DNA from: Diphasiastrum complanatum
Taxonomy: Eukaryota; Streptophyta; Lycopodiopsida; Lycopodiales; Lycopodiaceae
Direction: 5' to 3'
NCBI GenBank assembly: GCA_029204225.1
Contig: CM055100.1
Span: 17,809,650-17,873,649, forward strand
DNA length: 64,000 nucleotides
Shown here: piece by piece, positions 1 through 64,000 of the stretch
Layout: every line of letters begins with the position of its first letter
How positions within the stretch are numbered: the first letter of the stretch is position 1
Notes under the pieces: model-generated
Told to the model about the DNA's origin: nothing
The model's input: only the letters and a program-made list of their open reading frames with translations
The model's database searches: none
Made by a program: the position numbers and the translations under genes

Positions 1-205
1 ATGCATTGACATGAAGCTTCGACACCTTGACATGTGTGCGGGTGTGTGCTTTTAGGTGTGCATGTATGTCTGTGTGTATGTGTGCACATGGATGAGTGTT
101 TGTATGTATGTGTGCATGTGTTTGCAAATGTATGTTAATGTTTGTGTGCATGCAGATGTGTTTATGTATGTGTTTGTGTTTGTGTGTGTACGTGTGTGCA
201 TTATC
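1..205. repeat. GT-rich low-complexity tract
   Basis: Imperfect TG/TGTA/TGCA dinucleotide-like sequence made of short blocks such as tgtgtgtatgtgtgcatg. It is purine-pyrimidine alternating and has no coding potential. The tract may begin before the window. Confidence 0.85.
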
Positions 206-539
206 TATGTCAAAATCTTGGATATAGAATAGATTTTGCAAAATTTCAAAATACATAATACACAAAAATAATCCAAATGTCTTGTATACATTATGAAATT
301 CAATTGTACTCTAAATAAAATTTGCAAACATTTTATGACACAATTTTTGAAAACTTGATAAATCTAGAAGGGTATGCATTTTAATAGGATGTAGAGTTCG
401 AATGTTACAAAATTTCATCAGTAAATTCGCGCATAACGTGAATTTGTTCCACCATACTATCTAGCATTTGTCGTAAATTGTTAAGTCTCACAAATGAGAC
501 ATTATTCATATGTTGTCTAATATTACACATACACATAAA

Positions 540-965
540 TTTTTCACCTGTCCAAAGTTTTGACCATTTTTTACTGAATCCGGTCAATTTTCGGCTCGAC
601 GGGCCTAGATTTCTAGGACTATGTTCAGGGTTTTTGGTTTGGACGCACATTTCACTGTGAGTATTGCACCGTTTCGAGCCCGGTTTAGTTCTGTGGGTTT
701 TTCTTAGTGTGCAGCACAAGACGGAACAGAGGGTTTAAAAAACGGACTTCGTTCGGCGACACGGGACCAATTCCTGGGAATGTTGAAAAGTAGTCCATTT
801 AGTGGCATTCATCCCAACAGAAAGGGCGTTTTTGGACAAATGGTGTTGGAAATGGTCTTGTGGGTTCATGTCAAGCCCACAAACCTATGGACACCTCCCG
901 TCCGAAGTTTTGACCATTCTTTACGAATCCGCTCACTTTTTGGCTCGATGGGTTCATCTTTGGAA
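540..965. repeat. Diverged direct repeat, two copies of about 70 bp
   Basis: A segment at about 550-620 (beginning aaagttttgaccatt) returns at about 903-965 with roughly 80 percent identity by eye; both contain 'ggctcga.ggg'. The second copy ends just where a Ty3/gypsy reverse transcriptase relic begins. The origin is unknown. Short reading frames across it look accidental. Confidence 0.6.
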
Positions 966-2165
966 AATTATGTTGTTGTATTCTTAGATGATATATTCAT
1001 CTACAATAATCTCTTAAAATCTTGATAATTCTCAAGCAAAAAAACCTTTGCTAAAAAATCTAAAAGTTTAAATATTTTAGACATGAAGTAGTTTATTTTG
1101 GTCATAAAATTATTTTGGAAGGGAAGAAAATAAATGAAGATAAAGTCCAAGTAGTTAAAAAATGGACAATAGAAACAGTCAAACAAGTGAAGGGATTTTT
1201 GCTTTCTTCCACAGATTTTTTAAGGAAATGTTAAGATTGTGATACTTCTCAAGTTTATTTTGGTCGTAAGACTACTTTCGAAGGGAAGAAAATAGATGAA
1301 TATAAAGTGGACAATTTTAAAAAACAGTCAGACAAGTGAGACTTTTTCTAGAATTTTTTGCTTTCTTCCATGTATAATTTATTAAGGAAGCGTTAAGATT
1401 GTAGCACTTCTCAAGAATCTATTGAAGGGTGAAATCCAAAAGCAAAAAATTTACTAGATCTTAGATGAAATACTAATATTTAATATTTTAAGAAACTCAA
1501 AAGCTTGATCATCTCTACTAGTGTTACATATTTCAACCTTGTCTCATGAGAACCGACACCGGTGATACTGTAATAGGAAGAACAGTTCTAATACAATATG
1601 GCAGGCCAAAAGCGTTTGGAAGCAAAAAATTTACTAAATCTAAGTTGTGTTATATAGCCCCCAAAAAAAACTTATTTGTAGTGATCCATACACTTAACAC
1701 CTAGAGATACTATATGTGTATGGTAGTAAGTTTATAGGTTATAAAGGTCACAAGATGCTCTAAGTATTTTTGCAATTAACACAATCTTAGAGGTCGAACG
1801 CCAAATGAACCAAGTTGATGTAAGAGTTTGATCATCAAATTCAATATATTAAAGGCAACGATAATCAAGTTCTGGATGCCTTTGCTAAATAGATGACTTA
1901 GACAAATTTTCATTCACTCATTTTTTAATAGATTTATATCTTTCATTCAAATGATTGTATGAAATATAGAAGATTATTTAGACAGTATTGTACAAAAACA
2001 AAATTGGAACAAGCTCACAAGTGTCTCAATCTAATAAGAAAAATGGAAAGATTGTGGAACAATATATGATTCAAAATGGATTGTTATTTTAGAATGAAAA
2101 AATTGTATACCAAGGGCGATCTGAAGAAAAAAAAATTCATAAAATCAAATTTTATGTAGAGGATG
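960..2165 (+). pseudogene. Ty3/gypsy pol relic (RT, RNase H, integrase zinc region)
   Basis: The catalytic reverse transcriptase motif reads VVFLDDIFIY at about 977-1007. The downstream palm/thumb block VVYFGHKIILEGKK lies at about 1090-1130. An RNase H-like stretch at about 1550-1690 reads like 'TDTGDTVIG..L.QYG.PKAF.SKKFT', and its end (YIKGNDNQVLDAFAK) lies near 1845-1887. The start of the integrase zinc-finger linker (NGLLFRMKKLYTKG) is near 2075-2120. Order and spacing fit a Ty3/gypsy pol. Stops and frameshifts are frequent, and gag, protease and the integrase core are absent. It is clearly dead. Confidence 0.8.
1085..1400 (+). repeat. Tandem duplication inside the gypsy RT relic
   Basis: The block 'agtttattttggtc.taa' with 'gaagggaagaaaatagatga' and 'aacagtca.acaagtga' occurs at about 1088-1215 and again at about 1252-1385. 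The two units are roughly 160 bp apart and have diverged. The duplication repeats the YFGHK block of the RT, so it arose after the gene was no longer functional. Confidence 0.65.
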
Positions 2166-2540
2166 TTGTGAAATAATAGTCCAAATTGGCAAATATCAAC
2201 TTGAGGCCTAAATATGAAAACGTCAAATAGTTCGACCAAGGGTCAAAATGGAGGCCAAATTTGTGAAAATTATGTGGAGGGGGGCCAAGTTGGTACAAAT
2301 GACATTCTTATATTATTTTAAGTATATAATTCATAAGACTGTGGTCATTGTCAAGCTAGTCAATCTAGACCATTGATTGGATGGATGGTGGAGATTTAAG
2401 GCTTAACCATACTTCTAGAACCTTCCAAATTTTGTCTAGTACAACCATAAAAAGTTTAACACTTTACCAGTTTAGTAGTTGATGTACATACCTCATTTTG
2501 GTGAAGATATTGAAGGAGGATTGTTGTCGCTACATTGTGT
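2166..2540. other. No gene seen
   Basis: AT-rich sequence between the gypsy relic and a copia scrap. No protein similarity or clear repeat was found. Confidence 0.6.
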
Positions 2541-2559
2541 AGAATTTCCTACATTGTCT

Positions 2560-3311
2560 TGCTCATCATTGAGTTGAAGAGAGCCACTACAACAAAGGAG
2601 ACTTGGGACACGTTATATGGACTCTTTGGATCATGAAAAATACCTTGAAGATTCATGGAGAGGTACCTACCTTGAAGAAATTGCATAGTGAGCTGGTGAG
2701 CTGCAAGTGATGCTTTCTAAGACATAGAGAGACAACAAGTAGTTGTTGTAATCATAGTAATAGCACTATTGATATTAGTGATGACACTAAAGAAGGATGG
2801 TGGTGATTTGATTTTGGAAAGAGATTGAGCATAGAATTTTTGAGTGACTTTGTTAGTACTTGTTATGCACACATTTTTCTAGAGGATATATCTAGGGAGG
2901 ATGTGACAACTACAAAAGTTGTCTTTGTAGTTTGTGATGGAAAAAGTAAGGGAAATAATATGTGTGTTTTTTCCAAACAAGAAAAGTGTCATTGCTAATA
3001 AAGATGTCATCCTTGGTGAGGGGTTTACTCATCAGCAGAGAAGAAGACATGAGAGGAGTGAAAATGAGAGTAAAGAAGAGAGGAAAGATTTTGTAGAGTC
3101 ATGTCCTAAGGTTGTTGATATTTTAAATGTTAATGAGGTTGAATCATTAACATATCCAACACCTAATGTAAGGAGTGCACCTAGGGAGAGCAAAGAAATG
3201 TTATTTTCTAATCTTGATGTGGTGGCTTTTACTTTTGAGACTCTTGGTAGGTGTTTGGCGGATCTTCATCTTGTGTGGATCTTGGTGGTGATCAAGAATG
3301 GAAGGACTTGA
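2560..3311 (+). pseudogene. Probable Ty1/copia scraps (gag-like, then integrase tail-like)
   Basis: At about 2570-2640 the plus strand reads 'ELKRATTTKETWDTLYGLFG', which fits the copia gag motif 'A..A.E.WD.L...Y'. From 2934 a 125-codon frame holds 'KKSVIANKDVILGEG', which resembles the integrase C-terminal motif '(V)..RDV.F.E' followed by a charged linker. The distance between them is too short for an intact element, so one or more internal deletions must have occurred. The second assignment is weaker than the first. Confidence 0.4.
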
Positions 3312-3686
3312 TCAAAAAAGGTCTGCAAGGCATTTTGGTGGTCTATCTAATCTGAGGATCATATTCTCATGTTCGTGTGAACATTGTCTCTTATATTTTG
3401 CATGTTGGTGATCATCCTATCTCTTCATTGGTTTGTGGACTTGAGAGGGAACATATTATCATAATTTTTATGATATTTGAAAGACAAAAATATATAAAAA
3501 TCAACATGCTACTTTTGATTTTGATGATAACAAAAAGTATGTAAAATTTATTCTTAAAAAGTTCAAGAAAGATAGTTGTTTTGATCTGTCTTTGGAGACT
3601 ATGTAAGCTTACTATAGAAGATAGTGAATCATCTTTGAAAGACACTATTCTTCATAAAAAGCATAAAAGTTTTCAAAGATAGTAGA
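3312..3686. other. No gene seen
   Basis: AT-rich spacer between a plus-strand copia scrap and a minus-strand one. Nothing recognisable. Confidence 0.5.
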
Positions 3687-4560
3687 CTATCCAATGCTCA
3701 CCATCCTTGCAAGATGCTCACTCAAATGGACAATTTGCATGTAATTTGATGACTCGGCCATTGTCATTGACTCCCTTGGAACTCTCATGCTTTGAGGCTG
3801 ATCCTCAAGATCTTCCTCTTTTTGATGCTCCTTCTCAATGCAAACAAGGTCACACTTTGCCAAGATATCCACTTGAGTGATCTCCTCCTTTGCCAAGCTC
3901 ACACTCTCAAAAGCAACACTAGCTTCCAGGTTAAACAATCTTCCATGTTTAAATCCCTTTGCAAACATCATTCTTCAAAACAAACACCATGCTTAAAGTG
4001 GACATCCAAACCACTTTCTAAGATTTGACCAACACTTAGCATATTCTTGGTGATTGATGGTACATAAAGGGCATTTTCTAGATCCATACTTATTGAAGAT
4101 TCTAGATACAAAGAGATGGTACCAACGCCATCTATCCTACACTCTTCATCACTTGCAGTAAAGACAAACTTTTAAGCATCATTGAATGAGGTGTAAGGTT
4201 GAGAAAAAATACTTTTCACAAGACATGTGGGAGCTAGTCCCACTATCAATCCACCAAGTGTCTCTTGAATTGCTATTGCCTGTTGGTGAGGATGTAGATG
4301 CCATAAATAATGCATCTACTTCATCCTCCTCCTTCTCATGTACAAGGTTTCCTTGTTTGTCCTCGTCATCTTGTGCTCTTAGCCCTTGTAGCATTCAGAT
4401 GCATAATGCCACTTCTTTCCACAAAAGAAGCATTTTTGTTGTGACTTGCCCTTTGAGCTTGATGCATCATCCTCTTCTTTGTCCTCCTTGAAATGATTCT
4501 TCTTGCTATTGGTCTTCTTCTTGCCTTTTAATGAGAAATTGGCTTTCTTATCACAAATCC
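3687..4560 (-). pseudogene. Ty1/copia gag zinc knuckle, protease and linker relic
   Basis: Read on the minus strand: a basic gag tail near 4540-4450; a CCHC zinc knuckle CFFCGKKWHYASEC at about 4436-4395; an acidic spacer; the aspartic protease active site WWIDSGTSSHM at about 4260-4225; then the protease-to-integrase linker ending LYVPSITKNMLSVGQ near 4070-4010. The same family lies at 47150-48195 with near-identical motifs. Stops and frameshifts follow the protease. The 5' side is cut at about 4560, where a family-A LTR begins. Confidence 0.85.
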
Positions 4561-4564
4561 TGCA

Positions 4565-5607
4565 AAGACATTGAGTTCATTCTTGCATTGGTGGTAGACG
4601 AAAATGAAACGAAGCAAAACTTAAACAATCTCTGACATTGATTCATGCTGGAAGCATAGAGATCACAAAATGACACAAAACGAAACGAAAGAGTTCGCGA
4701 CAAGATCAATCAGACTCTATAGTGAGACAAGACGAAACAAAACGAAACAAGACGAAACAAAATGAAACTTAAGTGAACTTTGAAATTGATTTACCCTTAT
4801 AGCCAAGTGATCGCGAAGCAAAACACGAAGCAAAAGGATTCACGAACGAAACCAGTTCGTCAGGAATTCAGATATGATTGCTGGTCACTACCGGCTATAT
4901 CATTCAGACAATCCTTCAGAGTGTAGACAGACACTGCTGATCTATGTTAACAAATTAATATAGCATTCAACGAAATCAAACCAATGTGCGAAATTGAATA
5001 AACAAGCGAATCAGACACACGGATAGTAATAGACAAAAATACATTCGAGATCATACAATCATACAGATTAATATGTGCACAATAGCTACAATATCATCTA
5101 TTGATCTTCTGATTTTTCAAGCACTGCATGACAGATCCAGGCAATGCATTGGTGTGAGAGAAATACAGTTCTCTCACGAATCGTGTCTTGCTTACTAGCA
5201 GAATTTTGGATCTACAGATCCTCGACAAAATTGTCTCGCTCACAGGCGGACATGTATTCTGTATTTTTCATCTTTTTCTGACCTCTTGTATTATGCATCA
5301 AAACAGAAAGTATACAGTTCGCGAACTTTTTTGTGTCGCATTGTGTAACTTACAGATTAGAAAGATTAAACATCTACAACTATTCGCGAATTACAAGAGT
5401 GACAGATTAGCCACGATCTAGAGCACTTCTGCTATGTCATGATATGTGATCAAATAGTTGTACCCCATGGTACTTGGCTGATCTTCTTGGCTGTTCGTGG
5501 AGCAAGACTGATTCGTGTCGTGTCGTGTCGTGTCATGTCGTCTTTTGTCAAAAGTTCAGGATTGAAAGCTAGCAAAGCTTTGGCACTAGAAACATTTTGT
5601 TTCTTCA
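4565..5607 (-). mobile_element. Family-A copia 3' LTR (minus orientation)
   Basis: On the minus strand the LTR starts TGAAGAAACAAAATG at 5607, directly after the purine run gagagggagc at 5619-5608, as expected for a polypurine tract. The first 60 bp match the solo LTR at 29772-30563, and so does the middle (tctctcacg near 5170; ctgatctatgttaa near 4940). The distal part contains a degenerate run of 'acgaaacaaa' units at about 4728-4770. The distal boundary at about 4565 is an estimate. Confidence 0.7.
5515..5540. repeat. Short (GTGTC)n pentanucleotide run in the family-A LTR
   Basis: Four and a half units of tcgtg/tcatg lie in the family-A LTR near its outer end. The solo LTR at 29.8 kb lacks this run. 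Confidence 0.7.
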
Positions 5608-6765
5608 GCTCCCTCTCAAAGCATGATAGGTTGACGGCTCTAAGACTGCTCCTCTGTTTCTCGAACAGACCTTTGTTTAAGGCCTTTGTGAAGATGTCAA
5701 CAACCATGCCCTTCATTCCAATGAAATTGGTCTGCAACATCTTCTTTCCAATCAGATCCCTAATTAAGTGGTACTTGATCACAATGTGTTTTGTTCTTGA
5801 GTGAAACACAAGGTCTTTTGTCAGATGTATTGCAGATGTGTTGTCCATCTACAAAACCAGAGGTTCATTCCTCGTTTTGTCTAGTTCGTCAAGGAACTGT
5901 TTGAGCCAAATTATTTCGTTGGCCATCTTTGCTGCTGCAACGTATTCCGCTTCGTAGGATGACTGAGCTACAATGGTTTTCTTCTTCCAGACCTAGAGAA
6001 TTGTTGCTCCTGACGCAATGGTGTATCTTCTTGAGACATTTTTACAATCGTCCTTGAGGGATGCCCAACTAGCATCACTGTAGAAAAGCATCTGAAACCC
6101 TGCAATACCACAAACCATAATCTTTTGTTAATTGAAGATATTGCAAAATTCGTTTTGTAATCTTCCAATGTGTCGAGCCTGGATTCGTGCAAAATTGGCT
6201 CATCCTGAACACTGCATAATCAATGTCAGGACATGTGTTATCTGTAAGGTATATCAACGATCCTATCAGTTTCCTATATGGTGTGAGCTGCATCAATTCT
6301 CTCTCTTCTTCAGTCCTCAAACAATTTTCGTTCGTCAAAACTATTCTTGCAAGCATTGGAGTATTCGCTTCTTTGCAATTCAGCATCCCAAAATCTTCTA
6401 GGATTTTCTGGGTGTATCTGGACTGATGAAGGTACAATTTACCTCCCTCATAGTCCCTGTTAATCTGCAAGCCAAGGTAACTCATAACTTCTCCCAGATC
6501 TACAATCTCGAAATGTTTCGAAATATCATTCTTCACTTCAGCAATCAACTTCTCACTCTTGCAGAGTATCAGAGTGTCATCCACATACACAGTCACAATG
6601 ATGATCTTACCATCTGTAATTCTCACATACACATTGGAATCACCCATTAGTGGCTTGAATCCCAAGGATTTCAGGGCTTGATCTCTCTTTTTGTACCATT
6701 GCCGAGCTGACTGCTTCAGACTATAGATACTCCTATGCATTCTGCATGCATAATTAGAAAGTAAA
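5608..6765 (-). pseudogene. Ty1/copia RT and RNase H relic, 5' truncated (family A)
   Basis: The minus strand gives a long RT frame from about 6755 to 6075. It opens in mid-palm with CRMHRSIYSLKQSARQWY, continues through the catalytic YVDDT at about 6575-6555, DLGEVMSYLGL and TPYRKLIGSLIYL, and reaches the RNase H start. A frameshift near 6075 leads to YSDASWASL and then AEYVAAAK. The C-terminal frame at 5848-5620 has MDNTSAIHLTKD and FHSRTKHI. Integrase and the RT N-terminus are missing because the element is joined head to head with the plus-strand copia at about 6770-6793. The family-A LTR follows directly. Confidence 0.92.
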
Positions 6766-6793
6766 TTCGAGACATATCTTGGGAGAAGCATAG

Positions 6794-8227
6794 CACATGG
6801 GACTTAGTAGAACCACCAGTTGGCAAGAAACCCATTGGTTGCAAATGGGTATACAAGACTAAGTACCATGCAGATGGAAGTATAGCAAAGCACAAGGAAA
6901 GATTGGTGATCAAAGGGTATGCACAAAGTAAAGGCATCGACTATGAGGAGACCGTTGCGCCGGTATGTAAGTGGAATACTCTACGTCTACTTGTTGCTTT
7001 AGCTTCACATTTTGGTTGGCCTTTGCATCAGATGGATGTGAAATCTGCTTTTCTAAATGGTGAGTTAGAAGCAGAGGTGTTCATGGATCAACCTGAAGGC
7101 TTTGTAACGAAGGGACAGCAAAATAAAGTATGTCGCTTGAAGAAAGCGCTTTATGGTCTTAAACAGACACCACGTGCGTGGTATAGCAAGATTGATGCCT
7201 ACTTTTGTTCAAAGGAGATGGTGAGAACACATTCTGATCCAAATCTATATGTCTTATGCTTTGATGGTATGGTTTCTTTGATTGCTCTTTATGTTGATGA
7301 CTTGATTATAACGGGAAATAATCAAGAGATGATAGATATGATCAAGAAAGACCTCATGGAACAATTCGAGATGACAGATCTCAGCCTGATGTATTGTTGC
7401 CTTGGAGTAGAGGTGTGGCAAAAAAGACACGAAGTGGGTTTAACACAAGTGAAATATGTCAAAGAGTTGCTGCACAGGTTTAGGTTGCAGGATTGCAAAC
7501 CAGTGAATACTCATATTGAACCAGGTAAAAAGCTTTTGAAGCTTGATGAGTCATAGTCATTTGATGCTATACTGTATAGACAGTTAGTAGGGAGCTTGAT
7601 TTACCTTATCACGACTAGACCAGACTATATGCTACGTTGTTGGCATTGTAAGTCAGTTTATGGCAGCACCTACGGAAATGCATTTTTAGGCAACTAAATG
7701 CATTTTGCATTATGTGAAAGGAACTTCAGATTATGGCTTGATTTACAGAAAGCATCATGGTTTACCTGAGTTGTGTGGCTATGTGGATGCGGATTGGGGA
7801 GGTGACTATGATGATCGTAGATCCACCACAATGTATTCCAGTTTTGTGGTAGTTGCTTTTTCTGGTCTAGTAACAATTGCTCTTTCCACCACAGAAGTAG
7901 AGCATTAAGGCAATGTGTAGTGCAGCACAGGAAGCTATATGGTTGAGACAAATCTTAGAAGAAGTTGGCATGAAACAGAAAAATCCCACAACATTACATA
8001 GCGACAGTCAGAGTGGCAATCAGCTAGCAAATAATTTAGTGTTCCATGCGAGAACTAAACACATTGAGATTCGGTATCACTTTATACATGAGAGGCTACT
8101 GAGTCGTGAAATTCATGTTGTTCATTGTAGCACAAAAGAACAACTAGCTGATATTTTCACTAAGCCACTTGTTGGAGAAAAGTTTGATAAGTTTAGATCA
8201 AAGCTTTATGTACTTAAAGTTTGTTGA
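6794..8227 (+). pseudogene. Ty1/copia RT and RNase H relic, 5' truncated (family B)
   Basis: The plus strand starts with TWDLVEPPVGKKPIGCKWVY, the usual copia RT N-terminus. It continues through [28 protein letters not shown] and the catalytic LYVDDLIITGN at about 7290-7320 to a stop at 7554-7556. After a frameshift the RNase H gives GYVDADWGGDYDDRRS (about 7780), ALSTTEVEH (about 7890), and then DSQSGNQLA, FHARTKHIEIRYHFI and ADIFTKPL up to the stop at 8227. A frameshift and stop break the RNase H near 7905. It is followed by a polypurine tract and LTR in the same orientation. Gag, protease and integrase are gone. Confidence 0.93.
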
Positions 8228-8271
8228 CTTTAAAGCTATGTATATGACTGTATAAAAAGTAGACTCTACTT

Positions 8272-8283
8272 TAAGGGAGAGAG
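8272..8283 (+). promoter_or_regulatory. Polypurine tract of the family-B copia
   Basis: The purine run aagggagagag lies immediately upstream of the LTR and 45 bp after the pol stop. This is the expected plus-strand primer site. Confidence 0.7.
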
Positions 8284-8554
8284 TTATAATTAAAGTAGAA
8301 TCACTGTGCTATGTACTGTGGGTCCTATCAGTTGATAAGGATCAGTTGGCCTCGCCACGAGGCAAGTCGACGGGACACGTGTCCCGCCAACGGCAACCTG
8401 GGTCATGCATGGGTTTCTTGAGTGAACAACTATATGTACAGTGTAATTTTATTTTGAGAAATACAGTTGCTATGTGAGCTTGTTGTGGAGAGTGTTTTTT
8501 GTCTGTGTTACTATATAGCATGATCTGTGTTCCTGTTCGAAGCAAATTCTAAGT
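8284..8554 (+). mobile_element. Family-B copia 3' LTR (about 271 bp)
   Basis: It matches the reverse complement of 15633-15907 along its length at about 90 percent by eye, including ggcaagtcgacgggacac and tgggtcatgcatgggtt. The start ttataattaaagtag has lost the usual TG; the end is ...caaattctaagt. The opposite copy is followed directly by a primer-binding site, which fixes the LTR end. Confidence 0.85.
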
Positions 8555-8559
8555 ATATC

Positions 8560-9095
8560 GTCCTCAGAATCTGCATCTAATGTCGATAAAAAATCTTGCA
8601 AGTCAATTTTCCTCTGTTGTTGACGAGTTGACGACCATGGTCGACTCATTAATCCAAGTCGTTCATTCAGTATGGCTATAGTTGACTTTCATAGATGATT
8701 GGTCATTGTTAACTCAAAATTAAAAGCCAAAACATCTACATCTTGTAAATTTAAATCATCAAGCCTCGGCTGGTTCTTTTGCAATCTTTTTCTCTTGCCC
8801 TTTGGATCTACTTGCAACATTTCAAGTTCATACCTTCCCAAAAAAACATTCGTTGAAGTGGTGCACAACCAATGGACACGTAGTACTTTTGTTTGATTGC
8901 TATTTTGAATGAAACCAAGTACTTTTGCAATCCAAAATGGATGTCCTTCATTGTTTTCAAGTTAGAAGTGCAACAAGACTTCCAATTTGAATTTCATTGA
9001 GATCACTGTGCCACTTCATTTTTGCAGCTTTTACACTTTGCCTATTCTTCCTTGAGCCCACATAAATTTCACGTTCTTCACCTTGCACACAAGAA
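8560..9095 (-). pseudogene. C-terminal part of the DDE-like transposase relic
   Basis: The minus strand, read from about 9090 down, gives a segment with 'IGSLVALL', then GHPFWIAKVLGFIQN, 'VHW' and FLGRYELEMLQVD, and ends in an acidic tail near 8570. A 'PFWIAKV ... VHW ... GRY' pattern is typical of the small C-terminal BAH/chromo-like domain in the DDE-like family whose core lies at 9745-11270 on the same strand. The two parts are separated by an inserted plus-strand LTR fragment (9100-9513). At the other end the gene abuts the family-B LTR. Confidence 0.6.
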
Positions 9096-9099
9096 GTCT

Positions 9100-9501
9100 G
9101 CTAGTAAGCGAGACAGTTTATGATTTGTGAGAGACAAAGATTCTCTCACGCTGACGCGCTGGGTGAATCTAGAACACAGCACACAAGAAATTCATTGATA
9201 ATACAATAGATGTAATGCAGATGACTTTCTTATCTTTAATGTTATTGAATGCTTGATTGTCCGATTGTTATCTGTTCGTAATTAACTGTTTACTATTCTA
9301 ATTTTTCATGCTAGTTTTTACCTTGTAGATGCTAAAACAAATTACAACATAGGTCTCAGTGTCTGTCAATGCTTTGGAGGATTGTAGATATGTTATAGCA
9401 GGTAGTTGGCAGCAGACAACATCAAACTCACATCCAAACAACTGTCATCAGTGGTATTAGAGCGTTTGACATTTTGGATATATACAAATTTTTATCAACA
9501 G
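9100..9501 (+). mobile_element. Family-A-type LTR fragment, 5' truncated
   Basis: The start 'gtctgctagtaagcgagac' and the block 'gattctctcacg' match the family-A solo LTR (29772-30563, reverse complement). The 3' end ...tttttatcaaca is followed at once by a primer-binding site, so this is the tail of a 5' LTR with a short leader up to roughly 9740. It splits the minus-strand DDE-like gene. No coding part of the inserted element remains. Confidence 0.75.
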
Positions 9502-9513
9502 TGGTATCAGAGC
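9452..9513 (+). promoter_or_regulatory. Two primer-binding-site-like sequences, 50 bp apart
   Basis: tggtattagagc lies at 9452-9463 inside the LTR end, and tggtatcagagc at 9502-9513 directly after it. The second is the normal initiator-Met tRNA complement. The first is also present, slightly changed, inside the solo LTR at 29772-30563 (minus strand, tggtattggagc), so the internal copy is a family trait. Confidence 0.8.
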
Positions 9514-9744
9514 CTCAGGCTCCAAGAAATCATTATCTCGAGGGAGATTTGAAGGTTCGACAATTGTAGTTGAAGTTCCTAATTTCTAAGGCCAGTGAAA
9601 CTCTTCAGTTGTTGATGCGTGTTCAAGATTGAGCAAACTGATTTTTTGTTTCTCAAAAAAGTCCAACCACCAATGCTGATCAAACTCATCAAAACATTGA
9701 AAAACTGCTTGAATACTTGATTCCAAAAAATTTAACGAGGCAAA

Positions 9745-11270
9745 TGGGTCAATCAACCTCACGATGCCCTCTTTGTGTTTTTTGTTCTTTTAGCATGGAC
9801 TTCAAGAGAGACAACGTAGCAAGCTTGATTTGACCAGAAGGCATTTTGAGCAGAAATATTCCTTCAACAGGTAACCATGAAACTGAACTTGAAAATTGTT
9901 TGCCCCATAGCAACGTGATGTCAGTTTCATTGCATTTGATTTTGAACTTATGTTGAAAGCTAATATCATTAATAGTAGCAACACAACGATTTGTTTCATT
10001 GGACGTCTTAATATATTCACGAAATCCAAATGTGTGCCTAATTAACGACACATTTGGCTTTGGCAGGTATGATTCTTCAACAATGCTCTGAAGCACTGAA
10101 AAAAAAATGCCTTCTTGCATCTTAGTCTTTTGGAAAAACAACTAAACATCTGATCAATTTGATCATGGGTGTGACCCACCGACAAAAATCCTATTTTTAT
10201 TTTTTTGAATTTTTTTTTTCTACCAATATCGATAAGTAAGCCAGTACAGTTTGATTTTTATTTTCCCTAGCAGTGTTATCAAATTGCAAATATAGTATTT
10301 TTGGAAGATTATCACCAAATTCGCAAATTATCTTTTGTACAATGGTTATGGTCAAATTTGGATCGTTTCAAACATTGAAATAATTGAAAAATTATTTTGA
10401 CTCCAATGTGCCATTAAACACAAGTGCTCCAACGAGATGAATCTAAATAAAATCTGCCTCGTTCAAATTTTTTGGCACTCTAACAAAATGAGGCAACGTC
10501 ATCGTTTCTTCTGATCCATGCCATCGATGACAAGGCCCAAATACTTTTGTGGACATTCCAAGCATTTCTTTTGATGTTTTGCCAATTTTTGTCTTTCAAT
10601 TATTTGTTGATCTCTGTGCACTTGAAGCGCAGCATCCACTACAAAATGTAACAATTAAAATATTTCAAAAAAATTAAGATAATATAATAACATTAATGAT
10701 TTGAAAATTTAAAAACAAAAAAAATAAAATTTTTAAAGTATTGAAAGTAAATTAATTTCTATCTTTCTCATCATTGGTCTTTGCTAATTGTTTGACAGAT
10801 TTTAACAACTCCCAAGTCGAACAAACTGGCATTCGTGATTTTTTAGGAATCTTCACCAAACCAAAATCTCTCTTCCAAATCCTAAGAAAATATGAGTTAC
10901 TTAAATAGGCAACATTTTTTGTCTTAGCGAACTCCTTGTACATCAAAAATATCTCCAATTTTGTAAAATTATTTGGCAAGTGAAAATATATTGAATTTGG
11001 TAGTTTCTCTCCATGCACATCCACAAAATGCTTTAGCCAAGTCGTAGCATTCAAAGCATCCGGAGACACGGTTCTACCTTGCAATGATTCTTGCAATGTT
11101 GGATCTTTTTGAAGTCGTGTGTGCATTCTTTGAAGGCGTGAATTTCCAATTGCATGAACAGCTTTGTAGGCTTTTCGACAAACCTCCGTTGTATTTAAGA
11201 ATAGTGTGATGTAAGGATTTCTTGAAATCACAACTTCTCCTATTTGAAGAGTTGTAATATTCCATTCAAG
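9745..11270 (-). pseudogene. DDE-like transposase gene relic (N-terminus and core)
   Basis: The minus strand opens near 11260 with a 159-codon block (11231-10752) containing VCRKAYKAVHAIGNSRLQ, HLPNNFTKLEIF and FLRIWKRDFGLVKIPKKSR. It then runs through stops and frameshifts with the acidic-core motifs LVIDGMDQKK (10528-10505), DNTARENKNQ (10284-10255) and VGHTHDQIDQMF (about 10183-10148). A last block (10141-9749) has PKPNVSLIRHTFGFREYI and FQHKFKIKCNE. I recognise the pattern 'DGMDQ ... LDN..REN(K)N ... GHTH..IDQ.F' as a transposase-like family of uncertain name found in several eukaryotic lineages; metal-binding acids at these sites are inferred. It is dead: several stops, one LTR insertion. 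A methyltransferase relic starts about 95 bp away on the other strand. Confidence 0.75.
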
Positions 11271-11359
11271 TTGGCAGTCGGCTTTTATTTGTTTTAATTT
11301 TTAAATAGTCTATGCTTAGCATAGATCATTGTTTAAAATAATAATCTATTTTTTTTTGT
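11271..11359. other. Spacer between divergent relics, with a possible 3' splice site
   Basis: A T-rich run ending ...tttttttttgtaag at about 11349-11362 precedes the methyltransferase reading frame. It could be a polypyrimidine tract and acceptor, which would make the methyltransferase block a last exon. No inverted terminal repeat was found here. Confidence 0.35.
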
Positions 11360-12010
11360 AAGTACAAGCCCAACATTCGCAATGCTGGTGGTGCACGGTT
11401 GTGCAACGAGATTGAATACATAACCATTGGTTATTATTCATTGGATGGCAAACGTTTGATACTACACTATAACACCACCGGACTGACCAGCTTTGGGAAC
11501 TTTATCCAAATTCCAACAGTAAAAGAAAGTTGAAAAATCCGATGACAAGTTCTGTGGCTTGTCCTCATCAAAAGCCACAACAATTAATTAAACATCTTAT
11601 TGAAATTTTTGCACCCAGCAGATTGGGTTTTGGATTTGTTTAGCGGTAGCGGCACTACAAGAACATACGCTGTGCAAAAAGGTAGACATGTTGCTGCTGT
11701 AGAATTATATTCTAGCTTAGTAAAATTTATAAGAATACGAATGAAGTCTATCTCAGTTTTGCCAGATGAATTAGTTGAAGTAGGGAAGTCTATAGAATCT
11801 GACGAAGACTCTATAATTCCATTGTCGAAAGAACCACAACCTCTCGCTAGTGGAAAAGTGGGTGATACAGGGGAGTTTGCAAATGTACTACCTCAAGACT
11901 ATAATGTTGTAACTGTAGAGGAAACCGTGGAAGAGGTTGTCATTGTTTCTATTGAGGCTCCTCTAGAAAATCCCAAAGATGTCAATGACCTTGATGACTT
12001 TTGGGAATAG
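11360..12010 (+). pseudogene. N4/N6-type DNA methyltransferase relic, 5' incomplete
   Basis: Three frames join to one family pattern. About 11364-11535 gives 'N.GG.RL.NEIEYITIGYYS' and a further 35 residues. About 11533-11612 gives SSVACPHQKPQQLIKHLIEI, the 'KP..LI..LI' motif. From about 11612 comes DWVLDLFSGSGTT, then GRHVAAVE, which are the S-adenosylmethionine-binding motif I and the next acidic strand end. Motif I at the C-terminal side, behind the KP motif, fits the permuted (beta-type) prokaryotic DNA methylases. The catalytic (D/S)PP(Y/W) motif should lie upstream and is not present. The open frame from 11600 begins at a TTG, so it is not a true start. The C-terminus is a 60-residue acidic tail ending DLDDFWE. 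Two frameshifts show it is a pseudogene. Confidence 0.72.
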
Positions 12011-12214
12011 TGTACTCATCTGACTATTTTGAGCATATGAATATCAAACTTTTTTGACATGAAGTTTTTAAATTCATTTATATTTTTTAATACTATTTGC
12101 TACTTGAAATATTTTTAAATATTTTAAAATTAATTTTTCAATGTTACTCTGTAAGGTAAATTATTAAATGTTTATTTTGATGAATATTGCTCTAGAATGA
12201 CAATATTGTTTTGA

Positions 12215-12318
12215 AGCATTCGTCCCTACGTTTACTATTTGCATATGCAACTGCTTATGACCTCATGATCCACATTGTGGACAAGAAGACAGCCTTTTTG
12301 CATGGTGAGTTAGATGAA
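12215..12318 (+). pseudogene. Short copia RT fragment
   Basis: The plus strand reads LRLLFAYATAYDLMIHIVDK followed by KTAFLHGELDE, a classic copia RT segment ('H.VDVKTAFLHG'). It ends exactly where a minus-strand copia integrase begins (about 12318), giving a tail-to-tail junction with only a few ambiguous bases. Confidence 0.85.
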
Positions 12319-13735
12319 TTGACTCCATCTCCTCTCCCATGGCCTTGACCCAAATGTCATCATCCTTCACTTCACCATAAGTCGAAGGTTCTTTGCTCTG
12401 AATAATGCTAGATAAGAGAGCATAATTTGTTTCATACCTTTCAGGTTGTGTCTTCTCTCTTGTTGATCTTTGTAGCTCTACCTGGCTAGATGATTCTGGA
12501 AAGTCATCCATGTTGCGGCTCTCCAACAATCTCTCAAACCACTTAGAGAGCTTTCTGTCAGGTGATCGACTTTCTGGTGAAAATGTATCCCACGGTACAT
12601 CCTTCTCCTTGTGTATGTCACCCGCAACTTCAATTCTTCTTGCACCAAAAGGTTTGTCTCTACCTCTTAAACCTGTCTCTTGAGGTTGAGTAGTAGTATC
12701 TTGAGATGTATCCTCATGTTCATCACTTGGAAGGTCAATGAATGGATCATCATCAGAAGGCATCATCACTATACCATCTTTCCCACTAGATGTGTCTATC
12801 TTCTCAGAATTCTCCTCTTCATACATCTTGGATTCATCAAAGATAACATCACGGCTTACATGGATTTTGTTTTCCACTGGATCAAAACATCTATAGCCCT
12901 TCACACGTTCATCATATCCTAGGAATATACACTTGATAGCTTTCACATCAAGTTTACGTCTCTCTTCCTTAGAAATGTGTACAAAGGCCTTACATCCAAA
13001 GATTCGCAAGTGGTTCACCTTTGGCTTTTTCTTCGTGAATGCTTCCTCAGGTGTTATCTTTGGTATGGCAATGGTAGGACTTCTATTTTGAAGATAGACT
13101 ACCGTACTGCATGCTGCTGACCAAAAATCTTTTGGTAGTTTCATCTCAGCTAGCATAGATCTGGCACTTTTCACAATCATACGATTCTTGCGCTCAGCTA
13201 CACCATTGAGAGTAGGAGTATGAGCTTGCGTAAATTGTCTTTTAATCCCACATTGATTACAAAGATCATTGAAGTCATTAGACTTGTACTCACCTCCACT
13301 ATCTGATCTTAGGACTTTGATCTTCCTACCTGTCTGATTTTTGACCAATGCTTTGAAGCTCTTGAAATTGTCAAATGCATCCAATTTCTTTTTCAAGAAG
13401 TAGATCCACGTCTTACGTGACATATCATCAATAAAGGTCATGAAATAGAAGGCTTTACCTAAGGACATGGTTCTGATAGGCCCACATAAATATGTGTGGA
13501 TCAAATCTAGGATGTTCTTTGCCCTTGCAACACCACCTTTATTGAACTTCCCTTGATGGTGCTTCCCATATACACATGATTCACACATCAATTTCAATTG
13601 GTCTTCTATAGTAGGCAATCCTGTTACCATCTCCAATTTCCTCATCAAACTGAGGCTTCCCAAGTTCAAGTGACCAAGCCTCTTATGCCACAAGTTGGGG
13701 GCATCTTGAAGCTTGCAGGTTGCTTGGAGGACGTT
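12319..13735 (-). pseudogene. Ty1/copia integrase relic with a long open frame
   Basis: The minus strand holds an uninterrupted frame. The pre-integrase zinc motif reads LWHKRLGHLNLGSLSLM with CESC...GK (about 13690-13570). The core has FIDDMSRKTWIYFLK, RSDSGGEY and VAERKNRMI, supplying the D-D-E acids. After these come DFWSAACSTVVYLQNRSP, LRIFGCKAFVHI and IFLGY, then the C-terminal SRDVIFDE. A charged linker ends at WVKAMGEEMESI, where RT would start. RT is absent because the sequence meets an inverted RT fragment. About 450 codons without a stop suggests a recent insertion. The extra N-terminal residues beyond about 13735 are not copia. Confidence 0.92.
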
Positions 13736-13777
13736 TGTCCTTGGATTTGAGGACTTCCTCACCTCTACTTGTAAAAG

Positions 13778-13789
13778 TGGTATCAGAGC
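13778..13789 (+). promoter_or_regulatory. Primer-binding site (initiator-Met tRNA type), plus strand
   Basis: tggtatcagagc is preceded by tacttgtaaaag. It marks the 3' end of a former plus-strand LTR that is no longer recognisable upstream, where integrase of the other orientation lies. Confidence 0.6.
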
Positions 13790-14880
13790 TAGACAAAGGA
13801 TGGTAACCTTTCTAACCTTCTTCAAGTTCTATTAAGATCACCAACTAGATTTTTTTTGGGGAAGATTATAGGCTTTTCTAGTTGTAGGAAGCTTGTAGTT
13901 GAAGTACCCAATGAATCTAATTCTCTTTGGAAGATAGTAGTGATGCTTATAGAATTGTTTAGGGGCTGAGCTAGCCTCAAGTATTCACCACCCAACCATA
14001 GCTAGATCCAAGCTCCAAGCAAGACCTATCTAGCACCCCCTTGCTAACCATAAACAAATCACAAGCATACCACAACATTCCATAGCATTCTCAAGATCCA
14101 AACCCTACTTATGTCCCATACCATAAGCAAGATCCAAACCTCAAGCATACTACCACAAGAAAGCACTCTACACACTAGTAGCAACACTAGAGCATAAGCA
14201 AAGCAAACAAGAGAGATCTCCCCCTCCCAATGGGCGCCCTACTACCCTATCCCTGGCCCATGGACCCCTCCAATGCACTATGGAGTTCCATGCTCATCCA
14301 ATGAGAGAGAGAGAAGCCTAGGGGAGTTAAAGAATCTCCAAGAGCCTCCATAGGCGAATGTCAAGAGACTCCTTCCATAACCTATGACTTTTTGAATGCC
14401 TTTCTTATGGGAGTTGGGAGCTCATTGGACACTTTAGAAAGGCGCCCTCCTACTAGGTCCCATTGCCCAAGTTGTGCAAGTATACTTTAGTCCTAGACCA
14501 ACAAAGTGATATGGTTCAAGGTTGAGGCCCAAGGTTTAGAAAAATAGTCATCCAATGACTTTCTAGCACCTCTCTAGGTTCCATACCTCCATCCAAGGTA
14601 TAGACACCTATTTGCCCTTAACCAAGGACACTAGTACCTTAATCTAAGGCACTTATCCTTAATACTAAGGATACCCCTTATCCAAGGGTCACGTGACTCC
14701 ATACCTCCAACTAAGGTATAGTCACTTGTCTGCCCTTATCTAAAGGCACATACCCTTAATCCTAAGGGTACCTTGCCATTTAGCCCCCAACACTAAATGG
14801 ACTAATAGGGGCCTGAAGTACTGCTAGTTACATAGGTATGTAACACTAATACACGGAGTCGCCACCCTCCTCCACATCGC
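13790..14880. other. Non-coding repeat-derived DNA with a 118-bp tandem duplication
   Basis: No coding similarity. A unit beginning ccatacctcca at 14581 recurs at 14699 with 'aaggtatag.cac' and 'gcccttaa', two diverged copies at a 118-bp period. The base composition (CCA/TCC-rich) differs from its surroundings. Confidence 0.55.
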
Positions 14881-14957
14881 GCGATCTGCCTGCGGGCTCT
14901 TCACGGCCTCTTCTCCACTTTCAAGCTTCCAAGCTTGCTAGCTATGAAATCCCTCAA

Positions 14958-15619
<662 letters not shown>

Positions 15620-15632
15620 GGCTCTGATACCA
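15620..15632 (-). promoter_or_regulatory. Primer-binding site of the minus-strand family-B copia
   Basis: The minus strand reads tggtatcagagcc, complementary to the plant initiator-Met tRNA 3' end, directly after the LTR end. Confidence 0.85.
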
Positions 15633-15907
15633 ACTTAGAATTTGCATCGAACAGGAACACAGATCATGCTACACAGTAACACAGACAGAAAGCACTCTCC
15701 ACAACAAGCTCACATAGCAACTGTATTTCTCAAAATGAAATTACACTATACATATAGTTGTTCACTCAGGCAACCCATGCATGACCCAGGTCGCCGTTGG
15801 TGGGACGCGTGTCCCGTCGACTTGCCTCGTGGCGAGACCAACTGATCCTTATCAACTGATAGGACCCACAGTAGAGTAGCACAATGATTCTACTTTAATT
15901 CTAATTG
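15633..15907 (-). mobile_element. Family-B copia 5' LTR (minus orientation)
   Basis: This is the reverse complement of 8284-8554 with small differences. The adjacent primer-binding site shows that it is the 5' LTR of an element running toward lower coordinates, or a remnant of one. Confidence 0.85.
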
Positions 15908-16133
15908 ATATGCCAATGGACTCTGATAAAGAACACGAGTCTTTCACCTCATCGACTAAAAACGAGTGTTCAAAATATGTCAAGTTCTGAATTGAGAGAC
16001 ATCAGTGAAAATTCCTTAGAAAATGTACTTTGAAAAACATATATACACATTTTTACTTATATTGTCCCACAGTCTGCATATTTAAACTGTTTGTCGCAAT
16101 AGTCTGCATATTTACATGTAAAATTAGACAGTC

Positions 16134-16330
16134 AAAAAATGCGACATTGCATTTTTACACGCAATTTATAACAGACGAAAAATGTGACAATTGTGACAGT
16201 TGCACAATCTGCATAAATACAAGTAAATTTAAACAGGTGAAAAATGCGACACTGCATTTTTACACGCAATTTATGATAGGCGAAAAATGCGACAAAGTGT
16301 CGCAATTTTCGCATTTTCACCACCGTCAAT
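16134..16330. repeat. 105-bp tandem repeat with self-complementary core
   Basis: The unit aaaatgcgaca.tgcattttt with acacgcaattta.. and cgaaaaatg.gaca occurs at 16134-16188 and 16239-16296, a period of 105 bp. A weaker upstream unit carries 'agtctgcatattta'. Right after copy 2, gcgaca and tgtcgc form a short hairpin (16284-16302). The 101-codon frame that spans the repeat is an artefact of its period being divisible by three. Confidence 0.75.
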
Positions 16331-16335
16331 TTTAG

Positions 16336-17873
16336 CAAAGCCCGACGTTGCGGCCTCCTCACGCTCGTTCTACGCACCGTGCAATCAGATTTGACTTCTG
16401 AACTAGTATCATCACATAAAATATCATTGTGAACAACCTACAGTACCTCATTGCGCATGCCTAGTTTGAAAACCGGCGTTATAAGAACTTATAGCCATAA
16501 TAATATGTAATCATCAACAAGATCACCCGGACAATAGTCAAATGGATATAAAGGGTGGTTGTTGTGTCCTGCATAAAGGTGCAAACATGAGTCTTGGGTA
16601 TTGTTGAATGAAGACGCCAATTTGCTAAGGCCTAACATGTAGATGTATAGTGTGCATATTCTACATAATGAAAGCTGAAGCCCTCAAATTGGGTCTAAGT
16701 ATTCAGATGAAGAATCCTTCGTAAGAACATTTATGGAACAATTCTACGAGTTGTCTTTGCTAGTCCAAAATCTTCCATGAGGATTCAAACTTGAACAAGG
16801 GATACTCTTTCTTTTAAACGACAAAGCTATAATATAAACCTTTCAATTACTATCGTTTTTTAAAATTTTCATCGTACCTCTAATGTAGAGACTAGTTGAT
16901 CAACCTTATGAACTTACTATAAGTAGACTTGCCATGCAAAGAAATTGCTATGACAACAAAATATGTAATTTACCATAATTAATGAGTGAGAGATGATAAA
17001 AACATTGTTTGGAGACTAATTCACCAACCTCTCAACATCACTTTGCACACTTGAAGGAAGTCTTGTCTTCATGCAAAGCATTTACGACAACTTTCATTGC
17101 AAGCCCATAGTTCAAACCCATTATGTAGAGAGTCTGAAAATCCAGACCTCCCCATCAGAGCAAGTGAGATGCGAATAGGTCGAATTTGTGTTGGCAAGTG
17201 CCCACAAAATCTAACACTTGACCTTGTGGGTTCCGGCAATGCATATGACAACACAAATATTACATAGATAATAGGAGCAAATTAGAAGAGCTTCAGCACG
17301 TACATATGAGCACCAGATCTGAAAAGCGCAAAGCTGTTGCTGTCAAGATTTGGATTGAAATTGGATGCCAAGCTCTTCAGATAACGGACATTGATACTGA
17401 TCAGAAGAAGACGAAGCGCCAGCATACATAATATATCATGTTCTCTGGTACATAATAACTCTCAACATGCACTTGACTTTCTATAGCTTCCAAATACCCT
17501 AGTGATCGATATCCACACTCAGCCTTACAAAAATCTCACCGTTAGGACATAATAAAATTCTTCATTATACTAATTCTCATAAGTTTGTTTTTATTCTAGT
17601 AGATCAAATCTTACGCCTCAAAAATATAAAAGACCTACTGCTTACATTATACATACCAATCGATTGATATTCAGTCTTTTATGTAACTGCCGTCCTCTTA
17701 CATCTTATATATAGTTTCACTGTGGAAAGGATTTTGTGCTTGATCATGTTCTTCAAAATATGGTTGGAACGAGGATGTCAATCCCTGTAGAGCGGTATGA
17801 TTCACTATCCGACGCTGCAGCCTCATCATTTCATTCTTGTAAATGTAGCCAAACTCGGAAAAGTTTGTTCTGC
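16336..17873. other. No gene seen
   Basis: About 1.5 kb without recognisable coding sequence, transposon motif or clear repeat. Confidence 0.55.
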
Positions 17874-18704
17874 TCAAGCATCTGGTGAGTACTGGTCATG
17901 TAACTTGATCGCATCCTGCACATACGAATGTCCGTCGCTTACAGAATATGACACATCAGTTCTTTTTCTTCTTTTAAACCGTTTCTCATGATCACCTGCA
18001 GGAAAAGATCCGAACCTTTTCTTAAGTCTTCTGAAGCCGGTTGTAGGGCGCTGACATAGAGAAGTGATCATGATGTTTCCAGGGTCAAGCGAACCGTGAG
18101 TTCTTTTGGAGCTGCAGCATGCAGTCCCACATCCGCTGCGCCTACAACGTCTCTTTGAGGGCTCAGGATGATGTTTAACATAATCGGAAGATGCAGATAC
18201 TACGAAATCATTACTACCACATGAACTTTCTGAATCAAATATTGCCTGATCAGCTGAATATGATTCTGCGGTAGGCGCCATATTGGCATGACCGAGTTGG
18301 GATGACTGTTCCGTCTGATCGACTTCCGCTCTAAGTCCTCGCTTTGCGTTGGAGGACCGAAGATGCGCAACGATTTGAGCTTGAAAGCGACGAAGTCGAG
18401 TTGCAGAAGAAAAGCTGAAATTCTTTGACGTAGTTGCAGCCTGGGCCATCGAATCATCGGATTTTCTGCCGCAACAGTCAAAATCCACACTGACAGAAGA
18501 AAACGTAGCTCGTGATCTCTCTAGCGCACCACCTTGTTCTTGAATCCGTAGCTTTTCATTGTACGCTCGCAACTGGGCTACGAGTTGAGCTTGAATCCTA
18601 CGAAGCTCTTGAACCCGTAGCTTTGCATTGTAGGCGCGCAACTGAGCTACGAGCTGAGCTTGAATCCGACAAAGAGCAGCAGAAGAAAGGCGGCTTTTCC
18701 CCAT
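17874..18704 (-). CDS. Hypothetical 276-residue basic protein with three internal repeats
   Basis: An open minus-strand frame. I take ATG at 18704 (MGKSRLSSAALC) because the frame further upstream opens only at a TTG. The N-terminus has the repeat RRIQAQLVAQLRAYNAKLR twice in tandem (residues about 13-55) and a third, diverged copy RRFQAQIVAHLRSSNAKRG (about 108-126). The repeats look helical. Then come a Ser-rich acidic middle, CCSSKR clusters and a basic block RFKRRKR near residue 245, a possible nuclear signal. I recognise no known domain. The repeat DNA is a 66-bp tandem duplication (about 18545-18675). Lack of similarity to any transposon protein in this window and 831 bp without a stop argue for a real or recent gene, but a chance open frame is possible. 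Confidence 0.45.
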   Translation of the reverse strand: MGKSRLSSAALCRIQAQLVAQLRAYNAKLRVQELRRIQAQLVAQLRAYNEKLRIQEQGGALERSRATFSSVSVDFDCCGRKSDDSMAQAATTSKNFSFSSATRLRRFQAQIVAHLRSSNAKRGLRAEVDQTEQSSQLGHANMAPTAESYSADQAIFDSESSCGSNDFVVSASSDYVKHHPEPSKRRCRRSGCGTACCSSKRTHGSLDPGNIMITSLCQRPTTGFRRLKKRFGSFPAGDHEKRFKRRKRTDVSYSVSDGHSYVQDAIKLHDQYSPDA

Positions 18705-18970
18705 CGTATAACCTGCTCTCGGTGCTGGTTGCAAACTATTACAAGCAAATGAAAATGAGAAATGATTCAATCTATTATGGACTATACCTATTAATTAGAG
18801 CTTATACAGATTCAATCCTGGAATGCAAATTAGGATGGTGTCGATCGTGTTTGCCAGTGGAGAAATATGCAAGAGAGAAGACGATGAGCCGAAAAAGCAG
18901 AAAAGGCAAAGATGGCGAAGGAGATGTATTGAGAAAGAGAAAGAGGAAGCAAAAGCATGGATCGGAGAAG

Positions 18971-18992
18971 GTGTGTGTGTGTGTGTGTGTGT
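18971..18992. repeat. (GT)11 microsatellite
   Basis: Perfect dinucleotide run. Confidence 0.97.
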
Positions 18993-19028
18993 ACCTATAA
19001 TTTTGAAGGCAAAAATTGTTCATGGTTG

Positions 19029-19052
19029 TAACAACAACAACAACAACAACAA
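19029..19052. repeat. (AAC)n trinucleotide microsatellite
   Basis: About eight perfect AAC units. Confidence 0.97.
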
Positions 19053-19304
19053 GGATGATGATACCCAAATTCTAGAAATTGAACTTCAACTAATTGCTAA
19101 GAACCTTCTTATAATTTTCCCCTAGGAGGCTTCTTTGTAATCATGAAAATTTTGATGAGCTTGTGTTTCATTATTTTTATTTTCTTAAAACTATTTGAAT
19201 GCGGCCTCCTACTAAAGCAAGCTTCAAGTGATGTATCAATCACCTTGTTTAATTTCTTTCATTTTTCATTTGTCATGCATGTTTTTAGCTTTGCCGTAAG
19301 CTAT

Positions 19305-19865
19305 TGTGATGCCGAGGTCACAAGAGGCATGACATCATCGTCAGCACCACCACAACATGAGCTACCACTGAGGCAGCTCCTCCTATGACTTCTCTCGGGA
19401 ATGCCGACAAGAGGCACTGGCATTATCATGCAAGGGGGGAGGGACTCCCACTGAAGAGACCCTCGTTGGAAGGGGAAACACCTTGGTCGGAGGGTTGCGG
19501 AGATTGGATCTCCTTAGAACGAGAGAATGTTGACGAGTAGTCGACCAACCTACTAGAACTCTATGCCCACCAATGTGCCCATAGTCTCTCCATGACTCTA
19601 CTTGCACGTGAGAGAGACATCTCATCCATATAATTGAGGACCTTATCATCACTCATGGAGGAAAAATGGAATGACCTATGACTGTGGCCAGATCTATGAC
19701 TGGGAGACGTGATGAGACATAATGGAAACATTTGTGACTGCAAGCAACCAAAAATAGTTTTATTAATTGCAACCTAATTTAGGGCAAGAAATAAGTTCAT
19801 ATAAAATAGTTTAGTTTGATAACGAACAAAATAAATTACTCCTTCCATTCCACCCGAGACACTAT
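19305..19865 (-). pseudogene. Dispersed coding repeat, copy A (disrupted)
   Basis: It matches 36638-37195 over about 550 bp. The minus strand encodes SSMSDDKVLNYMDEMSLSRA, then MERLWAHW, a stop, and then 'SSSRLV.Y ... PQPS..GV.PS.EGL'. Differences from copy B are largely conservative (D/E, S/T, K/R), so both descend from a protein that was under selection. I do not recognise the domain. The CACTA transposase relic lies 2.2 kb upstream on the same strand, so it may be the second protein of that element; that is inference. Confidence 0.6.
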
Positions 19866-20164
19866 AAATACTAAAGTCAAAGTTCGTGGAATTACACACA
19901 TGGGTATGTGGTGATAGGTAGTTTCTTGGAATCTTTTGGAAGACTCTTACACATATACCACCTCGTGTGTACTAAACTCAGGTCATAATTTTACATCTTG
20001 AAACAACTAATGCTTAAAGCAAACCGTGACAACCACCCTGATTAGGGCCATAAATAAAAAAACATAAAAATACTCAGGAAAATGTCCAAATAATTCAATA
20101 ATGAGTCCAAATAAATAAATGCTAGCTCCATTATACCCCAATAATTACAAAAGGAAATTAAATG

Positions 20165-20280
20165 CCATGTGAATAACACTTTACAAAAAACAAAATAAAC
20201 ATACATACATGGTGCAATACGTTTCAAGACATGTGAATAACACTTTACAGAAAAACATACATACATGGTGCAAGACCAAA
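20165..20280. repeat. 65-bp direct tandem repeat, two copies
   Basis: catgtgaataacactttaca followed by aaacatacatacatggtgcaa occurs at 20165 and again at 20230. Confidence 0.85.
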
Positions 20281-22040
20281 TATAATTCAATTACATAATT
20301 AGTCAAAGTTCAAGAATATACATAAACTACATCTTCTAAAACACTAACAAATGTACAATCAAAACGATAAAACTAAAAACATAAGTATCTATACACATGG
20401 ATAAGCTAGCTATAGAGTGAAAACACTAGGTAGATTCATCCAATCCATCTTTGTCCTGGTTATCAGATGGGGCTTGTTGTTCCTGCATGCGCAACAAACA
20501 TGAACTAGTCTTGTGATAAATGTGGTGGGAGTGCGAGAATAGCGAATGCAAAGAAGATAATATCATACCTCAGGAGCAGCAGCCCAGTTTATCTGCACCC
20601 TTGCCTCTCCGATAACTCGACTAATGCTTACTTACTATGGCCATACGCATACATATACTCGTCATGAGTGGGAGACCACCCTAAGAGAGATTTTTGCATA
20701 AATATTCCAATTTGTGATCATATCAAAGAAGCATTTTATTCTACGTTGTGCAAATGAAAAACTCAAAACAATAATAATGACAAATCATATTCAACGTAAG
20801 GGTTTATGGTAGACTTACAAAGTAGCTTAACCTCTTCATGCTGGGAGGGAGTCGCCCTAGGTCTTTATTGGATCTCCAAATTTGAAGCCAATCACTTGCC
20901 TACAATATTAACAAACAAGCACATACATTTAATTCATATTATTGTTAGAAGAAATATAGAGAGAGTAACTATTGTAGACAGATTCTGTCTGTAGAATCTG
21001 TTTACTAGATTATTTTTATTAGTATCTTGTTTACAGATCTACCTGTTACCAAGCTTCTTGGGCACTTCTTGTATGTTTATCTTTTTTATTTAAAGCCAAA
21101 AAATCAGGTAGAGAGAGACTGATGAACGTTGTAGTAGGACAAAATCATCTCTCCTTAACCGAAATCACATGCTTTCAAGCCAAACATGCAGATCATGCAT
21201 TCAACCAAGAAATCAACTTGTAGAGTGGTTGAATAGCCATGAAATTCTACTGTATTGTTGTAAAAATGAAATTGAAACATATCATTACCACCTAAAGCTA
21301 ATCTACACTTGTATCAATCACAAAACAAGTACAAGAAACTGATCTAACAGCATATTGATAGCCCAAGGATCAAGAAACATGCATTTTTTGATTCTTGGAC
21401 TGCCAAGAACATCAAGAAACGGACTGTCAAGAGATTTGCAAGACCTAGACCACAATCCAATCCAAGATGGTTTACCATAATGTTGATTCCTATATTAATC
21501 CACAAACATAAATGGAAGAAGGCAATAAATCTAGTCCTCCCTAGTTCCACGACCACACACAAAGGGGATGGAAGGGCAAGATCATTTAAGCATCCCTTTT
21601 AAACAAGAATGATCAAGGAGCTCAAGAATGCATAAAAAATCATGGAAGATATTTGGAGTAGATACATTTCGAAAAAGCTTCCTTATACAAAGAGTGAGTC
21701 TCTTAAATAAACAAGAGAGTTCCTTAGGTGGCATCCTAGTGGCATTTCCACTAGAGGTCACCATCAAAAGGTGGCTGACTCTACTTTCTTTAAGAGAGAG
21801 GGGTCTACTTGCATTTATTACATTAGCCTAGAAATACTAGTTCCTACATGGTCATTCCATCTTTCGGGATTCAACATGAGGCTTACACAGTACTTGCTTG
21901 TCATTCTTAACTAGTACTTCTTGGCTCTCAGTCTATGCTCGTCTCATCTTCTCAGAGACCTCCTCGGTCTAAGGTGAGAGGTGCTCTTGGTTAGCTCTGG
22001 TTGAGTATCTTGGGGATTCATCAGAATCAACCAACAACTA
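20281..22040. other. No gene seen
   Basis: About 1.75 kb of AT-rich sequence. Around 20950-21110 there is an LTR-like look (tgtagacagattctgtctgtagaatctgttt, then tttatttaaagcc) without proof. No coding similarity. Confidence 0.4.
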
Positions 22041-22044
22041 TAAG

Positions 22045-23080
22045 ATAAATAAATGACATGTACCATTAATTGGCCCAAATATGTATTTTACCTTCATGAA
22101 ATGAGGACATTGACCAACAAGCCCATCATGCATAGGGTGACCGGGTGGAAGGTATCGAGTGTGGCCCTCATAAACCATCTCTCATAGATGTTGTGAGTAA
22201 CATGCTTGCAAATACTCACCACAAACAGGACATGCATTGTAGCCACTAGTTTGGAGCCCTACATTGAGACAAAACAACCATGGATTCACACCATCCATCA
22301 CCATTCCCAAATACAAATGGCAAGGCTCATCCCTAAACTCAAGCCAAGTAGCATCCACGTGCTTCCATGCTGGAGAATCGACAAGGATTCTCACAGTATT
22401 GTCCGATGAACGATTGCTCGAATGCCATGACATTAGCTCCATGATGGAATTACACTTAAACATGTGGCGTATCCTGGGAAAATGTCTTACCACCTTGGCG
22501 GGTATGGTCGCTCCTTGTAAATCACGGCTTGTAGTGGTGTTTCTCATAGTGTGGACAAATGCTTGCCTCCTCAAACTCATCTCGATATAAGATACAATCA
22601 TTGGGACATGCATGAATACTCTTGTAATCTTGTCGAGACGTTGCCACGGTGTTATTTGGAGACAACATTTTTCTGAGCAAACTACCACAAAATATATATT
22701 TATATAATTAGTTATATATAGTTTCTCACAATACATGAAAAAATAAAATGAGATGAGATCAATTTGTCTATAACACACAAGAAACTTGCAAGCTTACCCA
22801 AACAACTCCATGACGCTCGCATTCGATCACTCGTACTTAGTTTGCAAGTTCAAAAGTAACAAACAAGCTGGCAACTTTGACATTTGTCCACCCTCATACA
22901 AAGGAGTGGGTGCCAACCACACATCATCTCTTCTTCCCTTGTCAATGTGGCCTCTGGTGGGTTTGTGAAAAATGCATCCATCATGTCATCCATGTCCCCC
23001 TCGTGATCATGTGCTGTGAAGGGCACATCCTTGTGTACTATATCTACTTGGGACATATCTTCTTGCAAGTCCATGGTTGG
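22045..23080 (-). pseudogene. CACTA (En/Spm) TNP2-like transposase relic
   Basis: On the minus strand, about 23074-22900 gives an acidic N-terminal piece with DDMMDAFF. After an AT-rich gap (a possible intron), about 22605-22480 gives HACPNDCILYRDEFEE and CPHYEKHHYKP in one frame. A frameshift near 22480 leads to RHFPRIRHMF, LMSWHSSN, DSPAWKHVDATWLEF and LYLGMVMDGVNPW. The next blocks are NACPVCGEYLQACYS and YEGHTRYLPPGHP. These are consecutive blocks of the TNP2/Transposase_21 family. Several stops and at least one frameshift show that it is inactive. The 3' half of the transposase and both element ends are not identifiable. Confidence 0.88.
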
Positions 23081-23430
23081 TGTATGCGAGGAAAGTGATG
23101 GCTCACACGTCTGAATCCTGCGAATTGCATGGCAACATATGGTCGAATTCTCTGATAGTCATGTAAGTGCAAGTCATCATCCTACACAATACAACTGCAA
23201 CAATAGTCAAGAATAATAAAATATTCTTCCAATCGTGAAGATCGCCAAAATAAATACATGGTAAGGGTGCATGCAATTATGTTTTTTAGCAATACAAAGT
23301 GCTTTGCAAATCAGAACTCACCGAAGAACTAACTTTGGGTTGCACAAATAATGAGTCTTTTTAAATCTATCCATGCATGCGAATGTGTGATATAGTAAAG
23401 TGTTGCTCTCGTTGCAGTGCATACTTACAT
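23081..23430. other. No gene seen; probably CACTA-derived flank
   Basis: No coding similarity between the transposase relic and the LTR that follows. Confidence 0.4.
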
Positions 23431-23435
23431 TATGT

Positions 23436-24365
23436 AGAACAACTGATCAGACAAAACTTGACTCTACTAACAAAGCGCGCAGGTTACTTGACAAAGGATG
23501 AGAAAACGCGAATTCGAAACATTTTTATTCATGATCAACCTCGAAGGATTTGCAAAATTTGTCTTGTAGTCAACTCAAAAGATTCGCGAAACAGTTTCTT
23601 GTAGAAGCTCGTGGCTTTCTTGTTGAAGCTCAAAAGATTCACGAACAAAATCTTGTCGCAAATAGTCTGTTTCTTGTTCAAACCTCAGATGTCACGAAAT
23701 TGTCGCGAACAATTCACGAAATCTTCTGGACTCCTCTCCAAGCTCATCTATCGTGAACAGTTCGAGAAATATTCTGATTCTTCTTCAAGCTCAAGAATTG
23801 TCATCTGTCACGAAAAATTCGCGAAAGATGAAAATGTCACGAAGAGACTAGTGTCGCGAATAATTTGCGAAACACGAAGCTGAGACGAAGAGATAGACTG
23901 TCGCGAATAATTCGTGAACAGAAATTGATCGACCTTGGAATATTTGAATATCAACCCTCGTAAACGGTTAGATGTCTATTATTACAGCATTGAAAGGCCA
24001 AAAGACCTATAAATAAAAGGCCAAAAGACCTGTCTTGTAGCAATACAAATACATGTGCACTACTTGTTGTAACTCACTAAATCAGAGACACAACAACGAA
24101 ATAAGACAACAAGAGATGTATATTGATGAATCAGATTCAGAGTTATAAAAATTTGTTTTTGATCAATAATTTCTTACTGTCTAGATTGTGTTAAGTTGTC
24201 TCTTACTTCCACATATTATTTTGGCACGCATATTCAATCCAGACAAACACTGTTCTATTAGTACATAGATCAGATACAGTCCCGATTGAAGACATTGCTA
24301 TTAGCTTGATTTATTCAAACTTTCATCGTGTTCTCTGTGGAAGAATAATTACTATTTTTACTACA
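23436..24365 (+). mobile_element. Copia 5' LTR rich in tcgcgaa motifs
   Basis: The end ...actatttttactaca is fixed by the primer-binding sites that follow. The start is an estimate. The body has at least ten variants of 'ttcgcgaa/attcgtga' between 23500 and 23920, a CpG-rich motif shared with the LTRs at 4.6, 30.2 and 59 kb. It ends in the usual 'ctctgtggaagaat' region before a run of primer sites. Confidence 0.7.
23993..24032 (+). promoter_or_regulatory. LTR TATA box between two direct repeats
   Basis: tataaata at 24008-24015 is flanked on both sides by the repeat aaaggccaaaagacct. Position about 350 bp before the LTR end suits the U3/R promoter. The flanking duplication may double a factor-binding site; that is inference. 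Confidence 0.55.
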
Positions 24366-24500
24366 GTGGTATTAGAGCATATAGAATTAAATTTACAGAA
24401 TTAAATTTGCTACAGTGGTATCAGAGCATATGGAATTAAATCTACTATAGTGGTATCAGAGCATACAAAATTAAAACTAATACAGTGATATCAGAACAAA
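24366..24500 (+). promoter_or_regulatory. Array of four primer-binding-site-like repeats
   Basis: tggtattagagc at 24367, tggtatcagagc at 24416 and at 24451, and tgatatcagaac at 24486. The last three are spaced exactly 35 bp and share the rest of the unit (atatggaattaaatctacta-like). The first spacing is 49 bp, explained by an extra 14-bp copy of agaattaaatttac. The two middle sites are perfect matches to the initiator-Met primer complement. Confidence 0.9.
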
Positions 24501-24576
24501 TCAAATCATCCCTCTCAACATTTTTCATACATCCATCAGCAAGCCGCTATTTAGAGGTTATTCAGAAAATTAGAAG

Positions 24577-24654
24577 ATGTCATCGATCATCAATATTCAA
24601 GCTAAGATCACTAAGAAATGCCTTGTAGGAGAGAAAAAAATAACTATAAAGTAA
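24577..24654 (+). pseudogene. Start of copia gag, truncated
   Basis: The ATG opens MSSIINIQAKITKK and reaches a TAA after 25 codons. Position 80 bp after the primer sites and similarity in layout to the gag start at 60171 (MATTIQTRVAINLDG) suggest a gag N-terminus. Everything downstream of about 24650 is lost. Confidence 0.5.
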
Positions 24655-24859
24655 TTAAAATATCATTTTCTAATTTCTTTACACATCTCCCCGCACTATT
24701 TTTCATGTAAATGAATAAACCTTAGTTTAGTCACATCAAACTTCACTGGTGCTTAACCACAGTTAAAGTATAATTTCAAAATGCTGAAATATTCTCTCCC
24801 AATAGTTGGGAACGCTCAAAATTTTGAATTAGGGATGACATTTTAGAAACAAAGCCTAT

Positions 24860-24930
24860 GCCATCTCTATCTCCAGGGTCAAGCAAGTGCTTTTAGCGCC
24901 ATCTCTATCTCTAGGATCGAACAAGTGTTT
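24860..24930. repeat. 38-bp direct tandem repeat, two copies
   Basis: gccatctctatctccagggt with caagcaagtgctttt is repeated once with a few changes (copies at 24860 and 24898). Confidence 0.8.
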
Positions 24931-25085
24931 ACCATCTCCAGCTTTGTTATTGTCATTGTGTTGTTTGTTACTATACTACTGTACTGATGACAAAGTGGAC
25001 CTGTCACCAGAATATGCTCCGCTTAGGACAAGAAGCTTGTATGGAATATTTTCTGTTTTACCTAATAGTTTGTCGTCTTTTTTTT

Positions 25086-26860
25086 TTAAATTTTAACGTG
25101 GCCTTTATGTAAGCCTGCTTTAGACAGCACAACCTCTAATATGGAAATAGCTTCCTTCGTAGATGCCTCTGGCTCGGAATTCCATGCAAACAAGATGTAA
25201 AGATATATTATTTTTTCTATTATATGCACCTCTGCATGCAATGTACAGATATGAACATTCTGAAAAGGAATCAGTAGTACGGATTTCCAATTAGGATCTT
25301 CTCGATCTCTTGATATTCCTGTACTCCTTGCCACCATAAAAAATCACATGGAGGGAGTTCCACTCAATATTCCTGGAATTGGCACTTTCAACATAGAATG
25401 GCATTTAGCAGGAGATTCGAAGACATTAAAATGTTGTATCCCATGGCGCTAACTCTAAACACTATCCATGAGAGAATGTCATGGTCTTCTTGCATCACCT
25501 ATAAGAGAAAACAAAAACATGATTTAGCCTCATAATATTAAGATAGAGAAGATTTCCCAAATGAAATCCATATTAAAATGATTATCCCTATTGATTATGC
25601 GAAGGAACTACTATACTTGAAATGCCGCCAACCACCAGATATCATTTTCTGATTGAACATTGAAGTTGAGGCCTTCTGAGTCTTCTGAATTCAAAAGTGC
25701 TCCATTCATGATCGTAAGACTGACTCTCTCCATTTTTTGTCCTTTTATAATTTCAGACTCATCTAACTTGAGAACAACTATCAACTTTTTATTGACATTC
25801 ACATTTGTAATACCATAAAAATTTATGATGAATGTTAGTAGCTGATTAATATTAATAAATAAGATGTTGGAATTATGCTAGACATTCTCCTTTCAAGCAA
25901 TACACTTCATTGATATGAGATGGATTACCAACTATTGTCTGCATACCTTGGTTTGACATATCTTGTTTTCTTTAAGATGAAATGGTCATGGGATTGGAAA
26001 CATTTTAATACTTACATGTGCAAATGCCTCATGTATCATCTTAAACATTGTTGCATATGCTTCTCTACTGATGCTAAAAAAATCACATGTCCCCTGAACC
26101 AATGTAGTGTCTAATATTTTTCCAACTTCATTCATAATGCTATCAGTAACTGAAACCTTAATCTTTTTCATTTTGTTATTGTTTAACATTGATTTCATAG
26201 ATTTAGAAGTCAAGATAGAACTTCGTGAGTTTCCAATGGAAATCTCATCGGCCAAATGATCTTCAACAACCAATGTTGATCTGCATTGCAAACATAATAT
26301 TCATGAAAATGTCAGTAGAAATTAGGACACTCATAGTATTCACAATAGCATAATAAGCAAATCAACAAAAAGTTGAAATTAATAAATAACAAAACTAGTG
26401 ATTATGAATGAATCAAAATGTTCAAACAATATTCAATACCAAATAGGCTATAACTTACTTGAATGCAAAGATTCATCTTTTTCTATAACCTCCTTTTGAT
26501 GATAGATCACATATATCCTTGGTTACCAGTATTTTCCTCTTGTTGCTTCGGACCTTTCTGTTGAGCACATCCATATCTTTGACAAGAGACAAATATGAGA
26601 TACACATGGATTGAAATGCAGTTTTTATCTCATCATTACTAGTTGTAAAATGATGCAAAGAAGATTTCAACCTTTGGATCTCCTTCTTGAACATCTCATT
26701 TTCTGCCAAACAACTTTTCAACTTTGTGATCCAAATAATGTATTCTTTGCATTGAATGTGCATTCCCATAGAGCATCAAATTCTCACCGTAACCCAAAAG
26801 GCCATTTTTGCCATGACACATATAGATTATTAATTGACTCACCGAATGAAAATCTGGATG
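25086..26860 (-). pseudogene. Multi-exon gene relic of unknown function with clear splice sites
   Basis: The minus strand shows exon-like blocks with GT-AG borders. Block 1, about 26860-26459, is coiled-coil-like (LAENEMFKKEIQRLKSSLHH) and ends at GTAAGT. Block 2, 26280-26016, lies between CAG and GTAAGT. Block 3, 25841-25617 (LIVVLKLDESEIIKGQ), is flanked by CAG and GTATAG and is in phase with block 2. Block 4 starts at 25498 after a strong acceptor (tttttgttttctcttatag) and, over two frameshifts, runs to a conserved-looking end, PNWKSVLLIPFQNVHICTLH, then 'AEVHIIEKIIYLYI' and a final ...GLHKGHVKI at about 25090. Block 1 has an in-frame TGA just before its donor. I do not recognise the family. 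Copia sequence abuts it near 27000. Confidence 0.55.
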
Positions 26861-27000
26861 TTGCAATGAACATGGATCAATAGGATATAATGTTCTTGAT
26901 GACCATAAATCTATATGCTTTAGCTTTTCCTCCCTGTATCGGATTATATCAGAAGTTGACAATTGGATGCATTGGAGGATCCAAAGCTTGATATGAATTT

Positions 27001-28205
27001 TTAGATCATGGGCCACTGCATATCAATTCCATACTTCTGTGAAAATCCTTTAGCAACTAACCTTGTCTTGTATCTGATGTTTTCTCCATCAAGACCTATT
27101 TTGATCTTGTAGATCCACTTGCACTTGACTGGTTTTCTGCCATCAAGTATTGGTGCAAGTGTCCATACATTGTTCTTATACATGGATGACATTTCGTCCT
27201 CCATTGCTAGAATCCAACGATCTTTATCTGGTCCATCAACAACTTCCTCGAATGTTTGAGGTTCATCAAAGAAACCACAAAATTCGATGACTGTATTATA
27301 AACATCCTGACCATACCTTTCTGGTCGTTTTTGTTGTCTATCAGATCTTCTGACAGATGGTTTCGAGTTCGATTTTGCAGGTTTTGAGTTTGATTCTGAT
27401 TCGAGCTTTTCTGCTGGAATTCGAACTGGCGGTTCGAGCTTGTCAGGCACTCGATCTTGACCTCAATCTGAATTTGGTGATTTTTTTTCATCTTCTGCTT
27501 GTTTTTCTTCTGTTGTCGTTGGTAGTTGATAATAATTTTTGAAAATTTCATAGCCGATTAGATCATTGTCTGCTATGTATTTTTTCTCATCAAATCTAAC
27601 ATCTCGCACAACTTTTCTCTTGTCAGTTTTGGGTATATAAACATGATAATATGACAAATGTAACTCGAATCCTACCAGAAAACCTTGTTCTGTCTTTTCA
27701 TCGAGTTTCTTTTTCAGCTTACCTGTTATGCCTACGCATCCAAATGTCCAAACATGTGCAAGATTTGGCTTTGATTTCCACCATATATCATGAGGAGTTT
27801 TATCTGGTATTCGAGATTTCAGAATACAATTTTGAAAATACTTTGATGTAGCCACTGCTTCTACCTACAATTGTTTTGGTGCCTTTGCATGAGCCATCAT
27901 ATACCATGCCTTCCATCAGTGTACGATTCCTTCGTTCAGCCATTCCATTGTGCTAAGGTGTGTGAGATGCAATCTTCGTGTGCATAATACCTCAATCAGT
28001 ACAATAAGCTTGGAATTTGTTGGAAATGTACTCACCTCCACAATCTGTGCAAATTTGCTTCATTTTATTGCATGTCTGCTTCTCAGCCCAATTCGTATAC
28101 TCAACAAATTTCTTGAAAGCTTCGAATTTAGTATGTATAAAGTATACTACAGTGAACTTGTTGAAGTCATCAATAATGATTCCTTCATGTGGGATCTCCA
28201 CAATT
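27001..28205 (-). pseudogene. Ty1/copia integrase to RT-start relic
   Basis: The minus strand, from about 28200, gives DDFNKFTVVYFIHTKFEAF and ICTDCGGEY, then a frameshifted 'HNG.AERRNRTLMEG' region near 27940. Next, in frame 27855-27463, come GCVGITGKLKKKLDEKTEQG, FLVGFE and VVRDVRFDE. The frame 27450-27001 has a charged linker, WILAMEDEMSSMYKNNVWTL, KPVKCKWIYKIK and RLVAKGFSQKYGID. It is cut within RT at about 27015 and within the integrase core at about 28200. Three or more frame breaks. Confidence 0.9.
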
Positions 28206-28651
28206 CAAGTGCAAAATTCATGGTTATCGTCATCTCATTTGGATTGAATGACAAAGCAACTATCAAACAACATGAAAAAATCTTTAGACCAGCACAACTA
28301 GATGCAATGCTAAAAGATGATCCTAAAGGAATTGGATAGATCATCCAATTTGTTATGATGTCAAGGAAGCGGACAAAAGATGACATTGCGGTGATGCACT
28401 CTATCCATTCCATATAGATTGTTTGCCAACAAGCAATATGGTGCTTCTTCGACCATCATTTTTCTTTCATGGGAACAAGAATTACAATCTGAAGCTAGCA
28501 AATCGGGATTTAATCTGAAAACTTTAAATTTGTAATGAGGCAATAATTTCTTGGATGACACATTCTCAATCATGACCACTTAACCAAGGCGATCAAGCTG
28601 ATCAAACAAGTGTCTTCATTTTTTAGGACAAAAATGTTTAAGTAGGGGGAG
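28206..28651 (+). other. 3' non-coding end of an LTR element, ending in a polypurine tract
   Basis: No protein match is certain. The sequence ends in agtaggggga g at 28641-28651 directly before TGTCATG, as in Ty3/gypsy elements whose LTR follows a 'GGGGGAGTGTCA' border. Confidence 0.45.
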
Positions 28652-29181
28652 TGTCATGTACTATTAGTACATCCATGCTTATACATCCAAGATAATATCC
28701 AATGTAAGCTTTGTAGGCCCAAAAGGAGCTATTAGCCTTAAGAACAAGGTGGTTCCCTCTTTAGGCCCTCCAAAGTAATAAATAAGTATAATAGGCCAAT
28801 AAGGGCCCAATGTAGTTTAAATAGTACTTAACAAGGGCTAACTATCACTCAAGATAGTTAAGTTAAGTTAAGTGAGAGCATTGTCTATAACTAGGCAAGA
28901 GACATCAATTTGGAAATCTTTTGGCTCATTTGCAAGTGAGAGCTTATTGCTTCCTTGTGAATGTGAGCCATAGGGATCTCCATTGCTAGGTCTCATGTGC
29001 CCTATCCACATGAATCAATTCTCATGTTCATTATTTGTACAATTCTTTCCATTACTAATGTGATTCTATGATGATCTCATTGTTTCTAGCTTTCTATGGA
29101 CATGCTCTCATGATTGTCTTGTTCTTTTCTTGCTTCTAGATTTACTTCATTGTTATTTTTATTAGTTTAGAATTTGGCACA
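28652..29181 (+). mobile_element. LTR, probably Ty3/gypsy type (530 bp)
   Basis: It starts TGTCATGTACTATT after a polypurine tract and ends ...aatttggcaca before copia coding sequence, giving TG...CA borders. It contains aagttaagttaagttaag near 28855-28875. No second copy was seen in the window, so the ends rest on the motifs only. Confidence 0.5.
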
Positions 29182-29771
29182 TGACAAGGATGAACCACAA
29201 AATCTAGGACTGTCAAATCTTGAAGTTTAACAAGAAGAAGAAGAAGCAGCGAGATCAGCAAGCCCATGCAGTCAACACGAAGCAAAGTGTCACAGACAAC
29301 AAAGAGCATGAAGCCTTCATGGTGAACCATCACCATGTTGAAGAATCAGAGGGATGGTTCCTCGATTCTAGAGCAACACATCACATGACAAGCCATCAAG
29401 ATGGTTCATCGATTATTTGGCCTACAACACCAAGAAGTTTGTTCACCTTAGAGACAACAGCTCACACAAAATTAAAGGTGAAGGTACTATCAGACTGAAT
29501 TTTCAGAATGGAATGTCGAAACTGATAACGACAAATATTTTGTCGGTCAGTCAAATTACAAATTTAGGATATGGTAGAGTTTTAGACAGATTCCTATCGA
29601 ATTCTTGATAAGAGCAGGAGTTCTTGCACTCAAAAAGAGACAAGGATATCTCTATAGGCTTAGTCATTGTAATTCTGTAACTGATCGTGCTTTAAGCAGT
29701 TCAACATCCATCAATAAAGAATTGACTTGACATTATAGACTTGGTCACCTTAATCATGTATTGATAGGTAA
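29182..29771 (+). pseudogene. Copia gag tail, protease and pre-integrase relic (5' part of a split element)
   Basis: The plus strand: lysine-rich gag tail (KFNKKKKKQRDQ), then the protease site WFLDSRATHHMT at about 29357-29392, where the invariant Gly after Asp-Ser is Arg. Next are 'NGMSKLITTNILSVSQ' and a pre-integrase segment with HYRLGHLNHVLI. The frame breaks at the solo LTR inserted at 29772 and resumes at 30569. It lacks the gag N-terminus and 5' LTR. Confidence 0.85.
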
Positions 29772-30568
29772 TGTTGGGAATCGTGCGTTGCTCCAATACC
29801 ACTGATGAGAATCGTGAGAAAAAAATTCACGAAACATTCGTGACTCTCTTTCAAGATTCGGATGGAGTTCAGATGCGTTCGCTGGGCACTGCGAGCTGAA
29901 ACACTCCTACAATCCTCTAGAGAGTAGTTAGTTACTACTGATCTACGTTCATAAAATTAATATAGCATCCGACTTAATTTCAACCAAGGTGCGGAACTCA
30001 AAGGGAACAAGAAAACTCAGACATGAAAATAAACATCATAAGCATTCAACATCCAAGATCAGACACAACTAGAAAATAATCTAAATTGATTTTCTCTGAT
30101 TTCTTCAGGGCACTGCATGCGAATCCATGCAGTGCGTTGGCATGAGAGAAGCACGATTCTCTCACGAGTAGTAGTCTCGCTTCACTAGCAGACAATTGGA
30201 TCTTCTGATCCTAGATAGAATTATCTTCTCGCACCAGATCTCTATACTTCTAGGTACTTGCATGATCTCTGGTGGTACTCCTTGGAGCGCGAGGACAGAA
30301 CGAGTTTCATTTCCACCATTGGTTTCGCTTACCTCGTCTGCCTTTCTCTCTTGCTGGACCGCGAAGAAATCTCGTTCGTGGATCCTTCGTGTTCGTGAAC
30401 CGTTTGTGTTCGAGAACCATTTGTCTTCGTCTTTGTTGACTTTTGTGTTCACGAAACTTTTTCGTGTTTCGTGTCTCCAGATGTTCGAGTTCGCGAACAT
30501 CTTTGTCAGGTGAAGGGCTGAAAGCTAGCAAGGCTTCGTAATCAGAAACACTTTGTTTCTTCAGGTAA
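29767..30568 (-). mobile_element. Solo LTR, family A, with 5-bp target-site duplication GGTAA
   Basis: The LTR spans 29772-30563 (792 bp), TG...CA on either strand; ggtaa flanks it at 29767-29771 and 30564-30568. The minus-strand sense follows from its match to the LTR at 4565-5607, which begins TGAAGAAACAAA after a polypurine tract. It interrupts a plus-strand copia between the pre-integrase motif and the 'C..C' zinc residues. It contains tggtattggagc 25 bp from its own 3' end, a primer-site-like sequence within the LTR. Solo LTRs arise by LTR-LTR recombination. Confidence 0.92.
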
Positions 30569-32639
30569 CATGTCTAGACATTCTTCAGTTTGATATTTAG
30601 ACTATAAAATTTTTGACCTTCTTGTCTGCCAAAGTTGTATCATAGGAAAGCAGGCAAGAAGGCCATTTAAGTCGAATCAAGAACACATATCCAAAGATTT
30701 GCTAGAGATTGTACATACAAATATATATGTGGCCCAATGCAAACACCATCATTGCTTGGTGCAAAAATCTGTATTACTTTCATAGACGACTATTCTAAAA
30801 GAACTGTTGTATATTTTCTAAAGCACAAATATGAAGCTTTCGAATTCTTCAAGAAGTACATGGAAACTATTGAGTTGTAGACATGCAAGAAGATTAAGGT
30901 AGTAAGGAGCGACAATGGCAATGAAACGATCGAGCAATAGTTCGTTGCTTCCTATTCTCCACAGTCAAATGGACTGGAAGAAAGGAAGAATGGGACTTTA
31001 GTCGGGTATGCCAAATGCATGATAACTCATGCTTTGTTGTCCAAATCGTTCTGGCAATATGTTGTTTCGATAGCAACTCACATGCATAATCGATGTATAA
31101 CTAAAGGCCTCCTTGACAGTCAAGCCCCTCATGAAATCTAGACAGGATCCAAGTCTTCATTGAAGCACTTGAGAGTATTTAGATGCACTACCTATGATCA
31201 TGTCCTGAAGGACAACGAAAAGAAACTACATGAGAGCATTCGTTCAGAACTATTTTTGTTGGCTATTGTGTTTCTGATGGAATGTATAGAGTTTACAATA
31301 TAGAAACCTATAAAGTTTTTACTAACAGAGATGTGACCTTTATAGAAGCACACATCTATTTGACTGCTTTTTTTGTATGTTGCTATAACGAATCTTGAGG
31401 TACACCAGATGGATGTACAAATAGCATTCCTCAATAAAGTTACCGAGGAGGATATCTATATGATTCAACTAAAAGGCTCCATCCTCAATGGTTAAGAAGA
31501 TCATGTATGCAAACTCCAGAAAGCTTTGTACGGTCTGAAGCAATCATCCAGGGCGTGGTTCCATCAAAGCAACACATTCTTAATCGATCATGGATTTGAA
31601 CCAACTTTGTAGACTATAATGTATATTTCAAAGCTATAGATCAAGTCTTTGTCATCGTCACACTCTACATGGATGATACGTTGTTGTTCAGCAACAATAT
31701 CAGACTGACAAAGAATACTAAGAGGATGCTATCCCAAGAATTTGAGATGACAGACCTTGGAGAGGTGCACTACTATCTCAGTATTCGAATCCACAGTGAC
31801 ATAAATAAAAGACTTCTCTACATCACCCAAAAAATGTACTTCCGTAATTTGTTGGCGAAATTCAATTTTATGAATTGCAAGTTTGTACAAAATAATCCCA
31901 TGGATCTAAGTCTTTAATTATCCAAGGAACAATGCCCTCAGACCAATGAGGAGAAGGATGAAGTGAAGGGAAATCGGTTACCTATGCAAAGGAATTTGTG
32001 ATATGCAACTTGAATCTTTGATGTATGCAATGATCTCAACTAGGGCCAGATCATGCATATGCCATCAGTTCCTTGAGTCGGTACATACCAACCCTGGTAT
32101 GATCCATTGGGAAGCTCTTTTCAGAGTAATCAGATATGTATGAGCTACTATTGACCACTACATCTGCTATGGTGATGTCGATTCATCTGACATCCATACA
32201 CTTCATGGATATACAAATGCAAATTGGGCATGCAATATCAACACTAGAAGATCAACTTCTGCATTTGTCTTCCTGTTCAAGGAACAGTAAAAAATAGACC
32301 TCCATTGCAATGTCATCCACTGAATCCGATTACATTGTAGTCTTTCAAGTTGTGAAAGAGACAATTTGATCGAGAAACTTATTATCTGATATTGGTCTCA
32401 GACAGTTTGCTCCAACAATAATACAATGTGACAATCAGAGTGATATCGCATTATTGATCGATCCTAGATTTCATTCTAGGAGCAACCACATCAAAATTAA
32501 GTATCACTACATCAGGAGCAAGATATTCAACAAGGAGGTACGTCTGAGATTTTGCAAAATCCAGTACATGGCAGCGAAAATGTTAAATATTGAATATCAA
32601 CATAAATATGGCATGATATACTCGAAAATGAAGATATGA
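30569..32639 (+). pseudogene. Copia integrase, RT and RNase H relic (3' part of the split element)
   Basis: The plus strand resumes with VCQSCIIGKQARRPF (zinc cysteines), ICITFIDDYSKRTVVYFLKH, VVRSDNGNE and YSPQSNGLEERKNGTLVGYA, giving the integrase core acids. LRVFRCTTYDHV follows. The RT has [37 protein letters not shown] (about 31669) and DLGEVHYYLSIRI. The RNase H gives NANWACNINTRRSTSAFVF, CDNQSDIALLID, FHSRSNHIKIKYHYI and ends at 32639. At least six stops or shifts. It is the continuation of 29182-29771. Confidence 0.92.
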
Positions 32640-33815
32640 GCTGGTTAAGTATAAATCATGAAGAGGCCTAAGTCATTTTTCGGGAATATATCTCCTAAGT
32701 ACTTGCCTTGTAATTAAGGGCAAGACCTTTAAAAGGAAAAGACATTATTTTGGATAACCTTTACTAGGTCGTCCATACAAAATGACTAGATACGAAAAGA
32801 CGTGATAAACTAGAGTAACTTTAACTCATAATTAAGTATACCTCCTATGGTATAGTTGAACATATTTTCAGTCTAATTGTTAGCTAGATTCTTTCGCGGG
32901 AGCGACACACCTGTTGTTTTAGAGGTATGTTTGTTCATCCCGTAGAACATATATTGATCTCACACTTCAGTCTTGATCATCGAGAGAGAAGAGTTTATGC
33001 TTATGCAAGAGATTAAAGAAGTGAATAGATTTCTGTGAGTTATTCTCTCTTATCTCTGTTCTCCACACTGTTGAGTGTGGGTGATCTTGAGTCTGCTAAC
33101 AATCTCTAATACATTTCATGAATTACTCTCTGATCAAACAGTCGCTCTAGTACATTACAGTCGCTTGCTGTGTTTCCGTAAAGCATGCTCTAAAGAACTG
33201 TCTTAAAACCATCTTATTCGTCTGTCGCAAATACTTTCTTTTCGGCACTTGAATAACGACTATCTTTGGTACAGTCTAGCACGATCATTGAATAAAGTTG
33301 TATGTATACACATGAGATGACAGTCCCTATCTGAAGAATTGAGTCTTTGATCTGTTTTCCTGATTGGCATTGACATAAGTTTCTAACATGTTCTAAAACT
33401 CTTCGTGTTCTTTAACCATTAAGTTGGGCTTTAGTTGTTGAGGACTTCTGTCTAGAAACAAATAGTTCGCAAACACAAATAATTAATTGTCTGCACAGTT
33501 GCAAATACATCAAACAATTCTCGATTCTCTATTGACACCTTAATCAGCCAGAGTGTAGTACTGTTGTACTACTCTGATAACATCTCATCTATAGAACGCG
33601 CTTTCTTCAATTTGATAGAGGCCAGACTGTTGTTTTGAATTTATTAACATTACCCATCCCAAACATAAGTAATTCCTGGTTACTTTTTAATGTCTATCGA
33701 CAACCAGAATAACACTCGAACCCTCTTGCCATAATTGTACCAAAAACATAACTTTCTTACGCTGTCCTCTGTGGGACCGACGTTATTTACTATAAAATCT
33801 ATATTAACACTATTG
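32640..33815 (+). mobile_element. Probable 3' LTR region of the split copia
   Basis: It follows the pol stop and precedes a different copia RNase H scrap. It holds LTR-like text (cgcgggagcgacacacctg) and a strong hairpin ccacact-gttg-agtgtgg at 33062-33079, a possible 3'-end signal. It closes with ctatattaacactattggtat, reminiscent of an LTR end plus the first bases of a primer site. No second copy is available to set borders. Confidence 0.35.
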
Positions 33816-33931
33816 GTATAGTACAACAGCAGCTGACATATTCATGAAAGGATTGAATCAGGAAGCACATAATAATTCTATGCTATCTTGAATTTGCAAA
33901 TCAAGGCATTCAAAATTCAGATTAAGGGGGT
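33816..33931 (+). pseudogene. Copia RNase H C-terminal scrap and polypurine tract
   Basis: The plus strand reads TAADIFMKGLNQEAHNN, the '.ADIFTK.L' end of copia RNase H, and then a purine-rich ttaaggggg at 33924-33931. It belongs to a second copia, since the split element already has its own C-terminus at 32639. Confidence 0.7.
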
Positions 33932-35800
33932 CTCCATTCCCATCTTTCTTCTAATCTATATCCATTTACTAACTAGTGTAAATACCTATATAGTTGCACA
34001 CTCTACAGAATTACACTTGTTTTCTAATAGTCTATAGAAATACAAAGAAATTTGTGACAAAGTCTTGATGACACAAAAGCGTTCGACCACCTCAGCTATT
34101 CGGCATTTGCCACGAACATTTCGTCGACTTTGAATTTCGACCACTCAACCATTCTGCCACGTCAACTATTTGCCACCTCGAATGTTTTCGATTATGCCTC
34201 GACAACCATTCAGCAACCTCGACTAATTTGAACTCATAAGCTAAATCTCAAGTCGAGTCGATCATAAGGCGACTCAACTGTACCATCGTCACGACTGAGC
34301 ATGATCTCCAACGGACTCAAATACTATCCAAAAGCGATTGACAATAGCACGTAGTGGATAAGTCTAATTTGCAATGTACATATTAACTATTCTTTTAATT
34401 AGCTAGCCATTTGTACAAATATCCATCAACTTATCAGTTGTAAGGTTAATGCTAGAACTTTGAATTATTAACCTACACAATCAGTAATTGAACATCCAAA
34501 GCACAATTGTTTCGTTCTTTCTCTTTGTTACTATAGAGTATTGTCTCAAAAAGAACGCGACTCTATTTGCATTGAAACTATTATCATTCGCGACTTATTT
34601 AAATTCGTTCCATAGTTCGAGTCGTGTATGTTATGATTGAATGCTTATTTTATTCATGTTCAAATAGATTCATGCTTGCAAATAAATCATTCGTAGATTA
34701 AACTATTCATGTGATTGATAGCATAAGTAATTCATTGTTCTAATCACCTAGATGCTTTACGCTTCCAAACATAAAATCTAAATCTATAACTCTATGAATT
34801 CGTGCATGGCTATGGAATTGAGTCTTTCGATCCAGTGACTTCGAAGCTATGATCAAGTAAGACAGAATTCGATTCGTTTGAATTTGATGTGAATACAATA
34901 TATGTAGTTTCATGCATTGATGATTTCGCTCGTCTCTCACTAATATGACGTGCATCGCCTCGAATCCCAACAAATCGGAGTTCCAAACCACTAAAATTTG
35001 GTAATCAGCAAATCATCCAAACCCACATCTTTTAAACAAAAATAGCTTTATGATGAAAAACTATCATTAGAAATGTATGTAGAAAGTAAGCTCATTGGTA
35101 AAGACATTAAGCCATGCACATATGACACACTAACATTCACATTCTCTTCACTATGTGTATCAATACTGAAATGACAACATGATTAGTCTAAATTTCAACG
35201 AAATCAAGTCAAATAGGCTGAAAAAATTCTGGTTCTAGGAGTTTGTGAAAACTCATCAAATAAAATACCATTAGACAATGCCCAAACCACCTTTACATTT
35301 TTTAAGGCATTTGCAGTAGAGTTCATGCATAAAGACATCTTTTGTTAATCAAATTCACCAAGGGACAAAAAACAACAATCTAGAGTAAAACACATTAGCT
35401 AAGAAGTAAAATGCTAAGGAAAAACATAAAATATTTAAAACCAAAATTTACACTAATAAACTAAAGTCAAAAAAATCCAGCAAAATACACAACCACTATG
35501 TATTGGCAACAACCAAGAAAAAAGTGTCAAAAGTCAAAAACTAAGTAGAAGAGATAGATGGAGAGGAACCAATCTTTCCTGAAGCCATTGAAGTGACAAA
35601 ACCATAGAAGAGTGAAGACCACTAGCCAAGAACAAGAGAAGATTTCACAAATACCATAGTAGTAAGATGAGAGCACTAACACCAAAACTGCCCAAAAGTA
35701 GTCATCCTAGAAAAAAGGAAAGCCACTCTGAAGAAACAGGACATAGGGCACTCCACAAAACACCAACAATAGCCTACCTTATAATAGATCTACCTCAAGA
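33932..35800. other. No gene seen; first part may be an LTR
   Basis: It follows a polypurine tract, and 34080-34330 has a run of cgacc/cctcgac motifs unlike the rest. No partner copy or coding similarity was found. 34990-35800 is featureless AT-rich DNA. Confidence 0.4.
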
Positions 35801-35804
35801 TCTA

Positions 35805-36265
35805 GTAAGCCTTTTCAACTAGGTACTTGGGCATATCTTCTAAAAATAAAAGATGAGGTGTTTGATGTATTTTTCAAGTTCAAGAATGCAAGGGATAACC
35901 AATCCAACAAAAACTTCAAGTGCTTGAAGTTGGCTAATGGAGATGAAGGTTTCTCAACCAAGTTCAAAGAGCTTTATGTTGCACATGGGATCAAGAGGGA
36001 GCTTTCAAACCCAAGGATTCCACATGGAGTGGGAAAAAAAAAGAGAACTCTTTGGAGGGAGCTAAGGCAATGAGGTTTCATTATTATCTTCCTAAATCAA
36101 TTTGGAGTGAGGACTTTATGTGTGCTGACTATCTTTGTATAGGTGGTCAAAATCTACATTGGATGGAGTATTTCCATTTGAGGTTCTTTATAGTAAGAAG
36201 CCAAGTGTGAAGCATTTGAAGATCTTTGGTTGTACTCGCTATGTCAAAAATTCTTTGGATATATA
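35805..36265 (+). pseudogene. Copia integrase fragment
   Basis: The frame 35858-36071 reads VFFKFKNARDNQSNKNFKCL, ELYVAHGIKRELSNPRIPHG and KKRTLWRE. These correspond to 'F..FK.LVENQ....IK.LRSDNGGE', 'HGIKRQLS.P.TP..NG' and 'ERKNRTL'. A shifted frame then gives VFPFEVLYSKKPSVKHLKIF and GCTRYV near 36170-36245. The D of the SDNGGE motif is replaced and frameshifts are present. Confidence 0.8.
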
Positions 36266-36637
36266 AGCCATCCAACCCCAAGATTCTTTTGCATCACTTC
36301 TTATAAAGATGGTAAGCAAAATCATTAGTTCATAATTGTTAATAAAATTTTTTGCAAATATTTGAGTTACAGTTTACACACTTAAAAACTGATGAAGGAG
36401 ACTTACTTAAACTAATATATACTCATACATAAATGTTCCGAGTACAAAGATATATTACAAACTGACTTTCACATACATTCATGCTACAGTATTGAAACAC
36501 CTAATTAGATGAATATGGAGCCGGGATACTCATATGTGACAGATGCAGGAGTCATAGTATCACGTGCCATGTGCGCAGCTTTCCGAGTTAATGTTTTTCG
36601 AAGTAAGAAATCTCTACGACGAGGCTTGGTAGAGGGA
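36266..36637. other. No gene seen
   Basis: AT-rich spacer between the copia integrase fragment and the dispersed coding repeat. Confidence 0.5.
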
Positions 36638-37195
36638 CGTGTTGTGAGGCCGCATGTGGCACGACATCATCGGCATCACTGCCACAACAGGAGCCACCAT
36701 CGAGGCGACTCCTTCTACGATCTACCTTTTCCCGAAAATGTCAGGAAGAGGCATTGCCATTAGAGTGAGAGAGAGGGACTCTCGCCGGAGAGACCCTCAT
36801 GGGACGGAAAAACACCTCGGTTGGAAGGTTGTGGAGAATGGATCTCCTCTGATGGAGAGGATGTTGACAGGTACTCGACCAACCTACTGGAACTCTGTGC
36901 CTCCCAACGAGCCCGTAGTCTCTCCATGATTTTCCCTGCATACTACGGAGACATCCCATTCATATAACTGAGGACCTCATCTTCACTCATGGAGGAAAAA
37001 TGAGATGACCCTTGACTGTGGCCAGGTCCTTGACTCGGAGACGTGTCACGAGACATAGAGGAAACGTGTGGGATAATTGCTTCAAGCAACCAAAGATAAT
37101 TTTACAAAATGCAACCCTATTGAATTAATTAGTGAGTTTAGTTTGATGATGAACAAGATAAGTCACTCCTAACATTCCACCCTAGATAAATAAAT
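36638..37195 (-). pseudogene. Dispersed coding repeat, copy B (open over about 90 codons)
   Basis: The partner of 19305-19865. The minus strand encodes SSMSEDEVLSYMNGMSP, MERLRARWEAQSSSRLVEYL and PQPSNRGVFPSHEGLSGESP without a stop, where copy A has one. Conservative differences point to descent from a functional protein. The low-complexity start (Ser-rich) and acidic heptads suggest a DNA- or protein-binding accessory protein, but the family is unknown. Neither copy shows terminal repeats. Confidence 0.6.
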
Positions 37196-38501
37196 TACAT
37201 TTCAAAGAGTTCAAAAAAATGTCGAGTCCAAATATATGTGGTTCATTTAATAATGAATACCCCAATATAAATCGAAAAAATTTGCGACTATGAAAACTCA
37301 TTATTTTTGGAAGGTACGAGTTTCAGAAATTTCTATAGACCTTAGAATAAACCTCTGAATACTAAAGTTAAATTCTGGGTTATACCAACATCCAAACATA
37401 TTCTCACAAATTTCAAAATTCATGTCCCTTCCCGCGACCTTTTCGTAAATGGAAATGGAGAGGGTGATGGTATCTAGGGACGTACATGCCTTTCTCTTCT
37501 CCTTTGGTTGTTTGATCCCTCCTCTCCCTCTTTATCCTCCCCTCACTCTTGATTCTTGCTCTTGCTCCTCTTGCTTTTTCTTCTTTGTTTTTCTACTGGT
37601 AAAATCAAATGGTAAGAAATAGACCAGGTGCTCTCAAGAACACAAAAAGTCTATTTTTGTTTGTCATTGGATTCTAACTAATCCCATTGTGTTTCCATGT
37701 TTGTGTAGACGACAAAAAAGAAGATGGAAGATGGAGCTTTTGTGATTGTTGGATGTAATGTAATCTCTCTCTCTCGCTCTCTCTATCATCTTAGTCTCCA
37801 TACCTGTTGTAAAGCTACCTTTACAAGCTTTACTTTCGGCGCCACTGGCGCCTGCTCCCGGCGCCGGTGCCGCTCCCCGTGCCACTGTGACCAGAATCCA
37901 GCTGGCGCCAAGTTCCTATGGCTGAAAATCTTTGATCGGTTCTAGCGAAGTCCAGAGAGCTCAGATCGATGTGCAATCACCTCACACGATGTAGGCACGA
38001 TTAAAGGAAGCCTGGGGATCAATAAATTCTAGAGAGAGAAAATCCTAGAGAGAGAAAACTTGCTTTACCAGCCTGGGTAGCGTACTTGGTATGAGGGGAG
38101 GTGGCGAATCCCACCAATACTATAGGGGAGTGCGGGTTGCGACTCAGGGTGAGCTCCAACCAAGTCTTAGCCTCCCTTGCTGGAATGTTGTCCTGGCGTC
38201 CGCTTTGGCATGCCAACGCCCCGGAGACTAGGGTCGGTCACACACTTGAAATGTAACCTTCTCAGATTTATGAATAAAGTGGGATTTTCTTCAAACTGAC
38301 ACTGATTACCTTCTGGATTTCAGTGTTCGGTAAAAGCGCCAATTGTAAGGCCGCCTCAAACTTTTTGATCTGGCACATAGCTGAGGGTCGTATCCCGGAA
38401 TGCCAGTGGCATGCCGTCGGGACCATTCGGTCCGTGGCGCCAGCGGTATGCTGTCGAGACCATTTGGTCCAGGAACTGGTTGTTTCCATATCTGTCGCGG
38501 C
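37196..38501. other. No gene seen; GC-rich island with palindromes and a 37-bp tandem repeat
   Basis: 37830-38250 is unusually GC-rich and holds ggcgccactggcgcc (37838-37852) and cggcgccgg. At 38403-38470 a unit 'ccag.ggtatgc.gtcg.gaccatt.ggtcc' occurs twice at a 37-bp period. No family could be assigned; it may be the end of another retroelement. Confidence 0.5.
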
Positions 38502-39464
38502 CATTAGGGAATATTAGAGCTCAAAATGGGCCCTTTGTCAAGATGTTTTTTTTTGACTTCGCACGCTTTCAACGCTTAAGTGGCCCAATCAATGGTGTCC
38601 ATCTGTGACGAACTATAATAGTGGTTGACGGACGGAAATTGCTTTTGCCTTTCTCGGCCAAATTTTGGTGATTTTCAAAAATCCCGACGGGCAGTACAAA
38701 CGATTGTGATTGGACCACAATTACTACCGGAGTACTCTGTTGTTGCCCGTATTTGTACACTCGAGGTTGATTTGACGTAAATAGTTATAAATTGTAGTTA
38801 ACTAATCCCTATAGTTTAGGAACTTCTTGTCATTCTTAGGTATACCTCTCATTCTCTTTGTTCTCATTCATACTCAACTTCCATAGAGATATTTTGGTTT
38901 GATGGCGACACGCAATCAGAGACCAAGAGGAACCATTGATGCGGGCCAGGATGAAGATGAGTAGTTTGTTTGGTGTGGGCCATGTGATGTCCTAGTATCG
39001 GATCAGCGCGCATGTGTACAGATCAACAGTGAGGTAGTACAAAAGGCGCGCGTTGAACCGATAACTTGAGTATGAAAGTCGGCAATCAATAGCGGATCAA
39101 TGTGTAGGTGAGTATAGGCCATTGTTCGTGGTGTTAAATTTTTGGATCAAATCCGAGTCTTCATACTTTTCCCATGCTGATCTTTGTTTTTTGGACGATT
39201 GTTTTTTTTTTTTTTTGGAAAGAGCTCGATGAGAGCTTCGCAACGGCACCAGAATTACCTAATTCTGAGTTACTGTTCAAAAGTTATAGGCATTCAAACG
39301 TGAAATTCTGAGTGTTTCTTGCATGAACGTGAATGGGTTAACTCTTGGGGAATGGGCTCTAACCTGTCGACTGAGTTGGATGGCTTGCTTGGGTAGAAGT
39401 TACCTGTTTATGGCTATCCAGTCTAGCGTGGCGCCAGGTTGGCTTCCAACGCTCGTGACGAAGC

Positions 39465-39685
39465 TTTCAGTTGGTTAAGTCTGATGTAAGTCAGACCACT
39501 TGCTTGAAATGGATGTTACTCATTTGTAACGAAGCTTCGAGTTGGTTAAGTTTGATGTATGTCGGGCGGCTTGCCTGGAGGGAAGTCACCCACATCAGGA
39601 CACCCAATCTAGCATGGCACCAAGTTGGATCTCAATGTTGGTTTCGGAACTTCAAGTTGGTTAAGTCTGATCATTATCGACAAGT
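39465..39685 (+). repeat. Direct repeats 'gttggttaagt.tgat'
   Basis: Three copies, at 39470, 39541 and 39656, each followed by 'gta.gtc' or similar and preceded by 'acgaagctt' or 'gaacttcaa'. They sit just upstream of a primer-binding site, hence probably inside a former LTR. Confidence 0.7.
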
Positions 39686-39783
39686 TGGATGCTTGTATGT
39701 CAAGTGGGTTTGGATGGCAAGAGTTGAAGGCTGGGAAGCTAAGTCGTGGTTCCCGGCTCCCTTTGGGATGCCTACGCTATATG

Positions 39784-39795
39784 TGGTATCAGAGC
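39784..39795 (+). promoter_or_regulatory. Primer-binding site of a lost retroelement
   Basis: tggtatcagagc, a perfect match to the initiator-Met type, is preceded by ctacgctatatg. No retroviral coding sequence follows; instead tandem repeats start about 75 bp later. Confidence 0.7.
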
Positions 39796-39869
39796 CGACT
39801 GGCCGGTCAGCTATGTGAATCTCATGGCAATGGCCATTGTTTGGGGTTCATCAGGACAACTGTTGTGCA

Positions 39870-40265
39870 AGGTGCTGCCCACAGTGTAAGCACGGGTGCG
39901 TCCACGGTCGGAATGGTCCGCAGAACGGGGAACTTGATGAGTCAGGTGTTGTCCATGAGGTGTAAGCACGGTCAATTCCCATGGTTCGGGCCTGGCTCTG
40001 TTTGCACGTAGGACAGATGAGGCAGTGTGTTGCCATTAGGTTGGTATAAGCACAGTCCGTGCCTTGTGGGATGCAGGACGACATATTTGAACTGTACGGG
40101 TTAACCGTTGATATAGAGATGCTGCACGAATTCGAGTGTAAAGCATGGGTGGTTAGCTGCCTGTGTGGGATAGCAGCCGATCGTTTAGCTATAAGGGCTA
40201 TCGACCAGAGTTGGTGGGGCGTGACTGAGGCAATGTGCTGCTTAATGGTGAAAGCACAGATAGTT
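39870..40265 (+). repeat. Imperfect tandem units around 'tgtaagcac'
   Basis: A unit 'gtg.tgcc.a..gtgtaagcac.g' recurs near 39871, 39946, 40026 and 40232, spaced 75, 80 and about 205 bp (one unit decayed). Units carry shared words such as 'ggtccg' and 'caggacga'. Frames across it on both strands exceed 100 codons only because of composition. It probably lies in the leader of the retroelement whose primer site is at 39784. Confidence 0.55.
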
Positions 40266-40841
40266 GAATGGGTGTTCTCTGTGGGCTGATTCTGTGATCG
40301 ATCTGTATGGGCGAGGCCAAGCAAAGGTCCTTTGGTAGGACTATCTCAAAAGGGGACCTTGTTTTTGTTACTTGTTAGTAAACCTGCCTAAGTGTCTTGC
40401 TTGTATGTATTCGTGGTGATTCTTAGTACTTGTGTGCTTTGCCTGGTTTGCATGATTGCTTGTGATACAAGGAGCTGATGGCTTGAGAAGGAACCTTTCT
40501 TTTGAAGGCTGATACCATCAAACAAAGAGGACTATAGAATCTGTGGGGCGGATTCGCAATTCAAGTACTAGCACGTGAACGACAACGAAACGACTCGATG
40601 TTTGCAAAGGATGGATGGGTAGCTTGTTACTTGGGTTAGTTTCATTTGTGACAATATCCACCAGACCATTAGAGAAAATTTGGCCTTGGAAAGGGCCCTA
40701 TAAGGATTGCCACGTAGGATGACAATTTTTTGGCAATGTAAAATAGTAAAATAAAGTCTTTTTCTGCCTGCAGTCCTGCCCACACAGTCTTCGATGATTA
40801 ACTATTATGTGGGTAGTATACTCTGTGACTGAAAAAAAAAA

Positions 40842-41322
40842 ATCATAACTTTTGAACGGAAAATCGGATTGAAATGATTATGGTGCCATTAGAAAGCCCT
40901 CGACGAGAGCTTTTCAATGGCATCCAAGATCACAAGTTTTGAGCCACGCTGTAGAAGTTATGGCCAGTCAAAGTTTTGGTCGGTCAACACTTGGTCAACC
41001 CGATATCTCTTTCAAGCGCAGTTGACCGGTTTTACCCAGTCAAAACGACCTCGACTCTCATATTTTATTTCATGACACTTTGTGTTTTCCAAAAGTATTC
41101 AATTGATAAATCATCGGTTTGACCGGGTCAAACTGGTCAACTGCGCTTGAAAGAGATATTGGATTGACCAAGTGTTGACCGACCAAAACTTTGACTGGCC
41201 ATAACTTCTTCACCGTAGCTTGGAAATGGGTCATGTTCAATGTCATTGAAAAGCTCTCTTTGAAGGCTTTCTAATGGCACTGTAATCGTCTCAATCCGAG
41301 TTGTTGTTCAAAATTTACACTG
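40842..41322. repeat. Long near-perfect palindrome (two 200-bp arms)
   Basis: The left arm 40842-41047 and right arm 41114-41322 are reverse complements with an inner loop of about 66 bp. The inner 85 bp (ggccagtcaaagttttggtc ... caagcgcagttgacc) match at over 90 percent; the outer 120 bp (cattagaaagcc.tc ... gaagttatgg) match at about 75 percent. A transcript would fold into a long hairpin. A copy of the outer arm in single form occurs in the small element at about 59800-59930, and a further partial copy at 39220-39310. Confidence 0.9.
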
Positions 41323-41555
41323 TTTTTCTTGCTGAGTTGCATACTATACTACAAATAAAATGGCTTATATACGGGCTGCCCCCAACGCAAAATTATAGTT
41401 ATTTTAAAAAGAAAAGAAAATCAATTTGAAGGAGCTACATTACGTAAATTTCAAATTTGAGTGTTTTGATTGGACCATGTGGAAGAAACTTTTGAGAAAA
41501 AAAATAAAAGGTATCTTTTTTAAAGGCCCCTTTTGTGCTCAAATTTTCTCTAATG

Positions 41556-43799
41556 CGCAAGCAGGAAGTCAAAAGTTGGAAAGGGCAAGGGGAGATCTTC
41601 TATGGAGCAGTTGGTCTTCATTTTGGGATGGCTATCTTCGGAATTTAAACTTACTGAACATGGGTGATATCCAGAATCACTTCAGTTTTTTCTTAAAGGG
41701 GAAAGACTAGGATCCTCTTTAGAGATTGGCAACAAGTTCGATCAAGCCATAATCCTAGCAGATGGAAAGCAAAGTGTTGGTATCAGAGAATCTCCCTAAG
41801 ATCCTGCTTACAAGATAACACACTATGGAGCAACCACCCAACCAAGTAGAAGCAACCAATCAACTCTAGAAGCTTCACCCTCAAGCCAAGGAATAAGAAG
41901 CATGAATGTAGAGTGAAACCCTGGCAATGAATCCATGATCACAATGAGGAGGAGGGCGAGTTTGGCCTCAATATATAGAGCCAAAAGCAACCTGCGCACA
42001 TAGCCATGCATAGCCCTAAGTTCCCTATACATAGATTCACCTAGAATAGAGTCCTAGGCATGGACCACCTATTTATAGAATTGTTGTTGATAACTCTACA
42101 CATGCATACACTGTCTCAAACCTTGTCTAAACTCCATTTAGTGTGTTCTGGACGTCACAAGGATATTAGTTACTTTCGGGTCACATCCAGTATGACGTGG
42201 CATAACTAACAGCTTGATTTATTGGAGTATCGTGTATCCAAGTGAATATCAATTCAGACATTATTCTTGGATTCATTATGATTTGTTATCCAATTGAGCG
42301 CTCTGGGATACAATCACTAATGAGCTGAGTTCCTTAACTATGGAATACTCTATCCCAAGAATATTGTATATCCAATGCACACAATTTTAACTGATGAACC
42401 CAAATGATTCACTAATCATGCATCTTACAAGCAATATAATTCAAAAACCATCAGTTCCCAGTGAATCCATATCACACTGATTGTTTTACCAATTAACTTC
42501 ATCTTGGAGTAATCAATTACTCAAGTTAATTGCCAATAATTCAAAAATCTCAAATGTCTAGGTGAAGAATTCAATTATACTAGTATAACACCACATTTAG
42601 ATCCTTACCCAAATCATTTATAAGTTAATCCATAAATCTTCTATACAAAGATTTGTTAACTCTGCAAGTATCTGTCAAAACAATACTCGATCATATGCTT
42701 ATGTTCACCGACTAGGTTAAATGCACCAAATAACCCTAGTAGCCAGGAATACACAGTAGATTCATACAAGATTAATCGTGCACATATGTGAATAATCTCA
42801 CTATGACCCAGTACATAAAAACATTTTTATCTGCCAAATTCCTCCAGAACCCACATATGTTACTCACACATCTCATTGAGATCTTGTAACTCAGCTACAC
42901 AATATTTTCTATTTTTCATGAGTAAATAACATATCCGGGAAATCTCTTAGATGAATAGCATTCACTCTCAACAGTTTTCCAATCCAACTTAACTCTAATT
43001 ACATAATTCCTCTTACCGATTAACCCCTCTCTGATCCTAGTACTTAAACTAGGATTAGGTTGATCCAATATAGAACTCTCAGACTTAAATTTTGATCAAA
43101 CTTACTTCTATTCCAATGAAAATGGAATTAGTAATCTTTGACCTTTTACTGTACTACTTATAGATAATGATTCAAATATCAAACATGTTCTAGTTCCATA
43201 TTGTCCACACAATCCCTAGAGAATTCCTCTTATTTCGAAAAGTTTCAATTGGGCATCTTACTCTGAATCTATCCGAAATTCCTTTCAGGTCCAATCTCAT
43301 TTCTATACCATATGCAACCAACAGATTCCCAAAAAGAATTTTATCCCACCACTTCACCCCTCCTTTTAAAGAAATTATAAATTTCCGTAAAAGTTAACTA
43401 GAAAGATGATATATGAAAATATCTAAATCCTAGAAAACTCAGTAATAAGTGCTTTCACTAAAGGATTCACCCTATTACACACAGGACTTTTCCTTCAAAT
43501 ATTTTCACTCTGAGTGATAGAAACTACTATTCCATCAAAATACATTTATGCAACAGAGATATTCCATGGTTTAAAAAATTGAAACATTTTATCCTTAGAA
43601 TTTATCTAAATTCTAAGTCTATTCCTACAAGTAGTGATTTATATGACATAACAATCTTTCAGAAGAATAACTTCATGCTGGAAAGAATCATATAAATCAA
43701 TCTGATATCCTATATTCGAGAAATTATTAAGAAGTAAAGGATTAATTAAGAAAGCGAGAAATAGATTTGAGGGCCTTTGATTTTGTAAATAATGAGATA
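41556..43799. other. No gene seen
   Basis: The sequence 'gtgttggtatcagaga' at 41775-41790 resembles a decayed primer-binding site. A 42-bp reverse-frame stretch near 41830-42030 has no match. The rest is AT-rich with no coding signal. Confidence 0.5.
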
Positions 43800-45190
43800 C
43801 CACATTGGGATCTAGATTAAATCTCAAAATTTCCCAAAATACCCCACATTCGATCGAATAATTTTCTTCTTTCCCATATCGCGACTAGGTACTAAAACAC
43901 ACCATTGATCATCAGATCTTTACAGTCCTAGAATTTTCTTTCCAAAATTACTGATGTCCCATACCATCAACTTTTCCTTCCAGAAAACCCTTAACTGCCT
44001 TATCTGATATTCTAGAGATCCACTGATCATCTACTTGTTCTATAGTCCATATAGGATATTATCTCTTGTTCCCAAACACTAGAGAATCCATTTTATTTGG
44101 ATGACTGGCATGCCTATCAGATGGATACCCATAATCTACATCTAATTATGTGACTTAGATAGAAGAATTAACATGGGTCACTATTACCCTATGAACTTTT
44201 TGGTTATTGACAAGCTTCGAAACCCAACTAATGCATCAAATCTAGGGACAAGCTTCTGTCAACTAACCGATTCAATGTAATCCACGTATCAGATTCCACT
44301 TCTAAACCTCACAATTGACATCCCCGACTGCGGATAACTCAATGGTTACAAAGATATCAGTTACGAATTCATCTGAATAAATTGTAACCAGAAAATTAAT
44401 AACCAGTATTAAGAAATTATTTACAGGGATTACCAAAATCCTAACTACGAAATACATTTCCCGATCACACTTACTACCTCTGATGTCCACTCTTCTTCCC
44501 TCCTTAGAATTTTCAATTCCCTGAAAATCTATTTCAGCTAAGGTACCAAGAAGACGTAATGACATTAGTAAATGTTTTAAAAAACTAATTACTGTAAGAA
44601 AAAAATCCAAAACAATTTAATTTCTATCCTATACCTGGGCTGAATATAATTCACCATAGGATTTCACTAGAAATGAAATCCGTTATGTAATTCCTATTAT
44701 TACAAATTTCCAACAAGTTGGACTGTTCTTTCTTTTTATTGACTGGTTTGGCATTACTTCTTTAATATTGACAAAACCTATCCAAACATAGAATTTGAAA
44801 TTGCATGAATGGAAATCCCACCAATAGGATTTCAGTAATTCTTAAACCGTATCCTGTCAGATTTACTAACTGGATAAAGAATACTATGGCCACTCATCCA
44901 ATTCGGTCATTTCATATTGTTTGACAATTTTAATTCAATTTAACAAGTATCTTGCACAAACGTTCACTTGACTGATTTTTATCGATACATAAACCATTTA
45001 GGGATTGATCTATATCTCATAATTCCCAAAATACCCTTAATAAAAAACCAACTGACTCTGTCAGTATTACCATTACAGCAATCACTAGCCATCGGTCTAC
45101 AGATCATTCTACCCAAGAAATTCCCTTTAGAATTACTAATGTCTCATACCACCAGGTTTTCCTCCAAAAATTCTCTACATCCAGATTTGT
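43800..45190. repeat. Diverged 180-bp duplication 1.2 kb apart
   Basis: 43810-43985 and 45020-45185 share 'cccaaaatacc', 'atc..cagatc.tt', 'aattact.atgtc.cataccacc' and 'ttttcctcc..aaa' in the same order. Identity is perhaps 65 to 70 percent. The segment between and around is non-coding AT-rich DNA. Confidence 0.55.
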
Positions 45191-47145
45191 TTTGCCCAAA
45201 AAGTCAAGAAAGACGATTTGGCTATCCTATACCCAAATATAGGATCAAATTCACAACCAATTCCAGGAGATAATCCTAACAATTGCAATCTCTCATGTTT
45301 CTTTAGTGTTACTTAAAGAATACTATTTCATATTGTACCCATCATGGAAAAACCTAACGTATTATCTCAATACAATAGAATGTATCACTAACCCAAAAGG
45401 AACATAGATTTCAACAAAAACCGAATATCATACTCTCCTAGATATCCAATATCTATTCCAGAATCGGTACAAAGAACTTTAATTCTTTTAACAAGTTAGA
45501 ACTCTCTTGGTTGGTACTGTCATTATAGAGAAATACTCTATAACTGAAAAGAATCCAAATTACTAGATTCATGTATGGAACACCTTCTATCTGCATTACT
45601 TTGCAAGATCCAAATCCAATTGCAAAAAAGAGATGGTTCCATAAATGGATTATTAGTCTTGCCACTACTTTTCCCTTAGAATCCTCAAATTCTAATTCAC
45701 ACTAGGGAAAAGGAAGCAAAATTTTCAGAGGCAGTCTTCTTAAATAATTCCCAATTTTATTCTCACTTGCAATTAGTTATACTTTGGGAATTGAATGTAG
45801 ATTAAATAATTGGATCACTAAGACCAGCAATCATCTACATTCCCCCCCTTCCAAAAATGGTTCAGGTTAACGAAACCCCAAATTTGTACTAGAAAAAAGT
45901 TCAATTTGGTATCGCTAACTTTAGCACTATCCCCCTGACAGTTTTGATTTGTTAATTAAGTGCCGCACTTAATCCCTAGCAAATCCCCTTATAGATTAGC
46001 ATAGAAGAGTTCTACTGGATTTACATTATTCTTGGTCCTTATTGATCCCCAGAACAAGAAATGCTCCTTAATTAACAGATTCACAAAAACTTCAACTAAA
46101 AGTGAAGGTTACAATGATCTTAACAATCGACTGATTTCAACTCAGTAAGATCATTCACTTTATAAGTCATTTCTGTTTGATCAATAACCAAAGAATTGGA
46201 ACAAATCGAAAACATCCACGGTTTCTTCAAATTTTACGTAAACTAGGATTTTCATGTTCCATTCAATATGGACCTAAACTGTGAAAATCAACCAAACATC
46301 GACTTGACAGTTTCACAATTACCATCTCATATTGAAGGGTTCTGAAACATCCAGCATGCATCTTATATGACATGCAGTGATTTCAATAAAAATCAATTTT
46401 TACGTAAATTGCCAAGAAACTGGGAAATTAGCATTGGGATTCACAAAATCAGTTCGAAATGGACCAGCTGTGGAAATTGATTAAATTATTGATTTATGTC
46501 ACAGGCTCTGTCACATATCAAAACTCGACATGCACTAATTTTTTCAAAAAAACGAAAAAAATTCCATAATTAGCCTAGCCACTAGGAAATCTGCTTTTTG
46601 ATCTAGAATTGTTAAAAATAGCTTCATGCAAGAAATCTACTAATTACGCATGCTACATGCATCCATGCATGCATACAGGTCTATCCATACATTTTTTATC
46701 AACAAACAAGCACTACACTGAATTACAAGTATGCATGCATCAAAACATTTCGAAACTTTTGCAAATCTTAGTTCAAAAATTGCCAAACTTCCGACAGCCA
46801 TAACTTTCTCTACAGGACACCAAATTGGTCATTGTAAAGCACAGTACGGAGGGAGAGTGGGTCTACAAGGCAGTTGTTACATCACCCTACACCCTTGGCT
46901 TCACACGTGTGAGCAATAAATGCATGAAAAACAGGTAGGAGGGCTCACTTTTGTGGAGAGGAATCTTCAAAAAACACATCCCAAAACAAAAAGCCTTGGA
47001 TCAGAGGTTACAAGCACTCTACTAAGGTTCATTAGATAGGCATAGAATCTTCTAACAGGTCCAGCAAACAATCATAAGCTCAGTTCAAAACACTACCATT
47101 ATTCCTATCATTGAAATAAGATAATCTTTGGTCCTTACATTGGAA
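45191..47145. other. No gene seen
   Basis: Non-coding, AT-rich. 46630-46760 has several catgcatgcat palindromic words. Confidence 0.55.
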
Positions 47146-47149
47146 TGAT

Positions 47150-48195
47150 CATGCACAAAGCATGTGGACACTCTTCATCATTTGCAGTAAAGACAAACTT
47201 TTTAGCAGCTTGAAATAGTGTAAGGTTGAGAAAAAGTCATTTTCACAAGACATGTGGGAGCTAGCCCCACTGTCGATCCACCAATTGTCTCTTGAATTGC
47301 TATTTCTTGTTGGTGAGGATGTAGATGCCATCAAGAATACATCTACTTCATCCTCTTCCTCCTCCTTTGCAAGGTTTACTTGTTTGTCCTCCTCCACTTG
47401 TGCTCTTATCCTCTTGTAGCATTCAGATGCATAATGCCCCTTCTTTCCACAAAAGAAGCATTTCTACTTTGACTTGTCCTTTGAGCTTGATGCATTATCC
47501 TCTTCTTTGGCCTCCTTTGGATGCTTTTTCTGTCCATTGGTCTTATTTTTGTCCTTTAATGAGAAATTGGCTTTTTTATCACCATCTTGCAAAGATAAGA
47601 AACTCATCCTAGATTTTGCATGGAGCATCCTACACTCTTCAGCCACTAATACACTGTGAAGGTTTTCTATAGTTGGCAAAGTGTCTTGGATGGCAAAACT
47701 TTGGACCAAATTTGCAAAGTCATCTCCTAGACCATTAAGGACAATTTGTACAAGCTCTCCATCATGAATCTTCTCTCTAATGGAAGCCAACTCCCTATAT
47801 AGAGACTTGATTTTGAGTACATAATCATGTGCACTCTCCTCATTTCTCCTCATGCTTTGCAAAATCTGATTTCTAAGCATGAGTACTCTTGAAGTGTTAC
47901 TAGATTCATAGATTGATTTTAAAGACTCTCAAGCCTCTTTAGCACCAGTACATGCTGATACTTCTCTCAATAAATCATTGCTCACATTCATCTTCACACA
48001 ATGAAGTGCAAGCCTAGATCTCTTCTTGTATCTAGCTAACTCATGTGCACCTAGAGGTTCATCTTCATCTTCAATCATAAACTCATAAAGGTCTTGGAGC
48101 ACCAAGAGTGACTACATCCTAACCTTCCAAATAGCATAATTTGTAGAATTCAATCTCTCACTAGCTTCTAGAAGGTATGCTCCAGCAGATCCCAT
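47150..48195 (-). pseudogene. Ty1/copia gag and protease relic (5' part of an element)
   Basis: The ATG at 48195 begins MGSAGAYLLEASERLNSTNY and 'AIWKV'. Gag runs through SVSN-like KMNVSNDLL, 'AKEA(stop)ESLKSIYE', LRNQILQSMRRNEESAHDYV, MLHAKSRMSF and a Lys/Asn-rich tail. The zinc knuckle CFFCGKKGHYASECYK is at about 47465-47415, and the protease active site WWIDSGASSHM at about 47290-47255. There are three in-frame stops in an otherwise open gag (48112-48114, 47929-47931 and just before the zinc knuckle). The first two replace expected Trp codons. Integrase onward is missing, cut at about 47150. It is the same family as 3687-4560. Confidence 0.93.
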
Positions 48196-48237
48196 CTTAC
48201 TAGTGACTTCTACAAACAAGAAATAGATTTGATTGAC

Positions 48238-48532
48238 TTGAAACTCACAAAGGTCTCACACTTGTAGTGTTTCACTCAAATTTGATTTCTAATCCAACAA
48301 ATGGACTTATAATCACAGTTCTATCACTCCCTCACAAAGCTGGAATGAAGATAAGATGAAGTGAAAACTACTTTCAAGCCAAGAAATGGATTTGATTGTC
48401 TCTAGAAACTCACAAAGGTCTATCTCTTGTAGTGTTTCAATCAAATTAGATTTCTAATCCAACAAATGGACTTATAATCTCAGTTCTAGCACTCCCTCAC
48501 AAAGTTGGAATGAAGATAAGATGATGTGAAAT
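48238..48532 (-). repeat. 164-bp tandem duplication in the copia leader
   Basis: The unit gaaactcacaaaggtct with ttgtagtgttt, ctaatccaacaaatggactt and ctcacaaag.tggaatgaag occurs at about 48240-48366 and 48404-48530 with about 93 percent identity. It lies between the gag start and the primer-binding site. Confidence 0.92.
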
Positions 48533-48979
48533 CTACTGACAATCAAATCTTGCCAATCTTGGCTATTTTTGGACAATAACATGACTAAATCTCTCTCACA
48601 CTCTTTGATGTACTTTCAAGACCTGTAAAACAAGTTTAGAGGACCTGATTTCAACCTAGATTAAATAGATTTCATGACCCTATGTCAAATCTAACCAATG
48701 GCACTCAATCTTGGTAGCTTATCCTAGGATACTCACCAAAAATTACATCAAAAGCTCACAAATTGATTTTTTTGGATCAAATGAATACCATGCATTAAAT
48801 GCAGGTTCAGAGGTGCCCACACATGTGGACTGTACGGATTTGGACCCCTACCAAGTTTGGGATCAAATCTCCTCACCAAAATCAAGATTCTAGCTTGCCC
48901 TCTCAATACTAGTTTTTAGCACCAAAACTTGCTAAAAATGGATTTTACACTAGATCAATGGATTATGCTCTTGTACTTG

Positions 48980-48991
48980 GCTCTGATACCA
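48980..48991 (-). promoter_or_regulatory. Primer-binding site of the 47-49 kb copia
   Basis: The minus strand reads tggtatcagagc directly after an LTR end ...ctttcaca. Distance to gag ATG is about 785 bp, long because of the tandem duplication. Confidence 0.88.
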
Positions 48992-49650
48992 TGTGAAAGT
49001 ACTGTACTTTAGGACCATAAATGGATCTACAAAAGATCCACAAGAGTGATTGGATGCTTGCTTAACAATCTATTAAAAAACTAGTCATCAAAAAGTTGAT
49101 CTAGATTGGCAATTTGACAAGCAACAAGCATTAACAGTCAAAAACATTGATCAACATTGAAATCCGAGCCCACATGTGAGTAATACAGGCTGTAGTATGG
49201 CCTTCAACCTGAGAAACAAGTAGAAATTGATTTGGTTGCATTTGGATCACAAAAACTCAATGTACATAGTGAACTAGCTTGAGATTGCCAATGAGCTCCA
49301 AAAATTTTCTATCTTCTCACTATGGAGAGAGGGAATACATAGCAAATTCGACTTCCTTCTTGAAGTTAGGTGGATTTCCAGCATGTAATAAGGAAGTTAA
49401 CTCTCTCCTTGACCTAAATGAAACCCTAGCCTAGATCCTAGACTTATGCTTTGTAGATAGCTAGTTGGTCAAAATTTCACCTTAAACTTAGGTGTAGGTC
49501 CTATAAAGTAGGGATGACCACCAAATAGACATGACCAACTCTCTTGACTTGACCTACCACATGGCATTTTGGCCATACATGTGTGGAACCCAAATATACA
49601 CAATATTTACAAAGTTCTACATGGTTTTTGATCAAGCTAGATTTGCCAAT
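48992..49650 (-). mobile_element. Copia 5' LTR (minus orientation), distal border uncertain
   Basis: The inner border is fixed by the primer site. The minus-strand end is ...acagtactttcaca. The outer end is estimated because the only other family member in the window (3687-4560) has no LTR. Confidence 0.6.
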
Positions 49651-49669
49651 TTTTGGCAATTCTTCGCAT

Positions 49670-51070
49670 ACTAAAACTTATCGTATAACAATTTTGATAC
49701 AATAGACTACCAAAATAGGTTCTTTAATACCCCGTGTCTCATTTTATCATCCAAATTGGTCTACTAAGATTTATAGTGTGTACCATTTTTATTTTAGAAT
49801 CTACAACATTTGGTTCTACTTTTTTAAATTTCGTCGTATTTGCAGTTTGCACATGACTTGATTTGATCTTTTGGTACTGCTTTAGTGTTGTTATACCAAT
49901 TGGTAGTATTACTCTAGTAGTCGGGTACTAATTTTACAAATTTTGTACTACTTTGGTACTATTATTGTGTTGGTAAAACTCTTAAACACAAAAGAATGGT
50001 ACTATAATAACTTATCGTGTACTAATTATGATCCTCCTGACTACCAAATTAGGTTCTTTTATAGTAAGTGTCATTTTTATTTTAAAATCTACCAAATAGG
50101 TACTATTTAGACTTCTTGTAACCATATTTTACCCATAAAACTATAAAATTGGGTACTTTTTTCCTTATATTTATTTGTGTTCGTAGCTCGCATACAATCC
50201 TTTGTGGTCTTTTTGCTACTATTTTAGTGTTGTTTACCAATTGGTGGAATCTAAGCTTTAGTTACCACCAATTTTACAAGATTTGTATTATTTTTGTAAT
50301 GGTTACGTGTTCCTGGAACGTTTGAGTACCAAACATTGGTACTATTTGAACCTATTGTGTAACAATTTTGATCCTCCAGACAACCAATTAAGGTTCTTGT
50401 ACTTTCTGCATGTTTTGTACTTTGGTACTATAAGATGCTTTGGTACTTTGGTACCACTTGTATATGATGCTTCGGTACTACCTACAAGTACTTTCAATCG
50501 TTTTGGTACTACTTGTATATGATGCTTTGATACTACCTGTTGGTACTTTCTACTTGTAACATGATAAGACTTCTTCAGTATAGATCAGTGCTAATGAGAA
50601 TACTCCTCAAGTTCAATTTGAAGATGTTAACAATGACTTTTATGCAGAAGGAATCTTCAAGAAGTTTCGAGTGAACCAACACTGTATTGAGCTGCACCAA
50701 TGTAGGGTAATAATTTTACAAATTTTGTACTATTTTGGTACTATTTTTGTGTTGGTAAAACTCTTTAATATAAAAGATTCGTACTACAAACCAATCCTGA
50801 TCCTCACGGTTTTAGGGTTTAGGGTACTACCAAATTAGGTCTTTTATACTAAGTGTCTCATTTTTATTTTAAAATCTACCAAATTGGTACTATTTAGACT
50901 TCTCCTGTCCCTATATTACCCATAAAACTATCAAGTTGGGTACTTTTTTCTTTATATTTATTTGTGTTTGCACCTTGTATACAATCTTTTGTGGTCTTTT
51001 TGGAACTATTTTAGTGTTGTTTACCAATTGGTGAAATCTAAGCTTTAGTTTCTACCAATTTTACTTGATT
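49670..51070 (+). repeat. GTAC-rich imperfect tandem repeat, unit about 350 bp
   Basis: Three diverged units start near 49690, 50020 and 50780. Each has 'gatcctc', 'accaaattaggt.cttt', 'atttttattttaaaatctac', 'tttatttgtgttt' and 'tttagtgttgtttaccaattgg' in that order. Throughout, 'ggtact' and 'gtacca' recur every 20-60 bp, extending in sparser form to about 53.5 kb. At 50811-50824 tttagggtttaggg gives two plant-telomere-like units. The units lie in and before the introns of the 50.6-52.1 kb gene relic. Confidence 0.75.
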
Positions 51071-52140
51071 TGTAACATCCACAAGGAAGGCCATGTCGTT
51101 GGGGAGGGAGCATTGTGGTGACTTCTGGAATAGGATATTAGACACAGATCAAGTTTGGTTTAATGTTCAAGTTGGCTTGGATCAACTTACAAGGTAATTC
51201 TTAGGCATATTCTTATGTTCTTTTAGTAAGTTGTAAGGTTTTTTAAGACTGATTGCTGAAATTTCCTTCGGATGTTGTTGTTTCAGTCATTGACTTTGCG
51301 GAGAATAATTCGTTCAAGATGCAGAACGAGATACAATCCATGCACTGGTGGTCTAATCAGGTCCTGATACTTGTGCACATAACGTATGTCAGAAACTCTG
51401 CAGGTATAGCTGAAAAGACTCTTCATTTTAACATATTAGATGATAAGCTGCATGACACCCTATTCGTACAGCACTATCTACTACTGCATGACAATTGGTT
51501 GAAAGAAAACAGGTATAATTCGAGTTGTCATTGGTGTGGTCAGACGGTGCGACGTCCCAAAAGGCCTTTCTTCTTCGTGGCCAGGTATATTTGTTGGGGG
51601 TTCTCACTATCTATTATTATTACTCTATAGTTTTCAGGTTTGTTACTTCATATAGTACCAAAATTGGTACTGAACTATAAGACTTTAACTACATAGTTCG
51701 TCTTGTAGTACCAAAATACATTGCTCTAGAGTACCAATTTTGTACTATTTTCCTAAAAAATATAGTACAAACTGGGTCTATATCGGACACCTAAATATAG
51801 TACCAAATTGGTATAGATAGGACACCAAGGTCGGAACTACAGATACTGTCTACAAGCACTGTTTATTGCAACCTACATAAACTTTAAAAAATTTAACAAT
51901 TTGTTCGTTTTTGGGCTAGATATTATCACTTGACAGGTCTGCAAATGATGCATAATTTTTTTGCCTCAGGCCATGGAAAAGGCAAGCACGATGGATTGGG
52001 CACAGTCATCAAGAGAACTCTCACTCATGAGGAGTTGAAACCAGATGGCTGGCTCTTGAAATGTGCAATAGATGTGGGCGCATATATGAAAGAAACCTGT
52101 ACACTTATTTTGGGCAAAAATATGTGCAGAAACATAAGGT
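50580..52140 (+). pseudogene. Multi-exon DDE-like gene relic (DFAEN / SDG / GHGKG family)
   Basis: Exon-like blocks with GT-AG borders. 50580-50706 has FYAEGIFKKFRVNQHCIELH. About 51096-51193 ends QVGLDQLTR at AAG|GTAATT. About 51287-51511 has VIDFAENNSFKMQNEIQSMH, WWSNQVLILVHI and a later LHDTLFVQHYLLLHD, ending at AG|GTATAA. A short block near 51537-51590 in another frame has VWSDGATSQKAF. About 51937-52140 has FFASGHGKGKHDGLGTVIKR and LLKCAIDVGAYMK, ending at AAG|GTAAAT. The series 'DFAEN ... SDG..SQ.K ... (S)HGKG..DG' matches a transposase-like family seen in several eukaryotes; the acids could be a DDE-type triad (inference). Block phases do not all join, so it is probably a pseudogene. 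Confidence 0.65.
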
Positions 52141-52715
52141 AAATATCAGACATTACCAAAAACTACCCTCACAATTTTGAAGGAGCATATAAACAGTACC
52201 AAATATTGGTACATAGTACCAAAACAGAGGCAATAGGTACCAAACATTAAGAATTGATATCCAAAATAGTTTGAAACAATTTCAGCTTGGTGCTAAAATA
52301 GTACCAAAATTTAGGCAATTGATAATAACATAGCACAAAATAACTAGTAGAAAGTCTCAAACAGTCTTGGGTTGGTACTGACATAGTTTCAAAAAGTACC
52401 AAAAAAAAATTGATAATTTATTTTGCAGGTATTGCTGAATACATTGCTGTTAGTTAATTGAGCTCATATGCTTTAACAATCTTGAAATTATTGTTCACAA
52501 CGTGATAGCAAGTGTTAATGTGTAAAATTTTGAGCTACCTTTGAAAAATCTTTGTTGTATATTTCTTCATGGAAGCAGGTCTGCAGTATTTTCATGACCT
52601 TCGAATATCTCATGTTGCTCCATGTAATGATGTGCACTCCCACTTCGGCTAGTTTCTTCAAAAAAAATCTTAGTCTCAGGCCTCAGAAAACAATAGCAGT
52701 GTCCCTGCACTCGGA
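52141..52715. other. No gene seen; GTAC-rich
   Basis: It continues the GTACCA-rich character of the preceding introns. No coding similarity. Confidence 0.5.
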
Positions 52716-53290
52716 TTATGTTTCTATCTTTTTAAGGGGATAGAACTCTGATAACAGAGTATTGTCACACAGATCCTCACCTATCTCAAGTTCAAAAGTG
52801 TGCAGAGTTTCACCATTCTCCGCCTTGGCCTCCTCCCTCATTGTTTTTCCTTTTTGAGATCCTTCAGCTTCATTACTTGCCCCTTCATTTTCCACATCCA
52901 TATGCACATCCATCTGCTCTTCCTCCTCTTGTTGGTCATGCGTTGTGTCTGGTGGTCCTACTATGTCTGGTTTTGTTGCTCTTGATCTTGCTGGTCTTGT
53001 TGTGCCTGGTCTTGTTGTTGGTCCTGCTCTTGATGCTCCTGCTGATCTCGCGCTTCCTCCATATCTTCATCCAGCTTGTCTATGTCAATAGTAATTTTTG
53101 CCTTGCCTGTTCTGTCCTCTTCTGTCTGATGGTGGGGCTACTCTACTACAGAGTAGTCTATATCATTCTTGAGCTTTGAAAATTCTTCCAACACTTCATT
53201 TATCATTGAATCCATGTCTGGGTCCTTGTTAAATTGTTGGTCTTCATGCAAGAAATTGCCCAGGGGACTCTTAGTCGGCACAGGGCTATA
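52716..53290 (-). pseudogene. Gln/Glu-rich acidic reading frame, disrupted
   Basis: The minus strand from about 53290 reads SMINEVLEEFSKLKNDIDYS, a stop, IDIDKLDEDMEEARDQQEHQ and a run of Gln-Asp repeats up to about 52950. After a frameshift comes MDVHMDVENEGASNEAEGSQ to the stop at 52716. The composition is acidic and coiled-coil-like. I recognise no family. It is convergent with the DDE-like relic and might be a second gene of the same element, or a host gene scrap. Confidence 0.4.
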
Positions 53291-57322
<4,032 letters not shown>

Positions 57323-57323
57323 G

Positions 57324-57471
57324 CGCAGAAACCAACCAAGGAGCATGTTCCCATGTCTTAGGAACTTATTTGTTTTGTCACACTTTTGCACACACTCCCA
57401 ACCAAGACCAGTTTGGGAACATAGCAGTTGTGAGGAGTGATATCGGACACATGGCATCATCTGGTTGCTAG
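57324..57471 (+). other. Possible terminal exon
   Basis: A strong acceptor (a run of T with ttgggtgtgcgcag ending near 57328) precedes an open block that reads NQGACSHVLGTYLFCHTFAH, TPNQDQFGNIAVVRSDIGHM and ends ASSGC stop. No family was recognised and no upstream exon was found, so it could be chance. Confidence 0.25.
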
Positions 57472-57656
57472 GAAGAGGCAGATTCTAAGTAATAGCAAAG
57501 ATTTTGAAACGTCTTTAATCTGCACCATAGATTCACAACTGCTATGTCTGGTATTCTTGATCCAACGGTGGGCTACGTGTTGTAGCACTCCTCGCCGCTC
57601 CAGTGGCTCGGAGTGCGCTACTCTGCATCACAAATACCTAGTCCATATGGCACGTT

Positions 57657-57660
<4 letters not shown>

Positions 57661-57706
<46 letters not shown>
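57661..57706. repeat. (TC)n microsatellite, 46 bp
   Basis: 23 perfect TC units. Confidence 0.97.
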
Positions 57707-57709
<3 letters not shown>

Positions 57710-58954
57710 GCTGTATGGTGGCACGACAGGATATTCTTGGTCTATTCCTCCCTACCTTTGGAGGCAGCAGCCCTATCATTGCAATGGCGACATGAGGTTG
57801 GAAAAGCCATACCTGCAGAGATAGCCAACAAGCTTTGCACGTCTAGCCATAACCAACCAGAAAACTGCCATGTTCGCACTACATCAGAACCACATCAATG
57901 TCGGCCATGTAGCCTCAGCAGCACACTGTTGCATGTCGGAGATGAGGCCTCCACCTTCCACATGGGGCAAGAGGGGCCTATATAGAGGCTGCCACTAAAT
58001 TATTAGAGAAACTCAGGCAATCTTTTGGTTGCTTTACTTACGGGATTTTAATGGTACACTTGGGGCTCAAAATACAACTTGAAAATCCTTATTTTACTAA
58101 ATTCAACATTATCATCATAAACTTGTGTAGACAAAGATGTTACTGCATATTCTTTGGATTTTCGCTCATCTTGAATTGAATCTGCAACGTGCTGTTCACA
58201 TGACCAAGCTATATCAGGTTATTCTCAAATGGATAATCAAACTCTAAACTGGTTTGGAAATATAATGGAGTTATGCTGCTTATATTAATAAAAGTAACTC
58301 ACTCCATTCCTTGTTTTATATGCAAGTAAGAAAACTCGTGTGTTAAAAGACACTGCAAAAGCTGCAGCCCTCTCACCAAAGGGACAATAATATTATGCAC
58401 TTAGTTATGCAGGCAAGCAGTTACAAGTGGTGAAAGCATTATATCTCTAGGGAGAAAGACTCGCACATTTGCTTACTTTGCACTAACGAAGCTCAAGACC
58501 CTAGTAATTATCTTGATCAAAGTAGAAATAGAACACAATTTCACAGACAAGATTGCGTAAAAGATGATAGATAGTAAACGTTGGTATGTGTCATTTCTAA
58601 CTTGAAATTCTTAATTCTTTGTTAAGATTAATCATGCGGACTATTTCAGAATTGTGCTTCCCTACAGGCATAACAGACAAGTGCATCATTGAATACCAAA
58701 AACAAGCACTTTGTATTCCTTGAATTTAATAAGGCATTTGACTTGAGACATATTAGTAAACAGCCTTAAGTCTTTCAAAATCCAAAAAGTAAAGTTTAGT
58801 TGCCTCAAAACATTCAAAGATTTACTGAGGCCTACGGATAGATATCTTGCTCAATTTTTCAGAGTATATTCAAGAGAAGTTTCAACAGATAAAGACGATA
58901 ATCATCTAAGCCCCATGAAGTTCACGTCGATATCCATTTTGCACTTCTAGTGGC
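57707..58954. other. No gene seen
   Basis: No coding similarity or repeat recognised before the copia element that starts at 58960. Confidence 0.5.
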
Positions 58955-58959
58955 CACCT

Positions 58960-60105
58960 TGTCAGAAATGGTGAACTCCTCCAACTTTGTCGCAGCACGA
59001 ACAAGACACGAAGGTCGAACGAGAACAATTCGCGACAGTCAACGTGTCTTTGACTCGAAGCACGAACAATTCGCGAATTAATCGCGAATCGCAAACACAC
59101 CTCCAAGACCGCAAACCGCAAAAGGGACGCGAAACGAAAACTACGAAAAGAAACGAAAAGAACGAAAGCAAACGGGAGATAACGAATCAGACGAAGAAAA
59201 ATCTTTCGCGCTGTCAGCTGGCAGCTCAGCGGGCTTCATGCCCAGCTGAAACGAGTAGCAACGACGGAGACTAACTAACTAGTTGATTAGCGTTAACTAG
59301 TCATGTGATTCGACGTTTAGTTATCTTGTAAACTCCACATAGTGGAGGTATCAATGATCCTCTCTGGATCATAACAAGAAGAGGTGAATACAGAGATCTG
59401 TAAGAGACAGAGAGAGACGTAGCGAATAGAGTACGAAAGAAAAGACACCATAGCTGAGCGTGAAAGTCTGCCAACGAGCAGAACATAGCGAAAGAGTAGA
59501 ATGTCATTCCACCAACGAACGAGACACTGACGAATTCACTCTAAATTAAAACTGATAATACAGTCACTCTATTTTTGTACATCTCGTCTTGTGTCATGAT
59601 TGCTAGAATAAAATATGTTTAGTGATGCATGGTCGAGTGTCTGGGATCCTTTAAGGGCTTCCCATTAGAGGAGTTCTAAATCCAAAAAAGGCCCTTTGTA
59701 AAGATTCTTTTTATATTTTCTCTCAAATTTTTCTTACACATGGACCAATCAAAGCACTTTGAATCCACATTTTGATTCCATACTAAAAATGGCATAACTT
59801 TTTAGTAGTAAGTCCAAATTTAGCGAAGTTTGGTGCATTGGAAAGCGCTCAACAAGACTTTCCAATGATATGTTACATGACATACTTTTGAACTACGATT
59901 AAGAAGTTATGGCAAGTCAAAAGTATTAGTATTATAATATTTTAATAATAAAAAAGGCATCTTGCACGAATTCTTAAAGGGTCTTTTTGGAACTCAAAGC
60001 TCCTCTAATGGCACGAAAAGATAATTTAAAGACATAAAATTATTCGCGATAAAGAAGACGAAGAGGACGAATATGAATCAGTCCCACACACACGCTTCCG
60101 CGACA
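58960..60105 (+). mobile_element. 5' LTR of the 59-63 kb copia (with insertion)
   Basis: It begins TGTCAGAAATGG. The sequence up to 59662 plus 60012-60035 matches the 3' LTR. Bases 60036-60105 (70 bp, ending ccgcgaca) lie before the primer site but are absent after the 3' LTR. Either the 3' LTR is shortened or these bases belong to the leader. The first 300 bp are rich in gcgaa/acgaa words as in the LTRs at 4.6 and 23.5 kb. Confidence 0.85.
59663..60011. mobile_element. Small CATTAG inverted-repeat element (349 bp) inside the 5' LTR
   Basis: It starts cattagaggag and ends ctcctctaatg, 11-bp perfect terminal inverted repeats inside about 45-bp imperfect ones (both ends continue to 'aaaaagg.ccctttgtaa'). 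The 3' LTR has the empty site ggcttcc|gcacg at 63221/63222. Comparison shows a clean insertion with no target-site duplication. The interior (59790-59935) is one arm of the palindrome at 40842-41322. Non-coding. It is non-autonomous, MITE-like. Confidence 0.88.
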
Positions 60106-60117
60106 TGGTATCAGAGC
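60106..60117 (+). promoter_or_regulatory. Primer-binding site of the 59-63 kb copia
   Basis: tggtatcagagc follows ...cttccgcgaca; it is complementary to the initiator-Met tRNA 3' end. Confidence 0.9.
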
Positions 60118-60170
60118 GAACAGGTTGTCACTATTGATATCCCAGCAGTGATTCTTCTAGACAACATAAC

Positions 60171-60355
60171 ATGGCTACGACAATCCAGACCAGAGTAGCA
60201 ATCAATCTCGATGGCGCAAATTACAAAATCTAGAAATTCAAAATCAAAACACTTATGAAGGGTGAAGGCATCTGGTCGGTGACTGAGCTCTCAGAGGTGC
60301 AGCCTCCAGAGGGAGAACTGAGGAGAGCTGAATGGATCAGAAAGGATGAGCGTGC
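60171..60355 (+). pseudogene. Copia gag N-terminus, fused by deletion to integrase
   Basis: The ATG starts MATTIQTRVAINLDGANYKI, then a TAG at 60231-60233 where Trp is expected, then KFKIKTLMKGEGIWSV. Reading continues to WIRKDERA near 60352, after which the integrase sequence FWVEAIAAAVHLQNRS takes over in another frame. About 2 kb of gag, protease and integrase core is therefore missing. Confidence 0.85.
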
Positions 60356-62460
60356 AATTTTGGGTCGAGGCAATAGCTGCAGCTGTACACCTGCAGAACA
60401 GATCTACAACGACAACGTTGGAGAACAAAACACCATACAAGATGTGGATAGGCAAAAAGCCTGATCTGTCATACGCATGAGTGTTTGGATGTGCAGCATA
60501 CAAGCACATACCAAAGGAAAAGAGAAGCAAGCTCGATGACAAATCCGAACAAACAATTGTGGTCAGCTACTCGAACGGAACACATGTGTACAGACTCTAT
60601 GATCCAACCACGAAGAAGTTGTTTCAAGCAGAGATGTAAAGTTCGACGAGTCCACATTCCCTGGACTGAAAGACGAAAGAGGCCATGAGATCTTCACACT
60701 GCTGCTTATTCAAGAGGGAGATCGAGGACAGTCATTAAATCATAATGCAGGACCCCAGACTCCAGAGCAACAGGAAACAGAGGATCGACCCCACGAACAA
60801 AAAATGTTCGAGCAGCGACGAAACGAACCTCGAAGGTCAACAAGACAAAGAGGACCTCCAGACCGCTATTCTAACAATCTTCAATGGAGCGAAGACACGT
60901 AGTTCGAGTACTGCAGCTTCACAGAAGAGCCAGCAACATACCAAGAAACTATCCAGAGTCCAAAGGGAGAATTCTGGAAACAGGACAATGTCAGAAGAGA
61001 TCGAGTCGATGAGGCGAAACGAGGCATGGACATTAGAGCCACTGCCAGAAAACAGAAAAGTAGTCGACTGCAAGTGGGTGTATAAGAAAAAGCTAAAATC
61101 AGATGGCACCATTGGCCGCTATAAAGCAAGGTTTGTCATGAAGGGCTACACGCAAAGATATGGTGTCGACTATTTCGACACATATTCGCCCATGGTCAAG
61201 ATGACAAGCATAAGGCTGCTCCTTGCATATGCCACACAGTACAATCTGGAAATTCACCAGATTGACGTGAAAACAGCCTTTCTCCACGAAGATCTAGAGA
61301 AGAAAATTTTCATGAAGCAACCTGAAGGCTATGAAGACCTCGACAACAGACAATATGTCTGTCGATTGCAGAGATGCATCTATGGTCTAAAACAAGCATC
61401 ACAAGCCTGGTACAAAAAGCTTGATGGTCTTCTGAAGTCTCTAGACTTCAATCCTACTCAACCAGACTATAATGTCTACATCAAAAGAGTAGGAAAGGAT
61501 TTTGTGATATTGACCATTTTCGTGGATGATTCGCTGATGATAGGAAATTCCTTAATGATGATCAAAAACAAGAAGAGTCAGATTTCTAAAAACTACGAAA
61601 TCACAGATCTTGGAGAAGCAAAAAAATGCCTAGGACTGGAGATCAGAAGAGATTGAATAAATGGCAAAATGCACTTGAGTCAGTTAGAATACACCAGAAA
61701 AGTGATGAAGTAGTACCACATGATGGACTGTGAAGAGAAAGTCACACGAATGATAGTTGGAGCCAATCTCACGAAACAGGATTCCCCAAAAATAGAAGAG
61801 GAAGAACAGAAGATGGTAGGTATACCCTACCAGAACTTAATCGGTACTCTGATGTACTTAACAATTTGTACCAGACCCGATCTGGCCTTCTCGGTCTACG
61901 CATTCAGCCAATTCTGTTCCAATCTTGGTCTAGCACATTGAAAAATGGCCAAACGAATTTTACAGTATCTGAAGGGTACCCATAATGTTGGATTAACCTA
62001 CACAGCTAGAAACAAAGAGAAAGGATTTGAGCTACATCACTACAATGATGTGAGCTGGGCGAGCTGCAAAGATGATAGCAAGTCCATTACTGGAGGATGT
62101 ACAATAGCGTGCGAAGCTGCAATCAGCTGGATATGCAAAAAGCAAACCTTGGTAGCTCAATCCTCTTGCAAAGCTGAGTATGTCGCAGCCTCGAAAGTGG
62201 GGAATGAGGTAGTGTGGCTGCAAATGATGTTGGAGGCAATCGGGATACCACAAGAGGGGCCAAGCATGATGATGACGGACTCTCAGAGTGTCATCTATCT
62301 GTCCCAGGATCCTGTCTTCCATTCAAAGACAAAACACATTCCTCTGAAGTACCATCATATTCGAGATTTCATTTCAAAAGGAGAGCTCCAGGTCTAGTTC
62401 ATAAAATCAAAAAATATGATTGCAGATCTCCTCACGAAACTGCTCGACAAGCCACTCTTT
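60356..62460 (+). pseudogene. Copia integrase C-terminus, RT and RNase H
   Basis: FWVEAIAAAVHLQNRS and LENKTPYKMWIGKKPDLSYA are followed by a stop and VFGCAAYKHIPKEKRSKLDD. VSSRDVKFDE lies near 60640 in the integrase tail. From 60745 to 61656 RT is open: DCKWVYKKKLKSDGTIGRYK, HQIDVKTAFLHEDLE, CIYGLKQASQAWYKKL, catalytic IFVDDSLMIG (about 61520) and DLGEAKKCLGLEI. Stops occur near 61657, 61714 and 61939 (TGA for Trp before KMAKRILQYLKG). The RNase H has SWASCKDDSKSITGG, AEYVAASK, TDSQSVIYLSQD, FHSKTKHI and MIADLLTKLLDKPLF, ending near 62469. Only a few defects, so the element is comparatively young. Confidence 0.95.
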
Positions 62461-62509
62461 ACCAAGTAAAGAGAGACAATTGGATTAAACGAACAAAGCT
62501 GCAAGGTTC

Positions 62510-62518
62510 AAGAGGGAG
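62510..62518 (+). promoter_or_regulatory. Polypurine tract
   Basis: aagagggag directly before the TG of the 3' LTR. Confidence 0.85.
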
Positions 62519-63243
62519 TGTCAGAAATGGTGAACTCCTGCAACTTTGTCGCAGCACGAACAAGACACGAAGGTCGAACGAGAACAATTCGCTACAGTCA
62601 ACATGTCTCTGACTCGAAGCACAAACAATTTACAAATTAATCACGAATCACAAACACACCTCCAGGACCACAAACCACAAAAGGGACGCGAAACAAAAAC
62701 TACAAAAAGAAACGAAAAGAACGAAAGCAAATGGGAGATAACGAATCAGACAAAGAACAATATTTCGCGCTGCCAACTGGCAGCTCAACGGGCTTCACGC
62801 CCAGCTGAAACGAGTAGCAACGACAGAGACTAACTAACTAGTTGATTAGTGTTAACTAGTCATGTGATTCGACATTTAGCTATCTTGTAAACTCCACATA
62901 GTGGAGGTATAAACGATCCTCTCTGGATCATAACAAGAAGAGGTGAATACGGATATCTACAAGAGACAGAGACAGATGTAGCGAATAGAGTAAGAAAGAA
63001 AAGACACCATAGCTATGCATGAAAGTCTACCAACGAGTAGAACACAGCAAAAGAGTAGAATGTCATTCCGCCAACGAGCGAGACACTGACGAATTCACTC
63101 TAAATTAAAACTGATAATACTTTCACTCTATTTTTGTACATCTCGACTTGTATCATGATTGCTAGAATAAAATATGTTCTGTGATGCGTGGTCGAGTGTC
63201 TGGGATCCTGTAAGGGCTTCCGCACGAAAAGATAATCTAAAGA
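62519..63243 (+). mobile_element. 3' LTR of the 59-63 kb copia
   Basis: TGTCAGAAATGG to ...gataatctaaaga, followed by the target duplication cacct. It is about 92 percent identical to the 5' LTR outside the insertion. Many of the differences are G in the 5' copy against A here, often at former CpG. It shows the uninterrupted site of the 349-bp insertion. Confidence 0.92.
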
Positions 63244-63248
63244 CACCT

Positions 63249-64000
63249 ACCTCTATTTTAATGCTTTCTGCACCATATGTCAATTATTATTCTCAGTCAA
63301 TTGGAATCAAGAATCGATGAATTGTGATTCAATATGATTCAAATTGGTTTGAGAGATTTGAATTGAGCTGCTTTTGAAGATTCCAAAAAAGGGGGGAAGC
63401 ACCACATTTCGGAATCTGAAATGCTAGATAATTGGAGTTTCTTTTAGAGAAACTAACTTGTATACTAGCACAGAACATGCATGAAACTAGATATTCTCAT
63501 TTTAAACTTTCAGGTTGAATGCTCATTCAAGTACATTGTTGTGTATTTTTGAGCTTTTAGTAAAATTTATTTTCCTAAATAGCACAAGGATGTCCTTTGC
63601 TAGATTTTGACAAGTCATCTTGCAAGAGAAGGCAAAGAAGAAATATATTAGATCTTTGTATCTGCAAAACTAAAAGTTCATACTGTAACTTCCAGCCCTA
63701 AAAAGCATCCATGGAAGCCAGACGCCTTCACTTCATTGTGCCCAAACCGAATGTTTCAAAAAACATCCATTTAAGAAACCAAACTTGTTCAAATTATATC
63801 AGGTAGCAAATAGCAATGTAGATGGAGGAAAAGTGGGTTGATGTCTCAAATTTGTTTCAAATAGACATGGGTCTGGAAATTAGTGGATAACAACTGCACA
63901 TGAGCTAAACCGTTTGACTAACTTGCTTCCAACAAAACCGTTTGTGTAGAAATATCTAGATTGACGAGCATCTTATTAGAAAAATACAATGCATTGCTAC
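63249..64000. other. No gene seen
   Basis: Flanking AT-rich sequence with no coding similarity. Confidence 0.6.

What the first reader, a model, noticed from the sequence alone, without database searches (positions are those of the whole stretch)
8560..12010. DNA methyltransferase relic beside a DDE-like transposase relic: possible methylase-bearing transposon
Seen: on the plus strand, frames that give a KP..LI..LI motif, VLDLFSGSGTT and GRHVAAVE; on the minus strand, about 95 bp away, a decayed gene with DGMDQ, DN..RENKN and GHTH..IDQ.F. Known: permuted N4/N6 DNA methylases are mainly prokaryotic, and some eukaryotic mobile elements have captured DNA-modifying enzymes. Inference: the two may be divergently arranged genes of one DNA transposon that marks its own DNA. 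A nested insertion of one into the other is the main alternative; a possible splice acceptor right before the methylase block fits either.
Basis: partly seen in the sequence, partly recalled or inferred. Interest (0 to 1): 0.88.

Follow-up and report, generated by a model that had tools for sequence, protein, structure and literature searches.

The report
Methylase-carrying plant DNA transposon
The two decayed genes are the remains of one copy of a large repeat family in this plant genome: a DNA transposon that carries, head to head, a transposase-like gene and a bacterial-type DNA methyltransferase gene, so this jumping gene may chemically mark DNA.

Summary
The minus-strand relic is DUF7869 (PF25273) and the plus-strand relic is a beta-class N6/N4 DNA methylase (PF01555). 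Both are repeat families in the window's own 1.74-Gb genome. There they are two divergent genes of one 6-9 kb element with 11-bp terminal inverted repeats (AACAYGATGAC) and 4-bp target-site duplications (5 of 5 independent insertions with both ends readable). Among 150 DUF7869 hits and 150 methylase exon-2 hits, 22 pairs lie within 10 kb: 19 head-to-head, 3 same-strand, none tail-to-tail; shifted positions give 1.3 on average. The methylase gene has an upstream region whose predicted fold resembles ParB. Both genes show purifying selection. The fern Ceratopteris has relatives of both (for the methylase gene, its ParB-like half). The window copy is dead: a deletion removed methylase exons 1-4 and motif IV and fused the genes at 11201, which explains the apparent '95 bp'; copia elements then broke and partly inverted it. 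That DUF7869 is the transposase rests on a moderate fold match and on linkage. What the methylase does is untested, and its motif IV is DIPY, not DPPY.

The parts
8555..9089 (-). 3' part of the DUF7869 gene (C-terminal region; possibly BAH-like)
   Evidence: 84-87% DNA identity to all seven extended copies, L025 only to 8909; DUF relatives align to the same region; BAH chains among the Foldseek hits of a relative's model, aligned range not printed
9090..9515 (.). insert absent from the seven extended copies, with TGGTATTAGAGC/TGGTATCAGAGC primer-binding-site-like motifs: piece of an LTR retrotransposon (motif reading recalled)
   Evidence: element homology stops at 9089 and resumes at 9516; sequence
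9516..11201 (-). DUF7869 gene body, decayed (frameshifts and stops), transposase candidate; DGMDQ at 10514-10528, DNTARENKN at 10254-10280, GHTHDQIDQMF at 10144-10176
   Evidence: PF25273 E 3.5e-16 and 4e-14; reading frames; 79-91% DNA identity to copies L015, L017, L020, L021, L028
11201..11201 (.). internal deletion junction: DUF7869 5' exon joined to methylase exon 5; about 2.8 kb (versus L022) to 4.7 kb (versus L021) missing, including methylase exons 1-4 and motif IV
   Evidence: L022 6286 to 9092, L017 5982 to 9065, L015 5707 to 10106, L028 5923 to 10501, L021 5784 to 10502
11201..11290 (+). remnant of methylase exon 5, the part after motif IV
   Evidence: 79-96% identity to L015, L017, L021, L022, L028; translation matches exon 5 of other copies
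11291..11362 (+). presumed intron between methylase exons 5 and 6 (start approximate), acceptor AG at 11361-11362
   Evidence: read by eye from sequence and frames; a pattern search for the borders in other copies matched nothing
11363..12010 (+). methylase exon 6 (HQKPQQLI..VLDLFSGSGTT), acidic tail and stop DDFWE*; frameshifted between about 11533 and 11588
   Evidence: PF01555 E 5.9e-7; 150 related exons listed of 2269 first-look candidates in the same genome
12011..12215 (+). element 3' non-coding part; homology ends shortly before a minus-strand copia reading frame
   Evidence: L017 match to 12215, L022 to 12132; copia frame 12263-13828 on minus
15907..16065 (-). displaced and inverted piece of the element's left end (next to the DUF7869 3' side in other copies)
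   Evidence: 83-88% identity, inverted, to L015, L017, L020-L022, L025, L028; flanked by the inverted copia LTR copy 15633-15904 matching 8284-8554 at 94%

Best explanation
The locus is a dead, deleted and rearranged copy of a two-gene cut-and-paste-type DNA transposon. SHOWN: members run left TIR - DUF7869 gene (minus strand) - about 2 kb - methylase gene (plus strand, at least six coding blocks, the last two a whole N6_N4 methylase domain) - right TIR, 6-9 kb, with 11-bp TIRs and 4-bp target-site duplications; both genes show purifying selection. PREDICTED: the second coding block has a ParB/sulfiredoxin-like fold. INFERRED: DUF7869 is the transposase (RNase-H-like predicted fold with Asp residues in the DDE order), perhaps with a BAH-like chromatin reader at its end. 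INFERRED, most likely function: the ParB-like region loads the methylase onto element DNA and the enzyme puts N6-methyladenine (less likely N4-methylcytosine) on it, so that element copies, or freshly excised or inserted ends, are marked, which would tune transposase action or counter host silencing. I put about 0.95 on one transposon carrying both genes, 0.85 on DUF7869 being its transposase, 0.65 on the methylase being catalytically active, and 0.4 on self-marking as its role.
Confidence: 0.78

Rival explanations
1. One gene was inserted into the other by chance (nested elements, or an element inside a captured host gene); the pairing in the window is local.
For: The window holds nested elements, and the two relics abut abruptly at 11201.
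Against: The same head-to-head pair recurs across the genome far above chance between shared ends with duplications; the abrupt contact is a deletion relative to other copies.
Confidence: 0.03
2. The methylase no longer methylates. The ParB-like region is what the element needs: a DNA-bound clamp that gathers transposase or holds the ends, with the methylase fold kept as a DNA- or SAM-binding scaffold.
For: Motif IV is DIPY (16), DISY (1) or lost (1) in the 18 copies that cover it, never DPPY; the distant relatives found match mainly the ParB-like half.
Against: Exons 5 and 6 are kept between subfamilies with dS above 1 and dN/dS near 0.16 for exon 6; DIPY also stands in a divergent relative, P0156, so it is a kept variant and not decay.
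Confidence: 0.25
3. The methylase acts on host DNA rather than on the element: it changes host chromatin at insertion sites or interferes with host 5mC-based silencing.
For: Precedents of transposons with epigenetic genes: TET/JBP and SET in DNA transposons (PMC12730594, passages), DNMTs in retrotransposons (PMC5890265, passages).
Against: Nothing here tests it; a ParB-like fold would suggest site-specific loading, which fits a cis target better.
Confidence: 0.25
4. Bacterial contamination or a recent bacterial gene.
For: PF01555 is mainly prokaryotic (recalled).
Against: 150 listed divergent copies in the assembly, most on contigs C1-C24, with intron-like breaks in the copies read; the phage and plasmid relatives listed are only about 24-28% identical.
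Confidence: 0.005
5. DUF7869 is a second cargo gene, and an unlinked transposase moves the element.
For: Fold evidence for DUF7869 is moderate; a deletion derivative with the left end 1.6 kb from the methylase exon also has both ends and a TATA duplication, so the family can probably be moved in trans.
Against: Reading frames of 90 aa or more in the methylase-side 6.2 kb of four copies showed no third conserved gene; DUF7869 has a predicted RNase-H-like core with Asp residues in the right order.
Confidence: 0.08

Closest known systems
DIRS retrotransposons with Dam-like adenine methyltransferase (as described in PMC5890265, passages read)
   Same: A eukaryotic mobile element that encodes a bacterial-type adenine DNA methylase.
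   Different: DIRS are retrotransposons with a tyrosine recombinase; here it is a DNA transposon with TIRs, a DUF7869 gene and a beta-class (N6_N4_Mtase) enzyme with a ParB-like region.
[quoted passage not shown]
   Same: DNA transposons that encode a transposase and a DNA methyltransferase.
   Different: Those sit in giant-virus genomes, carry a Mariner transposase plus an endonuclease, and a C5-cytosine or Methyltransf_26 enzyme; here a nuclear plant family with DUF7869 and no endonuclease noticed.
Fungal DNA transposons with TET/JBP dioxygenase (PMC12730594, passages read)
   Same: DNA transposon with an added DNA-base-modifying enzyme, discussed as acting on epigenetic silencing.
   Different: Oxidation of 5mC, not methylation; other transposase families; fungi.
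KnitGypsy-Dnmt3 and Symbiodinium DNMT retrotransposons (PMC5890265, passages read)
   Same: Charophyte or dinoflagellate elements that captured a DNA methyltransferase; purifying selection reported for KnitGypsy-Dnmt3.
   Different: C5-cytosine methyltransferases in retrotransposons.
Bacterial CcrM/RsrI-type beta-class N6-adenine methylases
   Same: Permuted motif order and the whole PF01555 domain.
   Different: Motif IV DIPY; further predicted domains before it; introns (read by eye); about 25% identity to the phage and plasmid relatives listed.

Membership tests
Beta-class N6_N4 DNA methylase (PF01555) | Match over the whole domain above the curated cut-off, motif IV before motif I | tested here: met
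   L021 exons 5+6, one copy without stops: 47.9 bits against cut-off 26.7, positions 3-217 of 221; L011 exons 5+6: 51.6 bits, best stretch 120-206; the window's exon 6 alone 30.1 bits
Beta-class N6_N4 DNA methylase (PF01555) | Catalytic tetrad [D/N/S]PP[Y/F/W] (recalled) | tested here: not met
   Of 18 of 20 copies covering the stretch, 16 read DIPY, L022 DISY, L016 lost it; L018 and L025 do not cover it; DIPY also in P0156; absent from the window copy by deletion
ParB/sulfiredoxin superfamily | ParB N-domain fold | tested here: inconclusive
DDE/D (RNase-H-like) transposases | RNase-H-like fold with acidic triad in order beta1, beta4, following helix | tested here: inconclusive
Terminal-inverted-repeat DNA transposon | TIRs and target-site duplication of fixed length at both ends of multiple copies | tested here: met
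   AACAYGATGAC at both ends (variants in L017 and L051/L052); 4-bp TSD TTCC, AACT, AACT, AAAA, TATA in 5 of 5 independent insertions with both ends readable
KDZ (Kyakuja-Dileera-Zisupton) transposons | KDZ transposase domain | tested here: inconclusive
   No KDZ-type Pfam domain in four DUF7869 proteins, but distant kinship was not tested by profile comparison
DIRS elements | Reverse transcriptase and tyrosine recombinase in the element | tested here: inconclusive
   None noticed by eye among frames of 90 aa or more in parts of four copies; not searched by profile
DUF7869 (PF25273) | Curated-cut-off match | tested here: met
   59.8 and 53.1 bits against 26; 338 relatives at E 1e-5 or better, 120 listed, those listed carrying PF25273

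The most novel reading that the evidence does not exclude
A eukaryotic DNA transposon uses a ParB-type, possibly CTP-switched, DNA clamp fused to an adenine methylase to load at its own ends or internal sites and write a heritable methyl mark over itself. It would be a self-coded epigenetic system independent of the host's 5mC, with the transposase's BAH-like end reading host chromatin.
Probability: 0.25. Interest if true: 0.93.

Novelty: new variant of a known kind. Interest (0 to 1): 0.78.

Why it matters
Whether land plants write functional 6mA or 4mC in nuclear DNA is contested (recalled). Here is a large repeat family in a plant, probably a lycophyte, that carries a bacterial-type methylase under strong constraint; a fern has relatives of both genes (for the methylase gene, its ParB-like half). 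It gives a specific enzyme and a specific place to look for the mark. It also makes DUF7869, a family found from charophytes to animals and named in no paper of the library searched, a candidate transposase family. It adds adenine-type methylation plus a possible ParB-type loader to the short list of epigenetic tools that transposons have taken up.

Tried and rejected
Nested insertion: rejected. Contamination: rejected. My first DUF7869 query carried about 36 residues that are in fact antisense of methylase exon 5. Eight of the 20 loci (L009-L014, L016, L027) gave 'DUF' hits to that piece alone, which are not DUF7869 and were not counted; one search was made with that query, and most of its relatives that align near the start do so from about residue 26-41 on. 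Protein search with the padded window methylase found nothing; with five genome copies aligned it found 52. Of those, 34 (P0122-P0155) show neither motif IV nor motif I, and 33 of the 34 show a motif of the ParB-like half. So the fusion itself outside this genome is inferred from exon order (P0122 runs into the start of exon 5) and not shown. No relatives of the genome are held, so gene order in ferns could not be tested. The host is probably Diphasiastrum complanatum: gene models P0156/P0157 of that species carry element exons, and contig C23 is 42,491,762 bases against 42,495,900 for the P0156 contig, close but not equal; a direct test with P0156 did not complete. A DUF-centred fetch of 8-12 loci was not possible, so list-against-list linkage was used instead; at least three of its 19 head-to-head pairs (C88/C17, C1006/C9, C3699/C7) look like duplicate contigs. 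L020 and L021 are duplicates (98.6%). Copies without a usable duplication: L025, L028, and the pairs L047/L048 and L049/L050. A regular-expression search for the exon 5/6 intron borders matched nothing, so intron borders are by eye. Selection: single pairs of methylase exon 6 range up to dN/dS 1.24. In one search, rows 14 and 16 (a Pyrococcus hypothetical protein, a free serine kinase) are of the ParB/sulfiredoxin fold by recall only. Literature: 'DUF7869' is in 0 of 5.39 million held papers; searches listed no paper whose title describes such an element; Repbase was not searchable, and an entry may exist there. PMC4738411 (recalled as relevant) is not held.
Full report
WHAT IS IN THE WINDOW. 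The plus-strand relic is the C-terminal exon of an N6_N4 DNA methylase (PF01555, E 5.9e-7), and the minus-strand relic is DUF7869 (PF25273, E 3.5e-16 and 4e-14 for two separate frames). The window lies at C9:17809650-17873649 of a 1.74-Gb genome in 5176 contigs.

BOTH GENES ARE REPEATS. A search of that genome with the 140-aa methylase exon gave 150 scored hits out of 2269 first-look candidates, the non-self ones 61-81% identical. DUF7869 gave 150 of 3451 candidates, and exon 2 of the methylase gene gave 150 of 2380. The tool calls such counts lower bounds; the candidates beyond 150 were not scored.

ONE ELEMENT. I fetched 20 ten-kb loci around methylase hits and extended seven of them, chosen because homology ran to the upstream edge or DUF7869 was in sight. 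All seven carry DUF7869 on one strand and the methylase on the other, head to head, in one repeat with abrupt ends. The ends read AACAYGATGAC inward from both sides. Directly outside lie 4-bp duplications: TTCC (L015), AACT (L020/L021, one insertion duplicated), AACT (L022, different flanks), AAAA (L017) and, from a later small fetch, TATA (L051/L052). This is 5 of 5 independent insertions with both ends readable. Element lengths from those ends are 8794 bp (L015), 9084 (L020), 7465 (L017) and 6206 (L022) (ends). The 31-bp left end has 683 matches at up to two mismatches and none for the reversed pattern.

LINKAGE FROM INDEPENDENT LISTS. The three hit lists were ranked independently of each other. 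DUF7869 against exon 2: 22 pairs within 10 kb, 19 head-to-head, 3 same-strand, 0 tail-to-tail; 200 shifted sets averaged 1.3, maximum 5. DUF7869 against exon 6: 6 pairs, all head-to-head; shifted mean 0.55, maximum 2. Exon 2 against exon 6: 19 pairs, 17 on the same strand in the expected order. Left ends (100 listed of 683) against subsets of these lists, mostly those on contigs C1-C10: 14 of 15 DUF pairs at +1.2 to +1.8 kb on the opposite strand, 12 of 12 exon-2 pairs and 6 of 6 exon-6 pairs on the same strand. Some pairs on small contigs are duplicates of chromosomal ones.

SELECTION. Nei-Gojobori dN/dS (own script): methylase exon 6, 21 sequences, 180 usable of 210 pairs (pairs with dS under 0.1, undefined dS or under 80 codons were dropped), median 0.19, range 0.10-1.24; between the two subfamilies 108 pairs, median 0.16 with median dS 1.16. 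Exon 5 median 0.20 (98 pairs), exon 2 0.15 (36 pairs), DUF N exon 0.10 (15 pairs), DUF core 0.33 (9 pairs), DUF C-terminal 0.16 (12 pairs). The window copy against its own subfamily gives 0.54-0.86 (8 pairs), as expected of a decaying copy. So both proteins were kept functional while the family spread.

HISTORY OF THE WINDOW COPY. Comparison with the extended copies gives: an LTR-retrotransposon piece at 9090-9515; a deletion at 11201 that removed 2.8-4.7 kb, including methylase exons 1-4 and motif IV; loss of the right end after 12215, shortly before a minus-strand copia frame; and a displaced, inverted piece of the left end at 15907-16065 behind a copia LTR that is an inverted repeat of the one at 8284-8554. 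The simplest account of the last is an inversion between the two copia LTRs (inference). The closest matches in the window to the 31-base left end and the 12-base right end have 11 and 2 mismatches, none at a fitting place.

MECHANISM. Shown: one transposon, two constrained genes, a whole methylase domain. Inferred: DUF7869 cuts and joins the ends; the ParB-like region loads the methylase on DNA; methylation of the element either times transposition (as adenine methylation does for IS10; reference title seen in PMC3627910) or protects it from silencing. Closest printed precedents, read as passages only: PMC3627910 (Mariner elements in giant viruses with methyltransferases), PMC5890265 (Dam-like enzymes in DIRS, DNMTs in retrotransposons), PMC12730594 (TET/JBP in fungal DNA transposons). 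The passages seen of PMC12695648 (6mA across eukaryotes) treat MT-A70 enzymes, with no transposon-borne N6_N4 methylase in them. No held paper contains 'DUF7869'.

VERDICT. The remaining uncertainty lies in function, not in existence.

Noticed in passing
6765-8554 (+) and 12263-15904 (-): Two copia-type elements in opposite orientation whose LTR pieces (8284-8554, 15633-15904) are 94% identical inverted repeats and bracket an apparently inverted segment.
   Followed up: partly
40813-41352: A 540-bp near-palindrome (76% match to its own reverse complement): possible foldback element.
   Followed up: no
58960-59662 and 62519-63221: 703-bp direct repeats, 92% identical, 2.9 kb apart: possibly LTRs of a non-autonomous element.
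   Followed up: no
G000:C7:53613174-53616000 (L051, L052): Deletion derivative with left end only 1.6 kb from methylase exon 6 and a TATA duplication: apparently mobilised with no room for its own DUF7869 gene.
   Followed up: partly
L022, L026: Copies with differing internal deletions in or next to DUF7869: the family makes non-autonomous derivatives.
   Followed up: partly
P0156, P0157 (Diphasiastrum complanatum gene models): Methylase exons of this family annotated as the ends of a cytochrome P450 and an ion-channel gene: exonisation or annotation error.
   Followed up: no
11308-11325 and introns of several copies (L009-L017): A short palindrome, TATGCTTAGCATA, appears to recur in the introns of the methylase gene; seen by eye in translations, not counted.
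   Followed up: no
L025 (two methylase and two DUF7869 places in one stretch): Tandem or nested copies of the element.
   Followed up: no
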